From positions 1,558,789 through 1,622,788 of the forward strand of contig NZ_GL883077.1 in assembly GCF_000204015.1 (NCBI RefSeq): 64,000 bases of DNA. Reading direction: 5' to 3'. The position numbers were made by a program, and so were the translations under genes. Source of the DNA: Asticcacaulis biprosthecium C19. GTDB taxonomy: Bacteria > Pseudomonadota > Alphaproteobacteria > Caulobacterales > Caulobacteraceae. A model generated the notes under the pieces. It did not search any database, was not told where the DNA came from, and worked only from the letters and a program-made list of their open reading frames with translations. Below are positions 1 to 64,000 of the stretch, one piece after another. Each line of letters starts with the position of its first letter. Positions within the stretch are counted from its first letter, which is position 1.

Positions 1-5
1 AACTC

Positions 6-1028
6 TTATCCTGAGCGCTTTCCATCCGCAGGCGCGTTGTCAAGCCGCCGTTGCCATCCATGGTATGGGTGGCCTCCTCGATCAGCCATTTTTTGCGCCA
101 TCAGCTCGGCCTTGTCTCCGGTCAAGGTCAGCTTACGGCCGGGATACCAGTCCGGACGGCCCAGGGCCAGGGTGGTGTCGTAAGTCCATTTTCCGCGCGC
201 GGTCCTGGCGTGTTCGGCCTCGGCCGCCTGGGTGGCGTCGGCTTCGTTGTGATAAATCCTGCGCAGGCGTTTCGGCGTGCCAGATCCGCTGTGTCCAATG
301 GTCACCGAATGCTGCTGGGCGCCGGCCTTGTCATGCCAGACAGCTTTGACGCCCGCCGACTCGCTCTGTTCGGCACAGGACCAGGTCCGTTGCGGGGCTT
401 CGCGGCGATCGAGGGTGACGCCGTCGAGCGGGACGCCGCCGGCCGTGGTGTCGGATCCGGACGGTGCGAAGACCAGGACGCCCGCCTTGACCGTGGCGGT
501 GGCATCGAATCGGCGCCCCAGCTCACGCAGCATGGCGCTATCGCTCTTGGCCGCATGGCCCAGGGCTGGGATGACCTTACCCGTGAGGGATGGTGCCACG
601 CTGGCCTTCAGGCCATTTGCCGAGGCAATGGCGGTGATGACGTGGCCGACAGTTTGGCCGACATAGCTGCGTTGCCGGCGGACCCGGAAGGCGTCGGTAA
701 AGTCGGCAGACCTGGCGCGCAGGGTGATGGTATCGAAGGGTCCGCCGCCGCCGACTTCGTCGACCTTGAAGGCGCCCTTGTCGATTAGTCCTATTGGCAG
801 TCCGCTGGAGAGGTTGTCACCCTGAAGCCAGCCCATAGAAACGCGCAGGACGGCGCCTTTACGTGGGATGGCGACCTTGCCGTCTTTGTCGTCCAGGACG
901 ATGTCCAGCTGGTCGGCGGCCTCGCTGCGTTTTTCGGTGATGGTCAGGGCGATCAGGCGCGGGTTCATGACCGGCGTGAGATTGACGCCGTCCAGGAAGA
1001 CCGACCAGGCCGCCTTTGCTACGGTCAT
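6..1028 (-). CDS. D: Phage tail hub / late control protein D (P2 gpD-like)
   Basis: Encodes about 340 residues resembling P2 gpD, the baseplate hub that joins the tail tube to the spike (structural relative of T4 gp27 and the VgrG N-terminus). I chose the ATG at 1028 (MTVAKAAW) because it lies just after the stop of the upstream endolysin gene; an in-frame ATG at 1103 would overlap that gene by 65 bp. The stop TAA is at 6-8, so the gene is complete. It is the last tail gene visible, matching D's place at the end of the P2 late tail operon. The P2 activator gene ogr normally follows D and would lie outside the window. Confidence 0.85.
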   Translation of the reverse strand: MTVAKAAWSVFLDGVNLTPVMNPRLIALTITEKRSEAADQLDIVLDDKDGKVAIPRKGAVLRVSMGWLQGDNLSSGLPIGLIDKGAFKVDEVGGGGPFDTITLRARSADFTDAFRVRRQRSYVGQTVGHVITAIASANGLKASVAPSLTGKVIPALGHAAKSDSAMLRELGRRFDATATVKAGVLVFAPSGSDTTAGGVPLDGVTLDRREAPQRTWSCAEQSESAGVKAVWHDKAGAQQHSVTIGHSGSGTPKRLRRIYHNEADATQAAEAEHARTARGKWTYDTTLALGRPDWYPGRKLTLTGDKAELMAQKMADRGGHPYHGWQRRLDNAPADGKRSG

Positions 1029-1038
1029 TGGGCCACTG

Positions 1039-1512
1039 TCATTCGTCGACCAGCTCAAAGTGCGGGGAATCGGTTTCACCACGCTCACGCCGTTTGCCGT
1101 CACGGTCCCAGTCGCCGCCCCAGCGGATAGGAATGCCCAGCTCGATCGAGGCGGCCATCATGGCGTCGGCGACCTGGTTGAAGGGGCGCAGGTCTTTCCA
1201 GTCGTAGGGCGCGGCCAGCAGGTCGACGGCGTGGCCGAAGCCGGTGCGCGGATCCACAAAGTGCTTTGACCGAAGCGTCCACGTGACGACAGGCAGTTCC
1301 GGGCGGGACAGGTCGGGCTTGATGCCGACCTTTCGCAGTTCGGCCGGGGTTCGCCCCTGGCCATAAAGCTGGTGCTGCCGGTGGACGGTGCGGACGCCTT
1401 CGATGACCTTATAGTCGACATCGGTCAGTTCGATGCCGCGATGCACCACACGGACCAGTTTGGGGTGGACGCCTTCGAGTTTGGCGTGGGAGGCGGCGGA
1501 CAGTTTGAACAT
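1039..1512 (-). CDS. M15-family peptidoglycan peptidase (phage endolysin)
   Basis: Encodes 157 residues, starting MFKLSAASHAKLEGVHPKLV. The zinc-ligand pattern of M15 L-alanyl-D-glutamate/D-Ala-D-Ala peptidases is visible: GFGHAVDLLA near residue 105 (His and Asp ligands) and SPHFEL at the C-terminus (His ligand). This family cleaves peptide stems of peptidoglycan, so the protein is the probable lysis enzyme. There is no signal peptide, so it should need a holin. It sits between U and D, whereas the P2 endolysin K lies among the early late-genes next to X; the holin-like gene of this phage is some 9 kb away. A longer in-frame reading upstream to 1872 overlaps U and is not credible. Confidence 0.85.
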   Translation of the reverse strand: MFKLSAASHAKLEGVHPKLVRVVHRGIELTDVDYKVIEGVRTVHRQHQLYGQGRTPAELRKVGIKPDLSRPELPVVTWTLRSKHFVDPRTGFGHAVDLLAAPYDWKDLRPFNQVADAMMAASIELGIPIRWGGDWDRDGKRRERGETDSPHFELVDE

Positions 1513-1520
1513 GACAGGCC

Positions 1521-1949
1521 TCAGATCGTGACAGGTTGAACGGTGGCGGGAGATGCCGGCGGGACGTCGGAATCGGGGGCGCGGCTGAGTTCGAGGGTGA
1601 AGGCGACCTTGCGCGGGGCGCCGTCCTCGAAAAACAGCGACTGGGTTTCGTCGAGGCTCAGGATCAGCCACTCGCCCAGGACGTCGCCGTAGCCGGTGCA
1701 AAGCAGTTGGGCGTCTCCGGTATTGCCCATTTCGCGCAGGCGGGAGATGGCGCTGTAGTCGCCGATCTGGCCGGGATACAGGACGCCGGGCAGGCTGATG
1801 GTGTCGTCGCCTGGGCCGAGATATTGGGCAGTGGCCAGGGCGCCGAAGCGTTCGCCGCGGGCGTGACGCCACGCGGTTTTGCGTTGCAGCTCCTGGTAAG
1901 CCAGGGTGCCGATTTCAAAGATGAACATCCCCAGCGACATCATATGCAT
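1521..1949 (-). CDS. U: Phage tail terminator/completion protein U (P2 gpU-like)
   Basis: Encodes 142 residues with the gpU N-terminal pattern MMSLGMFIFEIGTLAYQELQ and a C-terminal beta-rich part. gpU of P2 caps or terminates the tail tube. Its ATG overlaps the TGA of the tape-measure gene (ATGA), supporting the start at 1949 and translational coupling; ATGs at 1943 and 1940 are alternatives. P2 gpU is about 159 residues, so the length is near normal. Confidence 0.85.
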   Translation of the reverse strand: MHMMSLGMFIFEIGTLAYQELQRKTAWRHARGERFGALATAQYLGPGDDTISLPGVLYPGQIGDYSAISRLREMGNTGDAQLLCTGYGDVLGEWLILSLDETQSLFFEDGAPRKVAFTLELSRAPDSDVPPASPATVQPVTI

Positions 1950-4303
1950 CAGTCATTGTCCCCGTAGCTGGAGCGACGGGCGGCGGCGGATTCGCGGGCA
2001 AGCCTGTCGAGTTCTTCACGAACGGCGCGCGCAATGGCCTGGGCGTCCTGACCGGGCGCGGCATAGACATTGATGGTGACGTTGCCGAGGCCAGCGCCTG
2101 CGCCATTGCCAGCGGGCATGGATGCCAGCCCAGGCGTTGCCGTGCCGACGGCGAACGCGCCCGCTACGCCGGCGGCCATGGCCTTGGCGGTGCGCATCGG
2201 GCGGGACATAGACTTCTGCATGCCGATGGCCAGGCCGTTCGAAATATGCCCGCCAAAGCCCATGAAGACGCGCGATGGCGATTTGATGCCGAGCACGCCC
2301 TTGAACCAACCTATCACCTTGCCGGCGACGCCAGTGATCATCGATTTGATGGCGTCAAGTTTGGATCGAATGCCAGTGATGAGGCCATCCATCAGCTGGC
2401 CGCCCACCTTGAGCATCCCCGGCAGGGCGCTCAGAACCCAGCCCATGGGCGTGAACTTCATGAACAGACTGAAGGCTGTCCGGATGCCGGAAGCGATGGC
2501 GGTTTTGATGTTGCCCCAGACCTCGCCCATCCACAGGGCGGCGCCGTTGAAGGCGGCTTTGACATTGGCCCAGACCGATTGCATGTAGGCCCAGCCCTGG
2601 GCGAGGGCGACCTTGATCTTATCCCAGTTCTTGTAGATCAGGTATGCTGCCAGACCAACGGCGGCGACGACGGCAACGATAACCAGGATGATGGGGTTGG
2701 CAAGCATCATCATGCCGGCCTGCATCAGGCCGCGCGCCAGGAACAGCGCAGCGGTGCGCATGATGCCGAAGGCCGTCGCCATCATGGGGCCTGCGCGCGC
2801 CAGAAGCGAGGCGACAGGTCCGAGGTTCTTCAGCCAGATAAACGCGTTGTAAAGCTGCACCATGGGCCCGATGACAGAGCCCAGGGCGAAGCGCACAGCG
2901 CCCAGGGTAACGCTGAAGGCGGCGAACAGGGCGATGCCCTTGACGATCATGGCCAGGGTTTCGGGGTTCTTTTGTGCCCAGGCGGCGAATTTGTCGGTGA
3001 CCCGGATGGCGGATTCCGCCAGCTTGTTGAGGCTGGGCAGGAGGGCAGAGCCGATATTGACAGCCAGGGTCATCAGGTTGCCCTTCAGGGCGCGGGCCTG
3101 CACGCTGGCGTCCTGGGATCGGATGGCGAAGTCACGGTCGACCGTGCCGGAAGCCTTCATCGACGCCTCGCGAATCTCGCGATAGAGCGCCATGTTCTGG
3201 ATCAGCGGGCGCAGGGCGGCCTGGGCCTGCATGTCCTGGAACAGGAAGGACAGTTTCGACAGGTCGCCGCCAACGGCCTTGTTGCTGAGTTCTGCGATGG
3301 CTTCGAGCGGGGTCTTGCCCTCGGCGTAGGCCTTTTTCATGGCCTTGGGCAGGTCGATGCCGAACTTGGCGAACTTCTTCTGGGTCTCTTCGGTGTTGAT
3401 CTTGGCCAGCAGGTTGGTGACGTTATTGGCGGCAACCGACGCGTCGGCCGTTCCCTTGCGGGCGATCTGAAGAGCGGCGGACAGGTCGGCGACGGCGTTG
3501 ACACCGGTCTGGCCGAAGGCTTGAGACTGGGCGGTCAGGGCCGGGAAATAAGTGGCCATGTCCTTCAGTTCGAAGCTGCCCATCTTACCTGCCTGGGCCA
3601 TGGCGTCGAAGGCGCGCGCCGTGTCCTCGATGGGGACCTTCAAATTGCTGAAATTGGAGAAGGATGTCGCGGACAGGTCGGCGATGTCGGCGCGATAGGC
3701 CGTCGCCGTCTTGCCGATGGGCGTCGTCATGGCCATGGCCGATTTCGGGTCGAGGCCTGCACCGATCAGGTTATCGACGCCCTGGCGCATGTTTTCTGGC
3801 AACTGATGGGCGGCTTTGGCTGCGGCTTCGATATTGCGCTGCATCTGGGCCGTCGCCGAAGCCGTCATGTCGGCCTTAAGGCGGATGTCCGTCATGCCGT
3901 CTGTAAAATCAGATGCCTGTTTCGCCAGGACGAACAATCCCGCGCCCACGCCGGCGCCGACCATCATGTTGTTTTGGCCAGCCGCCCGCATGTTGCTGCC
4001 CGCCGTGTCGGCGCGTTGCTGGCGGGCCATAGCGGCGCGCTGGCGTTCCATCTGCTGGGTGGTGCGGCGGATCTGGTCTTCGAGGGCGCGTTCACGGTTC
4101 AACAGATCCGTCAGGTTGCCGGTACCGGCGCGAATTTGGGACTGAAGGTCGCGGAGTTCGGTGCGCTGGGTTCGCAGTTCGTTGTTGAACCGGCGCAGGC
4201 TGTTCTGAGCACTGCCGCCGGCGCCGGTCAGGCCGCGCAGGGCGTTGTTGAGGTTTCCGCCACTCTGGAACAGGACCTTGAGGCTTAGGGTGCGGGTGCT
4301 CAC
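1949..4303 (-). CDS. T: Phage tail tape measure protein (P2 gpT-like)
   Basis: Encodes 784 residues. Residues about 30-95 are charged and heptad-like (LRTQRTELRDLQSQI and on), predicted coiled coil. A tail-minor/tape-measure core follows at about 120-400. Hydrophobic segments lie near 450-490 and 535-565 (ILVIVAVVAAVGLAAYLIY), as expected for a tape measure that enters the membrane. The C-terminus has the IKSMITGVAGKVIGWFKG..LGIKSPSRVF pattern common in such proteins. The start codon is GTG at 4303, 2 bp after the E' stop. The length of this protein sets tail length; P2 gpT is 815 residues, so a similar tail is expected. Confidence 0.92.
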   Translation of the reverse strand: MSTRTLSLKVLFQSGGNLNNALRGLTGAGGSAQNSLRRFNNELRTQRTELRDLQSQIRAGTGNLTDLLNRERALEDQIRRTTQQMERQRAAMARQQRADTAGSNMRAAGQNNMMVGAGVGAGLFVLAKQASDFTDGMTDIRLKADMTASATAQMQRNIEAAAKAAHQLPENMRQGVDNLIGAGLDPKSAMAMTTPIGKTATAYRADIADLSATSFSNFSNLKVPIEDTARAFDAMAQAGKMGSFELKDMATYFPALTAQSQAFGQTGVNAVADLSAALQIARKGTADASVAANNVTNLLAKINTEETQKKFAKFGIDLPKAMKKAYAEGKTPLEAIAELSNKAVGGDLSKLSFLFQDMQAQAALRPLIQNMALYREIREASMKASGTVDRDFAIRSQDASVQARALKGNLMTLAVNIGSALLPSLNKLAESAIRVTDKFAAWAQKNPETLAMIVKGIALFAAFSVTLGAVRFALGSVIGPMVQLYNAFIWLKNLGPVASLLARAGPMMATAFGIMRTAALFLARGLMQAGMMMLANPIILVIVAVVAAVGLAAYLIYKNWDKIKVALAQGWAYMQSVWANVKAAFNGAALWMGEVWGNIKTAIASGIRTAFSLFMKFTPMGWVLSALPGMLKVGGQLMDGLITGIRSKLDAIKSMITGVAGKVIGWFKGVLGIKSPSRVFMGFGGHISNGLAIGMQKSMSRPMRTAKAMAAGVAGAFAVGTATPGLASMPAGNGAGAGLGNVTINVYAAPGQDAQAIARAVREELDRLARESAAARRSSYGDND

Positions 4304-4305
4304 GG

Positions 4306-4778
4306 CTATTTGTCCTTGATGCCATTGGCGGCGCGGTATCGGTCCATTGCGCGCGCGTGTTCGTCGACCAGGTCTTCAGCCTCCATCTCCCACAGCCTTT
4401 CGGGCGGCCAATGGTAGATGAAGGCGATATCGCTGATCAGGTCTTCGACTCGGTCGGGGAGAGTGCGTTCTGGGGTTCCGGCTGGGCGAAGGTCCCCGCC
4501 TGGGCGTTCTGTTCCTTCGTCAGAAAAAAACCGACGACACCGTCCATGACTTCGCTGAGATCGTCGGCTTCGAGGTCGGCGATATCGGCTTCGGTGACCA
4601 TCGGCGAAGCGATGCGCGGGATCAGCTTGATGTGCGTGGTGACGTCGCACATCTGAATTTGCAGCAGGGACAGACCGCGCAGTTCGCCCGCCTTCGGCTT
4701 GCGGAGCATCAGTTCTGTGATGCTGGTGTCGCCGCGCTTGATGGGCGTTGACAGGGTAACTTTCACGGTCTGTGACAT
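4306..4778 (-). CDS. E+E': Tail assembly chaperone E+E' (programmed -1 frameshift fusion)
   Basis: Reading 85 codons from 4778 to the T TTT TTT heptamer and slipping back one base gives a further 72 residues to TAG at 4306, about 157 in all (P2 E+E' is 142). The extension carries the gpE'/GpE-family signature VEDLISDIAFIYHWPPERLWEM, which has no start codon of its own nearby. The stop lies 2 bp before the T start. In P2-like and lambda-like phages the two chaperone forms bind the tape measure in a fixed ratio. Slippage is inferred from the sequence, not measured. Confidence 0.82.
4437..4778 (-). CDS. E: Phage tail assembly chaperone E (zero-frame product)
   Basis: Encodes 113 residues (MSQTVKVTLSTPIKRGDTSI and on) of the P2 gpE/'phage tail assembly chaperone E/41/14' family. 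It lies between the tube gene FII and the tape-measure gene T, the invariant place for the paired chaperones. The zero frame passes a T7 run (4524-4530 on the + strand, A7) coding Phe-Phe and then continues 28 codons to TGA at 4437. See the E+E' entry for the frameshifted form. Confidence 0.88.
   Translation of the reverse strand: MSQTVKVTLSTPIKRGDTSITELMLRKPKAGELRGLSLLQIQMCDVTTHIKLIPRIASPMVTEADIADLEADDLSEVMDGVVGFFLTKEQNAQAGTFAQPEPQNALSPTESKT
4524..4530 (-). other. T7 slippery heptamer for -1 ribosomal frameshifting in E/E'
   Basis: On the coding strand GGT-TTT-TTT-CTG puts a perfect X_XXY_YYZ heptamer (T_TTT_TTT) in the zero frame. A -1 slip here enters exactly the frame of the E' extension. 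P2 uses T_TTT_TTG at the same place. Confidence 0.8.
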
Positions 4779-4804
4779 GGTGCTTTCTCCAGGATGTCAG
4801 GTTT

Positions 4805-4826
4805 AGCGCCCAGATAACTGGGCGCT
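4805..4826 (-). other. Perfect hairpin between FII and E
   Basis: AGCGCCCAG and CTGGGCGCT form 9-bp perfect arms around a 4-base loop, between the FII stop (4839) and the E start (4778). There is no T-run, so it is more likely an RNA processing or stabilising hairpin, or a weak attenuator, than a full terminator. Confidence 0.5.
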
Positions 4827-4838
4827 TGATAATGTGGT

Positions 4839-5384
4839 TTAGAGAGCGACGCCGACGGTGAAGGACGGACCCCCGCCGATGCCCAGGATGTCGCGCATTT
4901 CCTTCAGGCGATCGACGCCGCCGACGACGAAGATGGGCGGCAGCAGGCCATATTCGAGCTCGATCACGCCGTTGACGGCCAGGCGGTAGTAGGCAACGTT
5001 GGTCTTGACGGACCATTCGTTCTTGTCGCCGGTCTTGGCGGTGCCCATGTCGACCTCTTCGTGACGGCCGCGGACCAGGACTTCGAGCGAATCCCACTTG
5101 CCGCTGCTGTCGTTCTGGTAGGCGCCGGAGAAGCGCAACTGGGTGCCGCTGAGGGTCGGCAGGCCGATCTGACGCAGAACGGGGGTCATCAGACCGCCGG
5201 GCTTCCACTCAAAATCCATCGGCGACACGCCCATGTCGAGGCGCGCTTCGGACAGCATGCCGCCGCCTCGGTAGCCCTCCATGATCATCGTGATTTTCGG
5301 CAGGGTGACTTCGGCGACCTGGCCGAGGTAGGACTCGCCGTTGCCGTGGACGTTGAAGTTCTTCAGTACGCTGGGGAAGCCCAT
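4839..5384 (-). CDS. FII: Phage major tail tube protein FII
   Basis: Encodes 181 residues (P2 FII: 172) with the family pattern MGFPSVLKNFNVHGNGESYLG, the central KPGGLMTPVLRQIG and a VDRLKEMRDILG C-terminus. It forms the inner tube of the contractile tail. It follows the sheath gene by 23 bp on the same strand, as in P2. Confidence 0.93.
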   Translation of the reverse strand: MGFPSVLKNFNVHGNGESYLGQVAEVTLPKITMIMEGYRGGGMLSEARLDMGVSPMDFEWKPGGLMTPVLRQIGLPTLSGTQLRFSGAYQNDSSGKWDSLEVLVRGRHEEVDMGTAKTGDKNEWSVKTNVAYYRLAVNGVIELEYGLLPPIFVVGGVDRLKEMRDILGIGGGPSFTVGVAL

Positions 5385-5407
5385 TGGCTAATTCCTTCTG
5401 ATTGGAT

Positions 5408-6530
5408 TTAGCCCAGTTGGGCCAGTTGCGTGCCGAGGTCGGCGTAATAGCGATCGGTGATGCGGCCGGTCAGTCCCAGGTCTTCGAGCGGGGCGCACGG
5501 GGTGAAGTCGTAGTCGATCTTGACCTTACCCGCGGCCAGGTCGGCGGGGGTATTTGCGTCCGGGTCGTACCAGAAACGCAGACCGATCACGCGGCCGGCC
5601 GTGATCATCTCGCGTGCCACGTTGTTGAGGCTGTCGATGATGTCCTTCACCAGTTGGGCGGTGATGGGCTTGTCGATCGCCCACAGCAGCCCTTCGTCGA
5701 TCGTGTCCTGGATGACGAAGTTGGTGCGGGTGGCGACTTCGAAGGCGTAGAGCGGTTCATCGGAACAGGTGCGGTTGCCCCAGAAGCGGTAGCCGTTGTT
5801 GCGGATGATGGTGGTGACCGGCTCGTTGTTGAGCGTTGCGGCATCGGTGCCGCTGCCCTGCATGTTCCAGCTGATCGGCGTGCTGATACCGGTGACGCCG
5901 GAAACGATATTGTTGGACAGGCTGTGGTGCCAGCCCTTGGTGTGATCGAGAAGGGCGCGCAGGCCCAGAGCCGAGGCGACGGCTTCGCCGGTATATCCGG
6001 TGAAGTCGGGATAGATCAGCATCAGTTCGCGATCGCCAAAGCCCTCGCGATAGGTGCCAACTTCGGCCAGGGTGTCGGCGCCACTGCAACTGGCGTAAAC
6101 GAAAGCACGCAGCTTTTTTTGCGGTGGCAACCAGGGCCGTTGTCACGCCCAGATTGTCGTAGCCCGGAACGCCCAGGATCCGCGGCTTGACGCCGGTGAC
6201 GCTCTGGGCGCTTTCCAGCAGGGCGATGCCGGCGATGATGTTGTCTTCGGTGGCGTCGGCGTTCAGACCGGCGGCCACACGCACCACGACGATCTGAGGC
6301 GAGCAGAAGGTGGTGATGGTCTTCAGGCACTTTTCCAGGTGGGTGCCGGCGCCGGCGTCAGCGATGGCGGCGCGCGGATTGGACAGCAGGACCGCCGTGT
6401 TGAGCGGGAAGGTGTCGGTTTCAGCCGTGGCCGAGATGGCGACCAGGCCAATGACCGCCGTGGCGGCGATCACCAGAGGGCGTGGACCGACAAGCGATTC
6501 CGATTGCGAGATACCGTGATTGACGGGCAT
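5408..6530 (-). pseudogene. FI: Phage tail sheath protein FI, interrupted by one-base homopolymer frameshift
   Basis: The first reading frame (6530 down to about 6120) gives the sheath N-terminus MPVNHGISQSESLVGPRPLV through VTTALVATAKK. The rest, LRAFVYASCSGADTLAEV to the C-terminal RITDRYYADLG, is in another frame ending at 5408. The switch coincides with an A7 run (T7 at 6114-6120 on the + strand). Removing one A restores a continuous protein of about 373 residues (P2 FI: 396). The needed shift is +1, not the -1 of a usual slippery site, so this is a real mutation, a sequencing error or (less likely) RNA polymerase slippage. The sheath contracts to drive the tube into the host; without it the phage could not make working tails. 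Confidence 0.88.
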
Positions 6531-6540
6531 GGGCGGGCCT

Positions 6541-6879
6541 TCAGAAAGGGATGGTCAGGGACAGGGTTTGGGCGTTGACGGTTCCGGTCGGCAGGACGTC
6601 GAGCGTCAGGGCGCCGCGACCGTCGGCGGAAAAGGCGGGCTGGCAGCGCAGGACGCGGACATTGCGGATCCAGCGGCTGATCGCGCCGGCGGACGCGGCG
6701 ACCAGCAGCATGGCGGTTTCGCGGTTCTGCGGCCTGTCGACCAGGTCGGGAAGGTCAGAGCCGTAGGCGCGGCGCATGACGCGGCTGCCCTTTGGCGTGG
6801 TCAGCACGTCGCCGATGTCCTGGACGATCTGGTCCAGGCCTGAGATGGGCGCGCCGGTATTGCGGTTCATGCCGGTCAT
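6541..6879 (-). CDS. W: Baseplate wedge protein W (gp25-like)
   Basis: Encodes 112 residues, P2 gpW/T4 gp25 family, with the signature ISGLDQIVQDIGDVLTTPKGSRVMRRAYGSDLPDLVD. P2 gpW is 115 residues. It forms part of the baseplate wedge that triggers sheath contraction. Its ATG overlaps the V stop by 4 bp (ATGA). The in-frame ATG at 6870 (MNRNTG) is an alternative start. Confidence 0.9.
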   Translation of the reverse strand: MTGMNRNTGAPISGLDQIVQDIGDVLTTPKGSRVMRRAYGSDLPDLVDRPQNRETAMLLVAASAGAISRWIRNVRVLRCQPAFSADGRGALTLDVLPTGTVNAQTLSLTIPF

Positions 6880-7463
6880 TCGGGCAATCCCGTTTTGACC
6901 GCGCCGGCCTGGACGCCGCCGTGTTTGTGGTTCTTCAGGCTAATGTCGCCTACCTTGACGTCGTCGTTCGATGTGATTTCGCCCGTGGCGCTGATTTTCG
7001 CGCCGAAGGTGGCGTCGCCGGTCGCTTCGAACTTGCCAGTGACCTTGGTGTCACCTTCGAATTCGAAGCCGCCCGGCGCGATGATCTTGACGGTTCCAGA
7101 CGCCGGAAGCGTGAAGGTCAGGGCATGGGCGGCGGCGTCGTAGACGAAAGTGGCATCGTCGGGCGCTTTCAGCAGCGCCGACAGCAGAGATGTGACCGGC
7201 GAGGCGAAGGCGTCGGAATAGATGCCGTTGAGGATGATGCCGCCGGCAATGTCGCCGTCCGGGCAGATCACGGTGACCTGGGCGCCCTGCGAGGGCGGCA
7301 GCCAGACCAGCCAGGCGCCGACAATAGCCAGCCAGGGCAGGGGTGGGGACACGACTTCGCCGCAAAGGACCACGGCGCGCTGACCATCGACCGACTGAAT
7401 CGTGCCGAAGCGGATCATGTCCGTGATAGTGTCGTGTGCAGCGTCGGGTGTCATGCCGGGCAT
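6876..7463 (-). CDS. V: Baseplate spike / assembly protein V
   Basis: Encodes 195 residues (P2 gpV: 211). An N-terminal OB-like domain (DMIRFGTIQSVDGQRAVVLCGE) is followed by a beta-rich stalk and an NHKHGG motif near residue 180. In P2 gpV an HxH pair in the trimer tip binds iron, so this is the membrane-piercing spike. It is the first gene after the palindrome at 7498-7522. Two in-frame ATGs (7463 and 7454) are possible; the later one sits 56 bp from the palindrome centre, the same spacing as in the other two units. In P2, V and W precede J; here they follow H. Confidence 0.88.
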   Translation of the reverse strand: MPGMTPDAAHDTITDMIRFGTIQSVDGQRAVVLCGEVVSPPLPWLAIVGAWLVWLPPSQGAQVTVICPDGDIAGGIILNGIYSDAFASPVTSLLSALLKAPDDATFVYDAAAHALTFTLPASGTVKIIAPGGFEFEGDTKVTGKFEATGDATFGAKISATGEITSNDDVKVGDISLKNHKHGGVQAGAVKTGLPE

Positions 7464-7497
7464 GATGGGCGCAGGCTTGGTGCAGGCCAGCGCAACG

Positions 7498-7522
7498 CCT
7501 TGTAAATCCCCGATTTACAAGG
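7498..7522 (-). promoter_or_regulatory. Ogr-like palindrome, copy 1 (upstream of V)
   Basis: CCTTGTAAATC and GATTTACAAGG are perfect 11-bp arms around CCC. TGT and ACA are 13 bp apart, close to the TGT-N12-ACA sites of the P2 Ogr activator. On the minus strand it is followed by CGTTGCGCTGGC, as at 10.3 kb. It lies between the H stop and the V start and probably gives the spike-to-D run its own late promoter. Confidence 0.7.
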
Positions 7523-8812
7523 CTACAGAACGCGGATCAGATACCAGATCGCGGTGTGATCGGGGACAGATTCGTCGCCGCCGGAAGAACCTGTCTGGTT
7601 GCCGCCGGGGTTGGTGCCGCCTTCGAAGGGTTCCGCGCCATAGGCTCCGCCATTCGTGCCGGCGAAGGGATCGCTTGCGTGGGTGTGCAACTTGTTCTGG
7701 TTGGCCTTGCGGCGGCCCAGGGCGGGGCGGGTGACGCCATCGACAAGGTCATCATGCCAGATGCGCGTGAACTGGCCGCGCAGGTCCGGCATGTGCACAT
7801 GCGATCCCGGCGAAATATACCACATCGAGGGGTTGGCGGCCTTTTGCTCGATCGTCGTCGCCAAGGCGGGATCGCCGGCCAGGGCGTCGGCCAGGTCCTG
7901 ATAGGCCGGCAAGGGCAGCAAGTGACCTTTGGGATATTTATAGTAGTCCGATTCCGGCCAAGAGCGGTGGAATGTCCTGCCTTCGCCCAGTTGGGTGCGG
8001 TGCGGATCGGCCTCGATGCCGGCGACGACGGCAGCCACCGCGGCCGAGATGGCGGCTGTCATGGCCGCTGGCGTGACAGCGCGGTCGGTGTCTGTTCCGG
8101 CCAGGGCCTCGGCATCGGTGGCGAGCTCGACCTTGCCCGCGACCGTATCGGAGGCGGCCGGAATAGCGGCGATTGCAGCGGCGAGCCCCACCGAAGTGAC
8201 AGCGCGATTAGGATCGATGCCCGCGACGGCCTCGGCCACGGTCGCCAGTTCGATGACGCCGAAAATGTCTTCGGTGCAGTACGGGATGGCGTCGATGGCG
8301 GCAGCGACGCCCGCCGGCGTGGTGGCGCGGGTGTTGTCGGTGCCGGCGACGGTTTCGGCGTTAGTGGCCAGTTCGACGACGCCCTGCACTGTCGTGCTGG
8401 CAGGCGGCAGGACAAAGTCAAGGTCGCCGAAAGTAATGTCGGCGGCAGCTATATCTGCCAGGGCAATGTCCAGCGCCATCAGCATGACGATGGGCGCCGT
8501 CTTCTCCATGATAACGCCGGGCTGGCCGTAAGCCGCAAAGAGGGTTCCGTCGTCGAGATACAGGGCGAAGCTACGCAGGCTATAGGCGTCGGACGTGGTG
8601 TCGCGGACGGTCAGGTGGATCTGATCAGCAGCGATGGCAACGCCTGCGACGGTGTCGATGCGCTTGATTTCGCCGGTTAGGACAGTGGTGGCTTCAGAGA
8701 CGACGACATGGGACGCTGTGACACCGACTTCGGAGATAACGACGGCGTCGGTTCCGCCCAGGGCGGCGATAGCGGCGCGGCCGGCTGTGGTAACGATCAG
8801 TTGCAGGGCCAT
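7523..8812 (-). CDS. H: Tail fibre protein H with tail-collar repeats
   Basis: Encodes 429 residues. The N-terminus (MALQLIVTTAGRAAIAALGGTDAVVISEVGV) matches the baseplate-attachment part of P2-type fibres. Residues about 145-260 contain three phage tail-fibre repeats (GVVELATNAETVAGTD, GVIELATVAEAVAGID, GKVELATDAEALAGTD). The C-terminus has a collar-like region (MPDLRGQFTRIWHDD) and a Gly/Asn-rich end, PDHTAIWYLIRVL. It is shorter than P2 H (669) and no G-type fibre chaperone follows it. It probably contributes to adsorption with the + strand spike genes. Confidence 0.87.
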   Translation of the reverse strand: MALQLIVTTAGRAAIAALGGTDAVVISEVGVTASHVVVSEATTVLTGEIKRIDTVAGVAIAADQIHLTVRDTTSDAYSLRSFALYLDDGTLFAAYGQPGVIMEKTAPIVMLMALDIALADIAAADITFGDLDFVLPPASTTVQGVVELATNAETVAGTDNTRATTPAGVAAAIDAIPYCTEDIFGVIELATVAEAVAGIDPNRAVTSVGLAAAIAAIPAASDTVAGKVELATDAEALAGTDTDRAVTPAAMTAAISAAVAAVVAGIEADPHRTQLGEGRTFHRSWPESDYYKYPKGHLLPLPAYQDLADALAGDPALATTIEQKAANPSMWYISPGSHVHMPDLRGQFTRIWHDDLVDGVTRPALGRRKANQNKLHTHASDPFAGTNGGAYGAEPFEGGTNPGGNQTGSSGGDESVPDHTAIWYLIRVL

Positions 8813-8813
8813 T

Positions 8814-9362
8814 TTAGGCGTCCTCCGGGACTTCGAAGCTCAGGCGGGTGTAGGCGGTGGGGCGAGCGGCGGCGGCAAAGGCGATTCCTGCCGTAGCTTT
8901 TTGCTTTTGCGTTACCGTGAAATGGGCGCCGACCGGCTTGGTGCGGCTGGCTTCGCGCAGGATCGAGAGCAGGTAGGACGGGGCCGGCGGCGAGCCTTCG
9001 TCATCTTCGAGATCGAGCACCAGGCAGAAGGTGCGCGGCGTGCCGGCCGGGTCGCGGTCGAACCATTCAACGATATCGACGACTTCACCGCCCAGGACGG
9101 CGATGGCATCCGCGACACTCTGTCGGGTGCCCTTGATCCGTTGCAGGGCGATGGCCTGGCGGATGCGTTCGCGGCGGATTGCAACCGACCATGCCGGGTT
9201 CCAGTTGTCGATCGAGAGCGACCAGGCCAGCCACGGCAAAAGCGCTTCCGGGCAAAGGTCGGGGTTCCAGAGGTCGCGCATCGTCGACGGCAGGGCCGGC
9301 AACTGGACGGCGGCGGCCAGGGCGCGTTCCAAATTGGTGGCGTTTGGCGGCAGCAGGCTCAT
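8814..9362 (-). CDS. I: Phage tail protein I (baseplate)
   Basis: Encodes 182 residues (P2 gpI: 176) with the family core LWNPDLCPEALLPWLAWSLSIDNWNPAW followed by RRERIRQAIALQRIKGT. It helps form the baseplate and carries the fibres. Start ATG overlaps the J stop by 4 bp and the stop is 1 bp before the H start, so J, I and H are translationally coupled. Confidence 0.92.
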   Translation of the reverse strand: MSLLPPNATNLERALAAAVQLPALPSTMRDLWNPDLCPEALLPWLAWSLSIDNWNPAWSVAIRRERIRQAIALQRIKGTRQSVADAIAVLGGEVVDIVEWFDRDPAGTPRTFCLVLDLEDDEGSPPAPSYLLSILREASRTKPVGAHFTVTQKQKATAGIAFAAAARPTAYTRLSFEVPEDA

Positions 9363-10231
9363 TCGGCGACGCCGCCATGGGTGATGGTGATGGCGGTGCA
9401 GTGGCCAGCCTGGGTGTCGTCCATGACGATGTCGGCGGCTGGCGACGGCAGCAGGACATTCTGTGCGCCATCGGCGAACAGGGCCTGATAGAAGCCTGCG
9501 CGGGTGACATCGCGACCCAGGCGGCGCAGGGACTGGCGATAGGCTTCGGCGCGGCTGGCGGCATTGGCCAGGACAACCGAACTGTCGGGGCCGTCATAGG
9601 TGTAGACCGTGGCGGTGACAGCGTAGTTGACGATGGTTGCCGACTGGACGGTCACCTGGTCTGTCAGGGGGCGGACGGTAGCCGACGACAAGGCCGCAGA
9701 AATGATTTCTAGCAGTTGTTCCGAGGCGGTGCCATTGCCGACGCGTGACAGGATGGTGACCAGGACCTGACCGGGCGCGGGGCTGGTCGCCGTGGCGTCG
9801 AGCACGTCCGGATGTGCCGACAGGGCATGGAAAATATAGGCAGATTCCGGGCCAGCGACCGAATAGCCATCGGGTGCCAGCACGATGCGGCGGCGGAAGG
9901 CGGCGTCTGTCTCTCCGACCAGGCGTTCGACCTGGAACAGAGCGGCGAGGTTATCGAGATCCGCACCGGTGGCGTAGGCGACCAGGCAGGCCTTGGCGTC
10001 GTCGTTGGCCTTGGCACGATCCAGCATGCGGCACCAGGCGGCGACCTGAAGAACCTTCACGGCCGGGTCGGCTTCGTTCGTTACGTCGAAATCGGGGATG
10101 CCTTCGAAGACACCGGCCACGCCGGTCTGCATGAGGTCGACCATCTCGGCCAGGATGGTTTCGTAATCCAGCGCCGCGATGACGTTCGGTGCGGGCAGCT
10201 GGGACAGGTCGATGGCGTTGCTGGTGGACAT
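9359..10231 (-). CDS. J: Baseplate assembly protein J
   Basis: Encodes 290 residues (P2 gpJ: 302). The start at 10231 (MSTSNAIDLSQLPAPNVIAALDY) aligns with the P2 J N-terminus and has GGAG eight bases upstream. An in-frame ATG at 10279 adds 16 unlikely residues. The J signature LVGETDAAFRRRIVLAPDGYSVAG is present near residue 115. It is a wedge component of the baseplate. J begins 69 bp from the palindrome at 10.3 kb, which could serve both strands. Confidence 0.92.
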   Translation of the reverse strand: MSTSNAIDLSQLPAPNVIAALDYETILAEMVDLMQTGVAGVFEGIPDFDVTNEADPAVKVLQVAAWCRMLDRAKANDDAKACLVAYATGADLDNLAALFQVERLVGETDAAFRRRIVLAPDGYSVAGPESAYIFHALSAHPDVLDATATSPAPGQVLVTILSRVGNGTASEQLLEIISAALSSATVRPLTDQVTVQSATIVNYAVTATVYTYDGPDSSVVLANAASRAEAYRQSLRRLGRDVTRAGFYQALFADGAQNVLLPSPAADIVMDDTQAGHCTAITITHGGVAE

Positions 10232-10288
10232 GGTGGGCTCCGATAGCGCGCACTGTGCCGCCGGTGGCTTCGCGCGCACCCGTGCGGC

Positions 10289-10312
10289 TTTGTAAATCGG
10301 GGTTTTACAAGG
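10289..10312 (+). promoter_or_regulatory. Ogr-like palindrome, copy 2 (between J and the + strand cassette)
   Basis: TTGTAAA and TTTACAA arms with TGT and ACA 13 bp apart, followed by GGCTTGCGCTGGC. The + strand flank closely matches the minus-strand flank of copy 1. The centre is 57 bp from the ATG of the holin-like gene at 10357 and 69 bp from the J start on the other strand, so it may drive both divergent units. Confidence 0.68.
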
Positions 10313-10356
10313 GCTTGCGCTGGCAGTGCCACGCCGCGGCGATGAACGTGCGGGGC

Positions 10357-10698
10357 ATGAGTAAGCTCGAAATCGCGATCTTCTGGACCCTGGGATTTGC
10401 CGGTGCGTTGACCATGGTGGTCGGCAAGCTGGGCATGCTCCTGTTCGGCCTGGGCTCGGCCCCGCCCGAAGACCCTGCGCAGGCGGCGCACTGGCACCGC
10501 AAGCGGCGCTGGCTGGCCATTTCCGAAATGTCGGCGCTGCCGGCGTTCGCGACGATCGGCGTCACCGCGACGATCTACTGGAACCTTCCGGCGATCACAT
10601 CGGTTCTGATTTCGATGGTCCTGGGCGCGCTCGGCTTCGGCTTCCTGCTCAACGCTGTTCGGTATTTCGCCAAGCGCAAAATCGGAGAGATCGAATGA
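10357..10698 (+). CDS. Small multi-pass membrane protein, possible holin
   Basis: Encodes 113 residues starting MSKLEIAIFWTLGFAGALTM. Three hydrophobic segments are visible: residues about 6-33, 57-72 and 76-99 (LISMVLGALGFGFLLNAV), followed by a basic tail (RYFAKRKIGEIE). Size and topology fit a class I holin, but no family signature is recognised. The ATG at 10342 (MNVRGM) is an alternative start. It is the first gene of the + strand cassette and its stop overlaps the next start (ATGA). Confidence 0.6.
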   Translation: MSKLEIAIFWTLGFAGALTMVVGKLGMLLFGLGSAPPEDPAQAAHWHRKRRWLAISEMSALPAFATIGVTATIYWNLPAITSVLISMVLGALGFGFLLNAVRYFAKRKIGEIE

Positions 10699-10835
10699 TG
10701 GGCCTCTTCTGGATCCTCGCGGCTGTTTTCGCTGTCCTCAGTCTGGCGGCGCTGTATCGCGCCTGTCGCCACCAGGTGAAGGAAGTTCACGCCCAGCATG
10801 ACCTGATGCGGGAGCGTCGTCGTGGCGGGCAGTAG
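10695..10835 (+). CDS. 46-residue single-pass membrane protein
   Basis: Starts MMGLFWILAAVFAVLSLAAL: one N-terminal transmembrane segment, then a short basic cytoplasmic or periplasmic tail ending RERRRGGQ. It overlaps the upstream holin-like gene by 4 bp and the spike gene by 14 bp, so it is in a tight operon. It could be a second lysis protein (antiholin or i-spanin-like), but no lipobox or family pattern supports a definite role. Confidence 0.55.
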   Translation: MMGLFWILAAVFAVLSLAALYRACRHQVKEVHAQHDLMRERRRGGQ

Positions 10836-13596
10836 ATCACCTCTCAATCGCAATGATATCCTGCACGCGCTGGGGGCGGAGCCGATTGTTCCGCTCACGG
10901 GCGGAAAGGCAAAGTATGCCAGCTATGTCGGCGGCGTCCTGCGCTCGCTGGAAGACCGCGCGCCGAAGCTGCGGCTTGAGCTGGCCGACTTCCCGCGACC
11001 GGAAGGCCAGTCCTTCCGGCTGTGGATGCAGAATGCCGTCAACGCGCTGAAGGCCATGGCCGCCGGCAGCGCCGCGACCCTGGTCGTGGCGGGTTCCGCG
11101 ATGGCGACCGTTTCGGAGCCGTTCGGGCCGGACATGGGCGGCACGGCCGTCACGATCAGCAACTGCAATATCACCATCGACATCGAAGGCTGCGCGCTTC
11201 GGCATACCGGTCCAAAGGCCTTCGAATTCACGGGCTGCACCGGCGGGGGTATGGTCGGCAATGGCACGCTGACCGGGCCGCATAATACGTCGCAGTATCA
11301 GATCCGGGTTGTGGACAGTCCGGGCCTTCAGTTCCGCGGACTTAACTTCGCGACCGGGAATTCCGGCATCGAGGTCTACAATTCACCGGCCTGCAAGTTC
11401 AACGATATCACCTTCCGCGAAATGTACGCGGTCGGCATCAAGGCCACGCGCTACAGCGACGGGTGCGAGTTCGTCAATGTCACCGGCCGGAACCTGGCCG
11501 GCTTCCTGCTGTATGGTGAGCGCTGGGCGAACAAGGGCGTGGTGGTCAATCCACGCAAGTATCTGGACGAGTCCAAGCTCACAACCTACCTGCTGACGCA
11601 GGTCGAGCATTCGGCGGCAGGCTCCGATGATCGCGGCGACTATCCGGCCACCACCTATATCGGCGAAGAGGGTGTCGGCCTGACGGTCGATGTCCAGGGA
11701 TGGAGTGTCACCGGCGGCGAGATCGCCAATGTCGGCGACAATGGCATTTCGATTTCCGCCAAGTTCTGCCGCATCAGCAATATCCTGCTGCGCGATAACC
11801 GTCACGACGGGCTGCATTTCTACGGCAGCTTCAACGTGGCGGTTAACGTCACCGGGCTCAATAATGGCAAGTATCGCCAGGAGATCGACCCGGAGACCGG
11901 GGAGGTTATCAGCAGCACGCCGACCAATGGCTATTGCGTTGGCGTGCGACCGAATGCCGGGGCCTGTGCGCTGGGTAACCGCATTCTGGGCTGTATCAGC
12001 ATCGGCAACCGCCTGGGCGATTTCAGCGATGGCGATGCGCAGCTTTACCGCTGGTGGGAGCCGCTTAAGGCTGATGTGCCCAATACGGCCCCTCCGGGCC
12101 AGCCGAGCAACGCGGTCGACAATGTCAAGCGTTACGCCATGTTCAATATGGGCGCCTGGACCACGGTGTGGACGGCCGAAGGGTCGACCGTGCCGACCGC
12201 CATGGGCGGCGTGTCGCCGGCGGACTATGGCATCATTATCGACCAGGCTACCGGCCTGCCGACCAATGCAGCGTCGACAACCGACAATGAAGGCTATGTC
12301 CGCTGGTTTGACGGGCTGAGGTGGTATTATTTCCGGTCTTCGGTGAAGATCGGCAAGGGGCCGTGGGCGTGCGAGACGTCGTGGCGCGGCTGTTATGGCG
12401 ACCATCCGACGCGCAACTATTATCAGAGTTCTTTCGTTCCGGACGGCGCCAATAACAGCTTCGAATCGCCGGCCATTTCGGTTTCGGACGCCTATGTGTT
12501 CTCGAAGGAAGAGGCGATCGACAGCGCGCCGGGCGGCGTCCTGACCTTGCCGGCCAGCGGCATCGCCAAGCTGAATGCCGACGGACAGCAGACCGTGACG
12601 CGGATCGTGACGCCTTTGGGCTTTGCGTATCATCGCATTCTTCTGCGAAACGGTAACAGCCAGCCATGGACCTTTACCTTCGACGCCGCAAAGATCCGCC
12701 TTTTTGGCGGTGCCAATGTCACCCTCGGATACAACGACACGATCGAGCTCTTGCAGATTGCCGTCTCAGGCAGCCAAATCTGGCTGCAGGTAGGCGGGTC
12801 GGTAAGATCGGCGCCGACTTCGCTTGGGGCGGGCTGGACGGCTGGCAGTGGCGCGTGTGTTCTCACCGACGCGGGCAACGGAACGATCCAGCATACCGCC
12901 GTAGGGGCTACCGCAACTCCGGACTTCAACCAGCGCGTTGCACGCGGAACGCCAGAGGCGCCCGCCAACGTGAGCACGGGCACTATTGTGCAGAAGTGGG
13001 TCGGCGGGGCGTACTGGAACGGCAGCTACCGCCTGATTGGTCGCGTCTACAGTGTCGTTTCGGCTTATGACGAACTCGGTGAGCCACGGCTTTCCTACCG
13101 TTGGAATTTCCAGCCCTATGCGCACGCGGCGGGCGGCGGCGAAGCCGATAACAACGACTACATCGGCTTTGTTTTGGACCATGACGGTAACATGGGCCTG
13201 GGCACGCCCAACACCATTATCACCTATCCCAAGGCCCACCTCGAAGTCACCGAAGATATCGCCGCCGACATGTTCGCGCTGCGGTCAGAAACTGCCATCG
13301 TCGACGCGGGGGTCGTTGGCAACTCGGTCACAATCGGAGAAGTTGGACTGGTGAAGATCACGACGGTCGCGCCGGCATCCATCTCTCAAGTCAGCAGCGT
13401 CAGTCAACTACGGCCAGAGGTACTGATCTACAACGGCGGCAGCCAGGCGCTGACCTTTGTCCATGACTTGACCAAGTTGCGTTTGCATGGCGGTCAGAAC
13501 TTCGTTCTGAAGGCCAATGACTACATCCGGCTTCAACGCCTAACAACTGCCGCGCCGCATTTATGGCTGCAGGTTGGCGGCTATTCAACGCCCTAG
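10822..13596 (+). CDS. Large beta-helix tail spike / receptor-binding protein
   Basis: Encodes 924 residues from a GTG start at 10822 (MAGSRSPLNRNDILHALGAEP). Residues about 90-400 show the short beta-strand periodicity of a right-handed beta-helix, with rungs such as NCNITIDIEGCALRHTG, FEFTGCTGGGMVGNG and CRISNILLRDNRHDG, typical of pectate-lyase-like phage spikes. Two copies of a roughly 70-residue module (about 586-659 and 848-920) each end in WLQVGG. No catalytic residues can be assigned with confidence. Probably the host-surface glycan-binding or degrading protein of the phage, encoded opposite to the rest of the tail genes. Confidence 0.75.
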   Translation: MAGSRSPLNRNDILHALGAEPIVPLTGGKAKYASYVGGVLRSLEDRAPKLRLELADFPRPEGQSFRLWMQNAVNALKAMAAGSAATLVVAGSAMATVSEPFGPDMGGTAVTISNCNITIDIEGCALRHTGPKAFEFTGCTGGGMVGNGTLTGPHNTSQYQIRVVDSPGLQFRGLNFATGNSGIEVYNSPACKFNDITFREMYAVGIKATRYSDGCEFVNVTGRNLAGFLLYGERWANKGVVVNPRKYLDESKLTTYLLTQVEHSAAGSDDRGDYPATTYIGEEGVGLTVDVQGWSVTGGEIANVGDNGISISAKFCRISNILLRDNRHDGLHFYGSFNVAVNVTGLNNGKYRQEIDPETGEVISSTPTNGYCVGVRPNAGACALGNRILGCISIGNRLGDFSDGDAQLYRWWEPLKADVPNTAPPGQPSNAVDNVKRYAMFNMGAWTTVWTAEGSTVPTAMGGVSPADYGIIIDQATGLPTNAASTTDNEGYVRWFDGLRWYYFRSSVKIGKGPWACETSWRGCYGDHPTRNYYQSSFVPDGANNSFESPAISVSDAYVFSKEEAIDSAPGGVLTLPASGIAKLNADGQQTVTRIVTPLGFAYHRILLRNGNSQPWTFTFDAAKIRLFGGANVTLGYNDTIELLQIAVSGSQIWLQVGGSVRSAPTSLGAGWTAGSGACVLTDAGNGTIQHTAVGATATPDFNQRVARGTPEAPANVSTGTIVQKWVGGAYWNGSYRLIGRVYSVVSAYDELGEPRLSYRWNFQPYAHAAGGGEADNNDYIGFVLDHDGNMGLGTPNTIITYPKAHLEVTEDIAADMFALRSETAIVDAGVVGNSVTIGEVGLVKITTVAPASISQVSSVSQLRPEVLIYNGGSQALTFVHDLTKLRLHGGQNFVLKANDYIRLQRLTTAAPHLWLQVGGYSTP

Positions 13597-13615
13597 AACT
13601 TAAGGAGAGACCGCC

Positions 13616-14248
13616 ATGCCCCCAGGTATCACGACTGAGAACTATACCGACAAGTGGAACCGCGCGCGGGTCCGCCGGATCGCGTCCAGCGACGACACCG
13701 TCAATGGCGAGATCAATGACGTTGTCACCGTCGTCAACTCCGCCGGCATCGAGGCGCCGCTGGGTTCCGCAGCGGATCCGCAGTACGTGACGGCCGGACG
13801 GGTCAAGGGCTTCACAGTCGCGCCGCCTGTGACGGCCGGCGCCTATGCCGCCGGTGAAGTGGTTGGCGGCAAGCTGACCTTCACAGCGGTGATGGGGGCG
13901 CTGTTTTCCGGTGTGATCCAGAGCATCCGGGTCAATGCCAAGACCGTCCAGTCCACGGGCCTGAAGCTGTATCTGTTCCGCGACGATCCGACCTCTTCGA
14001 CCTTCACCAACAACGAAGCGCCGGTGATTCACGCCAATGATTTCGCCAAGTTGATCGGCGTCTTCACCCTGGGCGCGCCAGACAGTGGGATGGGCGTCCA
14101 CACGATCTGGGAACTTCAGAATATCGGCCGCGCTGTGGCGGCGGTGACGTCCAACCTTTACGGCGTCCTGATCTGCACCGGCACGCCGACGCTGGGGTCT
14201 GTCAGCGACATTTCGGTGACGGTCAACACACTGACGGACGCCGGCTGA
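13616..14248 (+). CDS. Phage accessory structural protein, unknown function
   Basis: Encodes 210 residues (MPPGITTENYTDKWNRARVR) with no recognised family. It is Gly/Ala/Thr/Val-rich and beta-predicted, as is common for small virion decorations or fibre-associated proteins. A GGAG ribosome site precedes the ATG. The TGA overlaps the next ATG (TGATG). Its place after the spike suggests it is part of the adsorption apparatus. Confidence 0.55.
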   Translation: MPPGITTENYTDKWNRARVRRIASSDDTVNGEINDVVTVVNSAGIEAPLGSAADPQYVTAGRVKGFTVAPPVTAGAYAAGEVVGGKLTFTAVMGALFSGVIQSIRVNAKTVQSTGLKLYLFRDDPTSSTFTNNEAPVIHANDFAKLIGVFTLGAPDSGMGVHTIWELQNIGRAVAAVTSNLYGVLICTGTPTLGSVSDISVTVNTLTDAG

Positions 14249-15258
14249 TGCATATCGGTGTCCGGCGCGCGCTTCTTGCTTCGGTGGCTATCCCGCTGTG
14301 GGTGGCGGCCGCGGCTGCGTTTCATATTAAGCCGGCGGACGGCCTGTCGTGGATCAACGGCCAGGCGCGGACCAGCTGGGCCAACCTGATGGCTGCGCCG
14401 ACCTCGGCGACCTTTAGCCGAGCTTCGGTGCAGTACGCCCGAAATTCGGCCGGGATGTTCACGGCGTTTTCTTCGGGCAATGCGGCGATCACCGACCGCG
14501 GGCTGCTGTATGAGCCGTCCGAGACGACGGTTTCGAACTATACCATGAGGCCGTTATCGTGGGGTGGCGGCACCAATGTCAGCCGCACAACGGGCCAGCC
14601 GGACACTTTTGGCGGGTCGACAGCGGTTTTGTACACGGCGAACGGCACGGCGGCTGTGGCGCATTATGCTACGGCCGGCAGCGCCACCGTGGTCAATACG
14701 ACATCGTACATCACCCAGGCCATTGTCAGCGGACTGAGCGGCGGATTTGTGCAACTGGCGTGCCCATCGGCGGCTTTTGGTTCGAACGCCTGGGGGAATT
14801 TCGACCTGACGGATGCGGGTACACCCGGCACGATGGGCAGCGCGGTCACAGAGTACGGTATCGAGCGTCTGAGCGTCGGAAAGTACCGGATCTGGATCAA
14901 GGCGCCGGCGACGGCGTCTTCGTCGGGCACGCCGATCATTGCCTTTATTCCGTTGATTAATTCGACGCGGTTGGCGACATCGTCATCGACCGCCACAATG
15001 GTCATTCATGCGTGCATGGTTTCGGCGTCTTCGAAGCCTGGGTCACCGATCGATAACACCACGTCTGCGGCAACGCGGGCGGCCTGCGCCCTGCCGCTTT
15101 TTCCGCCGGCAGGAACCTACACCGTTACGTTCAAGTATGGCGACGGCACGGCCGACCAGACGTTCGCCGGCGTGGTCGTGACCGGCAGCGGCTACACACC
15201 GGACCCGACGACGTTGAACGGGCGGTATATTGTGGACATCATAGGCGTGCGAACATGA
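14248..15258 (+). CDS. Phage virion/tail-fibre-associated protein
   Basis: Encodes 336 residues. The N-terminal MHIGVRRALLASVAIPLWVAAAAAFH is hydrophobic and could be a signal or membrane anchor. The part near residues 50-90 (ATFSRASVQYARNSAGMFTAFSSG..ITDRGLLYEPSETT) matches a pattern seen in phage fibre/appendage proteins with jelly-roll carbohydrate-binding folds. The rest is beta-rich. It overlaps the next gene by 4 bp. Exact role unknown; inferred to bind glycans or to accompany the spike. Confidence 0.55.
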   Translation: MHIGVRRALLASVAIPLWVAAAAAFHIKPADGLSWINGQARTSWANLMAAPTSATFSRASVQYARNSAGMFTAFSSGNAAITDRGLLYEPSETTVSNYTMRPLSWGGGTNVSRTTGQPDTFGGSTAVLYTANGTAAVAHYATAGSATVVNTTSYITQAIVSGLSGGFVQLACPSAAFGSNAWGNFDLTDAGTPGTMGSAVTEYGIERLSVGKYRIWIKAPATASSSGTPIIAFIPLINSTRLATSSSTATMVIHACMVSASSKPGSPIDNTTSAATRAACALPLFPPAGTYTVTFKYGDGTADQTFAGVVVTGSGYTPDPTTLNGRYIVDIIGVRT

Positions 15259-15533
15259 GCTGGTTTAATCCCTCCGTGATGGACGGGCCTGTGGCCGTAC
15301 CCATGTCATGGGGCCCGGAGCGGATCGACGAAGAGTCGGGCGAGACTGTGCGCGATGTGACGGCCTGGGCGCCCGGCTATCATCTCAATGTCGCGCCGTC
15401 GGCCATCGAGGGCCGCGAAATCCCCGAAGGTGTCCGGGTCTATCCGGAATCGCCCAGCCAGGCCTTTGCCGGGGCGGACACGGTGTTTCTGCGGTTTGCC
15501 GATGAAGCGGCGGCGGCGGAGTTTTTCGGTTAA
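15255..15533 (+). CDS. Small phage protein, unknown function
   Basis: Encodes 92 acidic residues (MSWFNPSVMDGPVAVPMSWG) ending AFAGADTVFLRFADEAAAAEFFG. No family recognised. It is the last gene of the + strand cassette; its TAA overlaps the convergent stop of S by 4 bp. Confidence 0.5.
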   Translation: MSWFNPSVMDGPVAVPMSWGPERIDEESGETVRDVTAWAPGYHLNVAPSAIEGREIPEGVRVYPESPSQAFAGADTVFLRFADEAAAAEFFG

Positions 15534-15979
15534 GGGAACATGCCGGCCAGGGCGTCCATTATTTCGTCCTCGGCCTGTTGCGAAAAGCCCAAGAGACGGC
15601 GCACCGGATAGCGGGTGCGGATGCGGCCTTCCTTGTCAACAGCGCCTTCCAGACCGAAATGATGGATCGAGGCGATGTCGGACACCTTGCCCGGCGGGAA
15701 ACCTATTTCGATTTCTGTGTCACTGGTTTTCAGGCGCAAATTCCGCAGCTGGCGCAGCGCCTTGAACATCTTTCCCCGTTTGGCGATCGAGCCGCGCGGG
15801 CGCTTTTTTCGTTTCGGCATCGGCTGGCCGTCCGGATCGACGTTCCCGGCGATGTTCTTCTGCTGGCGCTTTCGCAGGGTCTGGCCCATCTTCCGGGCCA
15901 GCTTCCGGCGCATGGCCGGCGTCTGGTTGAGGGACCAGGCGTCCAGGACATCGATCAGAGGGGAAAGATCGTCCGTCAT
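15530..15979 (-). CDS. S: Tail completion protein S (phage virion morphogenesis family)
   Basis: Encodes 149 residues (P2 gpS: 150). The conserved core is QTLRKRQQKNIAGNVDPDGQPMPKRK followed by YPVRRLLGFSQQAEDEI near the C-terminus. It acts in tail completion/head-tail joining. Its start overlaps the R stop by 4 bp. Confidence 0.9.
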   Translation of the reverse strand: MTDDLSPLIDVLDAWSLNQTPAMRRKLARKMGQTLRKRQQKNIAGNVDPDGQPMPKRKKRPRGSIAKRGKMFKALRQLRNLRLKTSDTEIEIGFPPGKVSDIASIHHFGLEGAVDKEGRIRTRYPVRRLLGFSQQAEDEIMDALAGMFP

Positions 15980-16509
15980 ACGGGTGCATTCGGGTCTTTG
16001 GTCATGACGCTGCCGTCCGGGTGAAGGCGGATTTCACCGTAGTCGTTGACGATCAGGACAATGTCTTCGGGAAGCAGTGCCAGGCCTTCAGCGCCTTCCA
16101 TGCCGCATTGCGGCGGTTCCCCTCGTTCCGTCATGCGATAAACGCCGTTCGGGTGGCGACTAACGTCAACGGCTTCAGTGAGGGGCAGCTCGATCGAGAG
16201 GTCATAGGTCGAGCGGTCGAGAATGTCGACTTCGAAGGCCAGGGCGTTATCGGCCTTTTCGTAGTTTTGCAGCAGGTCGATCTGGTTTGTGCGGATCCAG
16301 ATCATCACCGGTAGAAGGACGCTGTGGATGTGTTCGGTCAGGCCCAGGACCAGGATGTTGACGCGGTACCGCATTTCAAAGCCCAGATTTTCGCCATGGC
16401 GCGCGACCAGGTTGCCGTCAACGACCTGCATGCTGATCCGGTTCGGGTCGCGTTTAAGCTCCGGGCAGGAATCGAGCAGGAAGGTGTAGAGGGACTGGGG
16501 TTTGCGCAT
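15976..16509 (-). CDS. R: Tail completion protein R (P2 gpR-like)
   Basis: Encodes 177 residues. The N-terminus MRKPQSLYTFLLDSCPELKRDPNRI and the LPVMIWIRTNQIDLLQN segment fit the gpR family; P2 gpR is 155 residues, and the C-terminal end here is longer. It acts with S in tail completion. X lies 4 bp upstream. Confidence 0.87.
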   Translation of the reverse strand: MRKPQSLYTFLLDSCPELKRDPNRISMQVVDGNLVARHGENLGFEMRYRVNILVLGLTEHIHSVLLPVMIWIRTNQIDLLQNYEKADNALAFEVDILDRSTYDLSIELPLTEAVDVSRHPNGVYRMTERGEPPQCGMEGAEGLALLPEDIVLIVNDYGEIRLHPDGSVMTKDPNAPV

Positions 16510-16513
16510 GATT

Positions 16514-16732
16514 TCAGTTCCAGAGCTGGACGATTTCCAGTTTTTTGGCGGGGGCTGTAACCAGGACCGGCAAGGTGACTTCGTGGCCTTCGGGCAGGGC
16601 GTCGGCGATGGTGGCCAGGCCGGGGTTTAGGCCGAGCACGGTTTCGACGACTTCGGCCGTGGCACCCAGGACACGCCAGACCAGGGCGTCGAGGGTTTCA
16701 CCTTGAAGGGCGGTTGCGGTTCGGGTGGCCAT
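16514..16732 (-). CDS. X: Tail protein X (LysM-like)
   Basis: Encodes 72 residues (P2 gpX: 67) with a LysM-like fold pattern: GETLDALVWRVLGATAEVVETVL, then NPGLATIADALPEGHEVTLPV. P2 gpX is a small tail protein. Its ATG overlaps the last base of L. Confidence 0.88.
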   Translation of the reverse strand: MATRTATALQGETLDALVWRVLGATAEVVETVLGLNPGLATIADALPEGHEVTLPVLVTAPAKKLEIVQLWN

Positions 16733-17217
16733 CAGATCAGGCTCGATCTGGTACGTTTCAGCCCCTGAAGCGAGCGCAGGGCCTGGGTGGCATTGCGGCG
16801 GTAGTCGCCGGCGGTCAGGTAGGTTTCCTGGTCGCGTGTCGCACCGGCGGGCGTGGCGGTGATGTCGCCATGCGTTTCCGAAAGGTCAGCCGCGGCGGTT
16901 TGGTACACGGCACGGCGCCACAACATGACCAGCTTGGATTCGTCGCCTATTTTTGGCGATGGGACCTCGATCAGGAGGTCATGCCCGGCTTCGACCTGAA
17001 GCGCGGTCCAGTCGGTCAGGTCGAGGTCGACGGACAGCATGGCCTGCAGAAGGGCTTCCTTCATGCGATCGTTCGGGATCGAGGTGCCCCCAATACGCAT
17101 GGTGTCGCGGAAATGGTTGACCGAAGGCTGTGGCCAGAAGGACCCGGCTTCCATGGCGACGGCATCGCATTCGGGCGACAGGGCCGGTTCGGGGGAGAAG
17201 GAAACGCCGTTGGTCAT
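16732..17217 (-). CDS. L: Head completion protein L
   Basis: Encodes 161 residues (P2 gpL: 169) with the family patterns WPQPSVNHFRDTMRIGGTSI and LTAGDYRRNATQALRSLQG. It seals the DNA-filled head. It lies about 105 bp after M; the gap is GC-rich with no gene. Confidence 0.88.
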   Translation of the reverse strand: MTNGVSFSPEPALSPECDAVAMEAGSFWPQPSVNHFRDTMRIGGTSIPNDRMKEALLQAMLSVDLDLTDWTALQVEAGHDLLIEVPSPKIGDESKLVMLWRRAVYQTAAADLSETHGDITATPAGATRDQETYLTAGDYRRNATQALRSLQGLKRTRSSLI

Positions 17218-17322
17218 AGGTCACCGTGAAAGAGAGTTCCGGGGGTGGGGATCGGGATCCGGACGGGGGAGAAAATCCCGCCGGATCCTTCACCGCCCCC
17301 GGGCGCCGCGGGGGGCAGCTGA

Positions 17323-18213
17323 TCAGGCGTCAGACTTGGCCACGATCCTTTTCAGGGTATCGAGGTCCTGTTTGACGCCAACCTTGTCATGAAGCTGGAT
17401 CGCGCGGGTAAAATGTTCGACGCCGGCTTCGGCGGCGGCGCGCTTTGCGCCGGCCGGGCCATCGGCTGTCGGTTCCGTGTTCTGGGCGCGGCGCAGATAT
17501 TGCTGGCCCAGGCCCTTTTGCAGCTTCGCGCGGACGATGTCGTTGACGTCGTGGCCTTCGGTGAGGGCAACGGCGCGGTTGAGGACATCGATGTCAAAGT
17601 CGAGATCCAGCGCCTTGGCGGCGATGGCGGCGTCGGCGACCAGGTCGCCGATCAGGGTTGCCGGTGTGCGGTTGTAGCGTTCGGGCAGGGTCAGTCCGTA
17701 TTTCAGGACGTGTTCGGCCATTTGCAGGCCCAGATCGAAGTCACCGACATCGAGACGCCAGATCATCAGTTCGACAAAGACTTCGTCCTGAGACGCGCGG
17801 CTGGTTTCTTCGGCGGTGGCCAGGACGGCCACGACGTGATCGTCATAGTCGGCCAGCATGGTCTTTTTCGCCTCGATCTTGCGTTCGATCGATTTGATGT
17901 CTTTCAGCCGGGCCATGTGTTCGCCCAGCTGGGCGCGCAGCAGGTCATAGGCCGAGGCGGCGGGGCCGTCGAGGTTGCGGTCTGGGGCGGTTTCGCCGAC
18001 AATGGCGGCGGGCGTGGTGGCTTTCAGCAGGTGGCGCTGGGCGGGTGACAGGCGATCCTTGCGCTCACGATTCGGCGCCAGGGTCTGGGCGAACTGCGGA
18101 GGACGGGGCGTGCGGGCCTTTTCCGCGCGTTCGGTTTCGGCGGCCAGGGCTTCGACGCCGGCGGCGGTGACCTGGGCAGTGTAGCGTTCACGATGGCGCT
18201 GGGCGGGTGTCAT
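17323..18213 (-). CDS. M: Terminase small (endonuclease) subunit M
   Basis: Encodes 296 residues (P2 gpM: 247). The start at 18213 (MTPAQRHRERYTAQVTAAG) follows AAGGAG by 8 bases; an upstream ATG at 18255 falls inside a terminator hairpin. The family core is YDLLRAQLGEHMARLKDIKSIERKIEAK near residue 110, then DEVFVELMIWRLDVGDFDLGLQMAEHVLKYG. With P it cuts cos and packages DNA. The C-terminal 50 residues look TPR-like and account for the extra length. Confidence 0.9.
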   Translation of the reverse strand: MTPAQRHRERYTAQVTAAGVEALAAETERAEKARTPRPPQFAQTLAPNRERKDRLSPAQRHLLKATTPAAIVGETAPDRNLDGPAASAYDLLRAQLGEHMARLKDIKSIERKIEAKKTMLADYDDHVVAVLATAEETSRASQDEVFVELMIWRLDVGDFDLGLQMAEHVLKYGLTLPERYNRTPATLIGDLVADAAIAAKALDLDFDIDVLNRAVALTEGHDVNDIVRAKLQKGLGQQYLRRAQNTEPTADGPAGAKRAAAEAGVEHFTRAIQLHDKVGVKQDLDTLKRIVAKSDA

Positions 18214-18228
18214 GGGTCTTTCTCCTTC

Positions 18229-18262
18229 AAAAAAAGGGATGGCGCATGACACCATCCCTTTT
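18229..18262 (-). terminator. Rho-independent terminator/attenuator between N and M
   Basis: On the minus strand AAAAGGGATGG and CCATCCCTTTT form an 11-bp perfect stem with a 9-base loop, followed by a T-run, just after the capsid gene and before the M ribosome site. It should let most transcripts end after the abundant capsid protein and only some read on into M. Confidence 0.75.
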
Positions 18263-18285
18263 CACGTTTTGGTGCTTGCCTGCGG

Positions 18286-19305
18286 TTAAGCCGCGTTTTT
18301 CAACTCGATATTCTCGATCATGCAGGCCAGTTCGAGGTCTTCGATGACGTAGGCATAGTTGCCCGATTGATAGTCCTCGTACTGGTCGCGCTTCGCGTTA
18401 TCGACCAGGGTGCGGCGGTGGGCGCCTTCCTGTTCGTAGATCGACAGGTTGTCGTAGGTGGTGATCAGGATCGTGCCGGCGGGGAAGAAGGGAACGGTAA
18501 CAGCCGGCAGGCCGCCCAGGCGCTTGGTCGACATGACGATGTCGCTGGCAACCATGTTTTCGCTGTCCTGGTCGCGATTGATGATCGGCAGATACTTATC
18601 GTGCAGCAGCTCACGCGAGACGATGACGATCAGGTTCGGATTGTCGCGATGTTGCGCGGGCAGCAGGGTGTGCACCGCGTCGTAGACCAGGGCGTCGAGG
18701 TTGGCGTAGTCGGCGGCGGCGTGGGTTCCGTAGCTGACTTCGTCTTCGACAGCGCCTTCGGTCATGACGCGGGCGGCGTTTTCGACGCGCATCTTTTGCA
18801 GCCAGCCGATATTGACGTCCTGGAGCAGCGGATAGGTGCCGCGGTTGGTGGCGGCGGCGGCCGAGGTACCGTTCCAGCCAATCATAATCATGTCGAGCGC
18901 GATGCGCTTGATGATTTCGTTCTGGATCCGCACCTGGAAGTCCGGGAACTTGGCCCAGAGGTCCAGCTTCGCATAGGTCAGGGCCGTGTCGAAGTTGGTC
19001 TGTTTACAGTCGTAGCTGCGATCGTCGAGCGCCGACGGGTCCTGTACCGGGCGATCCGTGGTCGCAGTGTTGACGCGGCCGGCCAGGGTCGAGGAGATCG
19101 ACAGGCCGATGATCTGGGCAGACTTTTCGCGGACCAGCGGCATGTTGATGCGCGAAAGGAAGTCGCTCGATTCCTGAAGCTTGGTCACCAGGGTCTGCTG
19201 GACCTCAGGGGCCGCGACGAACTTTTGCGTCGCGTCGGGAACACCGTTGATCAGGGCGATGTGCGAGACGTACATCAGCATCGCCGCGCGGGTGAGATTG
19301 TTCAT
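18286..19305 (-). CDS. N: Major capsid protein N
   Basis: Encodes 339 residues (P2 gpN: 357). Family landmarks are FLSRINMPLVREKSAQIIGLS near residue 48, ALDDRSYDCKQTNFDTALTYAKLDLWAK near 93 and VIVSRELLHDKYLPIINRD near 226. HK97-fold shell protein, normally processed by gpO. It lies downstream of the scaffold gene. Confidence 0.94.
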   Translation of the reverse strand: MNNLTRAAMLMYVSHIALINGVPDATQKFVAAPEVQQTLVTKLQESSDFLSRINMPLVREKSAQIIGLSISSTLAGRVNTATTDRPVQDPSALDDRSYDCKQTNFDTALTYAKLDLWAKFPDFQVRIQNEIIKRIALDMIMIGWNGTSAAAATNRGTYPLLQDVNIGWLQKMRVENAARVMTEGAVEDEVSYGTHAAADYANLDALVYDAVHTLLPAQHRDNPNLIVIVSRELLHDKYLPIINRDQDSENMVASDIVMSTKRLGGLPAVTVPFFPAGTILITTYDNLSIYEQEGAHRRTLVDNAKRDQYEDYQSGNYAYVIEDLELACMIENIELKNAA

Positions 19306-19358
19306 GGTCGTTTAGGCTCCGGTGGCGAGGAAACGAGAGGCGGTTCGGTTTAGGGCGA

Positions 19359-20198
19359 TCAGCAGACGGCGAGGACGCGGCCGTCGCCGCCCGAGGCGGT
19401 CGGGCGGGGCGTGTAGGAATTGTCGGGGGTCTTCTCGACAATGGCCTTCAGCGCGTCGAAATCGCGGCGCTGGGTGTCGAGATCGGTGCGCAGGGCGCCG
19501 AAGGATTCGGTGACCGACTTGGCCAGGGCTGCGGTGGCGTCGGCCTGGGCCTGCATGCCGGCGGCGAACAGTTCCAAGCCCTGGGGCGCGGGGACGTTCG
19601 GGGTGATGACCTCGACCTTCGGCACGTCCTTGTTGCCGCCGGTCAGGGCAGTGACGGCCGCCGACAATGTCGACAGGGCGAGCGTCAGGGCGCCTTGGGT
19701 TTCGGTCGGTTTGTCTTCGTCGAACTTGAAGCTGTCGTGTTCGTGCGGGTCGGTCGGGATGGTCGCGAAGGCCTTGGAGAATTGCAGGCGTTCGGTGCCG
19801 ATCGAAGCCGGCGTGTCGGTGACGGCGATACCGGTCAGGCCATATTTGCCGGTCTTGGCAAAGTCGGGATAGAGTTCGATCGAGGTGTAGACCTTCTGGT
19901 CAGCCTTGTTCAGATCCTTGGCGCGATCGTTCGGCAGGATTTCAGCGTAGAGACAAGTGCGCTTTTCGGGCTTTCCGCCGATTTGCAGGGTGTCTTCCTG
20001 GACGGACAGGCCGACAACGTCGCCGACCATGCCGAAGGGCTTGTCGCCGCTGATCCCGCGGATGTGTTCGACGTTCACGCGGACGCCATAGGTGTTCGGG
20101 TTGAAGGTTTCGGCGGCCTCGCGCAGCCAGTTCGGATCGATCGTGCGGCCGTCGATGGTCGGGCCGGAAACGGCGACGCGGAACTTCTTGGGCTTCAT
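19359..20198 (-). CDS. O: Capsid scaffolding protein/protease O
   Basis: Encodes 279 residues (P2 gpO: 284). The N-terminal half is the serine-protease domain of gpO (VAVSGPTIDGRTIDPNWLREAAETFNP, VNVEHIRGISGDKPFG with the probable catalytic His, then TSIELYPDFAKTGKYGLTGIAVTDTPASIG). The C-terminal half is Ala/Glu-rich scaffold. It guides assembly and trims N. First gene of the minus-strand head operon, divergent from P. Confidence 0.92.
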   Translation of the reverse strand: MKPKKFRVAVSGPTIDGRTIDPNWLREAAETFNPNTYGVRVNVEHIRGISGDKPFGMVGDVVGLSVQEDTLQIGGKPEKRTCLYAEILPNDRAKDLNKADQKVYTSIELYPDFAKTGKYGLTGIAVTDTPASIGTERLQFSKAFATIPTDPHEHDSFKFDEDKPTETQGALTLALSTLSAAVTALTGGNKDVPKVEVITPNVPAPQGLELFAAGMQAQADATAALAKSVTESFGALRTDLDTQRRDFDALKAIVEKTPDNSYTPRPTASGGDGRVLAVC

Positions 20199-20292
20199 GG
20201 GACGGGCTCCAGGGGCGAAAAGGTGGCGTCTGAAACGCCAGAATTGAGCCCTATTGACGCGCGCAGCCGGGTCGGATTGGCAACCTGACGGC

Positions 20293-20316
20293 TTTGTAAA
20301 TCGGGGATTTACAAGG
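20293..20316 (+). promoter_or_regulatory. Ogr-like palindrome, copy 3 (between O and P)
   Basis: TTGTAAATC and GATTTACAA are perfect 9-bp arms around GGG, followed by GGCGTTGC. The core is the same as the other two copies. The centre is 49 bp from the P ATG at 20353 and 58 bp from the next in-frame ATG. It lies in the P/O divergent region, where P2 has its late promoters. Confidence 0.7.
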
Positions 20317-20352
20317 CGTTGCTGTCATCAGAGCACGGGCGCGCGCGTAACC

Positions 20353-22183
20353 ATGGCCGGCATGAAGCAGAAGCCGGCAACAACCAGGGAAAGGGCTGTC
20401 AAGCCATTCGATCCGAAGCGGCATGCGCGGACGCTTTATTGGTGCGGATGGTCCGTTTCGCAGATTGCGGAAGAGATCGAGCTTCCGCGCACCACGGTCC
20501 AGTCGTGGAAGGACCGCGACAAATGGGATGACGCTTCGCCTTTGATGCAAGCCGAAACCTGCCTGACCACGCGGTTCAACCTGCTGGTCATGAAAGAGGA
20601 AAAGACCGGCCACGATTTCAAGGAAATCGACCTTTTAGGCCGCGAGATGGAGAGACTGGCGCGGGTGCGCCGGTATGAAGCACCTGGCGGGCATGAAGGC
20701 GACCTCAATCCGAAGGTTCAGAACCGGAACAAGGGCGAGCGAAAGAAGGCAGCGCGCAACCTGATCAGCCGAGAGACGGTCGAGAAGCTGGACGCGGCCT
20801 TCCGGGAGGCGTTGTTTGGCTACCAGGAGAACTGGTTAAGCACCACGGGCCGCCGGATCCGGATGTTGTTGAAGTCGCGCCAGATCGGGGCGACCTGGTA
20901 CTTTGCGCGCGAACGGTTGCTGCGGGCGTTGGAGACCGGCAACAACCAGATCTTCATTTCGGCGTCGCGCGCCCAGGCGAACATCTTCCGAAACTACATC
21001 GTCGATTTCGTCTACAAGGTGTCCGGCGTCCAGCTGACCGGCGACCCGATGGTCATTGACCGCGGCCAAGACGCCGACGGTAACATCCTGGAGCCGGTGA
21101 CCCTGTATTTTCTGGGCACCAATTATCGCACCGCTCAAGGTTACACCGGCGACGTCATCATCGACGAATACGCCTGGATCTACGGCTTCGACGACATCTT
21201 CAAGGTGGCGTCGGCGATCGCGACCCACAAGCGCTTCACGATCACGCTGTTTTCGACACCTTCGACCATTGCGCACCCGTCCTATCCGATGTGGACAGGC
21301 GAGCGGTTCAACCGCAAGCGCAGCAAGGCCGACCGGGTCAAGATCGATATCAGCCACGAAGCGCTGAAGGCCGGGGCTGTCGGGCCGGACGGGATTTACC
21401 GGCAGATCATCACGCTGCAGGACGCCATCGACGCTGGTTTCGACCTGGTCGATATCGAAGAACTGCGCCTGCAGTATTCCATCGATGAATTCGCCAACCT
21501 GTTTGGCTGCGAGTTTGTCGACGACAGTAAGTCATCGTTCCCGCTGCACCTGATCAAGCCGTGCATGGTCGACAGCTGGGATGTGTGGGACGATTTCGCG
21601 CCGCTGGCCATCCGTCCTTACAAGGGCGAGACCTGGATCGGTTACGATCCGGACGCCAGCGAGCAGGGCGACGGCGCCGGCGTGGTGGTATGCGCGGCGC
21701 CGAAGAACAAAAAAAGACAAGTTCCGCGTCTTGGAGCGGAAGAAGTTTCGCGGTCTGGATTTCGAGCAGCAGGCCGACGAGATCAAGAAGCTCACCCAAA
21801 AATACCACGTCACTGAAATCGCCATCGACTGCACCGGCGTCGGCAAGGCGGTCTTCGACCTGGTGGTGAAGTTCTTCGTGCGCGCCCGCCGCATCGACTA
21901 TTCGGTGCACGTCAAGAGCCTGATGGTTCTGAAGGCGCAGAACGTCTTCCGCAACCGCCGCATCGAGTTCGACCTGGGCTGGACGGACCTGGCCGCGGCG
22001 CTGATGTCGATCCATCCCGAAATCACCAAGGGCGGGCGTGAAATCACCTACGTCGCCCGGCGCTCGGCCGAGACCGGGCACGGCGATATCGGCTGGGCGC
22101 TGCTGAATTGTCTCTATTGCGAACCGTTGGACGCCGGCGAAGGCGGACAGAAAGCCAAAGTGAGGGTACTCCATGACGAATAA
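20353..22183 (+). pseudogene. P: Terminase large (ATPase) subunit P, interrupted by one-base homopolymer frameshift
   Basis: The first frame from ATG 20353 (MAGMKQKPATTRERAVKPFD) gives an N-terminal HTH (YWCGWSVSQIAEEIELPRTTVQSW), then the ATPase with the RRIRMLLKSRQIGATWYFARE Walker-type segment and VIIDEYAWIYGFDDIF Walker B. After GYDPDASEQGDGAGVVVC the frame is lost at an A7 run (21709-21715). The nuclease half (VTEIAIDCTGVGKAVFDLV onward) continues in another frame to 22183. Dropping one A gives about 609 residues (P2 gpP: 590). As with FI, the shift needed is +1. If real, it separates motor from nuclease and blocks packaging. Confidence 0.9.
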
Positions 22184-23183
22184 GGCCAAAGCCGCCCCAG
22201 GCAAGGGGCGCATGTTCACTTTCGGCGAGCCGGAGTCGGTGCTCGATCGGCGAGACGTGGCACAGTATGCCGAAGCCTGGCGCAACGGGCGATGGTATGA
22301 GCCGCCGGTGGCTATGCGCGACCTGGCACGGCTGTTGAACGTCAATCCGCATCACCGGTCGGCGATCGATGTGAAGCGGAACCTGCTGGTGTCCAGCTTC
22401 GTGCCGTCGACGATGTTAAGCCGCGGAGAGTTTTCGAAATGGGCGTTCGACTTCCTGTGGGCGGGCAATGGCTTTATCGAGCGCGTCGATAATATCGGCG
22501 GCCGGGCGATGGCCCTGAAGCATTCGATGGCGATCAACACCAAGCGCGGGGTGAAGGACGGGGAGTATTTCTTCGTCAATAACCGGTGGCAGGTCCACGA
22601 CTTCAAGCCGGGGTCCATCTTCCATCTGATCGAGCATGACGCGACCCAGGAGATTTACGGGCTGCCCGGATATCTCTCGGCGATGCAGAGCGCGCTGTTG
22701 AATGAGGAGTCGACGCTCTTTCGGCGCAAGTATTTCAAGAACGGCGCGCATGCCGGGTTCGTGTTCTATCTCAACGAAGAGACGATCGATGACGAGTCGG
22801 CGGATGAGATCGAGGAAAGCCTGAAGGGGACGAAGGGGAAGGGGAACTTCCGGAACATCTTCATTCACGCGCCGAAGGGCAAGAAGGACGGGGTCCAGAT
22901 CATCCCGATCGGGGATGCGTCAGCGAAGGACGAATTCCTCAACATCAAGAACACGACGCGCGACGATATCCTGGCGTCGCACCGCGTGCCGCCCCAGCTG
23001 CTGGGCGTGGTGCCGTCGAACACCGGCGGCTTCGGCGATGTCGAGAAGGCCGAGAACACGTTCATGCGTGTCGAGATCCTGCCGTTGCAGGCGCGGCTGC
23101 TGGAGCTGAATGAGTGGCTGGGCGTTGAGGTGGTGCGGTTCGTGCCGTGGGCGCCGCCTGCGGCTGCTGCCAGCGGGGGCTAA
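22173..23183 (+). CDS. Q: Portal protein Q
   Basis: Encodes 336 residues (P2 gpQ: 344). Family landmarks are WYEPPVAMRDLARLLNVNPHH near residue 46, FLWAGNGFIERVDN near 94, GLPGYLSAMQSALLNEESTLFRRKYFKNGAHAGF near 165 and HRVPPQLLGVVPSNTGGFGDVE near 270. It forms the dodecameric ring for DNA entry and exit. The ATG overlaps the P stop by 11 bp. It is transcribed towards the cos-like region as in P2. Confidence 0.94.
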   Translation: MTNKAKAAPGKGRMFTFGEPESVLDRRDVAQYAEAWRNGRWYEPPVAMRDLARLLNVNPHHRSAIDVKRNLLVSSFVPSTMLSRGEFSKWAFDFLWAGNGFIERVDNIGGRAMALKHSMAINTKRGVKDGEYFFVNNRWQVHDFKPGSIFHLIEHDATQEIYGLPGYLSAMQSALLNEESTLFRRKYFKNGAHAGFVFYLNEETIDDESADEIEESLKGTKGKGNFRNIFIHAPKGKKDGVQIIPIGDASAKDEFLNIKNTTRDDILASHRVPPQLLGVVPSNTGGFGDVEKAENTFMRVEILPLQARLLELNEWLGVEVVRFVPWAPPAAAASGG

Positions 23184-23220
23184 GCGACCAGGACATAGGG
23201 CACCAGGTGCCAGCATGTGA

Positions 23221-23246
23221 GGCCGGTAGGGGTAACCCTGCCGGCC
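23221..23246 (+). terminator. Hairpin terminator after Q
   Basis: GGCCGGTAGGG and CCCTGCCGGCC form an 11-bp stem (one T-G wobble) with loop GTAA, followed by TTTG. It lies 38 bp after the Q stop and probably ends the P-Q transcript. Confidence 0.65.
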
Positions 23247-23317
23247 TTTGTCACGCCTGTTGCGCGAATGCCACACAGGGCAGACCGAGGCGCGCGCAGA
23301 CCCCGGGCCGCGCGCTA

Positions 23318-23340
23318 GGCCCCGCGCCTCGCCCGCCCAC
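23318..23340. other. Candidate cos site
   Basis: Read on the minus strand this segment contains GGCGAGGCGCGGGG, very like the start of the P2 cohesive end (GGCGAGGCGGGG...). It is about 140 bp beyond Q, where P2 has cos. The cut positions cannot be told from the sequence. Confidence 0.5.
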
Positions 23341-23549
23341 TTCTTGTATGGATTTTGACGCAGATAGCCGGAAACGGCGCGAGGGGAGACACGGGCGCTT
23401 CGATCGACAAAACAGGGCGTTAGCTGCCACAGGCGAAAACCGAGGCTGTGACGCAGTTTGACGCGCAAAAGGTGCCATTTTCGGCGGGGTCGAAGTCGCG
23501 ATTTTCTCCACGCGCCGGCCAGATATTCAGGTGCCTATGCGGGAAACGT

Positions 23550-23811
23550 CTTACCTGCCAAAAGTAACGCCGTTCGCCTTTTTGGTATAGGCAAAAACCT
23601 TATGAGTTTCAGATACTTGCGCTCTTGGGAAGTGGTAAGGCAGGGCTCATAACCTCGCCTTACCTAGAAGGGCGAATTTCCTTACCTCTTTGTTTTTAAA
23701 TAATAAAATAATTCATAAAAGTAAGAGTAAAGACGTCTAACCCGGTAATGTCGAGGTAAGGCGAAAATAATATGCAAAACCGTTTAAAATCAATGAGGTA
23801 AGGCAGGTAAG
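23550..23811. repeat. Cluster of AGGTAAGG repeats in both orientations (possible integrase arm sites)
   Basis: At least seven copies of a GGTAAG core: 23550-23559 (-), 23634-23644 (+), 23657-23665 (-), 23680-23687 (-), 23754-23762 (+) and a tandem pair at 23796-23811 (+). The fuller consensus is AGGTAAGGCAGG. They lie in AT-rich, gene-free DNA 200-450 bp from the tRNA-like attachment core, the place for arm-type binding sites of a tyrosine integrase or for Cox/IHF-like factors. An origin-type iteron array is the alternative. Confidence 0.6.
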
Positions 23812-24002
23812 ATTTTTCCCGTGTGCCCCCTCACATTTTGGCCATTCCCTCCGTTCAATATAGTGCATGCGCTGTCGGTGACTTGTGGTAGTCTTTGGAC
23901 TTCCGGATTTAGATGAAACGTGTTGTATGCCGCATGTGCTGCACATGTGGCCTTGTTACAGCCTTAGATTTTTATGTAGTTGGCCTGTATAGTGTTTTAG
24001 GT

Positions 24003-24050
24003 AGACTACGAATCTGAGGGTCGGGCGTTCGAATCGCTCCGAGTGCGCCA
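24003..24050 (+). other. attR: Prophage right attachment site: 3' half of tRNA-Arg(ACG)
   Basis: The segment reads as an anticodon loop CTACGAA (24006-24012, anticodon ACG), variable region, T-arm GGGCG-TTCGAAT-CGCTC and acceptor strand GAGTGCG ending in CCA at 24050. The 5' part that should pair with the acceptor strand (GCACTCG-like) is absent, so this is not a working tRNA. It is the piece left when an element integrates from the anticodon loop to the 3' end. The intact tRNA should be at the far left end of the prophage. Confidence 0.72.
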
Positions 24051-24093
24051 TCCAACAAAAAAGCCTCCCCTCGCGGGAGGCTTTTTTGTTGGA
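24051..24093 (+). terminator. Strong rho-independent terminator of the tRNA gene
   Basis: TCCAACAAAAAAGCCTCCC (24051-24069) and its exact complement (24075-24093) form 19-bp arms around CTCGC, with T6 within the 3' arm. It directly follows the tRNA CCA end, so it is probably the host tRNA terminator retained at the junction. Active in both directions by sequence. Confidence 0.85.
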
Positions 24094-24244
24094 TATCGCC
24101 CCTCGGACCGAAAGAACGCCCTTGCTTTCGGCGCGACAGATGCGGGAGCGCGACGCCGCAGCGCAGCGGAGGCTGCCCTGCGCTCAAGTAGCGAAGTGTT
24201 AGCGCACCGCGAATGCGGTAAGCGGCGTTAAAACGCCGCGCATC

Positions 24245-24263
24245 AATCGCTCCGAGTGCGCCA
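24245..24263 (+). repeat. Second copy of the tRNA-Arg 3' end (19 bp)
   Basis: AATCGCTCCGAGTGCGCCA repeats exactly the bases at 24032-24050. The DNA between (24094-24244) has no gene I can support. A second 3'-end copy next to the first is typical of tandem or successive integrations at one tRNA, and may be the att scar of another element. Confidence 0.65.
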
Positions 24264-24413
24264 GCACCGGCGGTGAGAATTGTGTAATTGAAACGCCGTC
24301 ACCGTAATTCTGAGGCATCGGCCTTTGTGTCTATTTGACTGTGCAATCGCGGCGTTTGTGATCAATATAATGGACACAATGCGGTGTTTGAGATGCGCTT
24401 GTCGGCACATAAT

Positions 24414-24516
24414 GTGCATCTTGATGCACGAAAGATTCGACAAATAGTCGAGTTTAATGCACATAAAATTGATATTTAGTGCATTATCATGCACAATTAT
24501 TTTCAAGTAGGTGCAT
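24414..24516 (+). promoter_or_regulatory. Operator array of GTGCAT/ATGCAC sites upstream of mobile mystery A gene
   Basis: Two inverted repeats, GTGCATC-TT-GATGCAC (24414-24429) and GTGCAT-TATC-ATGCAC (24479-24494), plus half-sites at 24457-24462 and 24511-24516, the last just before the ATG. The DNA is AT-rich, as a promoter would be. Such an array before an HTH gene suggests autoregulation by its product. Confidence 0.6.
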
Positions 24517-24517
24517 T

Positions 24518-24991
24518 ATGTTCGACGGAAACAATCGAGAAGCCTTGGCGCGCAAGCATCTGGATCGGATATTCCAGACCGCGCGGCTTGACGGGTTGCG
24601 GCAGCGACCGCCCAAGGGGTGGGTTCGCGCCATCCGCGATGCCCTGGGCCTGACTAACAAGCAATTATCCGCCCGTCTGGGCAAGGCCCATTCGACCTTG
24701 GTGCGCCTGGAAAGCAGCGAAATGGCCGACACGATTTCTTTGTCCACCTTGCGTGCCGCTGCCGAGGCCATGGACTGCACGCTGGTCTATGCCTTGGTCC
24801 CAAACAAGCCGCTTGAGCAAACTGTCAGGGAACGTGCCGGCGCTCTGGCTGATCAGCAGCTTGCCCGCGTGCACCACACCATGGGGCTCGAAGATCAGGC
24901 CGTGCGCGGCGAAGATTTGACGGATGAGCGCGAAAGGCTGATATCGGCGATCCTGGCGCGCGGCGGACGTCATCTATGGGAGGACCAATGA
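24518..24991 (+). CDS. Mobile mystery protein A (HTH regulator)
   Basis: Encodes 157 residues starting MFDGNNREALARKHLDRIFQ. Residues about 30-75 form an XRE-like HTH (WVRAIRDALGLTNKQLSARLGKAHSTLVRLE). The C-terminus matches the 'mobile mystery protein A' family, which is found next to the Fic/Doc-type protein B on mobile elements. The TGA overlaps the B start (ATGA). The pair resembles a toxin-antitoxin operon, with A as antitoxin/repressor. The intact A gene survives beside a truncated B. Confidence 0.8.
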   Translation: MFDGNNREALARKHLDRIFQTARLDGLRQRPPKGWVRAIRDALGLTNKQLSARLGKAHSTLVRLESSEMADTISLSTLRAAAEAMDCTLVYALVPNKPLEQTVRERAGALADQQLARVHHTMGLEDQAVRGEDLTDERERLISAILARGGRHLWEDQ

Positions 24992-25386
24992 GCGATCCCC
25001 TGTTTGAGGACCACGACGACGCCGCAACGCCTCTGTCGCCTGACGAGCGGGCGCAACTGATTCCGACCTACATCACAACGTGCGCGCAGTTGAACGAGGC
25101 CGAGCAACAAAACATCACCGAGGCTGACTTTTGGGCGTTTCAGCGCAAACGCAACGTCTTGACCGAGGATTTCCTGTTCGGGCTGCACAAGCGCATGTTC
25201 CGCAGCGTCTGGAGATGGGCGGGTAAGGCTTGCAACGATAGCAAGCCAAAACTGAGATTTAAGCCTTTATCTTTTTCAGGTGTCTGGAAGCTTCCTCTAC
25301 CATTCCCGGCTTACCCTCCAACTTGGACATTTGGTTATCAAAAATCCGCTGGGCCCATTGCGGATGCGTCTTCACCGAGGCCTTGA
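24988..25386 (+). pseudogene. Mobile mystery protein B (Fic/Doc family), truncated
   Basis: The start ATG at 24988 has GGGAGGACCA before it. Residues 1-80 fit the family (DDAATPLSPDERAQLIPTYITT, then EADFWAFQRKRNVLTEDFLFGLHKRMFRSVWRWAGK). After about 25232 the similarity stops and the frame runs into unrelated, AT-richer sequence, ending at 25386 on top of the convergent hydrolase gene. The catalytic Fic motif HPFxxGNGR, which should come some 40-60 residues later, is missing, so the protein cannot be an active AMP transferase. The break marks a recombination or deletion junction. Confidence 0.78.
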
Positions 25387-26065
25387 TAATCTCAACAATC
25401 CTTCTTGGGCTTTGCCGACGCAGAGCTGTCGACAGGCTCTTTATCTGATTGGGATCACGAGCGAGAGCGGCTGTGACTAAAGCAATACAAGAGTTTGTGC
25501 CGGCCAGAACCCCTGCCACATGATGTTGAACGAAGGGCATAGTAATATAGGTAGCCCCCTTCATCCTGACCGCATGCTGATGGTCAGGGCCGTATCTTGG
25601 ATCCGCAAACACAAACGCCTCCGCGCAAAGGTCCTGGCCTTCAATTGGCGTTCCTGTCCGACCAGGAGTAAAGTGGTCAACGTAGCGCTGATCGAACTCT
25701 CCGACCAGACTGGGGTCAATTGACCATTGCGGACAAAGCGCGAGCGCGGCATCTGCGTTCAGCATACGAGAATACTTCAAGGCACCATAGCCCCCCATCG
25801 AGGACCCATAAGTAACCCGATGTGCGAATTTTGACAGATCTGGTTCTATTGACCGTATAGCGCTAGCCATCTGCGCATCAGGGTACCAATTCGGACGTTT
25901 CGCCATAAAGCCGATTACAGTCATGTTGGCTTTCTGGCCGACAATTTTCCCAAAAAAATTTACGCCGTCGGCAAGGGAATTCAAGGAACCGAAGGTCACC
26001 AAGGCAAAATCAGACTTTCCGTCATACTTCAGGACCTGCACTTCACTGTCGTCATAGATAATCAT
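25259..26065 (-). CDS. Alpha/beta-hydrolase-like protein linked to a glycosyltransferase
   Basis: Encodes 268 residues from ATG 26065 (MIIYDDSEVQVLKYDGKSDF). A nucleophile elbow GSSMGGYGALKYSRML is near residue 88 and a His in the FVQHHVAGVLAG segment near 180 may be catalytic; an Asp partner is not certain. There is no signal peptide. The start overlaps the glycosyltransferase stop by one base (TGATG), so the two are co-translated. Similar small hydrolases accompany polysaccharide glycosyltransferases, perhaps as esterases. GC content is visibly lower than in the flanking host genes. Specific substrate unknown. Confidence 0.6.
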   Translation of the reverse strand: MIIYDDSEVQVLKYDGKSDFALVTFGSLNSLADGVNFFGKIVGQKANMTVIGFMAKRPNWYPDAQMASAIRSIEPDLSKFAHRVTYGSSMGGYGALKYSRMLNADAALALCPQWSIDPSLVGEFDQRYVDHFTPGRTGTPIEGQDLCAEAFVFADPRYGPDHQHAVRMKGATYITMPFVQHHVAGVLAGTNSCIALVTAALARDPNQIKSLSTALRRQSPRRIVEIIKASVKTHPQWAQRIFDNQMSKLEGKPGMVEEASRHLKKIKA

Positions 26066-27549
26066 CAAAAGACTTCTCTGAACCGCTCCGGGACGCGTAT
26101 CATTCCGCTACGCGCAGGCGTCTCCGACTTGTACCTGCCCGTCGTCGATTGCTTCATACCGTCCATGTGTTTAGCGAGGTGCTTTGTGAAATCCCACTTC
26201 TCTATGACGCCCATATTCTGAACGTTCATATAGGTGCCGGTGATTACGTCGTCGTCCGGCCGCCTTTGATGTGCGCCCGCACCGTCTCTCGCGAACTGGA
26301 TGTTTCGCGTAATGGCCATCCTTTTGAGTGCTTGGTCCATGTCAGCCATGCGGAGATGGAATAGATAAAGGTCATCAAATTCCGGGGGATGCTCGCAAGC
26401 ATGAAAGCCCCCGCCCCAAGAGATTGGCTTTCTTAAAAGCAAAGGTTTGCACATCGGCGTTACAAACTGGACTCTCGTCCGCTGGCGTAAAATCGGCTGC
26501 TCATTTGTAAGTGGCGGCTCAGAGGTAGGATCATGCCGGATGTTTAAGCCAATGGCATATGCCACGGGCCGCTTTAGCTTGTGAGCATAATCCACGAGAT
26601 TTGTATAAAGTCCTGGGTCGGCCACTAACATTTCGTCACAGTCTGAGTAGACCACGGCGTCGTAGTACTGCAGCAGGTCGTTTGCAAAATTGTTTATGAG
26701 CCGCATTCTGGCGCGTTCGTCAAACAACCTTCCTCTGGGCAGACGGACACGGTTGGCCCCACCGAGGTCATCCGTCGACCCGTCGTCGCTTCCATGATCC
26801 AGGATGATACAATTGTGGATTCCGACTTGTCGCCCATAGTGCCCTAGCCAAATCGGAAGGTTGAACTTTTCGTTGTAGACCATCGTGAGGGCGGCGACCG
26901 TAAACGAGTCATCCGAACGAAGTCCTGCGGTGTGAAGCTCGAAATCAAACGGCAAACCAGCCTTTGAAGAGATCGCTTCTATCTTGGCTATAAGCGAATC
27001 TCTCTTCTTGGGATCTTTCGTGGTGAACAAAGCGTGCTTCAGATGGTCAACAGCCCCGCGGTAGTCTCGCTTCCAATTGCAGTATGTGGCATTGATCTTC
27101 GCTAGGCTTAGGCTCTTGGGATACAGTGCTGAAAGATCAGAAACGAGTTGAATAGCTGCTACTCGATCAACTCGGTATGCCTCAATGAGAGCGGCCTCTA
27201 ACGAAAGTCCCTCGGGAAGAGGACTGACCCGCAGCAGTTCCCGAAGCACCGAGATAGCCGATTCTTTGCGCTGCAAAGCGTAGACCCGTCCGAGTCGGAT
27301 GATGAGCAATGTTGAGTTAGGCCACAGCGACGTACCGTCTACCGCCAATATCTCAGCTTCGTCGATAGAACCAAACTTTATAAGATAGTCGACAGCCTCA
27401 GCAAAAAACTCAACAATCGGTTTGCCGTCAGGATACGACGCTTTTGCTTCGTTAAGCGCTTGAAGTGTGGCGGAATAATCATCGGTTTTTCGAAGATTTC
27501 TAAAGTTCTCGAACTCTTGTGTAATTTTCTTAGGCGTAGACCAAGCCAT
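26065..27549 (-). CDS. TPR-glycosyltransferase (GT2/GT92-like)
   Basis: Encodes 494 residues from ATG 27549 (MAWSTPKKITQEFENFRNLR). Residues about 1-190 are helical repeats resembling TPRs (IDEAEILAVDGTSLWPNSTLLIIRLGRVYALQ). From about 215 a GT-A fold is visible: TVAALTMVYNEKFNLPIWLGHY, ILDHGSDDGSTDD and the metal site YSDCDEMLVADPG. This is the pattern of the family 2/92-like transferases of surface polysaccharide clusters. It is AT-richer than the surrounding host genes and sits in the accessory block, so it was probably acquired. Confidence 0.72.
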   Translation of the reverse strand: MAWSTPKKITQEFENFRNLRKTDDYSATLQALNEAKASYPDGKPIVEFFAEAVDYLIKFGSIDEAEILAVDGTSLWPNSTLLIIRLGRVYALQRKESAISVLRELLRVSPLPEGLSLEAALIEAYRVDRVAAIQLVSDLSALYPKSLSLAKINATYCNWKRDYRGAVDHLKHALFTTKDPKKRDSLIAKIEAISSKAGLPFDFELHTAGLRSDDSFTVAALTMVYNEKFNLPIWLGHYGRQVGIHNCIILDHGSDDGSTDDLGGANRVRLPRGRLFDERARMRLINNFANDLLQYYDAVVYSDCDEMLVADPGLYTNLVDYAHKLKRPVAYAIGLNIRHDPTSEPPLTNEQPILRQRTRVQFVTPMCKPLLLRKPISWGGGFHACEHPPEFDDLYLFHLRMADMDQALKRMAITRNIQFARDGAGAHQRRPDDDVITGTYMNVQNMGVIEKWDFTKHLAKHMDGMKQSTTGRYKSETPARSGMIRVPERFREVF

Positions 27550-28174
27550 TCGGATGCAATCCCCAGTGTAAATGGCAAGAAAAATCCAGAGACCGGGATG
27601 CTGGGGGCGGCGGCGACATGAATGCTGGCACTGAGACTGCGGGGGCCAGGGCGCCCGGTAGCCATAATGACAACCAATCGGTAACATACGACCGGTTTTC
27701 GCTTGGTCCGCCGACCGTCACGGTTTTCATGAAGTTACTTGCATAAAAACGACGATAAAACTCGACTCGGGGTTTAATCAACCACTTTATGGTAACGGTG
27801 TTATTTTAACTGTAAAGAAAAAAAAATGAGTCTTTTGAGTCTCTTAACGCCGCGGCTCGCGACATTTCTTTGACTCGTAATACGTGTGCAATCGTTTTCC
27901 GCTAAAAAATGTAAGCCAAAACAATGCATTAGGTTACCGTCTTTTTGAACAACCTTAAGGCTATTTTTTGGTTTGAACGCATGCACAACGCCGCCCGATC
28001 CAGGCAAACGGGTGAAATGCGGTTCGGCTTTTTTTTTAGAACGACATGGCGGGAGTTTGGATCGCCGGTGACGGCGGCTTAACCGCAGTATCGCGGCCAC
28101 ACCATGCTCGAGGGTGGCCGCGACCGCTTGACACAGATTCCCGCCAATCTCTGGGCCGCTCAGGCAACGCCTTG
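27550..28174. other. AT-rich intergenic DNA without a supported gene
   Basis: About 620 bp between the glycosyltransferase start and the VOC remnant. It is notably AT-rich up to about 28030 (runs such as GAAAAAAAAATG), then turns GC-rich. It should contain the promoter of the minus-strand pair; no convincing RNA gene or ORF is seen. The composition change near 28040 probably marks the edge of the acquired DNA. Confidence 0.4.
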
Positions 28175-28354
28175 GATTTGAACTCGGATATCCATGCCAC
28201 CCAAACCCACTTGGAAGCCCGCGGCGTGGTCTTCATCAATGCGCCGCACATGATTCACAAACACGACAACGGGATCGAAGAATGGATGGCCTTCTTCAAT
28301 GACAACGAAGGCCGGCCTCTGGCGCTGATGGCGCAGGTGACACCTACGCCGTAG
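28175..28354 (+). pseudogene. C-terminal remnant of a VOC/glyoxalase-family protein
   Basis: The frame encodes DIHATQTHLEARGVVFINAP followed by HDNGIEEWMAFFNDNEGRPLALMAQV, the second half of a VOC domain including the metal-ligand Glu region. No N-terminal half (first beta-alpha-beta-beta-beta unit) is found in any frame upstream. The open frame from 28046 begins in unrelated sequence. It is a broken host gene at the edge of the acquired block. Confidence 0.65.
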
Positions 28355-28394
28355 CGCATTGGATTTTTACCGGTGCAGCGTTTAGGAACAGCCC

Positions 28395-29117
28395 ATGACC
28401 CTCCGCATTTCGACCGCTTCCGCCCTACTGTCTGTTGGCCTGCTGACCGCGTGCAATCCGCCCGCATCCGACAAGGCCGAGACAAGCACAACCACCGTGA
28501 CGACGGTGGTTACCCCTTCCGCAAGCACACCGGCTCTCGCCACATCCGAACCGATCTCCTGCGCCACCGAGATCGGCGCGGCCGCAGCCGAAAAGCTGGT
28601 CAATGTCTGCCGCAATGTTTCCCCGGCGACCCATCCGCCCTGCAATGCCGCCAATAGCTGCGCCATGATCGAGGACGAAATCGCCCGCAGTTGCGCTCTG
28701 TTCGACGACAACGAACCGATGGCTGGCTGCGGCCCGGCGCCCAAAAGCTCACAGGCCGCCGCCGCTGTGGTCACCCGTTACTATTCCGCGCTGAATGCCA
28801 GCGACTTCGACACCGCCTGGCGGCAATGGGGCGAGGACGGCCAACCCAACCAGACCCGCGACACCTTCCAGGCCGGCTTTGCTCACACCCAATCGACGCG
28901 CGTCACCATCGGCAAGCTGGAGCCCGCCGAAGGCGGCGCCGGATCGATCTACCAGACGGTTCCGGTGACGGTCGACGCGATGCTCGACAACGGCCAACGT
29001 CAGCGTTTCACGGGCGACTATGTCGTGCGGCGGGTCAATGGTGTCGACGGGGCTTCGGCGGAGCAACTGCGCTGGCATATCGACTCCGCCCGCCTGAAGG
29101 CCGTAACGCCCGGCTGA
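28395..29117 (+). CDS. Putative lipoprotein, unknown function
   Basis: Encodes 240 residues. N-terminal signal with lipobox LLTAC (Cys about residue 20), then a Thr/Ser-rich linker, a Cys-rich region (six Cys between about 55 and 110) and a C-terminal SnoaL/NTF2-like beta-rich part (VVTRYYSALNASDFDTAWRQWGEDGQ). No family is certain. It lies 84 bp before the ABC transporter genes on the same strand, possibly but not necessarily co-transcribed. Confidence 0.65.
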   Translation: MTLRISTASALLSVGLLTACNPPASDKAETSTTTVTTVVTPSASTPALATSEPISCATEIGAAAAEKLVNVCRNVSPATHPPCNAANSCAMIEDEIARSCALFDDNEPMAGCGPAPKSSQAAAAVVTRYYSALNASDFDTAWRQWGEDGQPNQTRDTFQAGFAHTQSTRVTIGKLEPAEGGAGSIYQTVPVTVDAMLDNGQRQRFTGDYVVRRVNGVDGASAEQLRWHIDSARLKAVTPG

Positions 29118-29201
29118 TCGGCTCTTTTGCTTTGGTCGGCTTTGGGCTACAGATCGTGCGGGCGGAGCCGGCTCAATCAAGGCCGGCCGACAAGAACTCA
29201 T

Positions 29202-30305
29202 ATGCCGAACCACACGCATGGACTGGAAATACGCAGTGTTGTCAAACGCTTCGGTGACCTGTGCGTGTTTGACGGCCTGTCTGTCGACATTGCGCCAGGT
29301 GAATTTTTTATCATTCTGGGCCCATCGGGCTGCGGCAAGACGACCCTGTTGCGTCTGATCGCTGGGCTCGAAACGGTCGATGGTGGCGAGATCCGGCTGA
29401 ACGGCCGTCGCATCCACGACCTGCCGGCCGGCGACCGCGGTGTCGCCATGGTCTTCCAGGACTTCGCCCTCTATCCCCATATGACGGTCGAGCGAAATCT
29501 GGCGTTTGGCCTGCGCAACATGCAGGTGCCGCCGGCTGAGATCGACAGCCGTATCAAAGCCACCGCCGGCGCCCTGGCTATCGACGGTCTGCTGGACCGC
29601 AAACCCGCCACCCTGTCCGGCGGCCAGAAACAACGAGTCGCCTTGGCGCGGGCCTTGGTCAAAAAGCCCGACCTCCTCCTCCTGGACGAACCCCTGTCCA
29701 GCCTGGACCCATCCTTACGCCTGCACACCCGGCGCGAACTGGCGCAACTCAGCCGCAGCCTCAACGCCACCTTTGTGATGGTCACCCACGACCAGGTAGA
29801 GGCCATGACCCTGGCCAGTCGCATCATGGTCATGCACGAACACCGCATCCAGCAGGTCGGCACGCCGCTGGAAATCTTTACCCGGCCGGCCAATCTGTTC
29901 GTTGCCCGCTTCGTCGGCGCCACCCCGATGAATGTGCTGGACGGCGCGGTCTCCAAAGGCCGGGGTGGCAAGACCGAAGTCACCCTGTCCGGCCATACCG
30001 TCCGAACCGCCATTGCCCATGCCGCTCTGCCGGCCATAGAAGGATGGAAGTTGGGTCTGCGCGCCGAACATGTTGCCATCTCCGCGCCGTCCGATACCAC
30101 CATCCCCGCCACGGTCGACTATGTCGAGCGCCTGGGTGAACAGTCCTGGATCCATGTCCGCCTGGCCGATGGCCGTGAGATCGTCGCCAACGAAACCGGC
30201 ATCAGCCCCCATCAGCCCGGCGATGCCGTCGGCCTCATCCTCGACGGCGCCCGCGCCCACCTGTTCGACGCCGAAGGCCGCGGTTACCACGCGGAGCCGG
30301 CATGA
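29202..30305 (+). CDS. Sugar ABC transporter ATP-binding protein (UgpC/MalK type)
   Basis: Encodes 367 residues from ATG 29202 (MPNHTHGLEIRSVVKRFGDL). Walker A GPSGCGKTT is near residue 41, signature LSGGQKQR near 134, Walker B LLLLDEPLSSLD near 155 and switch His VTHD near 193. A C-terminal TOBE-like domain follows (about 240-367). Typical of CUT1 importers of oligosaccharides or glycerol phosphate. It overlaps the first permease by 4 bp. Confidence 0.92.
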   Translation: MPNHTHGLEIRSVVKRFGDLCVFDGLSVDIAPGEFFIILGPSGCGKTTLLRLIAGLETVDGGEIRLNGRRIHDLPAGDRGVAMVFQDFALYPHMTVERNLAFGLRNMQVPPAEIDSRIKATAGALAIDGLLDRKPATLSGGQKQRVALARALVKKPDLLLLDEPLSSLDPSLRLHTRRELAQLSRSLNATFVMVTHDQVEAMTLASRIMVMHEHRIQQVGTPLEIFTRPANLFVARFVGATPMNVLDGAVSKGRGGKTEVTLSGHTVRTAIAHAALPAIEGWKLGLRAEHVAISAPSDTTIPATVDYVERLGEQSWIHVRLADGREIVANETGISPHQPGDAVGLILDGARAHLFDAEGRGYHAEPA

Positions 30306-31186
30306 CGGGGTGGCTGGGGCGCCTGAACCGCCAGGGCTGGCCGAACCTGCTATTCGCCCTGCCATTCCTGGCCGTCTATGCCTGGCTGTTGATCTATCCG
30401 CTGCTGGCTGGGATGGGTCTCAGTCTGCACCGTGCCAACCTGTTCGGCGGGGCGCGCTTCATCGGCTTTGAAAACTATATCCGCCTGTTCCGCGACGCCA
30501 CCTTCCTGCAGGCCCTGGCCAACAGCCTGCTATTCGTCCTGATGTGCGTGCCGGTCCTGGTGGTCCTGGCGCTCGGCCTGGCCCTGGCACTGAACCGCGC
30601 CACCCGGTTTGCCGCCTTCATGCGCAGCGCCGTCTTCGCCTCGTCCGTCCTGTCGGTGACGGTGATGACCATCATCTGGCGCCAGATCCTGGCCATCGAC
30701 GGCGGCCTGCTCAGCCATGGCGCCCATGCGATCGGCCTGCCTGCGGTCCCCTTCCTCAGCGACCCGAACCTCGCCCTGCCCAGCCTGGCCGCGGTCACCG
30801 TGTGGTGGAGTCTCGGCCTGCCGATGATGCTGTTCCTGTCCGCGCTGCAACAGGTGCCGCGTTCGGTCTATGAAGCCGCCGCCCTGGACCGCGCCACACC
30901 CTGGACTGTGTTTCGCCAGATCACCCTGCCGGCCATCACTCCGGCCCTGGTCCTTGTCACAGCCTATGAATGCGCCCTTCAATTCCAGGTCTTCGGCCAA
31001 CCGCAACTCCTGACCCAGGGCGGCCCCAATGGCGCCTCGCGGCCGCTGGTGCTTTACATCTATGAAACCGGCTTCAACCAGTGGGACATCGGCTATGCCG
31101 CCGCCGCGTCGCAGATGCTGTTCGCCCTGATCCTGGTCGCCGCCTTCGTGCCGCAACTGGCCCAGCGTCTGTGGAGGCGGGCATGA
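30302..31186 (+). CDS. Sugar ABC transporter permease (UgpA/MalF type)
   Basis: Encodes 294 residues with six predicted membrane segments, beginning LLFALPFLAVYAWLLIYPLL. The EAA loop that docks the ATPase is YEAAALDRATPWTVFRQITLPAI near residue 190. The start and stop both overlap neighbours as ATGA, so the four genes form one operon. Confidence 0.92.
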   Translation: MTGWLGRLNRQGWPNLLFALPFLAVYAWLLIYPLLAGMGLSLHRANLFGGARFIGFENYIRLFRDATFLQALANSLLFVLMCVPVLVVLALGLALALNRATRFAAFMRSAVFASSVLSVTVMTIIWRQILAIDGGLLSHGAHAIGLPAVPFLSDPNLALPSLAAVTVWWSLGLPMMLFLSALQQVPRSVYEAAALDRATPWTVFRQITLPAITPALVLVTAYECALQFQVFGQPQLLTQGGPNGASRPLVLYIYETGFNQWDIGYAAAASQMLFALILVAAFVPQLAQRLWRRA

Positions 31187-32034
31187 GCGCCCTGGCATTA
31201 CCGGTCGTGCGCGGGCGCCAGGTATGGGCATGGGCGCGGATCGCCTTCTGCGCCGTCATGCTGGCCCTGGTGCTGGCGCCGCTGCTGTGGACGGTGTTTC
31301 TATCATTCCGAACCAATATCGACCTGCTGCGCCAGGCGCCGCTGGACCTGCGTGGGCCTTATACCCTCGACAACTATGCCGAACTGCTGCGCAACCAGAC
31401 CCTGTTTCGCTGGTTCTTCAACTCGCTTGTGGTCTCGACGGTGACCGTCGCCGGCGTCCTGACCCTGTCGTCCCTGGCGGGTTACGCCTTCGGCAGGCTG
31501 GAGTTTCCCGGCCGCAACTGGCTCTACCTGATCGTCCTGGCCGGGCTGGCCATACCTGATCAATCCGTCATCCTGACCCGGCACCAGATATTCTCCGATC
31601 TGCACTGGCACAACACCTACCGCGCGCTGATCTTGCCGGGTTTGTCGGCGCCGCTGGGTGTCTTCCTGATGACCGAGGCCTTCCGCGCCATTCCGCGCGC
31701 CCAGGATGACGCCGCCCGGCTCGATCGCGCCAATGCCATAGCTACCTTCTGGCATGTCCTGCTGCCGCAAACCGTACCGGCTCTGGCCAGCCTGGGTATC
31801 TACACGTTTCTGCTGTCGTGGAACGACTACTGGTGGCCGCTGATCTCGGCGACCCGCCCGTCCATGTATACCCTGACCGAAGGCATGGCCGCAGCCCAAA
31901 GCAACTATGTCGAGGTCCTGGGCAAGGGCGTGCTGATGGCCGAAGCCGTGGTCGCCGGCCTGCCGGTACTGATCGTCTACATCCTGTTCCAGAAGCACAT
32001 CGTCAACGCCGTCACCGGCATGGTGAAGCTATGA
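31183..32034 (+). CDS. Sugar ABC transporter permease (UgpE/MalG type)
   Basis: Encodes 283 residues from ATG 31183 (MSALALPVVRGRQVWAWARI), which overlaps the stop of the first permease. Six membrane segments and an EAA loop (RAIPRAQDDAARLDRANAIATFWHVLLPQTVPAL). It pairs with the upstream permease. The stop overlaps the binding protein start. Confidence 0.92.
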   Translation: MSALALPVVRGRQVWAWARIAFCAVMLALVLAPLLWTVFLSFRTNIDLLRQAPLDLRGPYTLDNYAELLRNQTLFRWFFNSLVVSTVTVAGVLTLSSLAGYAFGRLEFPGRNWLYLIVLAGLAIPDQSVILTRHQIFSDLHWHNTYRALILPGLSAPLGVFLMTEAFRAIPRAQDDAARLDRANAIATFWHVLLPQTVPALASLGIYTFLLSWNDYWWPLISATRPSMYTLTEGMAAAQSNYVEVLGKGVLMAEAVVAGLPVLIVYILFQKHIVNAVTGMVKL

Positions 32035-33350
32035 GGCGGCGCGCGCTCCTGGGCGGTCTGGCGGGTCTGAGCCTTGCCGGTTGCGCGCCGAAGGACCCGC
32101 GTCCCGCCATCACGGTCCAGCGCATCTTCGGCGATTGCCGCGCCCACGTGCCCAAGGGCGGCGCCCCGACCCAGAACCTCAACGGCGAATGCGAGATTAT
32201 CACCGGCCTGCTGGACCGCTTCGAGGCAGAAAACCCCGACATCCGGCTGAACGTCAACGCGGTGGCCTGGCCAGGCTATGACCAGTTGTCGGCCCAGATC
32301 GCCGCCGACGATGCGCCGGACCTCGTCACCATGCATATGGCGGTCATTCCCGACTATCAGATCCACGGCCTGCTGACCCCCCTGGACGCCGGCCTCAAGG
32401 CCCAGGGCGTGACGCCGGACCAGTTCACGCCTGTGGCGCGGCGGGCGGTAACCATGGACGGCGAGGTCTACGGCCTCCCGTTCGACGCCTGGACGCAACT
32501 GTTCCACATCAATATGAACCTGTTCGCCAGGGCTGGCCTGGTGCGCGGCGGCGAACCTGTCTTGCCGCGCAATGCCGCCGAACTGCTGGACCAGGCGCGG
32601 CGGTTTCGCGCGGCGACGGGCAAGCCCTATCTCGTTCAGTCCTCGGTCAATGAGCGTGCAGCCTTCGCCCGCAACCTCTATACCTACCTGTTGTCGGCGC
32701 ATGAGGTCATCTTCCCCGACCCGCACCATATCCGGCTGAACACGCCGCGGGCGCGTGAGGTCGTCGGCCTGTTCAAGCGGATTCACGACGAACGCCTGAC
32801 CACGCGTGACCTCGACTATGTCGCCGCCACCACGGCCTTCATCAACGGCGAGGGCGGGGTCTATATCGTCGGCACCTGGATGATCGGCAATTTCGACAAC
32901 GAAGCCGCCCAAGCTGGCCGGCCGCTGTATCGCGGCTATCGCGTCAAACCCTATCCGGCGCTGTTCGGCGATCCGGTCCTGCCGGCCTTTGTCGACGGCC
33001 ATGCCTGGGTGATGCCCAAGCGGCGCCGTACCCCGGAGCAGGAGAGGGCGGCCTTCCGGCTGCTAAAGTTCCTGAGCGTGCATGAGGGCGACTGGACCCG
33101 GTCGGGTCACCTGACCTCGATGGCGGCCGTGGTCGGCGACCCGGTCTATCAGGCCCAGCCGCACCGCCGCGATCTGATGGCGATCACCAGCTATGGCCAG
33201 GGCCTGCCGACCGATGTCCAGCGCCAGTTCGCCATCCAGGCCATGCTGAGCGAGGAACTGGCCGCAGCGATTACCGGCATCAAGCCGATCGATCGCGCAC
33301 TGACCGACGCCGAGCGCCGCATCAATGATATGCTGACCAACCTGTCGTGA
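32031..33350 (+). CDS. Sugar ABC transporter substrate-binding lipoprotein
   Basis: Encodes 439 residues from ATG 32031 (MRRRALLGGLAGLSLAGCAP), with a lipobox SLAGC. It is a family 1 solute-binding protein: PDIRLNVNAVAWPGYDQLSAQIAADDAPDLVTMH near residue 70 and YGLPFDAWTQLFHINMNLF near 147. Unlike most importer operons it is the last gene. Ligand unknown; the neighbouring glycosidases suggest an oligosaccharide. Confidence 0.9.
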   Translation: MRRRALLGGLAGLSLAGCAPKDPRPAITVQRIFGDCRAHVPKGGAPTQNLNGECEIITGLLDRFEAENPDIRLNVNAVAWPGYDQLSAQIAADDAPDLVTMHMAVIPDYQIHGLLTPLDAGLKAQGVTPDQFTPVARRAVTMDGEVYGLPFDAWTQLFHINMNLFARAGLVRGGEPVLPRNAAELLDQARRFRAATGKPYLVQSSVNERAAFARNLYTYLLSAHEVIFPDPHHIRLNTPRAREVVGLFKRIHDERLTTRDLDYVAATTAFINGEGGVYIVGTWMIGNFDNEAAQAGRPLYRGYRVKPYPALFGDPVLPAFVDGHAWVMPKRRRTPEQERAAFRLLKFLSVHEGDWTRSGHLTSMAAVVGDPVYQAQPHRRDLMAITSYGQGLPTDVQRQFAIQAMLSEELAAAITGIKPIDRALTDAERRINDMLTNLS

Positions 33351-33369
33351 ACGGTAGCCTGGCTCTCCT

Positions 33370-33535
33370 CGACCGAGATGGGGTTTGCTGAAATCGCCCG
33401 CCCCGCTTGCGGGGAGGGGGACCGCCGAAGGTGGTGGGAGGGGGCTACCGTCAGTGGAATAGCCCCTTCCGTCTTTTTTTGCTTTCGCAAAAAATCCACC
33501 TCCCCCGTAAACAGGGGAGGCGAAGGTGGTCCATG
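33370..33535. repeat. GC-rich palindromic intergenic element
   Basis: Two imperfectly complementary halves, CTTGCGGGGAGGGGGACC... with CGAAGGTGGTGGGAGGGGG, and CCACCTCCCCCG... with GGGGAGGCGAAGGTGGTCC, flank a T-rich centre. It can fold into a long hairpin and resembles the REP/MITE-like elements scattered between genes in GC-rich alphaproteobacteria. It may also end the ABC operon transcript. Confidence 0.5.
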
Positions 33536-33660
33536 CTAAACCCTACCTGCGTGACCGAAAATCTTCCGGTTTTCCGGCATCATCGAATTGCAGATACGCA
33601 TCTTCTGATCTTGCAATATCGGCATTGACGTGTCTGACACCATGTGGCAGTTATTTATCT

Positions 33661-33677
33661 TATAAATCGGATAAATA
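33661..33677. promoter_or_regulatory. 17-bp operator motif, site 1 (upstream of galM)
   Basis: TATAAATCGGATAAATA fits TATNNATC-N-GATNNATA. An overlapping larger inverted repeat TATTTATC (33652-33659) and GATAAATA (33670-33677) is also present. It lies 20 bp before the galM start, so a bound repressor would cover the promoter. Confidence 0.6.
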
Positions 33678-33696
33678 TAGTCCACAGGGATGAACC

Positions 33697-34842
33697 ATGC
33701 ACAAACTAGCCCCCGTTTGGGTCGCGCCCGTTCTCATGCTGCTGGCTGTGTCGGCTCAGGCCGCCGACGTCAAACGCGCGCCCTTCGGCCAACTTGCTGA
33801 CGGAGGACCAAATGGCGGAAAAGTCGAGGCCATTACCCTGACCAACGCCAGAGGCACCTCGGCCACCGTCATCACCTATGGCGCCGGCCTACAGGCCCTG
33901 ATCACGCCCGACCGCGACGGAAAACCCGCCGACATCACCCTGGGCTATGCGGATCTCGCCACCTACATATCGACGCCGCAATATTTTGGCGCCACCGTCG
34001 GCCGCTTCGCTAACCGCATCGCCAAGGGCCAGTTCACCCTCGACGGCAAGTCCTACCAGACCCCGGTCAATAATGGTGTCAATTCGCTGCACGGCGGCAC
34101 CAAGGGCTTCGACAAGGTCAACTGGACCGTCGTCTCGGTCAAGTCCGGCGACACCGCCTCGGTCGAGTTGGAATATGTCAGCCCCGACGGCGATATGGGC
34201 TATCCCGGCCAGATGACGGTCCACGCCGTCTATGCCCTGAGCGAGGCCAATGAACTGACCATCCGCTACACGGCGACGACGACCAAGACGACCATCGTCA
34301 ACATCACCAACCACGCCTACTGGAACCTGGCCGGTGAAGGCAGCCACCGCTCGATCAATGAGCACAAGCTGACCCTGTTGGCTGATGCCTATCTGCCGAC
34401 CGACGTCGGCGCGATTCCGACCGGAGAGGTCCGTCCGGTTGCCGGAACGGTCTTTGACTTCCGCACCCCCACCGCGATCGGCGCCCGGGTGCGGGATGCT
34501 TCGGACCCTCAGATCGTCTATGGCCGGGGCTACGACCACAACTGGGTCGCCAGTCGCACCCGGACCGCCCAGCCACGCCTGATGGCCGTGGTCGAGGACG
34601 ACGTCTCCGGCCGCAAGCTGGAACTGCGGTCGGACCAGCCGGGTATCCAGTTCTATTCCGGCAACTTCCTCGACGGCACCTCGTCGGGCAAGTCGGGCCA
34701 TATCTACCGTGAGGGCGACGCCTTCGTGCTGGAGCCGCAGGTCTTCCCGGACACGCCCAATCAGCCGGACTTTGGCTCGGCCGTCCTGAACCCGGGCGAA
34801 ACCTATTCCAATACCCTCATCTATCGCTTCAGCGCGCAATAG
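33697..34842 (+). CDS. galM: Aldose 1-epimerase, exported
   Basis: Encodes 381 residues with a Sec signal (ALVWV... cleavage after AQAADV-type end near residue 23). Catalytic landmarks: NHAYWNLAGEGSH (His acid, near residue 205) and VLEPQVFPDTPNQPDF (Glu base, near 345). It interconverts alpha and beta anomers of aldoses, here in the periplasm, likely to speed use of sugars released by the nearby hydrolases. It is followed 48 bp later by the exported GH-A enzyme and preceded by operator site 1. Confidence 0.9.
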   Translation: MHKLAPVWVAPVLMLLAVSAQAADVKRAPFGQLADGGPNGGKVEAITLTNARGTSATVITYGAGLQALITPDRDGKPADITLGYADLATYISTPQYFGATVGRFANRIAKGQFTLDGKSYQTPVNNGVNSLHGGTKGFDKVNWTVVSVKSGDTASVELEYVSPDGDMGYPGQMTVHAVYALSEANELTIRYTATTTKTTIVNITNHAYWNLAGEGSHRSINEHKLTLLADAYLPTDVGAIPTGEVRPVAGTVFDFRTPTAIGARVRDASDPQIVYGRGYDHNWVASRTRTAQPRLMAVVEDDVSGRKLELRSDQPGIQFYSGNFLDGTSSGKSGHIYREGDAFVLEPQVFPDTPNQPDFGSAVLNPGETYSNTLIYRFSAQ

Positions 34843-34890
34843 CCGACCTGACGCGACCAACATAACTCCAAGGATTCAGAAGGATAAGAC

Positions 34891-36051
34891 ATGAAACCGA
34901 TGAAGTTCTTCCTGATCGGAAGCGGCATGGCGATGGTCTTCGCCACCCAGGCCCTGACCATGGCCCATGCCGAAACCCAGCGCTGGACCGAAGCCCAGGC
35001 CCATGCCTGGTACGGCAAACAAAGGTGGCTGGTGGGCAGCAACTACCTGAACACCTCGTCCATCAACCAGTTCGAGATGTGGCAGGCCGACACCTTTAAT
35101 CCTGTCGAAATCGACCGCGAATTCGGCTGGGCCCAGTCGCTGGGTATGAATACCATGCGCGTCTACCTGCATGACCAGCTCTGGGAGCAGGATCCGGAAG
35201 GATTCAAGACCCGCATCGATACTTTCCTGACGATCGCGCAGAAGCACAAGATCAAGCCGATGTTCGTGCTGTTCGACTCGTGCTGGGATCCCGATCCGGT
35301 GACCGGCAAACAGCACCGCCCGACGCCCGGCACGCACAATTCCGGCTGGGTCCAAAGCCCTGGCAATGCCGGTCTGATGAATGAAGCCGGATGGGGCAGG
35401 TACGAAGCCTACGTCAAGGGCATCGTCGGGGCGTTTGGTAAGGATGACCGTATCCTGGCCTGGGACGTGTGGAACGAACCCGACAACCGTGGTGGCGGCA
35501 ATTACAAGCAACTGGACGAACAGGTGAAGATCGCCCAGGTCGCCAAGCTGCTGCCGCAGGTCTTTGCCTGGGCGCGCAGCCAGGATCCGAACCAGCCCCT
35601 GACCGCCGGCCTGTGGCACAATCCCGACTGGGATAAGAAGGAGCGCCTGAACGCCGTCGAACGCGTTCAGGTCGAACAGTCCGACATCATCACCTTCCAC
35701 AATTACGAGTGGCCGGAGAACCTGGAAGCGCGCATCAAGTCGTTGCAGGTCTATGGCCGTCCGATGATCCTGACCGAATACATGGCGCGTGGTAACGGCT
35801 CGACCTTCGATTCGGCCCTGCCGCTGGCCCGCAAGTACAATGTCGGCGTCATCAACTGGGGCTTTGTGCTGGGCAAGAGCCAGACCAACATGCCGTGGGA
35901 TTCGTGGGAGCGTCCCTATACCCTGAACCAACCGACCCTGTGGTTCCACGACATCTTCCATCCGGACGGCACACCCTACCGCAAGGCGGAAACCGACCAG
36001 ATCAAGGCCATGACGGCCGAGGCCGAAAAGGCCTTCAACCAGAAGAAATAA
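34891..36051 (+). CDS. Exported clan GH-A (GH5-like) glycoside hydrolase
   Basis: Encodes 386 residues with a signal peptide ending MAHAETQ. TIM-barrel landmarks: VGSNYLNTSSINQFEMW, MNTMRVYLHDQLW, MFVLFDSCWDPD, then WDVWNEPDN near residue 195 (acid/base Glu) and MILTEYMARGNGSTFD near 292 (nucleophile Glu). It resembles the COG3934/GH5-like group often labelled xylanase or mannosidase; the true substrate cannot be read from sequence. A close paralogue without a signal peptide is at 43148-44254. It follows galM in one unit. Confidence 0.85.
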   Translation: MKPMKFFLIGSGMAMVFATQALTMAHAETQRWTEAQAHAWYGKQRWLVGSNYLNTSSINQFEMWQADTFNPVEIDREFGWAQSLGMNTMRVYLHDQLWEQDPEGFKTRIDTFLTIAQKHKIKPMFVLFDSCWDPDPVTGKQHRPTPGTHNSGWVQSPGNAGLMNEAGWGRYEAYVKGIVGAFGKDDRILAWDVWNEPDNRGGGNYKQLDEQVKIAQVAKLLPQVFAWARSQDPNQPLTAGLWHNPDWDKKERLNAVERVQVEQSDIITFHNYEWPENLEARIKSLQVYGRPMILTEYMARGNGSTFDSALPLARKYNVGVINWGFVLGKSQTNMPWDSWERPYTLNQPTLWFHDIFHPDGTPYRKAETDQIKAMTAEAEKAFNQKK

Positions 36052-36058
36052 GCCGAAG

Positions 36059-36086
36059 CCGGGGAGGGCGACCTCCCCGGTTTTTT
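36059..36086. terminator. Terminator between the GH-A gene and halogenase 1
   Basis: CCGGGGAGG and CCTCCCCGG form a perfect 9-bp stem with loop GCGA, followed by T6. It ends the galM-GH unit. The halogenase stop codon overlaps the T-run from the other strand. Confidence 0.88.
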
Positions 36087-37590
36087 ATCGACCCGCCGCT
36101 TTCATACCAGCGCGTGCAATGAATTCGCCATGGTCCGGTAGCGTTTCGGCCGCTCCCTCGATCACCGAACGGAATTTCGTCAGCCAGGCCGCGCCATCGG
36201 CCTCGCGATAAGCCAGCAAAGGATCGTTGCGTTCGGGAAAATTCATCTGACCGATATGAACCGCCAGCCAGGACGGGTCGCCGAACAGATCCAGTTCCCG
36301 GTGAGCTATCTTGCCGTAGCGCCGAAACAGCGCGATGGTTTCGCGCAACGAGTCCGGAATGTCCATGGCGGCGCAGTACCGCCACAGGGGCGAATCGTCG
36401 CGCTGGGTGAGCTTGTAGTGCAGGACGATGAAGTCGCGGATGCGCTCGAACTCGGTGCGCGTCAGGCGGTTGAACTCATCGACCAGGACGGGATCGAAGT
36501 CACGGTCAGGAAAGAGGATCAGCAACTTGGCGATACCCGACTGGATAAGATAGAGGCTGGTTGATTCCAGCGGTTCCATGAACCCGCTCGACAGGCCGAT
36601 GGCGACGACGTTCTTGTTCCAGAAGTGGTTGCGCCGGCCCGTGGTAAAGCGCAGGGGCCGCGGATCGGCCAGGGGCGCACCGTCGAGATTGGCGATCAAC
36701 ACAGCGGCCGCGTCCTCGTCGCTGATATATTGGCTGGCATAGACATGGCCGTTGCCGGTGCGATGCTGCAGCGGTATGCGCCATTGCCAGCCGGCCTGGT
36801 GCGCGGTGGATCGGGTATAGGGTGTGAAGTCGGCAGAAGAGGTGCAGGGTACGGCCAGGGCCCGGTCGCACGGCAGCCAGTGCGTCCAGTCCTGATAGCC
36901 GGTTTTTAGCGCGCCTTCGATCAGCAGGCCGCGAAAGCCCGAGCAATCGATGAACAACTCGCCGGCAACGCTACGGCCGTCGTCTAGCGTCAGCGTCTCG
37001 ACAAAACCGGTTTCGGCATTCTGCCCGACCGCGACAATCCGGCCTTCGAGACGCTTTACGCCCTTGGCCTGCGCATACGTGCGAAGCATGGCGGCGTAGA
37101 GGCCGGCGTCGAAATGGTAGGCATAGTCATAGGTCGACAGGACGTGGCGCGGATCGGCCGACGGCGGAGCGAAGCGGTTCCGCTTCGCGGCGGACCAGGC
37201 CATGCAGTAGTCGTCAAGCCCGCCGGCCTGTCCGGCCTCGAACGCGGCCTGCCAGTAATGAAAGACGCCGGCCATGTCGAAGTCGCGGCCGAAACTGCCG
37301 AACGGGTGGAAGTACGCATGATTCAACCTGCCCCAGTTGACGAACTGGATGCCCAGTTTGAACGAGCCCTGGGTGGCGCGGACGAATTCAGCCTCGTCGA
37401 TGCCTAAAGTCTTGTTGAAGCGGACGATGGGCGGGATGGTGGCTTCGCCGACCCCAACGGTACCGATCTCTTCCGACTCGATCAGGGTAATGGTGCAGTT
37501 CCGCTGCAGGGCATTGCTAAGCGCGGCAGCCGCCATCCAGCCGGCCGAGCCGCCGCCGGCAATGACGATGTTGCGGATATGGCGATCCAT
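36085..37590 (-). CDS. Flavin-dependent tryptophan halogenase family protein 1
   Basis: Encodes 501 residues from ATG 37590 ([20 protein letters not shown]) with GGGAG upstream. FAD motif [14 protein letters not shown], the family's catalytic Lys in [14 protein letters not shown] near residue 80, and [15 protein letters not shown] (WxWxIP motif that blocks monooxygenation) near 275. C-terminal [14 protein letters not shown] is also typical. It chlorinates or brominates an indole-like substrate using FADH2 from a separate reductase. Such genes sit beside TonB receptors in Caulobacterales (BrvH from Brevundimonas is one example). Native substrate unknown. Confidence 0.9.
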
Positions 37591-37699
37591 GCGTTTCTCC
37601 CGGCGACATCCGGCCTGATTGCGGTATGCTTTGACGTCAACGCGAGCCCGCGCCAAGTCCTGAATACCGCCAAAATCCGAAAAGCCAATTGAATTATAT

Positions 37700-37716
37700 T
37701 ATAATACTGATAAATC
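37700..37716. promoter_or_regulatory. 17-bp operator motif, site 2 (between halogenase 1 and GH43-1)
   Basis: TATAATACTGATAAATC, an imperfect match to TATNNATC-N-GATNNATA, within a longer AT-rich stretch (37692-37725). It lies in the divergent region and could control both genes. Confidence 0.5.
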
Positions 37717-37770
37717 TTATAATGAGCCATGACGCGCTTCGTTGCATCAAAAAAATTAAGGTGGAGTCAC

Positions 37771-38769
37771 ATGAAAAGGACACAGGTAAACAAGGCTATG
37801 GCGGCTTTGGCGCTCGTCATCACTGGCTGTTTCGGCGCGGTTCATGCGGCTGAGCCGGTCCAGCGCCAGCCCGTGCTCGATGTCAATTTCCCCGACCCCT
37901 TCGTCCTGGTGACCAAGGATGGACTGGCCGCCTATGCGACCAACGGCGGTGTCGGTAACCGGCACCTCAATGTGCAGTTTTCCCGTTCCGCCGACGGCCT
38001 GACCTGGAGCGCGCCGGTCGACGCCATGCCGCGGACACCGTCCTGGGCGCGGCGCTACGGCCCGGATATCTGGGCGCCGGAGGTCATGAAGATCGGCGAC
38101 AAGTACGTCATGTATTTCAGCGCCCGCCATGCCCGAAAGCTACGTCCCGACGGCCTGACCTTATGCGTCGGCGCCGCTGTGGCCGACGCACCGGAAGGTC
38201 CGTTCCGGCCGCAGAGCGAGCCTTTGACCTGCGGTGGCGACATCGGCGCCATCGACGCCAACCCCTTCCGCGACGGCGATGACCTGTGGCTATACGTCAA
38301 GACCGACGGCAATTGCTGTGGTGTGCCAACCGGCATTGTCGCCCAGCGCCTCAGTGCCGACGGCCTGTCCCTGACGGGCGAGCCGCACCTAGTCTCGGGT
38401 GTCATCAACGACATGCCGTGGGAGGGCGGCGTGGTCGAGGCGACCCAGATGATAAAGCGCGGACCAATCTACTGGATGTTCTACGCCGGCAACGACTACA
38501 GCAACGAAAAGTACGCGACCGGCTACGCCATGTGCAAGACGCCGATCGGGCCATGCCTCGACGCCAAGGAAAACCCTATTCTGCAAAGCGAGCCGGGCAA
38601 TCCGCCCCTGACCGGACCTGGTCACCAGAGCCTTTTCGAAATCGATGGCGATATGTGGATCGCCTATCACGGTTGGTTGGGCAGCGACGCGGACCGAAAC
38701 CGCCGCCGCGTCATGTATATCGACCTGGTCGACTGGAGCACCGGCCTTCCGGTCATTGTGGCCAGATAG
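37771..38769 (+). CDS. Exported glycoside hydrolase family 43 protein (GH43-1)
   Basis: Encodes 332 residues from ATG 37771 (MKRTQVNKAMAALALVITGC) with AAGGTGGAG upstream and a signal peptide ending VHAAEP. Five-bladed beta-propeller landmarks: NFPDPFVLV (catalytic base Asp), DIGAIDANPF (pKa-modulating Asp) and MPWEGGVVEATQM (acid Glu). GH43 enzymes are xylosidases, arabinofuranosidases or galactosidases. A convergent sialidase-like gene begins 3 bp after its end. Confidence 0.82.
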   Translation: MKRTQVNKAMAALALVITGCFGAVHAAEPVQRQPVLDVNFPDPFVLVTKDGLAAYATNGGVGNRHLNVQFSRSADGLTWSAPVDAMPRTPSWARRYGPDIWAPEVMKIGDKYVMYFSARHARKLRPDGLTLCVGAAVADAPEGPFRPQSEPLTCGGDIGAIDANPFRDGDDLWLYVKTDGNCCGVPTGIVAQRLSADGLSLTGEPHLVSGVINDMPWEGGVVEATQMIKRGPIYWMFYAGNDYSNEKYATGYAMCKTPIGPCLDAKENPILQSEPGNPPLTGPGHQSLFEIDGDMWIAYHGWLGSDADRNRRRVMYIDLVDWSTGLPVIVAR

Positions 38770-38772
38770 CTT

Positions 38773-39912
38773 TCACTCAGACAGGCGCACGGTTCCGAAG
38801 CGGGCCCGGCACTTGCCATCCGAATAGTCCGTGACGATCGACAATATCGACGCGCCATCCTCCGACGCCAACACCGGCGACGAATAGTTCTGACAGACAT
38901 TGCCGTCCGCCGGGATATCCCGCACATCGACCGGGGCAGGGGTCATCCGCCACGGTCCGGCGCCAGTGCCGCTGTCATCGACAAACAGCGTCACCGCCGC
39001 ATCCTTCTGGTGAACGCCGCCGCGATAGACGCGCTGGCCCGTCACGATCAGTCTGCCCGACCCGCGCGCCAGCGCATGGGTCGGGGTGGCTCGTAGGGTA
39101 AAGCCGTCGGGTGTTACCAACTGTTGCCCGGCATCGGCCGGATCGCCCCAGTCGACGCCATCGGCCGAAAAGCGGGTATAGACATCGCAATTGTGGCCGG
39201 GGCCGCAAATCTCATAGGTCATAAAAAACCGCCCGTCGCCCAGCCGCGAAACGACCGGCATGCCAGGCCTGTCCCCGGATGGCGCCAACTTCACGATCGC
39301 CTTTGGTGCCGACCAGTGGATGCCATCTGACGACAGGGATTGCTGCAGGATCTGCGAATGACCCGGGACGGTTTCATCCGAGAAGAGGCACCCCAACTGT
39401 CCGTTCGCGGTGAGGAGGAATTCAACCTCCCACAGCCCGCCGCCCTTGCGTTGAACCGGCGCCGTATAACAGATCGACAGATTGGACCAGGTTACGCCGC
39501 TATCGTCGCTGCGATGAATCTTCAGTCTCATGGGCTGATTGTCGATGCCTTGTCCGACCGAGCTGGCATACAACAAGGTTCCGGCCTTCAAGGCGCCGAC
39601 CGCCACCGGCAGGGCATAAAGACCGCCGCAACACAGGCCGCCGGCAAAATCTGGATCGCGGATCTCACTCACCTTGGTAAAGGTGACGCCATCGTCGTCG
39701 CTGCGGAAGATATCGGCATGAGCGCCGCCTTCAAAAGCGGTGACACTGGCCACCAATGGTTTGGCCGGGGTTGTCGTCTGGCGCACGACTCGCGGATACA
39801 TGGCCGTTCCGTCGCCAAGTGCCATGCCCTCCTGGGCACAGGCCGGGACAAAGGCCAGAAGACAGCAAAACGACAGCAGGCCTATCAGGGGCCGTTTGGA
39901 CTGAGTCTGCAT
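38773..39912 (-). CDS. Exported sialidase-like BNR/Asp-box protein
   Basis: Encodes 379 residues with a signal peptide (MQTQSKRPLIGLLSFCCLLA, cleavage near ACAQE). Asp-box repeats are visible: RSDDDGVTFTK, RSDDSGVTWSN, LSSDGIHWSA and RFSADGVDWGD, giving the six-bladed propeller of sialidases and related exo-glycosidases (GH33/GH93-like). The catalytic Tyr/Glu pair and Arg triad cannot be confirmed by eye. Members of this fold in plant-polymer loci often act on arabinan or rhamnogalacturonan side chains. Confidence 0.72.
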   Translation of the reverse strand: MQTQSKRPLIGLLSFCCLLAFVPACAQEGMALGDGTAMYPRVVRQTTTPAKPLVASVTAFEGGAHADIFRSDDDGVTFTKVSEIRDPDFAGGLCCGGLYALPVAVGALKAGTLLYASSVGQGIDNQPMRLKIHRSDDSGVTWSNLSICYTAPVQRKGGGLWEVEFLLTANGQLGCLFSDETVPGHSQILQQSLSSDGIHWSAPKAIVKLAPSGDRPGMPVVSRLGDGRFFMTYEICGPGHNCDVYTRFSADGVDWGDPADAGQQLVTPDGFTLRATPTHALARGSGRLIVTGQRVYRGGVHQKDAAVTLFVDDSGTGAGPWRMTPAPVDVRDIPADGNVCQNYSSPVLASEDGASILSIVTDYSDGKCRARFGTVRLSE

Positions 39913-40213
39913 CCGTCATCCTCCATTGAGCGCATATCGTCGCTTCAAAAGTACGATAAATAAGAAGAAGGTGATAGTCTTTGTCGTCGACGCTTTCAAC
40001 GAATTTGGCTCCCTGTACGCAAAGATGTCCGTTAATAAATTGAAATTGTTCAATAAATTAAATTGTATCATAATTGCACCATTTGGGATTTTCTAACGCT
40101 CTCGCGAAAAAAGCGATTGATCTCGTGATCATATAAATCATATATCATGCTCAAGAACGTCGCCCTGCCACGAGGCGCCGAAACCGACAAACAAGAACAG
40201 AGGGAAACCGGAT
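39913..40213. other. Divergent intergenic region with operator site 3
   Basis: AT-rich, gene-free region between the sialidase-like gene and TonB receptor 1. It holds the operator motif at 40132-40148 and a half-site-like GATAAATAAG near 39955. No other element is supported. Confidence 0.5.
40132..40148. promoter_or_regulatory. 17-bp operator motif, site 3 (upstream of TonB receptor 1)
   Basis: TATAAATCATATATCAT: the left half matches the consensus exactly, the right half is degenerate. It lies 66 bp before the receptor ATG. Confidence 0.5.
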
Positions 40214-42952
40214 ATGAAACTTAAGGCCATTATACTGGCAACCGCCTCGACCATTTCGATGATGGCGTGGGGTGCGTCTGCCAATGCCCAAACTGCGCAG
40301 GATCAGGCCGCGCCGGAGACGTCGGCAGATGCCGCCGCTGCGCCGGGCGATGCCATCGTCGTTACCGGTCTGCGCCGCAGTATGGCGTCGTCGCGGGCTC
40401 TCAAGAGGAATTCCGACCAGATCGTTGACGCCGTCGTCGCGGCGGAAATCGGCAAGCTGCCCGATACGGCCGTGTCGGACTCGCTGGCCCGCGTGACCGG
40501 CGTCACCGTCGGCCGCAATGGCGGTGAAGCCGACAGCGTTCTGGTGCGCGGTCTGCCGAACATCGCCACCAGCTATAACGGTCGCGATATCTTTACTGCC
40601 GAGGGCCGTTTCGTCGCCTCCCAGGACTTCGCCGCAGGCAACGTCGCCGCGCTCGAAGTCTTTAAGTCGACCACCGCCGATCAGGTCGAAGGCGGGATTG
40701 CCGGTCTGATCAATGTCCGCGGCCGCCGTCCCTTTGATTTCAAGGGCCGCGAAATCTCGGGTATGGCCAACTACCTCTACGCCAACCAGTCCAAGGACTA
40801 CGCACCTAACGGCAACCTGCTGATCAGCAACCGCTGGTCGACCGGGGCCGGCGAGTTCGGCGCGCTGCTCAACGTTTCCTATAATCGCTTCCACTTCCTC
40901 GACTCGAAGCGCTTCATCGGGTCCTTCGTCAGCGCCACCCTGCCGGGCGGCGCCGGAACCCCGGACGCGTCGAAATATGCCGGCAAGCGTTTCGGCGACC
41001 TGATCGGCATCAACTATGCCGAACACGACCGCGAGCGTCCGTCGGCCAATGCCGCCCTGCAATGGCGCCCGAACGAGGAACTGGAGCTTTATGCCGACTT
41101 CCTTTACCAAGGTTATCGCTCCAAGGTGTATGACCGCAATATGGAGGTCCCCCTGTGGGGCGGCAGCCAGTATAACGATATCGAGCTGAGCCTCGACAAC
41201 AGCCGCGTCGAAAGCATGACGGTCGACAATCCTGTCCGCGTTCAGGGCTGGCAGGCGGCCACCACGGGCCGCACTGACACCTATCAGGTCGCAGCCGGCG
41301 GAAAGTGGAAATCCGGCCCGTGGACCGTGTCAGCCGACCTGGCTTCGACCCAGTCCAAATTCTTTCTTTCCGTTTATAGCTGGGACTTTGCCTTTACCAG
41401 CAGCCCTTCGGTCCATGTCGATTACGACGCCGGCTCGGACGGTGGCGTGAACTTCACCTTCGAGAATTTCGACACGACCAATCCGGCCAATGGCAAGTTC
41501 CGTGGCTTCTTCGACCGGCAATTGTCGGCGCGTGGCCGTGACATTCAGTTCCGCACCGATGCGGAATACCGCACCAACCTGTCCTATCTGCCCCGCGTCC
41601 GTTTCGGCGTCCGTACGGTCGACCGCAAGGCGGCCTTCGACAACGGCGAACGTTACAACAATGTGGAGGGCGCCAATATCCTGCTGGCAAGTACCGGCCT
41701 GGATATCCGCACGACCACGCCGGGTTTTGTCGGCGAAACCTACCCGTCGGTGCGTAGCTGGGCGGGCCCGACCTCGGCTTCGATCCGCGCCAAGGCCAAC
41801 TCCCTGCGGGCCCTCGTCGGTTTCCCCGACGGACCGCCGCCTTACAATCCCAACCAGCATTTCACGGCCAATGAAAAATCGACCGCGGCCTATGGCCAGA
41901 TCGACTACGCCTTCGACTGGGGCATACCGGTGGACGGCATCGTCGGCGTCCGCGTGGTCGACACGGATGAAAGCGTCACCAGCAGCCAGCGCACCCTGAC
42001 GAGTGGCTATACCGATACCCTGCCCACGGCCAGCATGCGTCTGCATGTGACGAACGACACGCAGATCCGTATCGCTGCTAACAAAACGCGCACGCGGCCG
42101 AACTTCGGCGACCTCAACCCGAACTACGTCGTCAATTCCGGCACGCGTATCGAATACGACTCGGTTGCCAACGAATATTTCCGCTGGGGCGGCGGGTCGG
42201 GCAATATCGACTTGAAGCCCTATACCTCCGACAATTTCGACGTGACGTTCGAACACTATTTCGGCGCGACGGGCCTGTTTGCGGCCAATGTCTTCCATCG
42301 CAAGGTCGACGGCTTCATCAACTACCAGGTCATCAAGATCACGGACGACCAGTTTACCAACAATCCGGCGCCCGATCCGAACAACAACGGCTATGCCACC
42401 GATACGCAGAACGTCCGCATCAGTGTGCCCTACAACGCCAATACGGTAAACTTCAAAGGCGCGGAAGTTCAGTTCACCACCTTCTTCGACTATGACTTCC
42501 TGCCGACCTGGGCGACGCAATTCGGCATCCAGGCCAACCTGACCTACATGGAAAGCAACTCGCCGTCCTCCTACAAGCAGGACAAGAACCAGCCGGGCGT
42601 TTCGCGCCTGACCGGCAACCTGACCGGCATGTATGAAAACGGACCGTGGTCGGCACGCCTGGCTTACAACGCCCGCAGCAAGTGGCTCAATGTCTGTGAC
42701 GCGGTTCAGGACTGGGGCGGCAACCCTGGCTGCGAATACACCAAGGGGACGGCCCGGGTCGACGTCTCGGCCAGTTACCGGATTTCGGACAATCTCTCGA
42801 TTGCTACCGATCTGAACAACCTGTTCCCCAAACCCCTGCGCGTCTATCGCGTCTACATGAACGACATCGCCGGCGGCGGCAACGGTATCTACAACACGCA
42901 AATCCGCAACGAAGAAACCGTCTACTCGGTCGGTATCCGCTTCCGCTACTAG
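40214..42952 (+). CDS. TonB-dependent receptor 1
   Basis: Encodes 912 residues with a signal peptide ending ANAQTAQ. TonB box DAIVVTG near residue 50, plug domain (RNSDQIVDAVVAAEIGKLPDTAVSDSLARVTGV, VLVRGLPNIATSYNGRDIFT), then a 22-strand barrel ending in a C-terminal aromatic (SVGIRFRY). It belongs to the carbohydrate-type TonB receptors of Caulobacterales and Sphingomonadales and probably imports oligosaccharides for the neighbouring GH enzymes. It is preceded by operator site 3 and followed by a terminator. Confidence 0.93.
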   Translation: MKLKAIILATASTISMMAWGASANAQTAQDQAAPETSADAAAAPGDAIVVTGLRRSMASSRALKRNSDQIVDAVVAAEIGKLPDTAVSDSLARVTGVTVGRNGGEADSVLVRGLPNIATSYNGRDIFTAEGRFVASQDFAAGNVAALEVFKSTTADQVEGGIAGLINVRGRRPFDFKGREISGMANYLYANQSKDYAPNGNLLISNRWSTGAGEFGALLNVSYNRFHFLDSKRFIGSFVSATLPGGAGTPDASKYAGKRFGDLIGINYAEHDRERPSANAALQWRPNEELELYADFLYQGYRSKVYDRNMEVPLWGGSQYNDIELSLDNSRVESMTVDNPVRVQGWQAATTGRTDTYQVAAGGKWKSGPWTVSADLASTQSKFFLSVYSWDFAFTSSPSVHVDYDAGSDGGVNFTFENFDTTNPANGKFRGFFDRQLSARGRDIQFRTDAEYRTNLSYLPRVRFGVRTVDRKAAFDNGERYNNVEGANILLASTGLDIRTTTPGFVGETYPSVRSWAGPTSASIRAKANSLRALVGFPDGPPPYNPNQHFTANEKSTAAYGQIDYAFDWGIPVDGIVGVRVVDTDESVTSSQRTLTSGYTDTLPTASMRLHVTNDTQIRIAANKTRTRPNFGDLNPNYVVNSGTRIEYDSVANEYFRWGGGSGNIDLKPYTSDNFDVTFEHYFGATGLFAANVFHRKVDGFINYQVIKITDDQFTNNPAPDPNNNGYATDTQNVRISVPYNANTVNFKGAEVQFTTFFDYDFLPTWATQFGIQANLTYMESNSPSSYKQDKNQPGVSRLTGNLTGMYENGPWSARLAYNARSKWLNVCDAVQDWGGNPGCEYTKGTARVDVSASYRISDNLSIATDLNNLFPKPLRVYRVYMNDIAGGGNGIYNTQIRNEETVYSVGIRFRY

Positions 42953-42996
42953 TTTTTCCTTCCTCTGCGACCCTCCTCCCTGGAGGTTCTAACCTT

Positions 42997-43030
42997 GCCT
43001 CCCTTCTCTTCCCGAGAGGGGAGGCTTTTT
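42997..43030 (+). terminator. Terminator after TonB receptor 1
   Basis: GCCTCCCTTCTC and GAGAGGGGAGGC form a 12-bp stem (one G-T wobble) with a 5-base loop, followed by T5 on the + strand, 45 bp after the receptor stop. Confidence 0.85.
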
Positions 43031-43093
43031 CTATCTTCGCAATCCTTGTCCCACGGCGTTGACCATTGGCCGCAGGTGTGGAAGATTTCTTCA

Positions 43094-43110
43094 TATAAAT
43101 CTTATTTAAT
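43094..43110. promoter_or_regulatory. 17-bp operator motif, site 4 (upstream of cytoplasmic GH-A enzyme)
   Basis: TATAAATCTTATTTAAT: left half exact, right half degenerate. It lies 38 bp before the ATG at 43148. Confidence 0.5.
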
Positions 43111-43147
43111 CGCAGTCTTTTGGCGCGATCAGTCCGGGTTAATCGTC

Positions 43148-44254
43148 ATGGTGTCATCCAATCAGGCGCGATCCTCTCTCGATGCGGAGGAAACGCGAAT
43201 GCGCTGGACTGCCGAGGCCGCGCAGAGCTGGTATGACCGGCAACCCTGGCTGGTCGGTAGCAATTTCATACCCTCCACCGCAATCAACCAGTTTGAAATG
43301 TGGCAGGCCGCCACCTTCGATCCTGTAACGATCGATCGGGAACTGGGGTGGGCCGCCGGGATCGGTATGAACACCGCCCGGGTCTTCCTTCATGACCGGA
43401 TCTGGGCCGATGACCCCGATGGACTGATTCGGCGTATCGACAACTTCCTTGGGATTGCCGACAGCCACCGCATCCGACCGATCTTCGTGCTGTTCGATTC
43501 GTGCTGGGATCCCAATCCGCAGCCGGGACTGCAACGCGCGCCCCGCCCCGGAACGCACAACTCCGGCTGGGCCCAAAGCCCGGGAACCGAAGGCCTGCGC
43601 GATGCCGCGCACTATCCGCGCCTGAAGGCGTATGCCAAGGCGGTTGTCAGCGCCTTTGCCAAGGACGCGCGCGTTCTGGCCTGGGACGTGTGGAACGAGC
43701 CGGACAACCAGGGCGGCGCGACCTATGACCAGCTCGACGAAGCGGAAAAAATTCGATTGGTGGCCGGCCTGTTGCCGCAAGTCTTCGACTGGGTACGCAG
43801 CGCGGGGCCGGTGCAGCCCTTGACCAGTGGCCTTTGGCACAACGAAGACTGGTCCCCACAGGGCCGGCTGAATGCCGTCGAAAGCATCCAACTCGAACAG
43901 TCCGACATCATCAGCTTTCACAATTACGACTGGCCGGAAATCCTGGAAGCCCGAATCGCGCAACTTAGGCCCTATGGCCGGCCTTTGCTGCTGACGGAAT
44001 ACATGGCGCGCGGTAACGGCTCGACGTTTGATTCGGCCCTGGTGACGGGCCGGCGCGAAAATGTCGCCATGATCAACTGGGGCTTCGTTGTCGGCAAGAC
44101 GCAGACGAACATGCCGTGGGATTCATGGCAAAGGCCCTATATCGACACCCAGCCGACCCTGTGGTTTCACGATATCTTGCATGCTGACGGCCGGCCCTAC
44201 CGCCAGGCGGAGGTGGAACTGATCCGCCGAATGACTCGCGAAGCCAGAAGCTAA
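43148..44254 (+). CDS. Cytoplasmic clan GH-A (GH5-like) glycoside hydrolase, paralogue of 34891-36051
   Basis: Encodes 368 residues from ATG 43148 (MVSSNQARSSLDAEETRMRW). No signal peptide. The same landmarks as its exported paralogue are kept: VGSNFIPSTAINQFEMW, FVLFDSCWDPN, WDVWNEPDNQGG (acid/base Glu) and LLTEYMARGNGSTFD (nucleophile Glu). The two are alike over nearly their full length. A cytosolic and a periplasmic copy suggest two stages of cutting the same linkage before and after import. An upstream in-frame ATG at 42995 lies inside the terminator and is rejected. Confidence 0.83.
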   Translation: MVSSNQARSSLDAEETRMRWTAEAAQSWYDRQPWLVGSNFIPSTAINQFEMWQAATFDPVTIDRELGWAAGIGMNTARVFLHDRIWADDPDGLIRRIDNFLGIADSHRIRPIFVLFDSCWDPNPQPGLQRAPRPGTHNSGWAQSPGTEGLRDAAHYPRLKAYAKAVVSAFAKDARVLAWDVWNEPDNQGGATYDQLDEAEKIRLVAGLLPQVFDWVRSAGPVQPLTSGLWHNEDWSPQGRLNAVESIQLEQSDIISFHNYDWPEILEARIAQLRPYGRPLLLTEYMARGNGSTFDSALVTGRRENVAMINWGFVVGKTQTNMPWDSWQRPYIDTQPTLWFHDILHADGRPYRQAEVELIRRMTREARS

Positions 44255-45000
44255 AGCGCGCGCTTGTCGGCGTCTTCCTGGGCGTGAATAACCAGCAGCA
44301 CGTCGTTGACGATCAGGTGCATGGCCGCATAAGCGCGTTTGGGGTCACGATCGAAAATGGCCTTCATGATATTCTCATGGGCTTCGATATTCGGCGTCGC
44401 TTGGTTGACGCGGGTGGTAAACTGAATCGACGTCATCAGCGCCGTGCGGATCAGCTCCTGGAATTGGTAGTAAAACGGATTGCCGGAGGCGAACAGGATC
44501 GAGATATGAAAGTCGATATCGGCCACGGTCGGGTCGCCGTCGCCGCCATCGGCGCGTACCATGCGCTCAAAAGCCAGCTTCATGCGCTGCAGGTCTTCAT
44601 AGGCTGCGTTGTGTGCCGCCAGTTCGGCCGCCTTGGGCTCGACCGAAACGCGCAGTTCAGTAAATTGGCGCAGCAGGCGCAGCGAGAATTTGCGCTCCAG
44701 AAGCCAGCGCAATACATCCTTGTCGAGCAGGTTCCATTGCAAGGTCGGCTGGATGACCGTGCCCTGGCGCGGCCGCGCTATCAGCAGACCCTTGGCGGTC
44801 AGCATCTTGACGGCTTCGCGGGTGACCGAACGGCTGACGCCGTATTGCTCAGCGAGCACGGCTTCGGTAGGGAAAACCTTGTTGTCGTAATGTCCAACAA
44901 CGATCGCCTTGCCGAGATGGTCCAGCAGTCCGATGGTCAGGTTACGGCCCAAGGAAAAGGTCGAGCCAAACTCTTTTTCAACGTGCATCGATGGCTGCAA
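44251..45000 (-). CDS. GntR-family transcriptional regulator (FadR/FCD subfamily)
   Basis: Encodes 249 residues. Winged HTH at about 25-95 (FPTEAVLAEQYGVSRSVTREAVKMLTAKGLLIARPRQGTVIQP). All-helical FCD domain at about 105-240 with metal/ligand residues in ADIDFHISI, IEAHENIM and YAAMHLIV. Such regulators answer to sugar acids or similar intermediates. It is the only regulator inside the sugar locus and has operator site 5 about 80 bp upstream, so it is the best candidate for the protein that binds the 17-bp motif. Its 3' end overlaps the convergent GH gene by 4 bp. Confidence 0.9.
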   Translation of the reverse strand: MQPSMHVEKEFGSTFSLGRNLTIGLLDHLGKAIVVGHYDNKVFPTEAVLAEQYGVSRSVTREAVKMLTAKGLLIARPRQGTVIQPTLQWNLLDKDVLRWLLERKFSLRLLRQFTELRVSVEPKAAELAAHNAAYEDLQRMKLAFERMVRADGGDGDPTVADIDFHISILFASGNPFYYQFQELIRTALMTSIQFTTRVNQATPNIEAHENIMKAIFDRDPKRAYAAMHLIVNDVLLVIHAQEDADKRAL

Positions 45001-45081
45001 TACCGAAAGGGTGAAATATCTCTGGTCGCATTGATATGGTCAAACGCCTCAAACGGCAAGTCGTTTGGCGCTTAATTGTAT

Positions 45082-45098
45082 TATAGATCGGATGGATA
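45082..45098. promoter_or_regulatory. 17-bp operator motif, site 5 (upstream of the GntR gene)
   Basis: TATAGATCGGATGGATA fits TATNNATC-N-GATNNATA exactly in all defined positions. It suggests autoregulation. Confidence 0.62.
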
Positions 45099-45217
45099 AG
45101 CCGTCCGACAGGCCTCTGACCTCAGAGCCGTTATCCGTAGCAACCATCTCGCCTTCAGGCTGCGGCATAAATTGCCCGGATTTTGGTTGCGTATCCCACG
45201 CCTCTCCATTATTATAT

Positions 45218-45234
45218 TATAAATAAGATAAATG
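45218..45234. promoter_or_regulatory. 17-bp operator motif, site 6 (upstream of GH43-2)
   Basis: TATAAATAAGATAAATG, a close match to the consensus, preceded by ATTATTATAT. It ends 15 bp before the GH43-2 start codon. Confidence 0.55.
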
Positions 45235-45249
45235 TGGGAATGGAGAGAT

Positions 45250-46245
45250 ATGCTCAGGTTTTTGCCGCTTTTCGTCGCCTTTTTTTTGGTGTCGCCACAG
45301 GCCGGCGCCGCCGAAACCTTCACAAACCCGTTGCTGGATTCGGGGCCGGATCCATGGATTACGCGTGACGGCGACACCTATTACTACATGCACACCATGG
45401 GCAATCGTATTGTCATCTGGAAGACCCTCGACATTGCCAGCCTGTCCAAGGCCAAGCGAAAAACGGTTTGGCTTCCACCGCGGCAGGGGCCGGCCGCGAT
45501 TTCGCTGTGGGCGCCCGAACTGCATCGTATCGATGGCAAATGGTATCTCTATTACACGGCCGCTGAGGCGGGTTTCGACGACGATGCGCATCGTGGTGTC
45601 TTCGTGCTGGAAAATGCCAGTGCAGATCCCACCACTGGGGACTGGGTCGACCGGGGCCGGGTCAATACCGCCCTGGCCGGCATCGACGGCACGACCTTCG
45701 AATATGGTGGCCAGCGCTATTTCGTCTACTCGCCCTATGTCGGACCGGACAGTGTCCTGAGCATTTCGCGGATGGCTGATCCCTGGACCCTGGCCGGAGG
45801 CGAGACCATCCTTGCCCGTCCGGACCTGGCTTGGGAACGCCAGGGCGGTCGTCAGATTCTGGAAGGGCCCGAATTCCTGCAAGGCCCTGACGGCCAGTTG
45901 TTCCTGACCTACTCGGCCAGTGCCTGCTGGTCGGATGACTATGCTCTGGGTTTGCTGAGCGCCCCCGCCGGCAGCGACCCGCTTAACGCCGCGTCATGGA
46001 CCAAGTCGGCGACGCCGGTATTGGCCAAATCGGTATCCAACGGCATCTACGCCACGGGACACAACGGTTTCTTCACGTCGCCGGACGGCAAGACGACCTG
46101 GATCATTTATCACGCCAACCCAGGCCCGAATATGGGGTGTACGCCGCAGCGTTCGCCGCGCATCCAGCCGGTCACCTGGGGTGACGATGGCCGGCCACAG
46201 TTTGCAGAGCCGCAGAAGGACGGTGTGCCCATCGAAGCCCCATAA
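45250..46245 (+). CDS. Exported glycoside hydrolase family 43 protein (GH43-2)
   Basis: Encodes 331 residues from ATG 45250 (MLRFLPLFVAFFLVSPQAGA), chosen for GGAGAG five bases upstream; ATG 45232 overlaps the operator. Signal peptide ends AGAAET. Propeller landmarks: NPLLDSGPDPWI (base Asp), TALAGIDGTTFEY (second Asp) and ILEGPEFLQG (acid Glu). Of the subfamily often annotated alpha-L-arabinofuranosidase or beta-xylosidase. Closer to classical GH43 than GH43-1. Confidence 0.87.
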   Translation: MLRFLPLFVAFFLVSPQAGAAETFTNPLLDSGPDPWITRDGDTYYYMHTMGNRIVIWKTLDIASLSKAKRKTVWLPPRQGPAAISLWAPELHRIDGKWYLYYTAAEAGFDDDAHRGVFVLENASADPTTGDWVDRGRVNTALAGIDGTTFEYGGQRYFVYSPYVGPDSVLSISRMADPWTLAGGETILARPDLAWERQGGRQILEGPEFLQGPDGQLFLTYSASACWSDDYALGLLSAPAGSDPLNAASWTKSATPVLAKSVSNGIYATGHNGFFTSPDGKTTWIIYHANPGPNMGCTPQRSPRIQPVTWGDDGRPQFAEPQKDGVPIEAP

Positions 46246-46349
46246 TAGTTAGCAGTTGCCCGCAAAGTCCGGCAGGGGCGCATGTCAAAAAGAGCGACCA
46301 CCGCGCGGACGTTCACGTCTTTGGCTAAAATTTCGCGTCAGAACAAAAA

Positions 46350-46389
46350 CTTAGGGCGGGGTTTTGATCCATCAAAACCCCGCCCTAAG
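46350..46389. terminator. Bidirectional terminator between GH43-2 and TonB receptor 2
   Basis: CTTAGGGCGGGGTTTTGA and its exact complement form 18-bp arms around TCCA. The stem itself has T4/A4 but no long T-run outside. It lies between two convergent genes. A second hairpin (TTGCCGGCC/GGCCGGCAA, about 46451-46485) sits nearer the receptor stop. Confidence 0.75.
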
Positions 46390-46493
46390 CCGAAAAAGCT
46401 GGATCGCTCGGGCGGTCCAGCGAAATCCTCAGTATGCGTACTGAGGTAGGTTTGCCGGCCGGCGATGTGTCATCGCAGGCCGGCAAGACCTAT

Positions 46494-49400
46494 TTAGAAA
46501 TCGAAGCGTACCATGGCGGTGAAGCGACGGTCATTGCGGAACGCCGAGCGCGTTACGCGGGTACCCTTGAAGTCAATGACCTGGCTCGTCTGGGTCACCT
46601 CATCCAGCAGGTTAACCCCCTGGATGCCAAGCTTGATCCGCGGCGAGTAGCTGTAGAAGAGCGACCCGTCCAACTGCCCTGTGCTCTCGACGTAGATCGG
46701 CGAGAACGGGAAGATCACGTCTCTCGGGGTTTGCAGGAACTCTGAGCGCCAGTTGTAGGCCAGGCGCACGGCAAGCGGACCCTTTTCATAGAACCCAACC
46801 GCGTTGAGCGTGTGCTCAGAAACCCCGGCCAGAGGTAAGCCGCCGGCGAAGGGGCTCTGCTCAGCGCCCAGTCTGGAGTTATCGAAATCACCGGCATCGA
46901 CGTAGGTGTAAGAGAACTGAGACCCCAAACCGCTGAGGAAGCCCGGCAGGAAGTCATAGGTCTGAATATACGACACTTCATAGCCGGTCAGCGCACCGCC
47001 ATCACTGTTGACGGCCCCGTTCACCAGGACGTCGGTCGAGACACCTTGCGGTGAACTGAAGTTGCGCACATTGGCGCCGCTGTTCACGATGCCCTGGATG
47101 TCCTTCATAAAGGCGGAGACCGAAACCGACCCCACCCGGGCGAAGTACCATTCATAGGACAGGTCGTAGTTCCAGGACTCAATCGGCAATAACAGGCGAT
47201 TGCCCGTGTTGATGGCGAACATGGGGCCGGTTTCCAGGGTCCCACCCGACCGCAAGGCGGAGGTATTGTCGTAGATACTTCCGCCGGTCGCAAAGGCAGA
47301 CAGGTCCGGCCGGGAAATGCTTTTTGAAGCTGCTACGCGCACAAGCATCCCGTTGCCGAAGTCGAGCTTGGCGTTGACACTGGGCAGGACGTGCTCGAAC
47401 TCGATATCTGCACTGTCGTCCAGAACTTCCCCGGTGAACACGGTGGCAAATTGCGCCAGTCGCGCCGTCGAGAGACCGCAATAACCCGGCGCAACCTGTC
47501 CCGGCTGGACATTGGCGCATGAGGTCTGCAATTCCGCTACGCTGACGACGCCATCGCCATTGCCGCCGGCGGACACAGCGTCGAAGAATTCGCCCGTCGG
47601 GAAGCCAATCTGGCCGCCGCTCTTGACCCGGGTGCTGACATAGCGGACGCCGACATTTCCGCTCAGTTTGAGCGTGTCCGAAAAGTCGTGGCCAAAATCG
47701 GACCGCACATAGAAGGAGTTGGTGAGTTCTCCGACGTCGGAAATTTCGCCGGCATTCCACACGCCGCCGGGCAGATTATTGCCGCGCGCGGAGATCGGGA
47801 ACCAGGCGTTGGGCGACAGGGTTGACGCCGTGATGGCGGCCGCCTGTTGCTGCGTCAGGCCGCTGAGGTATTCCTGGACGCTGTTGTCACCGCCGAAGAA
47901 GAAGGCCGAGCCGTTGCCCAGGGGAACGGGCACATTGTTGCGCTGGAAGTTGTCGCCGAAAGGATTGCGCACATTGGCGGCATTGGGGAAGTCCTTTACG
48001 TACGCACCGCCGCAGCCAAAGGCCTGGTAATCGCCGCAATTCCAGTTTCCGCCACGTCCGGTCCAGGGTGCGCCCAGGTTACCCCAGTTTGAGAAGTTGG
48101 AATTACGCGTGATGCGACTGCGGTTGCTCCAGCGCGCGCCAAAACGCACGTTTTGAAAGAAGCCGTCGTCGTCGAAGGCATATTTGCCATCTGCCCTGAC
48201 GCTTTTAAGTTCACCTTCGTTCTTGGTCTGGCTGTCGAGGAGGAACCAGAACAGGCTCTTCGAGGGATCGTTGAAATAGCTGGTAGGCGACGTGGCCGTA
48301 TTGGGCTGGAGGAATTGGACGACCGGTGTATCGCCGGTATTGTCGATATCGATGTCGGTATAGGTCTGCATCGCCGAAATGAAGCCGGTGTCGCGGCGGT
48401 CGGACTTAATATGCTGCGCTTCGAAGTTCAGCGCGATCCGGTCGGTTGGGTTGTATTTTATGGCCAGCGACAGGTCTTCGGTGTCGGCGGCGACTTCCTG
48501 CTGGAAACGCAGCATTTCCGTCGGGATACCAAAGCCGGCCTGGGTCAGTCGGCCTTTGACAAACTGATTGCCGTCATAGGTCGCCGTGGTGCCCGGCGCC
48601 AGGATCGGGAACAGGGCATCGTCGTTGACCAGGGCCAGAATCGAGTATTCTTCCAGCGTGTGTTCGGTCTCGGCCTTAAGATATTCGAGTGTGGCCAGCA
48701 CGGTCTTGTCGTTGCTTTCCCATTGGCCGACCAGGGAGATGGCATCGCGATTGCGCGTCAGGTCCGTCGTGCGAACCCCGGCGCCCTTCGGGACAAAAAC
48801 GGCGTTGGCCGGGGGGAAGTTCGACGAGTTGAAGGCGGTCGAACCCGAGAAACCACCCGAGCCCACCGGACGCACCCGGATACAGCCGGTTGTCAGAGAC
48901 GCGTCGCGGTAGCACGGGTCGGTTATCTGAGAGGCATCCGTCTTAGTGATGAGCTCCGAAGAGGCGTAGGCCATCTGAAGGCCGAACGTGCCCTTGCTGG
49001 TCTCATAGGTATTGGACAGAAGGAAGGAATAACCCGGCGCCCACGTCTTGGCCATGTCGCCATAGTTGGCCTCGACGGTACCGGCGAAACGGAAGCCCTT
49101 TTTGTCGAGAGGCTTGCGCGTTACCAGATTGACCGTGCCGGAGATGCCGCCGTCGATCATATCGGCGGTATTGTTCTTGAACACTTCAACGCGGCCCAGC
49201 AACTCCGAAGACACGTCGTTAAACGAAAGCTCGCGACCGCCATTGGCCGAGAAGATATCGCGACCATTCAGTTCTGAACGGACATAGGGCAGGCCGCGAA
49301 TGATCACGCCCGTGCCTTCCACCGAGAAGCGGTCCGGATCTTCGCGCTTTTCAAAGCGGGAGATATTGACCCCTGGGACACGCTGTAAGGATTCGGCGAC

Positions 49401-49694
49401 AGAACGGTCAGGCAGCGCACCAATGTCGTCGGCCGTAATGACGTCGACAAAGGTATCCTTGTTGCGCTTGATCGTTTGCGCGCTCTGCAAGGCCTTGCGG
49501 AAGCCCTTGACAATGGCGACGTCTTCGGGAGCCTCCGTGGTTGCGGCGGCAGTTTCTGCAGTTTCTGACGCCGTGTCCTGAGTCTGCGCCCAGGCCTGCG
49601 ACGATAAAGCCACCATCGCGATGACAGAAGCTGTCGTCAATATATTTAAGCGATGCACTTTAAAGGTGTTAGCATTGCCCGTGATGTTTTTCAT
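46494..49694 (-). CDS. TonB-dependent receptor 2
   Basis: Encodes 1066 residues with a signal peptide ending QAWAQTQD. TonB box-like VAIVKGFRKAL, plug (ITADDIGALPDRSVAESLQRVPGVNISRF, VIIRGLPYVRSELNGRDIFS) and a large barrel ending in FTAMVRFDF. It is of the same carbohydrate-type group as receptor 1 but about 150 residues longer, with extended loops. It is divergent from halogenase 2, with an 860-bp regulatory region between. Confidence 0.93.
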   Translation of the reverse strand: MKNITGNANTFKVHRLNILTTASVIAMVALSSQAWAQTQDTASETAETAAATTEAPEDVAIVKGFRKALQSAQTIKRNKDTFVDVITADDIGALPDRSVAESLQRVPGVNISRFEKREDPDRFSVEGTGVIIRGLPYVRSELNGRDIFSANGGRELSFNDVSSELLGRVEVFKNNTADMIDGGISGTVNLVTRKPLDKKGFRFAGTVEANYGDMAKTWAPGYSFLLSNTYETSKGTFGLQMAYASSELITKTDASQITDPCYRDASLTTGCIRVRPVGSGGFSGSTAFNSSNFPPANAVFVPKGAGVRTTDLTRNRDAISLVGQWESNDKTVLATLEYLKAETEHTLEEYSILALVNDDALFPILAPGTTATYDGNQFVKGRLTQAGFGIPTEMLRFQQEVAADTEDLSLAIKYNPTDRIALNFEAQHIKSDRRDTGFISAMQTYTDIDIDNTGDTPVVQFLQPNTATSPTSYFNDPSKSLFWFLLDSQTKNEGELKSVRADGKYAFDDDGFFQNVRFGARWSNRSRITRNSNFSNWGNLGAPWTGRGGNWNCGDYQAFGCGGAYVKDFPNAANVRNPFGDNFQRNNVPVPLGNGSAFFFGGDNSVQEYLSGLTQQQAAAITASTLSPNAWFPISARGNNLPGGVWNAGEISDVGELTNSFYVRSDFGHDFSDTLKLSGNVGVRYVSTRVKSGGQIGFPTGEFFDAVSAGGNGDGVVSVAELQTSCANVQPGQVAPGYCGLSTARLAQFATVFTGEVLDDSADIEFEHVLPSVNAKLDFGNGMLVRVAASKSISRPDLSAFATGGSIYDNTSALRSGGTLETGPMFAINTGNRLLLPIESWNYDLSYEWYFARVGSVSVSAFMKDIQGIVNSGANVRNFSSPQGVSTDVLVNGAVNSDGGALTGYEVSYIQTYDFLPGFLSGLGSQFSYTYVDAGDFDNSRLGAEQSPFAGGLPLAGVSEHTLNAVGFYEKGPLAVRLAYNWRSEFLQTPRDVIFPFSPIYVESTGQLDGSLFYSYSPRIKLGIQGVNLLDEVTQTSQVIDFKGTRVTRSAFRNDRRFTAMVRFDF

Positions 49695-50556
49695 TACATG
49701 TACTTTCCTGCGCCACCCTGGTTAAGGGTTCGATTGTTTATACTTCAGACAATTCTATAGTTTTGAAGAGCTTCACAGAGCCGCATACGCCACAATATTC
49801 GCGATGCACTTGGCTTTGATCGCGTCCCGACATAGCTGTGACCAAGCCAGGTTTCTCTTGGGTAACGTGATGACGTGTCCGTTCCCTCAATTAGCGCTTC
49901 GCTCGTCGGCACGATGTGTCGGCTCTCGTTGTCTGCTTTTTGACAGGGCAACGATATGTCCTGTCGTTTTTGTCAAATCGGACAATGCGGTACAATTCTT
50001 AAGATGCTTATTCAATAGCTTGTTTTAATTGAATAAATATCCATGACATGCCTTTCATTCGCTCGGATAAATGAAAGGTACATTGCTTTCTGACAAAAAC
50101 GTGGTCGCAAGCGGGGGCAAGATTGTCAAGAAAAATGGCCGCTATGTCGGAATTGTCGCTATTTTTGTCCTGACTGTGTCTTGTCGGACAGCCTGTGGCG
50201 TGTCAAACCAATGTGGCGCAGGGCTCATAAAACACGTCCGGAACCTGTCGCGTCAGTATTTGAAGGGAATGATATTCAGAATGCCGGCTGTTGGTGTTAA
50301 TTTGAACCGGGCAGGTCGAGCAACCTTCTTGTTTGACAATCTGGCGATCTGGGTAGGGGCGCCGGGCTGTCTGACTGGGTGGCGTGAGGCGTATGACAAA
50401 GGACAGGCCAATTCGGAGTGCCTTTGCTCATGACGGTAGGTGGAGGGACCTGCCGCAATACGACTTTGATAATCTGTCGGCCCCGCTGCGTGCCCGGGGT
50501 AGGTCGAGATAAATTTTCTATGCGAAGACAAGAACCTGAAGAAGTTGGGATCAGCT
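49695..50556. other. Long regulatory intergenic region between TonB receptor 2 and halogenase 2
   Basis: 860 bp with no convincing gene; a 120-codon open frame at 50071-50433 lacks a good ribosome site, family or codon pattern. The region holds repeated TGTC/GACA elements (49941-50190) and an inverted repeat CCTTTCATT/AATGAAAGG (about 50051-50079). It probably carries promoters for both divergent genes. Confidence 0.5.
49941..50190. promoter_or_regulatory. Cluster of TGTC/GACA inverted repeats
   Basis: Sites include TGACAGG (49941) with CCTGTC (49960), TTGTC (49970-49974) with GACAA (49981-49985), CGTTTTTGTCA (49965-49975) matched in inverse by TGACAAAAACG (50091-50101), and TGTCGGACA (50182-50190). 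The repeated spacing and symmetry suggest binding by a dimeric regulator different from the one using the 17-bp motif. Confidence 0.45.
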
Positions 50557-52065
50557 ATGACAGCCATTGAAACAATCGTAATCGTCGGCGGTGGTACGGC
50601 AGGATGGATGGCGGCGGCGGCGCTCTCACGCCTGCGGTCTGGCCGACCGGTCAATATTGTTCTCATCGAGTCCGAAGAGATTGGAACCGTGGGTGTCGGC
50701 GAGGCAACGATACCGCCGTTCCTCGATTTCAATCGCCTCCTGGACATTGACGAGCGCGAAATGCTCGCAGCGGTCCAGGGCAGCTTCAAGCTCGGCATTC
50801 AATTCGTCAACTGGGGTAAGCTGGGCGATAGCTACATCCATCCGTTTGGCAACTATGGCTATCAGGTCGACGGGGTGTCGTTCCACCATATCTGGCACAG
50901 ATACAAAATGGCCGGCGACAAGCGGCCCATTCAGATCTTTAACATCGAGACCATGGCTGCCCAGTTCGGCCGCTTTGCCAGAACGGATGACTACAAACAC
51001 GAAGATCTGCCGCCGATAAATTACGCCTATCATATCGATGCCGGGCGCTACGCGCGCTATCTGCGCGGCTATGCCGAAAAGCGCGGCGTTGTGCGTCTTG
51101 AGGGGAAGGTCACGGATGTCATCTGCAATGCGCAGACCGGTTTTGTGGAGTCGCTGTCCCTGAACAATGGCGACTCGCTCAAAGGCGACTTCTTCATCGA
51201 TTGCTCGGGCTTCCGCGGCCTCCTGATCGAGCAGGCCCTGAAAACGGGATACGACGACTGGTCGCATTTTCTGCCGTGCAATCGCGCCGTGGCCTTGCCT
51301 TGCGAGCGGGGGGACGGCTCGGGTCCCTTGCCCTACACCCGCGCCACCGCGCACACCGCCGGATGGCAATGGCAGGTGCCGCTGCAACATCGCAATGGCA
51401 ACGGCCATGTCTACTGCTCGGCCTATATGGAGGACGAGGAAGCCCTGGATATCCTGGTGAACAACATCGCCGGCAAACCCGGGGCGTCACCCAATTTTCT
51501 GCGCTTTGTCACGGGGCGGCGGAAGAAGTTCTGGAACAAGAATGTGGTGGCCCTCGGGCTGGCATCCGGCTTTATGGAACCTCTGGAATCGACGTCGATC
51601 CACCTGGTCAACACAGGCATCAACAAGCTTATCTCTCTCATTTCGCTGGATGGTGTCACCCAGGCGCAGGAAGACGCCTTCAACCGTCTGACGGGCAAGG
51701 AGTATGAACGCATCCGGGATTTCCTTATCCTGCACTACAAGGCGACAAGCCGCGACGACAGCGACTTTTGGAATTACTGCCGGACCATGCCCGTGCCCCC
51801 AAGCCTGACGGAAAAAATCGAGCTTTTTCAGCACAATGGTCAGATCTTCCGGGAAGACGACGAGCTGTTTACCGAAACAAGCTGGGCGGCGGTCATGATG
51901 GGGCAGGGCATCGTCATGAAAGGGCACAACGTGATGGCGGATAGCCTGGAAGACGCGAAAACGCGCAAGGAACTGGATGGCATTGAAAAATCCATCCAAC
52001 ATGTCGTGCAGCATATGCCAAGCCATGGCGACTATCTGAAAAACTATTGTCCCTCGAAAATGTAG
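50557..52065 (+). CDS. Flavin-dependent tryptophan halogenase family protein 2
   Basis: Encodes 502 residues from ATG 50557 (MTAIETIVIVGGGTAGWMAA). FAD motif [14 protein letters not shown], catalytic Lys in [29 protein letters not shown] (WxWxIP with Val for Ile) and [14 protein letters not shown] are present. It resembles halogenase 1 along its length but has longer inserts (for example NYGYQVDGVSFHHIWHRYKM). It is paired divergently with TonB receptor 2, as halogenase 1 is near receptor 1. Substrate unknown. Confidence 0.9.
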   Translation: MTAIETIVIVGGGTAGWMAAAALSRLRSGRPVNIVLIESEEIGTVGVGEATIPPFLDFNRLLDIDEREMLAAVQGSFKLGIQFVNWGKLGDSYIHPFGNYGYQVDGVSFHHIWHRYKMAGDKRPIQIFNIETMAAQFGRFARTDDYKHEDLPPINYAYHIDAGRYARYLRGYAEKRGVVRLEGKVTDVICNAQTGFVESLSLNNGDSLKGDFFIDCSGFRGLLIEQALKTGYDDWSHFLPCNRAVALPCERGDGSGPLPYTRATAHTAGWQWQVPLQHRNGNGHVYCSAYMEDEEALDILVNNIAGKPGASPNFLRFVTGRRKKFWNKNVVALGLASGFMEPLESTSIHLVNTGINKLISLISLDGVTQAQEDAFNRLTGKEYERIRDFLILHYKATSRDDSDFWNYCRTMPVPPSLTEKIELFQHNGQIFREDDELFTETSWAAVMMGQGIVMKGHNVMADSLEDAKTRKELDGIEKSIQHVVQHMPSHGDYLKNYCPSKM

Positions 52066-52107
52066 TGCCTGCTCGCGATGAGCTTGACTCGTCGGGGGCT
52101 GGCAACC

Positions 52108-53130
52108 TTAGCGCCGGTTTGGCCGTTGCGTCGTTCGGTTGCCACGCGGCCCGGTCTGTACCGGTGTATTGCTGACATTCTCTTCGGACAGTTTGCGCCA
52201 CCGCACCAGGCGATCGGCATCCAAGTTGCCAGTGGCGACGGCGGCCCGCACGGCGCAGCCCGGTTCATGGTCATGGCTGCAATTGCTGAACTTGCACAAC
52301 GGCGCCAACTCGGTAATTTCGGCGAACAAGGTGTCGAGCCCGGCGGCAAAATTTCCGACGTGCAGGTTGCGTATCCCCGGCGTGTCGATGATCCAGCCGC
52401 CCCCCGGGATGGCGTGGAGCGAACGTGCCGTGGTTGTGTGCCGGCCCTTGGTGTCCTGCTCACGCACCCCGCCGGTAAGCTGCTCCGCCCCCGACAGAGT
52501 GTTGACCAGGGTCGATTTGCCGACACCCGACGACCCGGCGAGGGCCACGGTCTGACCCGCCTGACACCACGGCATCAGGGCCGCGGCGGCGTCGGGTGAG
52601 CGTGCATTCACGGTCACGATCGCCAGGTCTCGTTGCAGGGCCGCCGCTTCGCCGGCGTAGTCGCGGTCATCGGTGACGGTATCGGCCTTGGTCAGCACCA
52701 TGACCGGTGTCGTCCCAGCTTCGTTGGCCATGGCCAGGTAACGCTCCAGCCGCGCCGGATTGAAATCCGCATTGCACGAGGTGACGATAAACAGGGTGTC
52801 GACATTGGCGGCCGCCAGTTGCGGCAGGAACTGCCCTTCGACGGGGCGTTGCAGCAAGGTCCGGCGATCCAGCCGCCGGCGCAGATCATGCGTCTCCGGC
52901 TCGGCCAGAACCCAGTCTCCGACGGCATATTCGCCGGTATTGGCATGGACGGGAAGGTTCAGTCGGACAGGCCCCGCCGACGACAGGCCGCTCAGCCGGG
53001 CGCGGTGAACCTGGGCGATGCGGCAGGGGATCAGGTGCGCCTCATCAGCGGTCACCTGATCCGCGAAAAAGTCCGTCCATCCCAGGACCGTTATTTGGCC
53101 CAAGACCGTTATTTGGCCCAGATCTGTCAT
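52108..53130 (-). CDS. rsgA: Ribosome small-subunit-dependent GTPase A
   Basis: Encodes 340 residues. N-terminal OB fold, then a circularly permuted GTPase: VLTKADT (G4), GSSGVGKSTLVNTL (G1) and DTPGIR (G3), and the zinc-binding end CKFSNCSHDHEPGC. It assists 30S maturation. The N-terminus contains a duplicated hexapeptide (GQITVL twice) from an 18-bp tandem repeat. Confidence 0.95.
   Translation of the reverse strand: MTDLGQITVLGQITVLGWTDFFADQVTADEAHLIPCRIAQVHRARLSGLSSAGPVRLNLPVHANTGEYAVGDWVLAEPETHDLRRRLDRRTLLQRPVEGQFLPQLAAANVDTLFIVTSCNADFNPARLERYLAMANEAGTTPVMVLTKADTVTDDRDYAGEAAALQRDLAIVTVNARSPDAAAALMPWCQAGQTVALAGSSGVGKSTLVNTLSGAEQLTGGVREQDTKGRHTTTARSLHAIPGGGWIIDTPGIRNLHVGNFAAGLDTLFAEITELAPLCKFSNCSHDHEPGCAVRAAVATGNLDADRLVRWRKLSEENVSNTPVQTGPRGNRTTQRPNRR
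53086..53121 (-). repeat. 18-bp tandem repeat inside the rsgA 5' end
   Basis: GACCGTTATTTGGCCCA occurs twice in direct tandem (period 18 bp, 53086-53103 and 53104-53121), with a third degenerate copy after. It keeps the frame and adds six residues (QITVLG) before the conserved LGWTDFFADQ. Confidence 0.75.
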
Positions 53131-53211
53131 TTGGCGAAAATCGTCATCACCAACGCGTCTTACCGCATCGCGGCCGTAATGTATCGGACAAACGCAGGCC
53201 GCGCTCTAGTC

Positions 53212-54900
53212 CTACGCCGACACCCGGTCCAGGAAGGTCAGGATTTCCGTCTTCAGGTGCTCCGTCTGTTCCGACAGGATATGGGCCGACGACGAGGTTT
53301 TGCGCGCCGAAACTGTTGCGTCGTCAGACGCGCGGCTCATATCCTCGACATTGTGGCTGATGCGATCGGTGTTCATCGACGCCGTGCTCATATTGGCGGC
53401 GATATCGGCCGTCACCACGCTCTGTTCCTCGACGGCGGACGAGATGCTGACGGCGATCTGGTCGACCGTGTCGACGCCGCGGCTGATGGCGTGCAGTACC
53501 TGGATGACGTCCTGCGACACTTCGCGGATATTGTCGATATTGAGGGTGATTTCACTGGTGGCGCGGCCGGTTGCCGTCGCCAGTTGCTTGACCTCGTTGG
53601 CGACCACGGCAAAACCCTTGCCGGCTTCGCCCGCCCGCGCCGATTCGATGGTGGCGTTCAGCGCCAGCAGATTGATCTGGCCGGTAATGCTCTGGATCAG
53701 GTCGACGATCTCGACAATGCGCTTGGTCGCTTCGTCCAGTTTTTGCGAGGTGCTGCTGGCCTTGTGCATATGCTCCACCACATCACGGATGGCCATCGAA
53801 CACGAACCGGTCTGGCTGGCGATCTCACGGATCGAGGCCGACATTTCGACCGCCGCCGCGGCGACCATCTGGACATTGCCGGAGGTTTCGCCGGTCACGG
53901 CCGTCACGGTGCGCGATTTGTCGTTCACCGAGGTGACCATGTGCGTCATGTCGTCCGAGGCGTGCTTCAGGTCCTGGGTCGCGCCGCCCAGCTTGCCCAT
54001 GATGTCGCCGACCGTGCCCTTGAAGGCGTTGATTTCGGCCTCGAGCTGGGCTTTTTGGGTTAGCTTGGCCAGGGCATCCGACTTTTGCGCCTCCTCAAGA
54101 CGGCGGGCATCGCTCAATCGGGCATTCAGGTCCTGCAGCGACCGCATCATCGCGCCGATTTCGTCGCGCCGCTCGTCGCCCTGCGACGGCAGATCCTTGC
54201 CCTCGGCCAGCGCCGACAGGCCTTGGGTGATACGCGCCAGAGGTAGGCGGATATCGCGGGCGATGATCCAACTCACCCCGCCCAGCACCAGCAGGGTGAA
54301 CAGGCCAATGGCGCCGAACTTGGTCATCTGGGCCGTGAAGGCGGTGTTGACGTCGTCGATATAGATGCCCGACCCGACGATCCACTTCCACTCAGGAATG
54401 GCAGAAACATAGGAAATCTTGGCCATCGGCTTGGTCTTGTCGACGCCGGGCTTGGGCCAGGCATAGCGCACGAAGCCGTCATGGCCGGGCTCGACCGCCA
54501 CCGTCATCTCGGAGAACAGACGCACGCCGTTCGGATCCTTGATATCGGCGGCTTCGGTACCGTCCAACTCGGGCTTGAACGGGTGCATGATCATCTGGGC
54601 CTGGTCGTCGATGATCCAGAAATAGTTTTGGCCTTCGTAACGCAGCGCCTTGACCTGGGCGATGGCGGCCGCCTTGGCCTCGGCCTCGCTGATCTCGCCC
54701 TTCTGGAAGCGCTCGTACTGACCGCGCACGGCGCTGCCGGCGACTTCGACGACGTTCCGCGTCTTGTCCATCCTGTCGCCCAGCATGACCTGGCGATAGT
54801 CCAGAAGCGCCACGGCGGACACGGCGACAAAGGCCACAAGGGCCAGGGCCATGATGAGCTGAAGCTTCCTGGTGACGGATACGTTTGCAAGCTTGAGCAT
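53212..54900 (-). CDS. Methyl-accepting chemotaxis protein with single Cache domain
   Basis: Encodes 562 residues from ATG 54900 ([20 protein letters not shown]). Membrane segment at about 12-33, periplasmic single Cache (sCache_2) domain at about 40-190 ([23 protein letters not shown], then [15 protein letters not shown]), second membrane segment near 197-217, HAMP, then the signalling domain with the hairpin tip ([31 protein letters not shown]). No C-terminal CheR-binding pentapeptide. It senses a small ligand such as a carboxylate. Confidence 0.93.
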
Positions 54901-55112
54901 AGCTTCCCTGTCGTTTCTTGCCGCCGAGCCGCGCGGTCTTGTCTGGTTAACTATAGTGATTTTCATGTGTTAAAATTGTCCTGTCAGTGGACCGAATTCC
55001 ACCTGACACCAGGCTGGCATTACCCCGAATTAACTTGCCGCAGATGCTTGCATCTGAAACGAAGGGCGCAATCGGCCGCCTTGGCGGCCGCGGACAGGCC
55101 AGGAGGGGCACT

Positions 55113-56057
55113 ATGACCGGAACAGAACTATACGCGCCGCGGACACCGCGGCATCGCCGCACCTGGACGGCAGCCGCCATCGTGCTGCTCGTCGTCTTCT
55201 TCATTTTAGGGCAGCTTACAACCATCTTCGGCATCTTGAAGCCGCTGGGCTTTCGCCAGGCCGACCTGGAGACCCAATGGCAACCCTTGAGCATACTGTT
55301 GGCAGGTTTCGGCGTCACAGCCATTCTCGTTTTCGTCTGGGCCTGGCTGTTTGAGCGCCGGTCGCCTGTCGCACTGGGCTTCAACGCGCACGGGCTTGCG
55401 CGTTACATGCGCGGACTTTTGGTGGGTTTTGCCTGTCTGGGCCTTGTCGTCGGTGCGATCTGGGTCTTAGGCGGCTACCGCGTCGAAGGCGCCGGAGTCT
55501 GGACGGCGCCGACACCGCTTCTGTTCCTGCCCATCCTGTGTCTGTTCGGTGGCTTCATCATTCAGGGGGCGACCGAGGAAATTCTGATGCGCGGTTGGCT
55601 GATGCAACTGGTCGCTTCGCGCCACGGCCTGATCCTGGCGATAGTGATCAATTCGATCGTCTTTTCATTGCTCCATGCCGGCAATATCAGTTTGTCGAAG
55701 GAACTGATTCTGGGCCTGGTCAACATTGTCCTTTTTGCGGTCATGATCAGCCTCTATGCCATCAAGGAAGGCTCGCTGTGGGGCGTGTGCGCCTGGCATT
55801 CCGCCTGGAACACGCTCTTGGGCGTCGGGTTTGGACTTGAGGTTAGCGGCGGTAAGATCGCGGTAGCGTCCCTTGTCGTTGATCTCGCGCCCGCTGAAGG
55901 TGCCCCCTGGTGGTTGACCGGCGCGGCCTTCGGACCGGAAGCCAGCGTGGTTACGACGGTTGTGCTGCTGGTTGCCTCGATCGGCTTTATTGCCGCCGGG
56001 GCGCTAAAGCCCGGACGCGGCCACGCGGCGCCGGAGCGTGCCACGCAAAAAGCCTGA
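55113..56057 (+). CDS. CPBP-family intramembrane metalloprotease
   Basis: Encodes 314 residues from ATG 55113 (MTGTELYAPRTPRHRRTWTA), preceded by AGGAGG. About eight membrane segments. CPBP (CAAX protease/bacteriocin-processing) motifs: GATEEILMRGWLMQ (EExxxR), FSLLHAGN (His) and AWHSAWNTLLG. Probable intramembrane endopeptidase of unknown substrate. Confidence 0.88.
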   Translation: MTGTELYAPRTPRHRRTWTAAAIVLLVVFFILGQLTTIFGILKPLGFRQADLETQWQPLSILLAGFGVTAILVFVWAWLFERRSPVALGFNAHGLARYMRGLLVGFACLGLVVGAIWVLGGYRVEGAGVWTAPTPLLFLPILCLFGGFIIQGATEEILMRGWLMQLVASRHGLILAIVINSIVFSLLHAGNISLSKELILGLVNIVLFAVMISLYAIKEGSLWGVCAWHSAWNTLLGVGFGLEVSGGKIAVASLVVDLAPAEGAPWWLTGAAFGPEASVVTTVVLLVASIGFIAAGALKPGRGHAAPERATQKA

Positions 56058-56071
56058 CACCAGAACGCATT

Positions 56072-56126
56072 TCGATCCAATTTTACTGGCCGATCTTAGC
56101 GACCGATTTTACTGGATTGAAATGCG
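56072..56126. repeat. Inverted repeat between the CPBP protease and SGNH genes
   Basis: CGCATTTCGATCCA and TGGATTGAAATGCG (one mismatch) bracket a core that holds two ATTTTACTGG direct copies. It lies between convergent genes and may act as a terminator or be a small dispersed repeat. Confidence 0.5.
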
Positions 56127-56128
56127 CT

Positions 56129-57292
56129 CTAACTGCCAGCCATCCGTTCCGGCAAAGGTTCCAGAACGTCTTCGATGCGAGCATCGACCATCCGGCCGGT
56201 ATAGAGCAGTCCGACGATGGCAAGGGTCGGCGAGGGATTGACCGGATGCAGCGACATGCTGCGCGGCGTTACGGTCTTGGTGATTTCCCCGTCGGCGACA
56301 GGTGAAATCGAATAGGTCCGGGTCTCCGCCGGCCGGTTGACGTCTGGCGGATACAGGAAGTCGCACCCGGACGCCGCGACCAGGAAGTCGAAATTGCCGG
56401 CGGTGATGCCGGGCTTCATCACATTGACATGGAACAGCAGATCGCCGCACCGCATAAAGGCAGGTCCGGTACTCAGTTCGCAGATATAGTTTAGCCCCAG
56501 CAGCTTGCCCTCGACTAAGGTGAAAACGAGCCGCTTGCCGGCCAGTTCGAGGCCATCAGCATGGAAACGCCGGTTGCCGCGATGGATGCGCGGCCCCTCG
56601 GGCAGGTGATCGAGACCGGCCGCCGTGGCGTCGGCGAAGTGAAACGGATCCATGGGTTCGGGCAGGTCGCGCTTGCGGCGTCGTTTGCTGACGGCCTTGA
56701 TAAGCTCGCGGGTCAGGGCTTTTTTCGTCATTTCGACCGCGGGCGCGGCCAGATGGTGGGAGTCCAGATAATAGAGGTCGCTGCATGCCTGTTCCGGGCC
56801 GACGGTCTCCACCAGTGTGCGGCCGATATCGATCACCCGTGTGCGGTAAACGTCCGACAGACGGTGGATGGCGGCGTGGATCATGCTGAGGCGCCGTTCG
56901 GCCGGCGCGGTGCGCGACTCCAGGATCACCGAGATGATCCGTAGTCGCGGATTCTGCGCCAGGGCATAGCGGATCACGCCCTCGTAGGCGCGGGCCCAGT
57001 GCTGCAGCAGCTTGCGATCTTTTTCGTGCCCGGACGTGTCGTTCAGTGCATATTCGACGATCAGAACGTCGGCCTTCTTGAGCTTGGAGCAGGATTTGAG
57101 CCGGAACAGACCGTTGAAAATGGTGGTGCCGCCCACCGACAGATCGTCGATGACGTCGAGCTTCCAGCCCCGCTTCTTGCACGCCTTGAAGGTTTCCCAG
57201 AGATAGCCGATCCGATAGTCCGGGTTCAGACCCATGACCGTATTCGACCCGCCAAGGACAACAGCGCGGATTCGCTTTTTCGATTTAGACAT
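56129..57292 (-). CDS. SGNH/GDSL-like hydrolase
   Basis: Encodes 387 residues from ATG 57292 (MSKSKKRIRAVVLGGSNTVM). SGNH blocks: VVLGGSNTVM (nucleophile Ser), VGGTTIFNG (Gly block), VEYALNDTSGH (Asn block) and YLDSHHLA (Asp-x-x-His type). The C-terminal 170 residues are beta-rich and unassigned. No signal peptide. Probably an esterase acting on a polysaccharide or lipid. Confidence 0.72.
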   Translation of the reverse strand: MSKSKKRIRAVVLGGSNTVMGLNPDYRIGYLWETFKACKKRGWKLDVIDDLSVGGTTIFNGLFRLKSCSKLKKADVLIVEYALNDTSGHEKDRKLLQHWARAYEGVIRYALAQNPRLRIISVILESRTAPAERRLSMIHAAIHRLSDVYRTRVIDIGRTLVETVGPEQACSDLYYLDSHHLAAPAVEMTKKALTRELIKAVSKRRRKRDLPEPMDPFHFADATAAGLDHLPEGPRIHRGNRRFHADGLELAGKRLVFTLVEGKLLGLNYICELSTGPAFMRCGDLLFHVNVMKPGITAGNFDFLVAASGCDFLYPPDVNRPAETRTYSISPVADGEITKTVTPRSMSLHPVNPSPTLAIVGLLYTGRMVDARIEDVLEPLPERMAGS

Positions 57293-57435
57293 TCTGTCGG
57301 GTCTTGCGTTCGAAGGGTGGTTCTTTGTTAGGTTAGCGTAGCGACAAATGCCTGCCAAATCGTTCGACAGGCGAATCCGTCGCCGGCAGGTCGGCTAAGC
57401 TGTCTTCAGGAATTCCAGGTGAGCCGCTCAGCCTG

Positions 57436-58680
57436 TCAGGTCCCGTAGCGTTCCTTTGCCGCCAGGCCAAGCCCACTGGCGACCGAAGCAAAACGGTCGC
57501 CATAGTGGACGCGGGCCTGCGGGAAGGCGGCGCGCATGGCGGCTTCGAAACCCGGCAAACCCGTCGAACCGCCGGTCATGAACAGGGTCTCGATCCGCGA
57601 AGGCGGCAGGCCCGCGCGCGTGACCACGGTGTCGGTGGCGGCGTCGACCACCTTTTGGACATCGGCGGCAATCGCGCCGATCAGGGCGTCCCGGGTCACG
57701 TCGTGCGTCCAGCCGTCGTCGATGCCGGTCAGGTCCATCCGCGCAAGTTCACCATCCGATACCGCGATCTTGGCCTGTTCGACCTTGCTGGCGATTTCGT
57801 GGCCGGCGCGGTGCTCGATTGTGCTGATCAGGCGCTGGGTCAGGCTGCGGTCGGCTGCCTGGTGATGGAGCTGGCGCACTCCGGTCATGGTCTTTTGCGT
57901 GTAGAGGAAGTTGATCAGGTGCCAGGTCGACAACTGATGATAATAGAGGCCAGGCATTTCCAGCCCGCTTTTCAAGGGCGTGCGATAGCCCATGTCGCGC
58001 ATCACGGTGGCCAGGCTCAGCCGCGTGTCGAAGTCGGTGCCGCCGATATGAACCCCGCCATTGGCCAGGATGCGGCTGTCACCGCCCATAGGCCCCAACT
58101 CGACAACAGAAAAGTCCGACGTGCCGCCGCCGATATCGACGACCAGAACGGTCTCCGCCTGTTGCAAACCGGACTGGTAGTCGCGGGCCGCCGCCAGGGG
58201 CTCGTACTCGAAGGCGATCTCGCGAAACCCCTGCGCCTGGGCGATGCCGCGCAGTTCTGCCTCGGCGCGGGCATCGGCGACGTCATCATGGTCGACGAAG
58301 CGGACCGGCCGTCCCAGTACGACCTGGTCGATGGCGTGGCCGGCAAAGCGTTCGGCCCTGGCTTTGAGTTCCCCGATATAGATGCCGATGATGGCGCGAA
58401 AGTCCTTGCGGCGGTTGCCGACCTGGGTGGTTTCGCCGATCAGGCTGGAGCCCAGGATCGATTTCAGCGCCCGCATCAGCCGGCCGTCATAGTGGTCGAG
58501 ATATTCGGCAATGGCTTTGCGGCCGTGGCTGACCTCTTCGGTTTCGAAGTTGAAGAAGATCGCCGAGGGCAGGGTGACGGCGTCACCTTCGACGGGCACC
58601 AGCCGTACGTGATCGCCCAGGCCGGCGCACACCGCCGAGTTGGAGGTGCCGAAGTCGATGCCGCAATAGGGTCGGGACAT
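57436..58680 (-). CDS. Hsp70-family ATPase, YegD-like
   Basis: Encodes 414 residues. The actin/Hsp70 nucleotide-binding domain is intact: GIDFGTSNSAV (phosphate 1), VLVVDIGGGTSDFSVVE (phosphate 2) and LFMTGGSTGLPGFE (adenosine motif). The peptide-binding domain of DnaK is absent, as in E. coli YegD (about 450 residues). Function in the cell not established. Confidence 0.9.
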   Translation of the reverse strand: MSRPYCGIDFGTSNSAVCAGLGDHVRLVPVEGDAVTLPSAIFFNFETEEVSHGRKAIAEYLDHYDGRLMRALKSILGSSLIGETTQVGNRRKDFRAIIGIYIGELKARAERFAGHAIDQVVLGRPVRFVDHDDVADARAEAELRGIAQAQGFREIAFEYEPLAAARDYQSGLQQAETVLVVDIGGGTSDFSVVELGPMGGDSRILANGGVHIGGTDFDTRLSLATVMRDMGYRTPLKSGLEMPGLYYHQLSTWHLINFLYTQKTMTGVRQLHHQAADRSLTQRLISTIEHRAGHEIASKVEQAKIAVSDGELARMDLTGIDDGWTHDVTRDALIGAIAADVQKVVDAATDTVVTRAGLPPSRIETLFMTGGSTGLPGFEAAMRAAFPQARVHYGDRFASVASGLGLAAKERYGT

Positions 58681-58775
58681 GGGAGAACGCCGCGTCAGGG
58701 GAGGGGCGCGGTGTTTAGCGCCGAAACCCCGTCATGGCGAGAGGGAAAATTGGCCTGTGACACTCCGACGACGCC

Positions 58776-60053
58776 TCATTTTCCCGCCGCCCCCCGCGGC
58801 AGTGTAAACCAGAACGTCGTGCCATGCCCCGGCACCGATTCAAAATCAATGTCACCGTTGTAGAGCTTCAGGAATTTGCGGCAGGTCGACAGTCCGATAC
58901 CGGTCCCGGGATAGTCTTCTTTGCGATTGAGGCGCTGGAACAGGGTGAAGACCTTGTCGCGGTAAGCCGGATCAATACCTATCCCATTGTCCCGAACCTC
59001 GAACCGCCATCGGGCGCCGTCGGGCAGGGCGGCGATCTCAATATTCGGAGGGCGCGATCCATCCTGAAATTTGAGGGCATTGCCGATAAGGTTTTGCAGG
59101 ACCACCGTCAGTAACGTGTGGCTGGCCCGCACCGTGGGCAGCTCGCCGCAGGTCACAGTTGCGCCCTTGGCGGTTATAACATCCTCAAACTCCGCGACGA
59201 CGGCCGTGGCGACGGCGCCGGCGTCGACCGTTTCGACGTCAATCTCGCCGCTGCCTATCCTTGAAAATCCGAGAATGTCGCGGATCATCCGCTGCATACG
59301 GACGGCGTTGTCTCGGATGAGCGACAGATGGCGCCGGCTGTTGTCTTCCAGTCGATCGCTTGCATCCTGCTCCAGCAGTCCGGCATAGGTATGCATCATC
59401 CGCACGGGCTCCTGCATATCGTGCGAACAGATATAGGCGAACCTTTCCAGTTCATCGCCGCGTTGTTCGGCCAGGGTGAGCGCGTGCCGCGCCGCCCGCA
59501 GCGCGTGATTCAGCAGCCCCCATAAAAGGCCGGCAACCACGGTGGCGGCCAGCGCCATCGACATTTGCGTCCTGACAAGCTCCGGCACATAGAGCTTGGT
59601 CACGTACAACCATGCCGCAATGCAGGCGATCGCATTGGCAGCGAAGACCCGCAGCGACGGGCTGGCGGCACCGGCCACAATGAGGATAACCGCAAAGTTG
59701 AAGAGAGCGTGAAGTCGAAACTGGGTGTGCTGGTTAATCGCAAAATTCAAAACCATGAAAAGGCTTAGCGTGACCAGAACCAACTCCAGTCGCGTCAGTG
59801 ATCGGGTCCCTCGCATCAGATAGAAGGCGCAGGCTGCGACGACGGCCAGACAAAACCGCAGAGGTATCATCACAGCACTGATGGCAGGGCTTTCCAGAAA
59901 CGGTTGTATGAATAATCCGATACCCAGGTAATAGGCGCAAACGATCGCGCAAAAGCCCCTGACCAGCGGGCGATAGAGCTCCGCCATCTGTGCACGCGTA
60001 ATGGTGTCGTTCATCAGGACCTGGCGAATCTTCTGGACGGCTGTAGACATCAT
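58776..60053 (-). CDS. Membrane sensor histidine kinase
   Basis: Encodes 425 residues. Five or six membrane segments at about 28-185, HisKA with YICSHDMQEPVRMMHTYAGLL (phospho-His near residue 210), and HATPase with NLIGNALKFQ (N box), VRDNGIGIDP (G1), and GTGIGLSTCRKFLKLYNG (G2). No receiver domain. It is divergent from a response regulator with a 195-bp gap, so the two may form a pair. Confidence 0.92.
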   Translation of the reverse strand: MMSTAVQKIRQVLMNDTITRAQMAELYRPLVRGFCAIVCAYYLGIGLFIQPFLESPAISAVMIPLRFCLAVVAACAFYLMRGTRSLTRLELVLVTLSLFMVLNFAINQHTQFRLHALFNFAVILIVAGAASPSLRVFAANAIACIAAWLYVTKLYVPELVRTQMSMALAATVVAGLLWGLLNHALRAARHALTLAEQRGDELERFAYICSHDMQEPVRMMHTYAGLLEQDASDRLEDNSRRHLSLIRDNAVRMQRMIRDILGFSRIGSGEIDVETVDAGAVATAVVAEFEDVITAKGATVTCGELPTVRASHTLLTVVLQNLIGNALKFQDGSRPPNIEIAALPDGARWRFEVRDNGIGIDPAYRDKVFTLFQRLNRKEDYPGTGIGLSTCRKFLKLYNGDIDFESVPGHGTTFWFTLPRGAAGK

Positions 60054-60248
60054 AACGGCGTTCCGGTTCTGGTATGAAAGCCGTATCGTGCAAACGGCTA
60101 CAGATCAATATACGCGTATGAGGTTGTCAAAATTGATCCCTGAGACCGTCCATATTGACGCAAAAAACGTCGTAACTTTATTTTAGCGCCTGTGGATTAA
60201 GGTAGGCCCGTACAGAACGTAAAAGGCGTACTCTGAGGGACTTGAAAT

Positions 60249-60662
60249 ATGGCCAAACGCGCGCTCGTGCTGGAAGACAGCCGCACCCAGGCGACCATCA
60301 TCTGCAAGATGTTTCAAAAGGCTGGCTGCGACGCCGTCTGGGTCCAGGACCCGGCGTCGGCACACGAAGCTCTGAAGGCCGGGCAATTCGACCTGCTGGT
60401 CCTCGACGTCTTCATCGAGGGCTATAATACGCTGGACCACCTGAGCAGTTTCCGCGAACTGGCTGGAAATGTGCCGATCGCCGTCATGACCGCCGGTCGT
60501 ATCGACGATCCGGAATCCGGCGCCGACGCGCTGAACAAGGCGCGCCGCGGACGGGTCAATTTCCTTCTGCCCAAGCCTTTCTATTTCGATGACATCAAGC
60601 AGATCTGCGAAGATGTCGACGCCTATTGGCAAGCCCATACTTCGCAAGCCATCGCGTCCTGA
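60249..60662 (+). CDS. Single-domain response regulator (CheY-like)
   Basis: Encodes 137 residues. All receiver residues are in place: acidic pair in LVLEDSRTQ, phospho-Asp in LLVLDVFIEG near residue 53, Thr in AVMTAG and Lys in LLPKPF. No output domain. A CheZ-like phosphatase gene follows after 13 bp, so the protein may act as a CheY. Confidence 0.92.
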   Translation: MAKRALVLEDSRTQATIICKMFQKAGCDAVWVQDPASAHEALKAGQFDLLVLDVFIEGYNTLDHLSSFRELAGNVPIAVMTAGRIDDPESGADALNKARRGRVNFLLPKPFYFDDIKQICEDVDAYWQAHTSQAIAS

Positions 60663-60675
60663 AGGGACTTTATAC

Positions 60676-61287
60676 ATGAGCGCTGTTGACGCGACCCGGC
60701 CGGCCTTTGCGGCCGACATCCTCGGCATGTTCGATCCTGAACTGCTGCGTATGACGGCGGTATCGGAAGAATTGCTTGAACTGCTCGACGGCTTCTTTAG
60801 CCGTCTCGATCGCCATGCGTCCGACGAAATGGTCGGTATTGCCCGCGACATCGCCCAGACGCGATCGGAATTGCGCCGGCTGTGTCCCAATCAGATTGGT
60901 GACAGCCTGCCCCAGGCCGGCGCTGAGCTGGACGCCATCACGCGCGATACCGAAACCGCCACCAACACCATCCTGAGCGCGGCTGAAGCGTTGATGGACC
61001 TGGATGAGGCCGATCCTGGGATGAAGGATAAGGCCGACGACCTGGTCATGCGCATTTTCGAAGCCTGTTCCTTTCAGGACCTGGTCGGCCAGCGCGTGTC
61101 GAAAGTGGTCCGGGTTCTGGAACAGATCGAAAGCCGCATCGCCCGCCTGAGTGAAATCGGCGGTGGCGGCGATGCCGCGGCCGAAGTTGACGCGGCCGAA
61201 CAGCGCCGCCGTGACCTTTTGCTGAACGGGCCTGCCGTCGGCGGCCCCGAAACCAGCCAGGCCAAGGTTGACGCCTACTTCAACTGA
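60676..61287 (+). CDS. CheZ-like protein phosphatase
   Basis: Encodes 203 residues from ATG 60676 (MSAVDATRPAFAADILGMFD), preceded by GAAGGGA. The long helical hairpin carries FEACSFQDLVGQRVSKVVRVLEQIE near residue 135, the CheZ active-site helix with the catalytic Gln. The C-terminal SQAKVDAYFN resembles the CheY-tethering tail (QDEIDDLLASLGF-like). It should dephosphorylate the upstream response regulator. Confidence 0.85.
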   Translation: MSAVDATRPAFAADILGMFDPELLRMTAVSEELLELLDGFFSRLDRHASDEMVGIARDIAQTRSELRRLCPNQIGDSLPQAGAELDAITRDTETATNTILSAAEALMDLDEADPGMKDKADDLVMRIFEACSFQDLVGQRVSKVVRVLEQIESRIARLSEIGGGGDAAAEVDAAEQRRRDLLLNGPAVGGPETSQAKVDAYFN

Positions 61288-62411
61288 CGAAAGCCGGCCG
61301 GCGTCACACCGGTGACGTGCCGGAAGGCTTTGTAAAAGGCCGATTTCGAATTGAAGCCGACCTCCAGGGCGACCTCCAGTACATTGTGCTCACCGGCCTC
61401 CAACAAGGGTTTGGCAGCCTCGACCCTTTGCCGGCTAACGTAGGCGAAGAAGGTCTCGCCCATATGCGCATTAAGCGTCTGAGAGAGGGTGTTCGCCGGA
61501 ATGGCGAGGTGCCCTGCCAGCTTTTGCAGTGACAGGGTTGGATCGAGATACAGCCGATCTCTCTGCATGGCGGCCTCGATGCGCGCGGCGACCCGTCTGG
61601 CCTGGTCTGTGGTCAGGGCAGATTTGCGGTACTTCGGCACAGGTTCCTCCGCGACAACCTCCTGATACCGGTCTTCGAACCCGGCCTTCTGCTGCAAGCC
61701 ATACACCGCCAGTGCCCACAGCGCCGGCAGGGCAAGGCCAAACAAGACGGAGGCCGGCAGTACCCGGACGTTCATCAGGGTGTCGGCAGCTATGGCCATG
61801 ACAATCGTCAATGCGACCAAGGTGCCACCGCCAATCAGTCCGCTCAGCCACCACAATTCCCGCCGTTCATTGTTGGCGAAGAGGTCTGCCAGGCGCCGGC
61901 GGTAGCGTGACAGGCGTGCCATGGAGATAAAAACAAAGACGGCGGCCTGGACCAGTCCTAGCAGGATGACGCCGAATATGACGAGGGCAACAAAGAGGGC
62001 GAATGGGGCGGCAACCATCTCACCCCGCACCAGCATGGCCTCACGCGCGCTCACGGGCAGCACCCCCACCAGCACCGGCGTCAGACAGGCAAGTCCCGCC
62101 GCCCAGACGTGGCGCAGATGGTGCCGGTTCAACCTCCAGGGCGTCTCGCAGGTCAGAGCTTCGACATAAACGAAAAGCGCAGGGGCGAGGGCCAGCCAGG
62201 CCGGCAGACTGATCGCAAACAGAAATGGTCTGCCCGATGGCAGGGCGGGAGCGAGCACGAGCGCAGATGTCACCGTCGCAATGGCGCTAAACAGCACCAT
62301 CAGGGGCAGATCGACCGGCCGCCGCACCGGCCGCGCCACCAGCAGGCTCAGGCACAGCAGCGCCTGTCCCAGAATGGCCGACGCCAGGATGATCGGTAAC
62401 GGGTTGTCCAT
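61275..62411 (-). CDS. AraC-family regulator with N-terminal membrane domain
   Basis: Encodes 378 residues. Seven hydrophobic segments occupy about 5-240; the C-terminal AraC double HTH is at 275-378 (LSLQKLAGHLAIPANTLSQTLN and NVLEVALEVGFNSKSAFYKAFRHVTGVTPAGFRQ). Such proteins sense signals in the membrane. Its 3' end overlaps the CheZ-like gene by 13 bp (convergent). A divergent small membrane gene is 130 bp away and is a possible target. Confidence 0.9.
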   Translation of the reverse strand: MDNPLPIILASAILGQALLCLSLLVARPVRRPVDLPLMVLFSAIATVTSALVLAPALPSGRPFLFAISLPAWLALAPALFVYVEALTCETPWRLNRHHLRHVWAAGLACLTPVLVGVLPVSAREAMLVRGEMVAAPFALFVALVIFGVILLGLVQAAVFVFISMARLSRYRRRLADLFANNERRELWWLSGLIGGGTLVALTIVMAIAADTLMNVRVLPASVLFGLALPALWALAVYGLQQKAGFEDRYQEVVAEEPVPKYRKSALTTDQARRVAARIEAAMQRDRLYLDPTLSLQKLAGHLAIPANTLSQTLNAHMGETFFAYVSRQRVEAAKPLLEAGEHNVLEVALEVGFNSKSAFYKAFRHVTGVTPAGFRQLK

Positions 62412-62542
62412 GCCTCCCCCGTGGATATTGGCGATTCAGCCATATCATCTTTTCCAGCCATGTCAGTCCTCGCCTGCCGGGAAGGACGACGCATCCCTCA
62501 GGATCTGTCACCCGAAACGCCCTGACATCCCACGGAGGACCT

Positions 62543-62968
62543 ATGACAACAACGCATAATCGCACCCCTTGGCACCTGTGGCTGATCGGCGGTGTCCTGC
62601 TGGTTTTCAACGGCTTCGGTGCGGTTGACATGACCTTCAGCCTCAGCCAGCCGCAAACCTACAACCAGATGTCCGGCATGACAGTCGAACAGATCGCCTG
62701 GTTCGACGGCTTTCCGGCGTGGGTGACGATCGCCTGGATTGCCTCGGTTGTCGGCGGTCTGCTGGGGGCGGTCACCCTGCTGGTGCGGTCGTCGTTGGCC
62801 GGGTGGCTGCTGGGCGTATCCACCGCCGCCACGACGGGCTACGTTATCTACGGATACGCCTTGTCGAGCGGCATAGCGGCCATGGGCGCAATCTGGTTCA
62901 TGCCTGCGGTCGTCGCTATCCTGACCGGTCTTGCCACGATCTACGCCTTTAAAATGAATGGCCGTTGA
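62543..62968 (+). CDS. Small four-pass membrane protein, unknown function
   Basis: Encodes 141 residues (MTTTHNRTPWHLWLIGGVLL) with four hydrophobic segments. A GGAGG ribosome site precedes the ATG. It resembles a common uncharacterised family of 'sugar transporter'-labelled small membrane proteins. Divergent from the AraC-type regulator. Confidence 0.7.
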   Translation: MTTTHNRTPWHLWLIGGVLLVFNGFGAVDMTFSLSQPQTYNQMSGMTVEQIAWFDGFPAWVTIAWIASVVGGLLGAVTLLVRSSLAGWLLGVSTAATTGYVIYGYALSSGIAAMGAIWFMPAVVAILTGLATIYAFKMNGR

Positions 62969-62971
62969 GCG

Positions 62972-64000
62972 TCACCCTGTCAGCCGCACCTTGCTCAGCT
63001 TGCCGCCAATGGTTTCGAACGCCTTGATCAGGTCGGCCGAGCTCTTGGCGTCGAAATAGTGCTGGGCGTCGGTGGCGCAGGCCTTCAGCGTGCTGAGGGC
63101 CTTGGAGTCGGTCACATCGAAGCCGATGGTGTAGATCTCGATCTTCTTCGACTTGGCATAGTCGCACACCCGGATCTGGTCGCTGTAGGTGACCGCCACC
63201 TGGGTGGCGTTGGCCACGGCAATCCCGCCCGAAGTGTTGGCGTAAAGGGTATTGGCGCCGTCCGTCATCAGCACGATGGTCTTGCGTGGTTCCTTGTTGT
63301 TCGCGTCGTAGGGCTTGCCTTCGGTAAACGGTGCCGGCGGCGTCAGCGCGTTCACGCCCCAGATCATACCGCCTGGAATATAGGTTTCGGGTTTGTAGCC
63401 GCCGATATTTACGACCAACCCCTTGATGGTATTCGTTACCACTGTGGCGTCGTTGCTCAGCGGCAGGATCGGGTTGAGGCAGGTCTGGCTGGTTTGCACC
63501 AGGCCGCCATAGGGCGTCGTAGGATCCGGCATAACCACTTTCGAAGACGCGACCTGGTTCTTGACGCAACCGTACCATTTGTAATTGGTCGTGCCGCCAC
63601 CGGAGCAGCTCTGATAAGGCGTGACGTTTACCGTCTTACAGGTCTGGGCTACGATCCAGCAGCTATAGGTATAGGGAACGCCGTCCTGGTTGCCGGTGCA
63701 GGTGCCCTTGGTGCCGCCGGTGCATTGAGTCGCGGTGGACACAGTCTTGCAGGTCTTGGTCGAGGTCGTCGAATAGTCGGCAGCGACGCTGACCCATGGC
63801 ATGTTCCGGTTGGCCATGCCGACATTGACGTAGTCGGCGTAGGGCACGACCGCGATCTTGACATAGTCCTTGTTGTCCTTGGTCAGGATGGTGGAGACAA
63901 GGCCCTGAGCCGCCGTTTTCAGAATGTCGATCTTGGGCGTGCCATTCACAGTGGCGCTCATCGACCAGGTGTTGTCCAACACCAGCGCCACCTCCAGCGT
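62972..64000 (-). CDS. TadG-like VWA-domain pilus protein (5' end outside window)
   Basis: The visible C-terminal 340 or so residues hold a von Willebrand A domain: LVLDNTWSMS (MIDAS, DxTxS), IVLMTDGANT and IYTIGFDV. Between MIDAS and these lies a Cys-rich insert of about 100 residues (CKTVSTATQCTGGTKGTC and on). The frame is open to the right edge, so the N-terminal TadE-like pseudopilin part is outside. It belongs to the Flp/Tad pilus or surface adhesion apparatus. Confidence 0.82.
   Translation of the reverse strand, partial: TLEVALVLDNTWSMSATVNGTPKIDILKTAAQGLVSTILTKDNKDYVKIAVVPYADYVNVGMANRNMPWVSVAADYSTTSTKTCKTVSTATQCTGGTKGTCTGNQDGVPYTYSCWIVAQTCKTVNVTPYQSCSGGGTTNYKWYGCVKNQVASSKVVMPDPTTPYGGLVQTSQTCLNPILPLSNDATVVTNTIKGLVVNIGGYKPETYIPGGMIWGVNALTPPAPFTEGKPYDANNKEPRKTIVLMTDGANTLYANTSGGIAVANATQVAVTYSDQIRVCDYAKSKKIEIYTIGFDVTDSKALSTLKACATDAQHYFDAKSSADLIKAFETIGGKLSKVRLTG

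Follow-up and report, generated by a model that had tools for sequence, protein, structure and literature searches.

The window that we analysed, a 64,000-nucleotide stretch of the Asticcacaulis biprosthecium C19 genome, carries a TonB/GH43 polysaccharide cluster in which short AT-rich sequences recur in front of the genes, and one of these genes encodes a GntR-family regulator. The locus raises the question of whether the repeats are operators for that regulator and, if so, of what type. The original prediction was of a sugar regulon defined by a 17-bp palindrome, TATNNATC-N-GATNNATA, at six positions, and possibly of a new operator type.

Gene content and likely substrate of the cluster

The genes considered are the following.

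33697..34842, + strand: galM, aldose 1-epimerase
34891..36051, + strand: GHA1, clan GH-A-like, a low-confidence fold match
36085..37656, - strand: tryptophan-halogenase-like protein 1, likely start near 37590
37729..38769, + strand: GH43-1
38773..39912, - strand: BNR-repeat protein
40214..42952, + strand: TonB-dependent receptor 1 (TIGR01782)
43151..44254, + strand: GHA2, 64% identical to GHA1
44251..45000, - strand: GntR-family regulator, GntR (PF00392) plus FCD (PF07729), proposed reader of the sites
45232..46245, + strand: GH43-2

The nearest solved chains to GH43-2 are GH43 enzymes of the arabinofuranosidase/xylosidase type. For GHA1, Pfam and NCBIfam gave no match, and a structure model (six sequences) had a mean pLDDT of 53.8, with GH5 mannanases as the top Foldseek matches at TM 0.25-0.30. 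Because of these values we drew no substrate from GHA1. The cluster probably acts on a plant polysaccharide that bears galactose and/or arabinose.

A palindrome with FadR spacing precedes each gene or operon

The AT-rich sites at the cluster are real and conserved, and the recurring element is TTRT-NNN-ATAA. Its halves are inverted KATAAAT half-sites around a 1-nt centre (TTRTM-N-KATAA), with the same 3-nt spacing as operators of the FadR subfamily. When the cluster was aligned with two or three related ones, conserved islands appeared at eight places, and one or two sites precede every gene or operon between galM and GH43-2, both included. Coordinates are given on the + strand.

33653..33676, +: site 1, before galM-GHA1, ATTTATCTTATAAATCGGATAAAT; inverted pair and perfect third half-site
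37692..37715, +: site 2, in the gap between halogenase 1 (-) and GH43-1 (+), AATTATATTATAATACTGATAAAT; third half-site perfect
39947..39961, +: site 3, before the BNR-repeat gene (-), AAAAGTACGATAAAT; poor left half, conserved in three clusters, weak when held out; newly found
40061..40075, +: site 4, distal site of TonB receptor 1, AATTGTATCATAATT; lacks a third half-site, conserved in four clusters; newly found
40124..40147, +: site 5, TonB receptor 1 (proximal), CGTGATCATATAAATCATATATCA; perfect middle half, poor left half, conserved in four clusters
43086..43109, +: site 6, before GHA2, TTTCTTCATATAAATCTTATTTAA; perfect middle half, poor left half, conserved in three clusters
45074..45097, +: site 7, before gntR (-), AATTGTATTATAGATCGGATGGAT; conserved in three clusters
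45210..45233, +: site 8, before GH43-2, TATTATATTATAAATAAGATAAAT; perfect third half-site, overlaps ATG 45232

The sites are thus uneven, with poor left halves at BNR, the proximal receptor site and GHA2. Since site 8 overlaps ATG 45232, the true start of GH43-2 is probably ATG 45250 (MLRFLPLF). The predicted copy for the regulator gene itself was found as site 7, and gntR lies inside the cluster in all four compared genomes; in the rearranged cluster of genome G016, ATTTATCTGCTAAAT stands before it. For the letter counts and matrices we used a 30-site set picked by eye from the cluster alignment and anchored on ATAA, in which the distal receptor site of G016 was pooled with the BNR group and the G016 gntR site was left out of training.

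The six predicted coordinates (33661, 37700, 40132, 43094, 45082 and 45218) all fall in AT-rich, conserved islands; the number rises to eight with 39947 and 40061, and the 17-mer itself describes them in a shifted frame. In the window, TATNNATCNGATNNATA is exact only at 33661 and 45082, with two mismatches at 45218 and, by hand count, three each at 37700 and 43094 and four at 40132. The islands are kept across related clusters, as the proposed footprinting required, but in a register 9 nt away: the best palindrome centre of the eight window sites is position 6, 9 nt upstream of the predicted one (mean match 0.61 vs 0.52), which before galM places it at 33660 rather than 33669. The 17-mer arose because a third half-site, 9 nt on from the inverted pair, joins the right half-site, so that it spans one half of the palindrome and an extra half-site. 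According to PMC4494728, FadR-subfamily operators can carry an additional, weaker box at 7-12 nt from the centre of the palindrome, whereas the third half-site is perfect in 3/8 of the window sites here.

A new operator type built on TATNNATC-N-GATNNATA is very improbable. Its two exact genome copies both lie in the cluster and its centre is the second-best, but only 2/8 window sites fit it exactly, and its second half is missing from 39947, from 40061 (TTGTATCATAA, retained in four clusters with one change) and from most of the dgoD and paralogue sites described below. Palindromes near relatives of the regulator (ATTTATCTGATAAAT) also sit on the FadR-type centre. We therefore rejected the 17-mer as the motif.

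Occurrence of the element in the genome and in related clusters

At up to two mismatches, TATNNATCNGATNNATA had five matches in the window, compared with a mean of 0.52 and a maximum of 3 in 100 shuffles, none of which reached five; one of the five, 36240, is internal to the halogenase gene, and another, 33652, overlaps site 1. Genome-wide, the worry that the motif occurs at random was answered in part. The exact pattern is confined to two places, both within the cluster, but the loose form is common outside it: 77 places match at up to two mismatches, compared with 25 when the pattern is reversed.

The conserved register was examined with one operon held out at a time. With the core (-1..13), 0-6 of 126579 background positions scored at least as high as the held-out site, and with a 24-nt matrix 0-13 of 126561 did so; with an 11-mer core, the BNR site was equalled by 116 background positions and the GHA2 site by 23. 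The held-out matrices recover the eight sites, some weakly. In G016, 12 of the best 14 core rows fell in gene gaps of the cluster and the other two were one place elsewhere; the matrix lacked G016 sites but contained orthologous sites from the other three clusters.

A sequence model, R1, which was trained on these same cluster sites, listed six places in the A. biprosthecium genome at E 0.1-2.4, none significant alone. Five were cluster sites and the sixth lies before a dgoD-type operon on a different contig; three of the eight cluster sites were not listed (150/218 candidates scored). In the related genomes, the listed places falling in the cluster were 6/8 (G008), 5/6 (G009) and 3/4 (G016).

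That the islands are promoter -10 or other AT-rich elements instead of operators is the least credible of the readings we weighed. They do hold TATAAT-like strings close upstream of start codons, but conservation extends beyond the length of a -10 box, and the strict core pattern occurs at only nine places in 5.4 Mb, three of them in the cluster, with none for the reversed pattern in each of seven genomes. At dgoD homologues, a TTGAC box follows the site by 4-5 nt in 9/9 cases with that strand displayed, so the site is probably not a -10 element there.

Like sites at dgoD homologues and GntR paralogues

Within the genus, a core score of at least 18 within 400 bp upstream was found for 16/22 dgoD homologues (100 shuffles: mean 0.39, maximum 2) and 16/26 GntR paralogues (mean 0.25, maximum 2), leaving six and ten, respectively, below 18; these counts cover the fetched loci, which include mutual orthologues, and not every match. 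Downstream of the same 26 GntR genes, only one reached this score. From these site patterns, relatives of the cluster GntR seem to act on sites of this kind at galactose genes. In two genomes, like sites also adjoin genes that we named by eye as amt-type.

Outside the genus, 26 loci were drawn from 65 genomes matching at E<=1e-57 (own genus included in the 65). Five had a core score of at least 15 within 450 bp and a sixth has a site farther off, while none of the 19 loci L123-L141 reached that score within 450 bp. In a quick, midpoint-rooted tree that carried a long-branch warning, the cluster GntR groups with L116-L122, from the same family, at 99% SH-aLRT. Six stretches, L142-L147, were fetched around members of this group, and all have sites, with core scores of 16.8-22.1, including ATTTATCTGATAAAT. 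Site labels on the tree were set by hand: a locus counted as having a site at a core score of roughly 15 or higher on either side within 450 bp. L025 and L037-L039 qualified through the downstream side and L116 through its longer stretch L147, whereas L041 (13.2) was labelled as lacking one. Neighbouring genes in L142-L147 and similar stretches (amt, glnA, several TonB receptors, some dgoD, dgoK and aldolase) were named by eye from first residues. The wing reads PRQGT in most loci with a site and PRHGT in all of L123-L141; this may be a lead only, as PRHGT is confined to one group and could be a single event.

These sites bear on which protein is the reader. The main reader might be another GntR/FCD paralogue, or several paralogues might share the sites, which we consider unlikely. 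The genome has 12 matches to the regulator at E<=0.001, the cluster GntR included, paralogues of 46-52% identity have the same core upstream in the 16/26 cases above, and some genomes that have the dgoD site have no close relative of the cluster GntR. Against this, the cluster GntR gene stays within the cluster in four of four genomes with a site before itself, and a third half-site of at least 6 bits occurs in just 3/38 site rows outside the cluster, two of them one site. We infer that the cluster GntR protein binds the TTRTM-N-KATAA palindrome, and from the sequences the sites are most likely binding sites of the cluster's own regulator.

The regulator and its probable operator compared with known systems

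The cluster GntR has the domains of the FadR subfamily (PF00392, 1.9e-11; PF07729, 1.1e-20), and its nearest solved chain is 7c7e, E. coli DgoR (E 1.8e-25). The DgoR residues D146, H150 and H195, which form the FCD metal site, are kept, as is R102, whereas Q173, R179, W181, D184 and T191 of the pocket are L, F, T, N and N in hand-counted alignment columns; S221 and R224 lie beyond the aligned stretch. The inducer therefore need not be galactonate, and we file the protein as DgoR-like, not DgoR. Its gene stands in the TonB/GH43 cluster, in contrast to the DgoR gene by the dgo genes, none of which is among the cluster genes.

According to PMC12288454 and PMC7674646, E. coli DgoR is a GntR/FadR repressor of D-galactonate genes whose promoter is overlapped by two closely spaced inverted repeats, a likeness to the present layout. 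IR1 contains TTGTAGTACAA, which shares the 3-nt spacing of the cluster sites and differs in its right half, ACAA instead of ATAA.

In the cluster sites, T replaces C in 30/30, and position 3 is G in 14, A in 13 and T in 3, giving TTRT/ATAA boxes rather than TKGT/ACMA. BioR, which acts in biotin regulation, offers a further comparison. PMC4494728 cites the site of this GntR-family protein as TTATMKATAA, with similar TTAT/ATAA boxes but 2-nt spacing, and treats TKGT/ACMA as typical of the FadR subfamily, not defining, with BioR and NanR as exceptions. FadR spacing is GT-3 nt-AC; TTRTM-N-KATAA has 3 nt between these positions, where FadR-type palindromes typically have 3 (or 2). With this spacing and A/T replacing some G/C, and with extra half-sites already described for the subfamily, the operator is best read as a further, A/T-shifted instance of a known FadR kind, and the claim of a new type is not supported.

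Loss of Arg at position 28 (mostly Arg in PMC4494728; own mapping) was tried as the cause of the A/T shift. The explanation is weak because E. coli DgoR, like the cluster GntR, has Ala there, yet its IR1 is a GT/AC site. Among the literature titles listed as matches, none concerned a Caulobacterales DgoR or an Asticcacaulis sugar regulon, which does not prove absence.

A probable local regulon of a DgoR-like repressor

What the analysis establishes is the set of sites, with their conservation and their concentration at the cluster, the presence of like sites near some of the paralogues and dgoD genes, and the domains of the regulator. The predicted local sugar regulon with a repeated operator is supported, like sites also standing near part of the regulator's relatives. 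We consider it about three-in-four probable that galM to GH43-2 form a local regulon of their own DgoR-like GntR/FCD repressor, acting at an A/T-shifted FadR-type operator.

We hypothesize that a GntR dimer would bind the inverted KATAAAT pair, and that the third half-site, where present, may recruit a further subunit. Without inducer, the protein would sit next to or over the promoters and keep its own gene and those of the receptor, hydrolases and halogenase repressed. It would leave the DNA once the inducer arrives, probably a sugar acid that binds at the FCD metal site.

More tentatively, several paralogous FCD regulators may use a common A/T-shifted operator despite divergent effector pockets. 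The pocket stretch resembles TN[RK]..G..AS...H in most relatives compared, against TTRVNQ.ATPNIEAH in the polysaccharide cluster. If the operator is shared, several regulators responding to different sugar acids could act at common sites and so link receptor clusters and galactosidases with the galactonate pathway in one network, in which third half-sites would favour the cluster's own regulator; paralogues that share an operator yet sense different acids would be a good system for studying repressor insulation versus cross-talk. For Caulobacteraceae, the analysis proposes a concrete, testable regulon at a TonB/GH43 polysaccharide cluster, together with an operator consensus that can be used to find galactose-linked loci in this family.

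A shared core in the gaps of the sugar cluster

The cluster lies in a 5.4-Mb genome and contains galM, two GH-A-like proteins (GHA1 and GHA2), a tryptophan-halogenase-like protein, two GH43 enzymes, a BNR-repeat protein, a TonB-dependent receptor (TBDR1), and a GntR/FCD regulator. It is retained in G008 and G009, genomes of the same genus (GntR identity 94%), and, rearranged, in G016 (80%).

Cluster features (window coordinates)
33360-33540, GC-rich, inverted-repeat-like stretch in the gap 5' of galM
34891-36051, GHA1
43151-44254, GHA2
44251..45000, minus strand, GntR regulator

When the gene gaps of the related clusters were aligned (three clusters for the GHA2 and GntR gaps, three or four for the others), AT-rich islands were kept at all six places where the original prediction had set a 17-bp palindrome, and its site list and the idea of a GntR sugar regulon stand in the main. 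Two further conserved islands were found before the BNR gene and at a distal site of TBDR1. The register of the predicted motif does not stand. The islands aligned to one another have TTRT-M-N-K-ATAA in common. Among 30 sites picked by eye and anchored on ATAA, the T at position 4 and A, T, and A at positions 8 to 10 were invariant, position 5 was A or C in 30/30, and position 7 was G or T in 26/30. At core positions 5 and 7, the sites resemble GTM-N0-1-KAC, the FadR subfamily form quoted in PMC4494728. The claim of a new type of operator does not stand. The predicted 17-mer exceeded chance in the window (five matches versus 0.52 for shuffles), and its exact form occurred at two places in the genome, both in the cluster, but four of the six listed sites need two to four mismatches; with up to two mismatches it matched 77 genome places, and its reversed control 25.

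GHA1 and GHA2 are 64% identical and both carry WNEPDN and LTEYMARG; G008 and G009 have a third copy. Neither protein matched any Pfam or NCBIfam model, and GHA1 had no match among PDB sequences, while its low-confidence predicted structure suggests a likeness to clan GH-A (GH5) enzymes. G009 has a counterpart that looks similar to the GC-rich stretch 5' of galM, which may represent a dispersed repeat.

Held-out tests and the third half-site

In held-out tests, which depend less on the ATAA anchoring, each operon was omitted in turn. The window site of the omitted operon was equalled by 0 to 6 of 126579 background positions with a 15-nt core matrix and by 0 to 13 of 126561 with a 24-nt matrix. 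The 11-mer matrix alone was weak at two sites (116 background positions matched the BNR site and 23 the GHA2 site), and the extra box alone was weak at six of the eight. Among the best 32 window matches per matrix, none of which lay beyond 45.3 kb, there was no site for the second TonB receptor or the second halogenase, both located past 46.5 kb. For a 30-kb stretch of G016, the matrix was trained without G016 but with orthologous sites from the other three clusters; 12 of the 14 best core rows fell in cluster gene gaps, and the other two are a single place elsewhere, ahead of a TonB receptor-like gene. Among the 12 is ATTTATCTGCTAAAT, a site preceding the G016 gntR that was absent from every training set.

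The third half-site, an extra box 9 nt on of a kind described in PMC4494728, was scored with a matrix from the middle half-site of the other operons. Within the window, the galM, halogenase/GH43-1, and GH43-2 sites carry it in perfect form (11.8-12.1 bits); it was weak at the GntR, proximal TBDR1, and GHA2 sites, and absent 9 nt on at the BNR and distal TBDR1 sites; 0.23% of window positions reach 6 bits. At least 6 bits was reached in three of 38 other site rows, two of which are one site.

Occurrence across genomes

R1 is a sequence model trained on these cluster sites, so that only how they rank relative to the remaining genome is informative. In the genome of the window, with 150 of 218 candidates scored, it gave six places at E<=10 (E 0.108-2.38). 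Five are among the eight cluster sites, and the sixth precedes a dgoD-type gene. This gene matches the galactonate dehydratase model NF010624 (574.9 bits) and is followed on the same strand by DGOK and a KDPG-aldolase-type gene. R1 places lay inside the cluster in 6/8 cases for G008, 5/6 for G009, and 3/4 for G016. With up to two mismatches, TTRTMNKATAAWTNNNATAAAT recovered three of the cluster sites as well as the one at dgoD, against 1 and 0 for its reversed control. The strict core WWTTRTMNKATAAWT occurred at nine places in the same genome, three in the cluster and one at dgoD (reversed, 0).

Other strict-core places in the same genome
Before a GH27-type alpha-galactosidase gene
Between a sodium:solute symporter and a GH3-type gene
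After a GH9-like gene
Beside a ricin-B-lectin protein
Beside an amt-type gene (named by eye)

In six related genomes, where the reversed control was 0, strict-core places fell within the cluster in G008 (3/6), G009 (3/10), and G016 (1/5) and at the GntR locus in G200 (2/2), G175 (1/1), and G190 (1/4).

Strict operator-like sites stand at about 1500 in L154 and L157, loci of this genome and G008, next to a gene judged by eye to encode an amt-type ammonium transporter; no sugar link was seen at these loci, and the G008 locus also has a glnA-like gene. In L170 (G190), such a site at about 1500 is beside a gene assigned by eye as tryptophan-halogenase-like, an arrangement also present in the cluster.

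A core score of at least 18 was found within 400 bp upstream of 16/26 fetched GntR paralogues (46-52% identical; shuffle mean 0.25, maximum 2, 100 shuffles) and 16/22 dgoD homologues of the genus (mean 0.39, maximum 2, 100 shuffles), sets that include mutual orthologues and share one site (G001). Downstream of the same paralogue genes, the count was 1/26. Five of the six dgoD homologues that fall short of this score have a GntR gene directly upstream, judged by position, and the sixth, in G008, scored 12.8. The two paralogue flanks inspected (L111 and L112) carry GH31, GH42-type, and GH27 genes. In 9/9 displayed cases (L083-L092), a TTGAC box lies 4 to 5 nt downstream of the dgoD site, so the mode of regulation at dgoD could differ; an operator directly adjoining a -35 box would be consistent with this spacing.

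Relatives outside the genus

In a quick tree, the closest relatives outside the genus (L116-L122, 56-60% identity) and the cluster GntR formed one group (99% SH-aLRT). All six stretches around six of these seven (L142-L147) have sites, with four places scoring at least 18 in L142 and three in L147; the lowest best site scored 16.8 (L146). Their neighbors, assigned partly by eye and varying in set, are of dgoD, DGOK, aldolase, lactonase, galM, GH36, and TonB receptor types. The seventh, L119, had no site within its 1.5-kb flanks. An operator-like site also lies near a GHA relative in L142.

Counting against a DgoR-like regulon with this operator, only five of the 26 loci fetched from other genera had a core score of at least 15 within 450 bp, and none of the 19 loci of genus g22 (L123-L141) did. 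The regulators of the latter have PRHGT in the wing in place of PRQGT. In 8/19 of these loci (L124, L131, L133-L137, and L139), the best-scoring upstream string lies in one common ACAATCATGTCAA-like element, and this element upstream of gntR is possibly a changed operator.

The regulator

The cluster regulator has GntR and FCD domains; among solved chains, the D-galactonate repressor DgoR of E. coli is nearest to it. The DgoR metal residues D146, H150, and H195 are kept, as is R102, whereas Q173, R179, W181, D184, and T191 are not. By analogy with DgoR, and given that the sites lie close before starts, GntR would act by repression. Most likely, the cluster forms a regulon under a DgoR-like GntR/FCD regulator, and the sites are its candidate operators, of an A/T-shifted FadR type. 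Among 15 regulators compared, most relatives have in common a TN[RK]-to-AS stretch preceding the histidine; the corresponding positions read TTR..N and TPN in the four cluster regulators. Given this difference, these regulators may have changed effector yet kept the operator.
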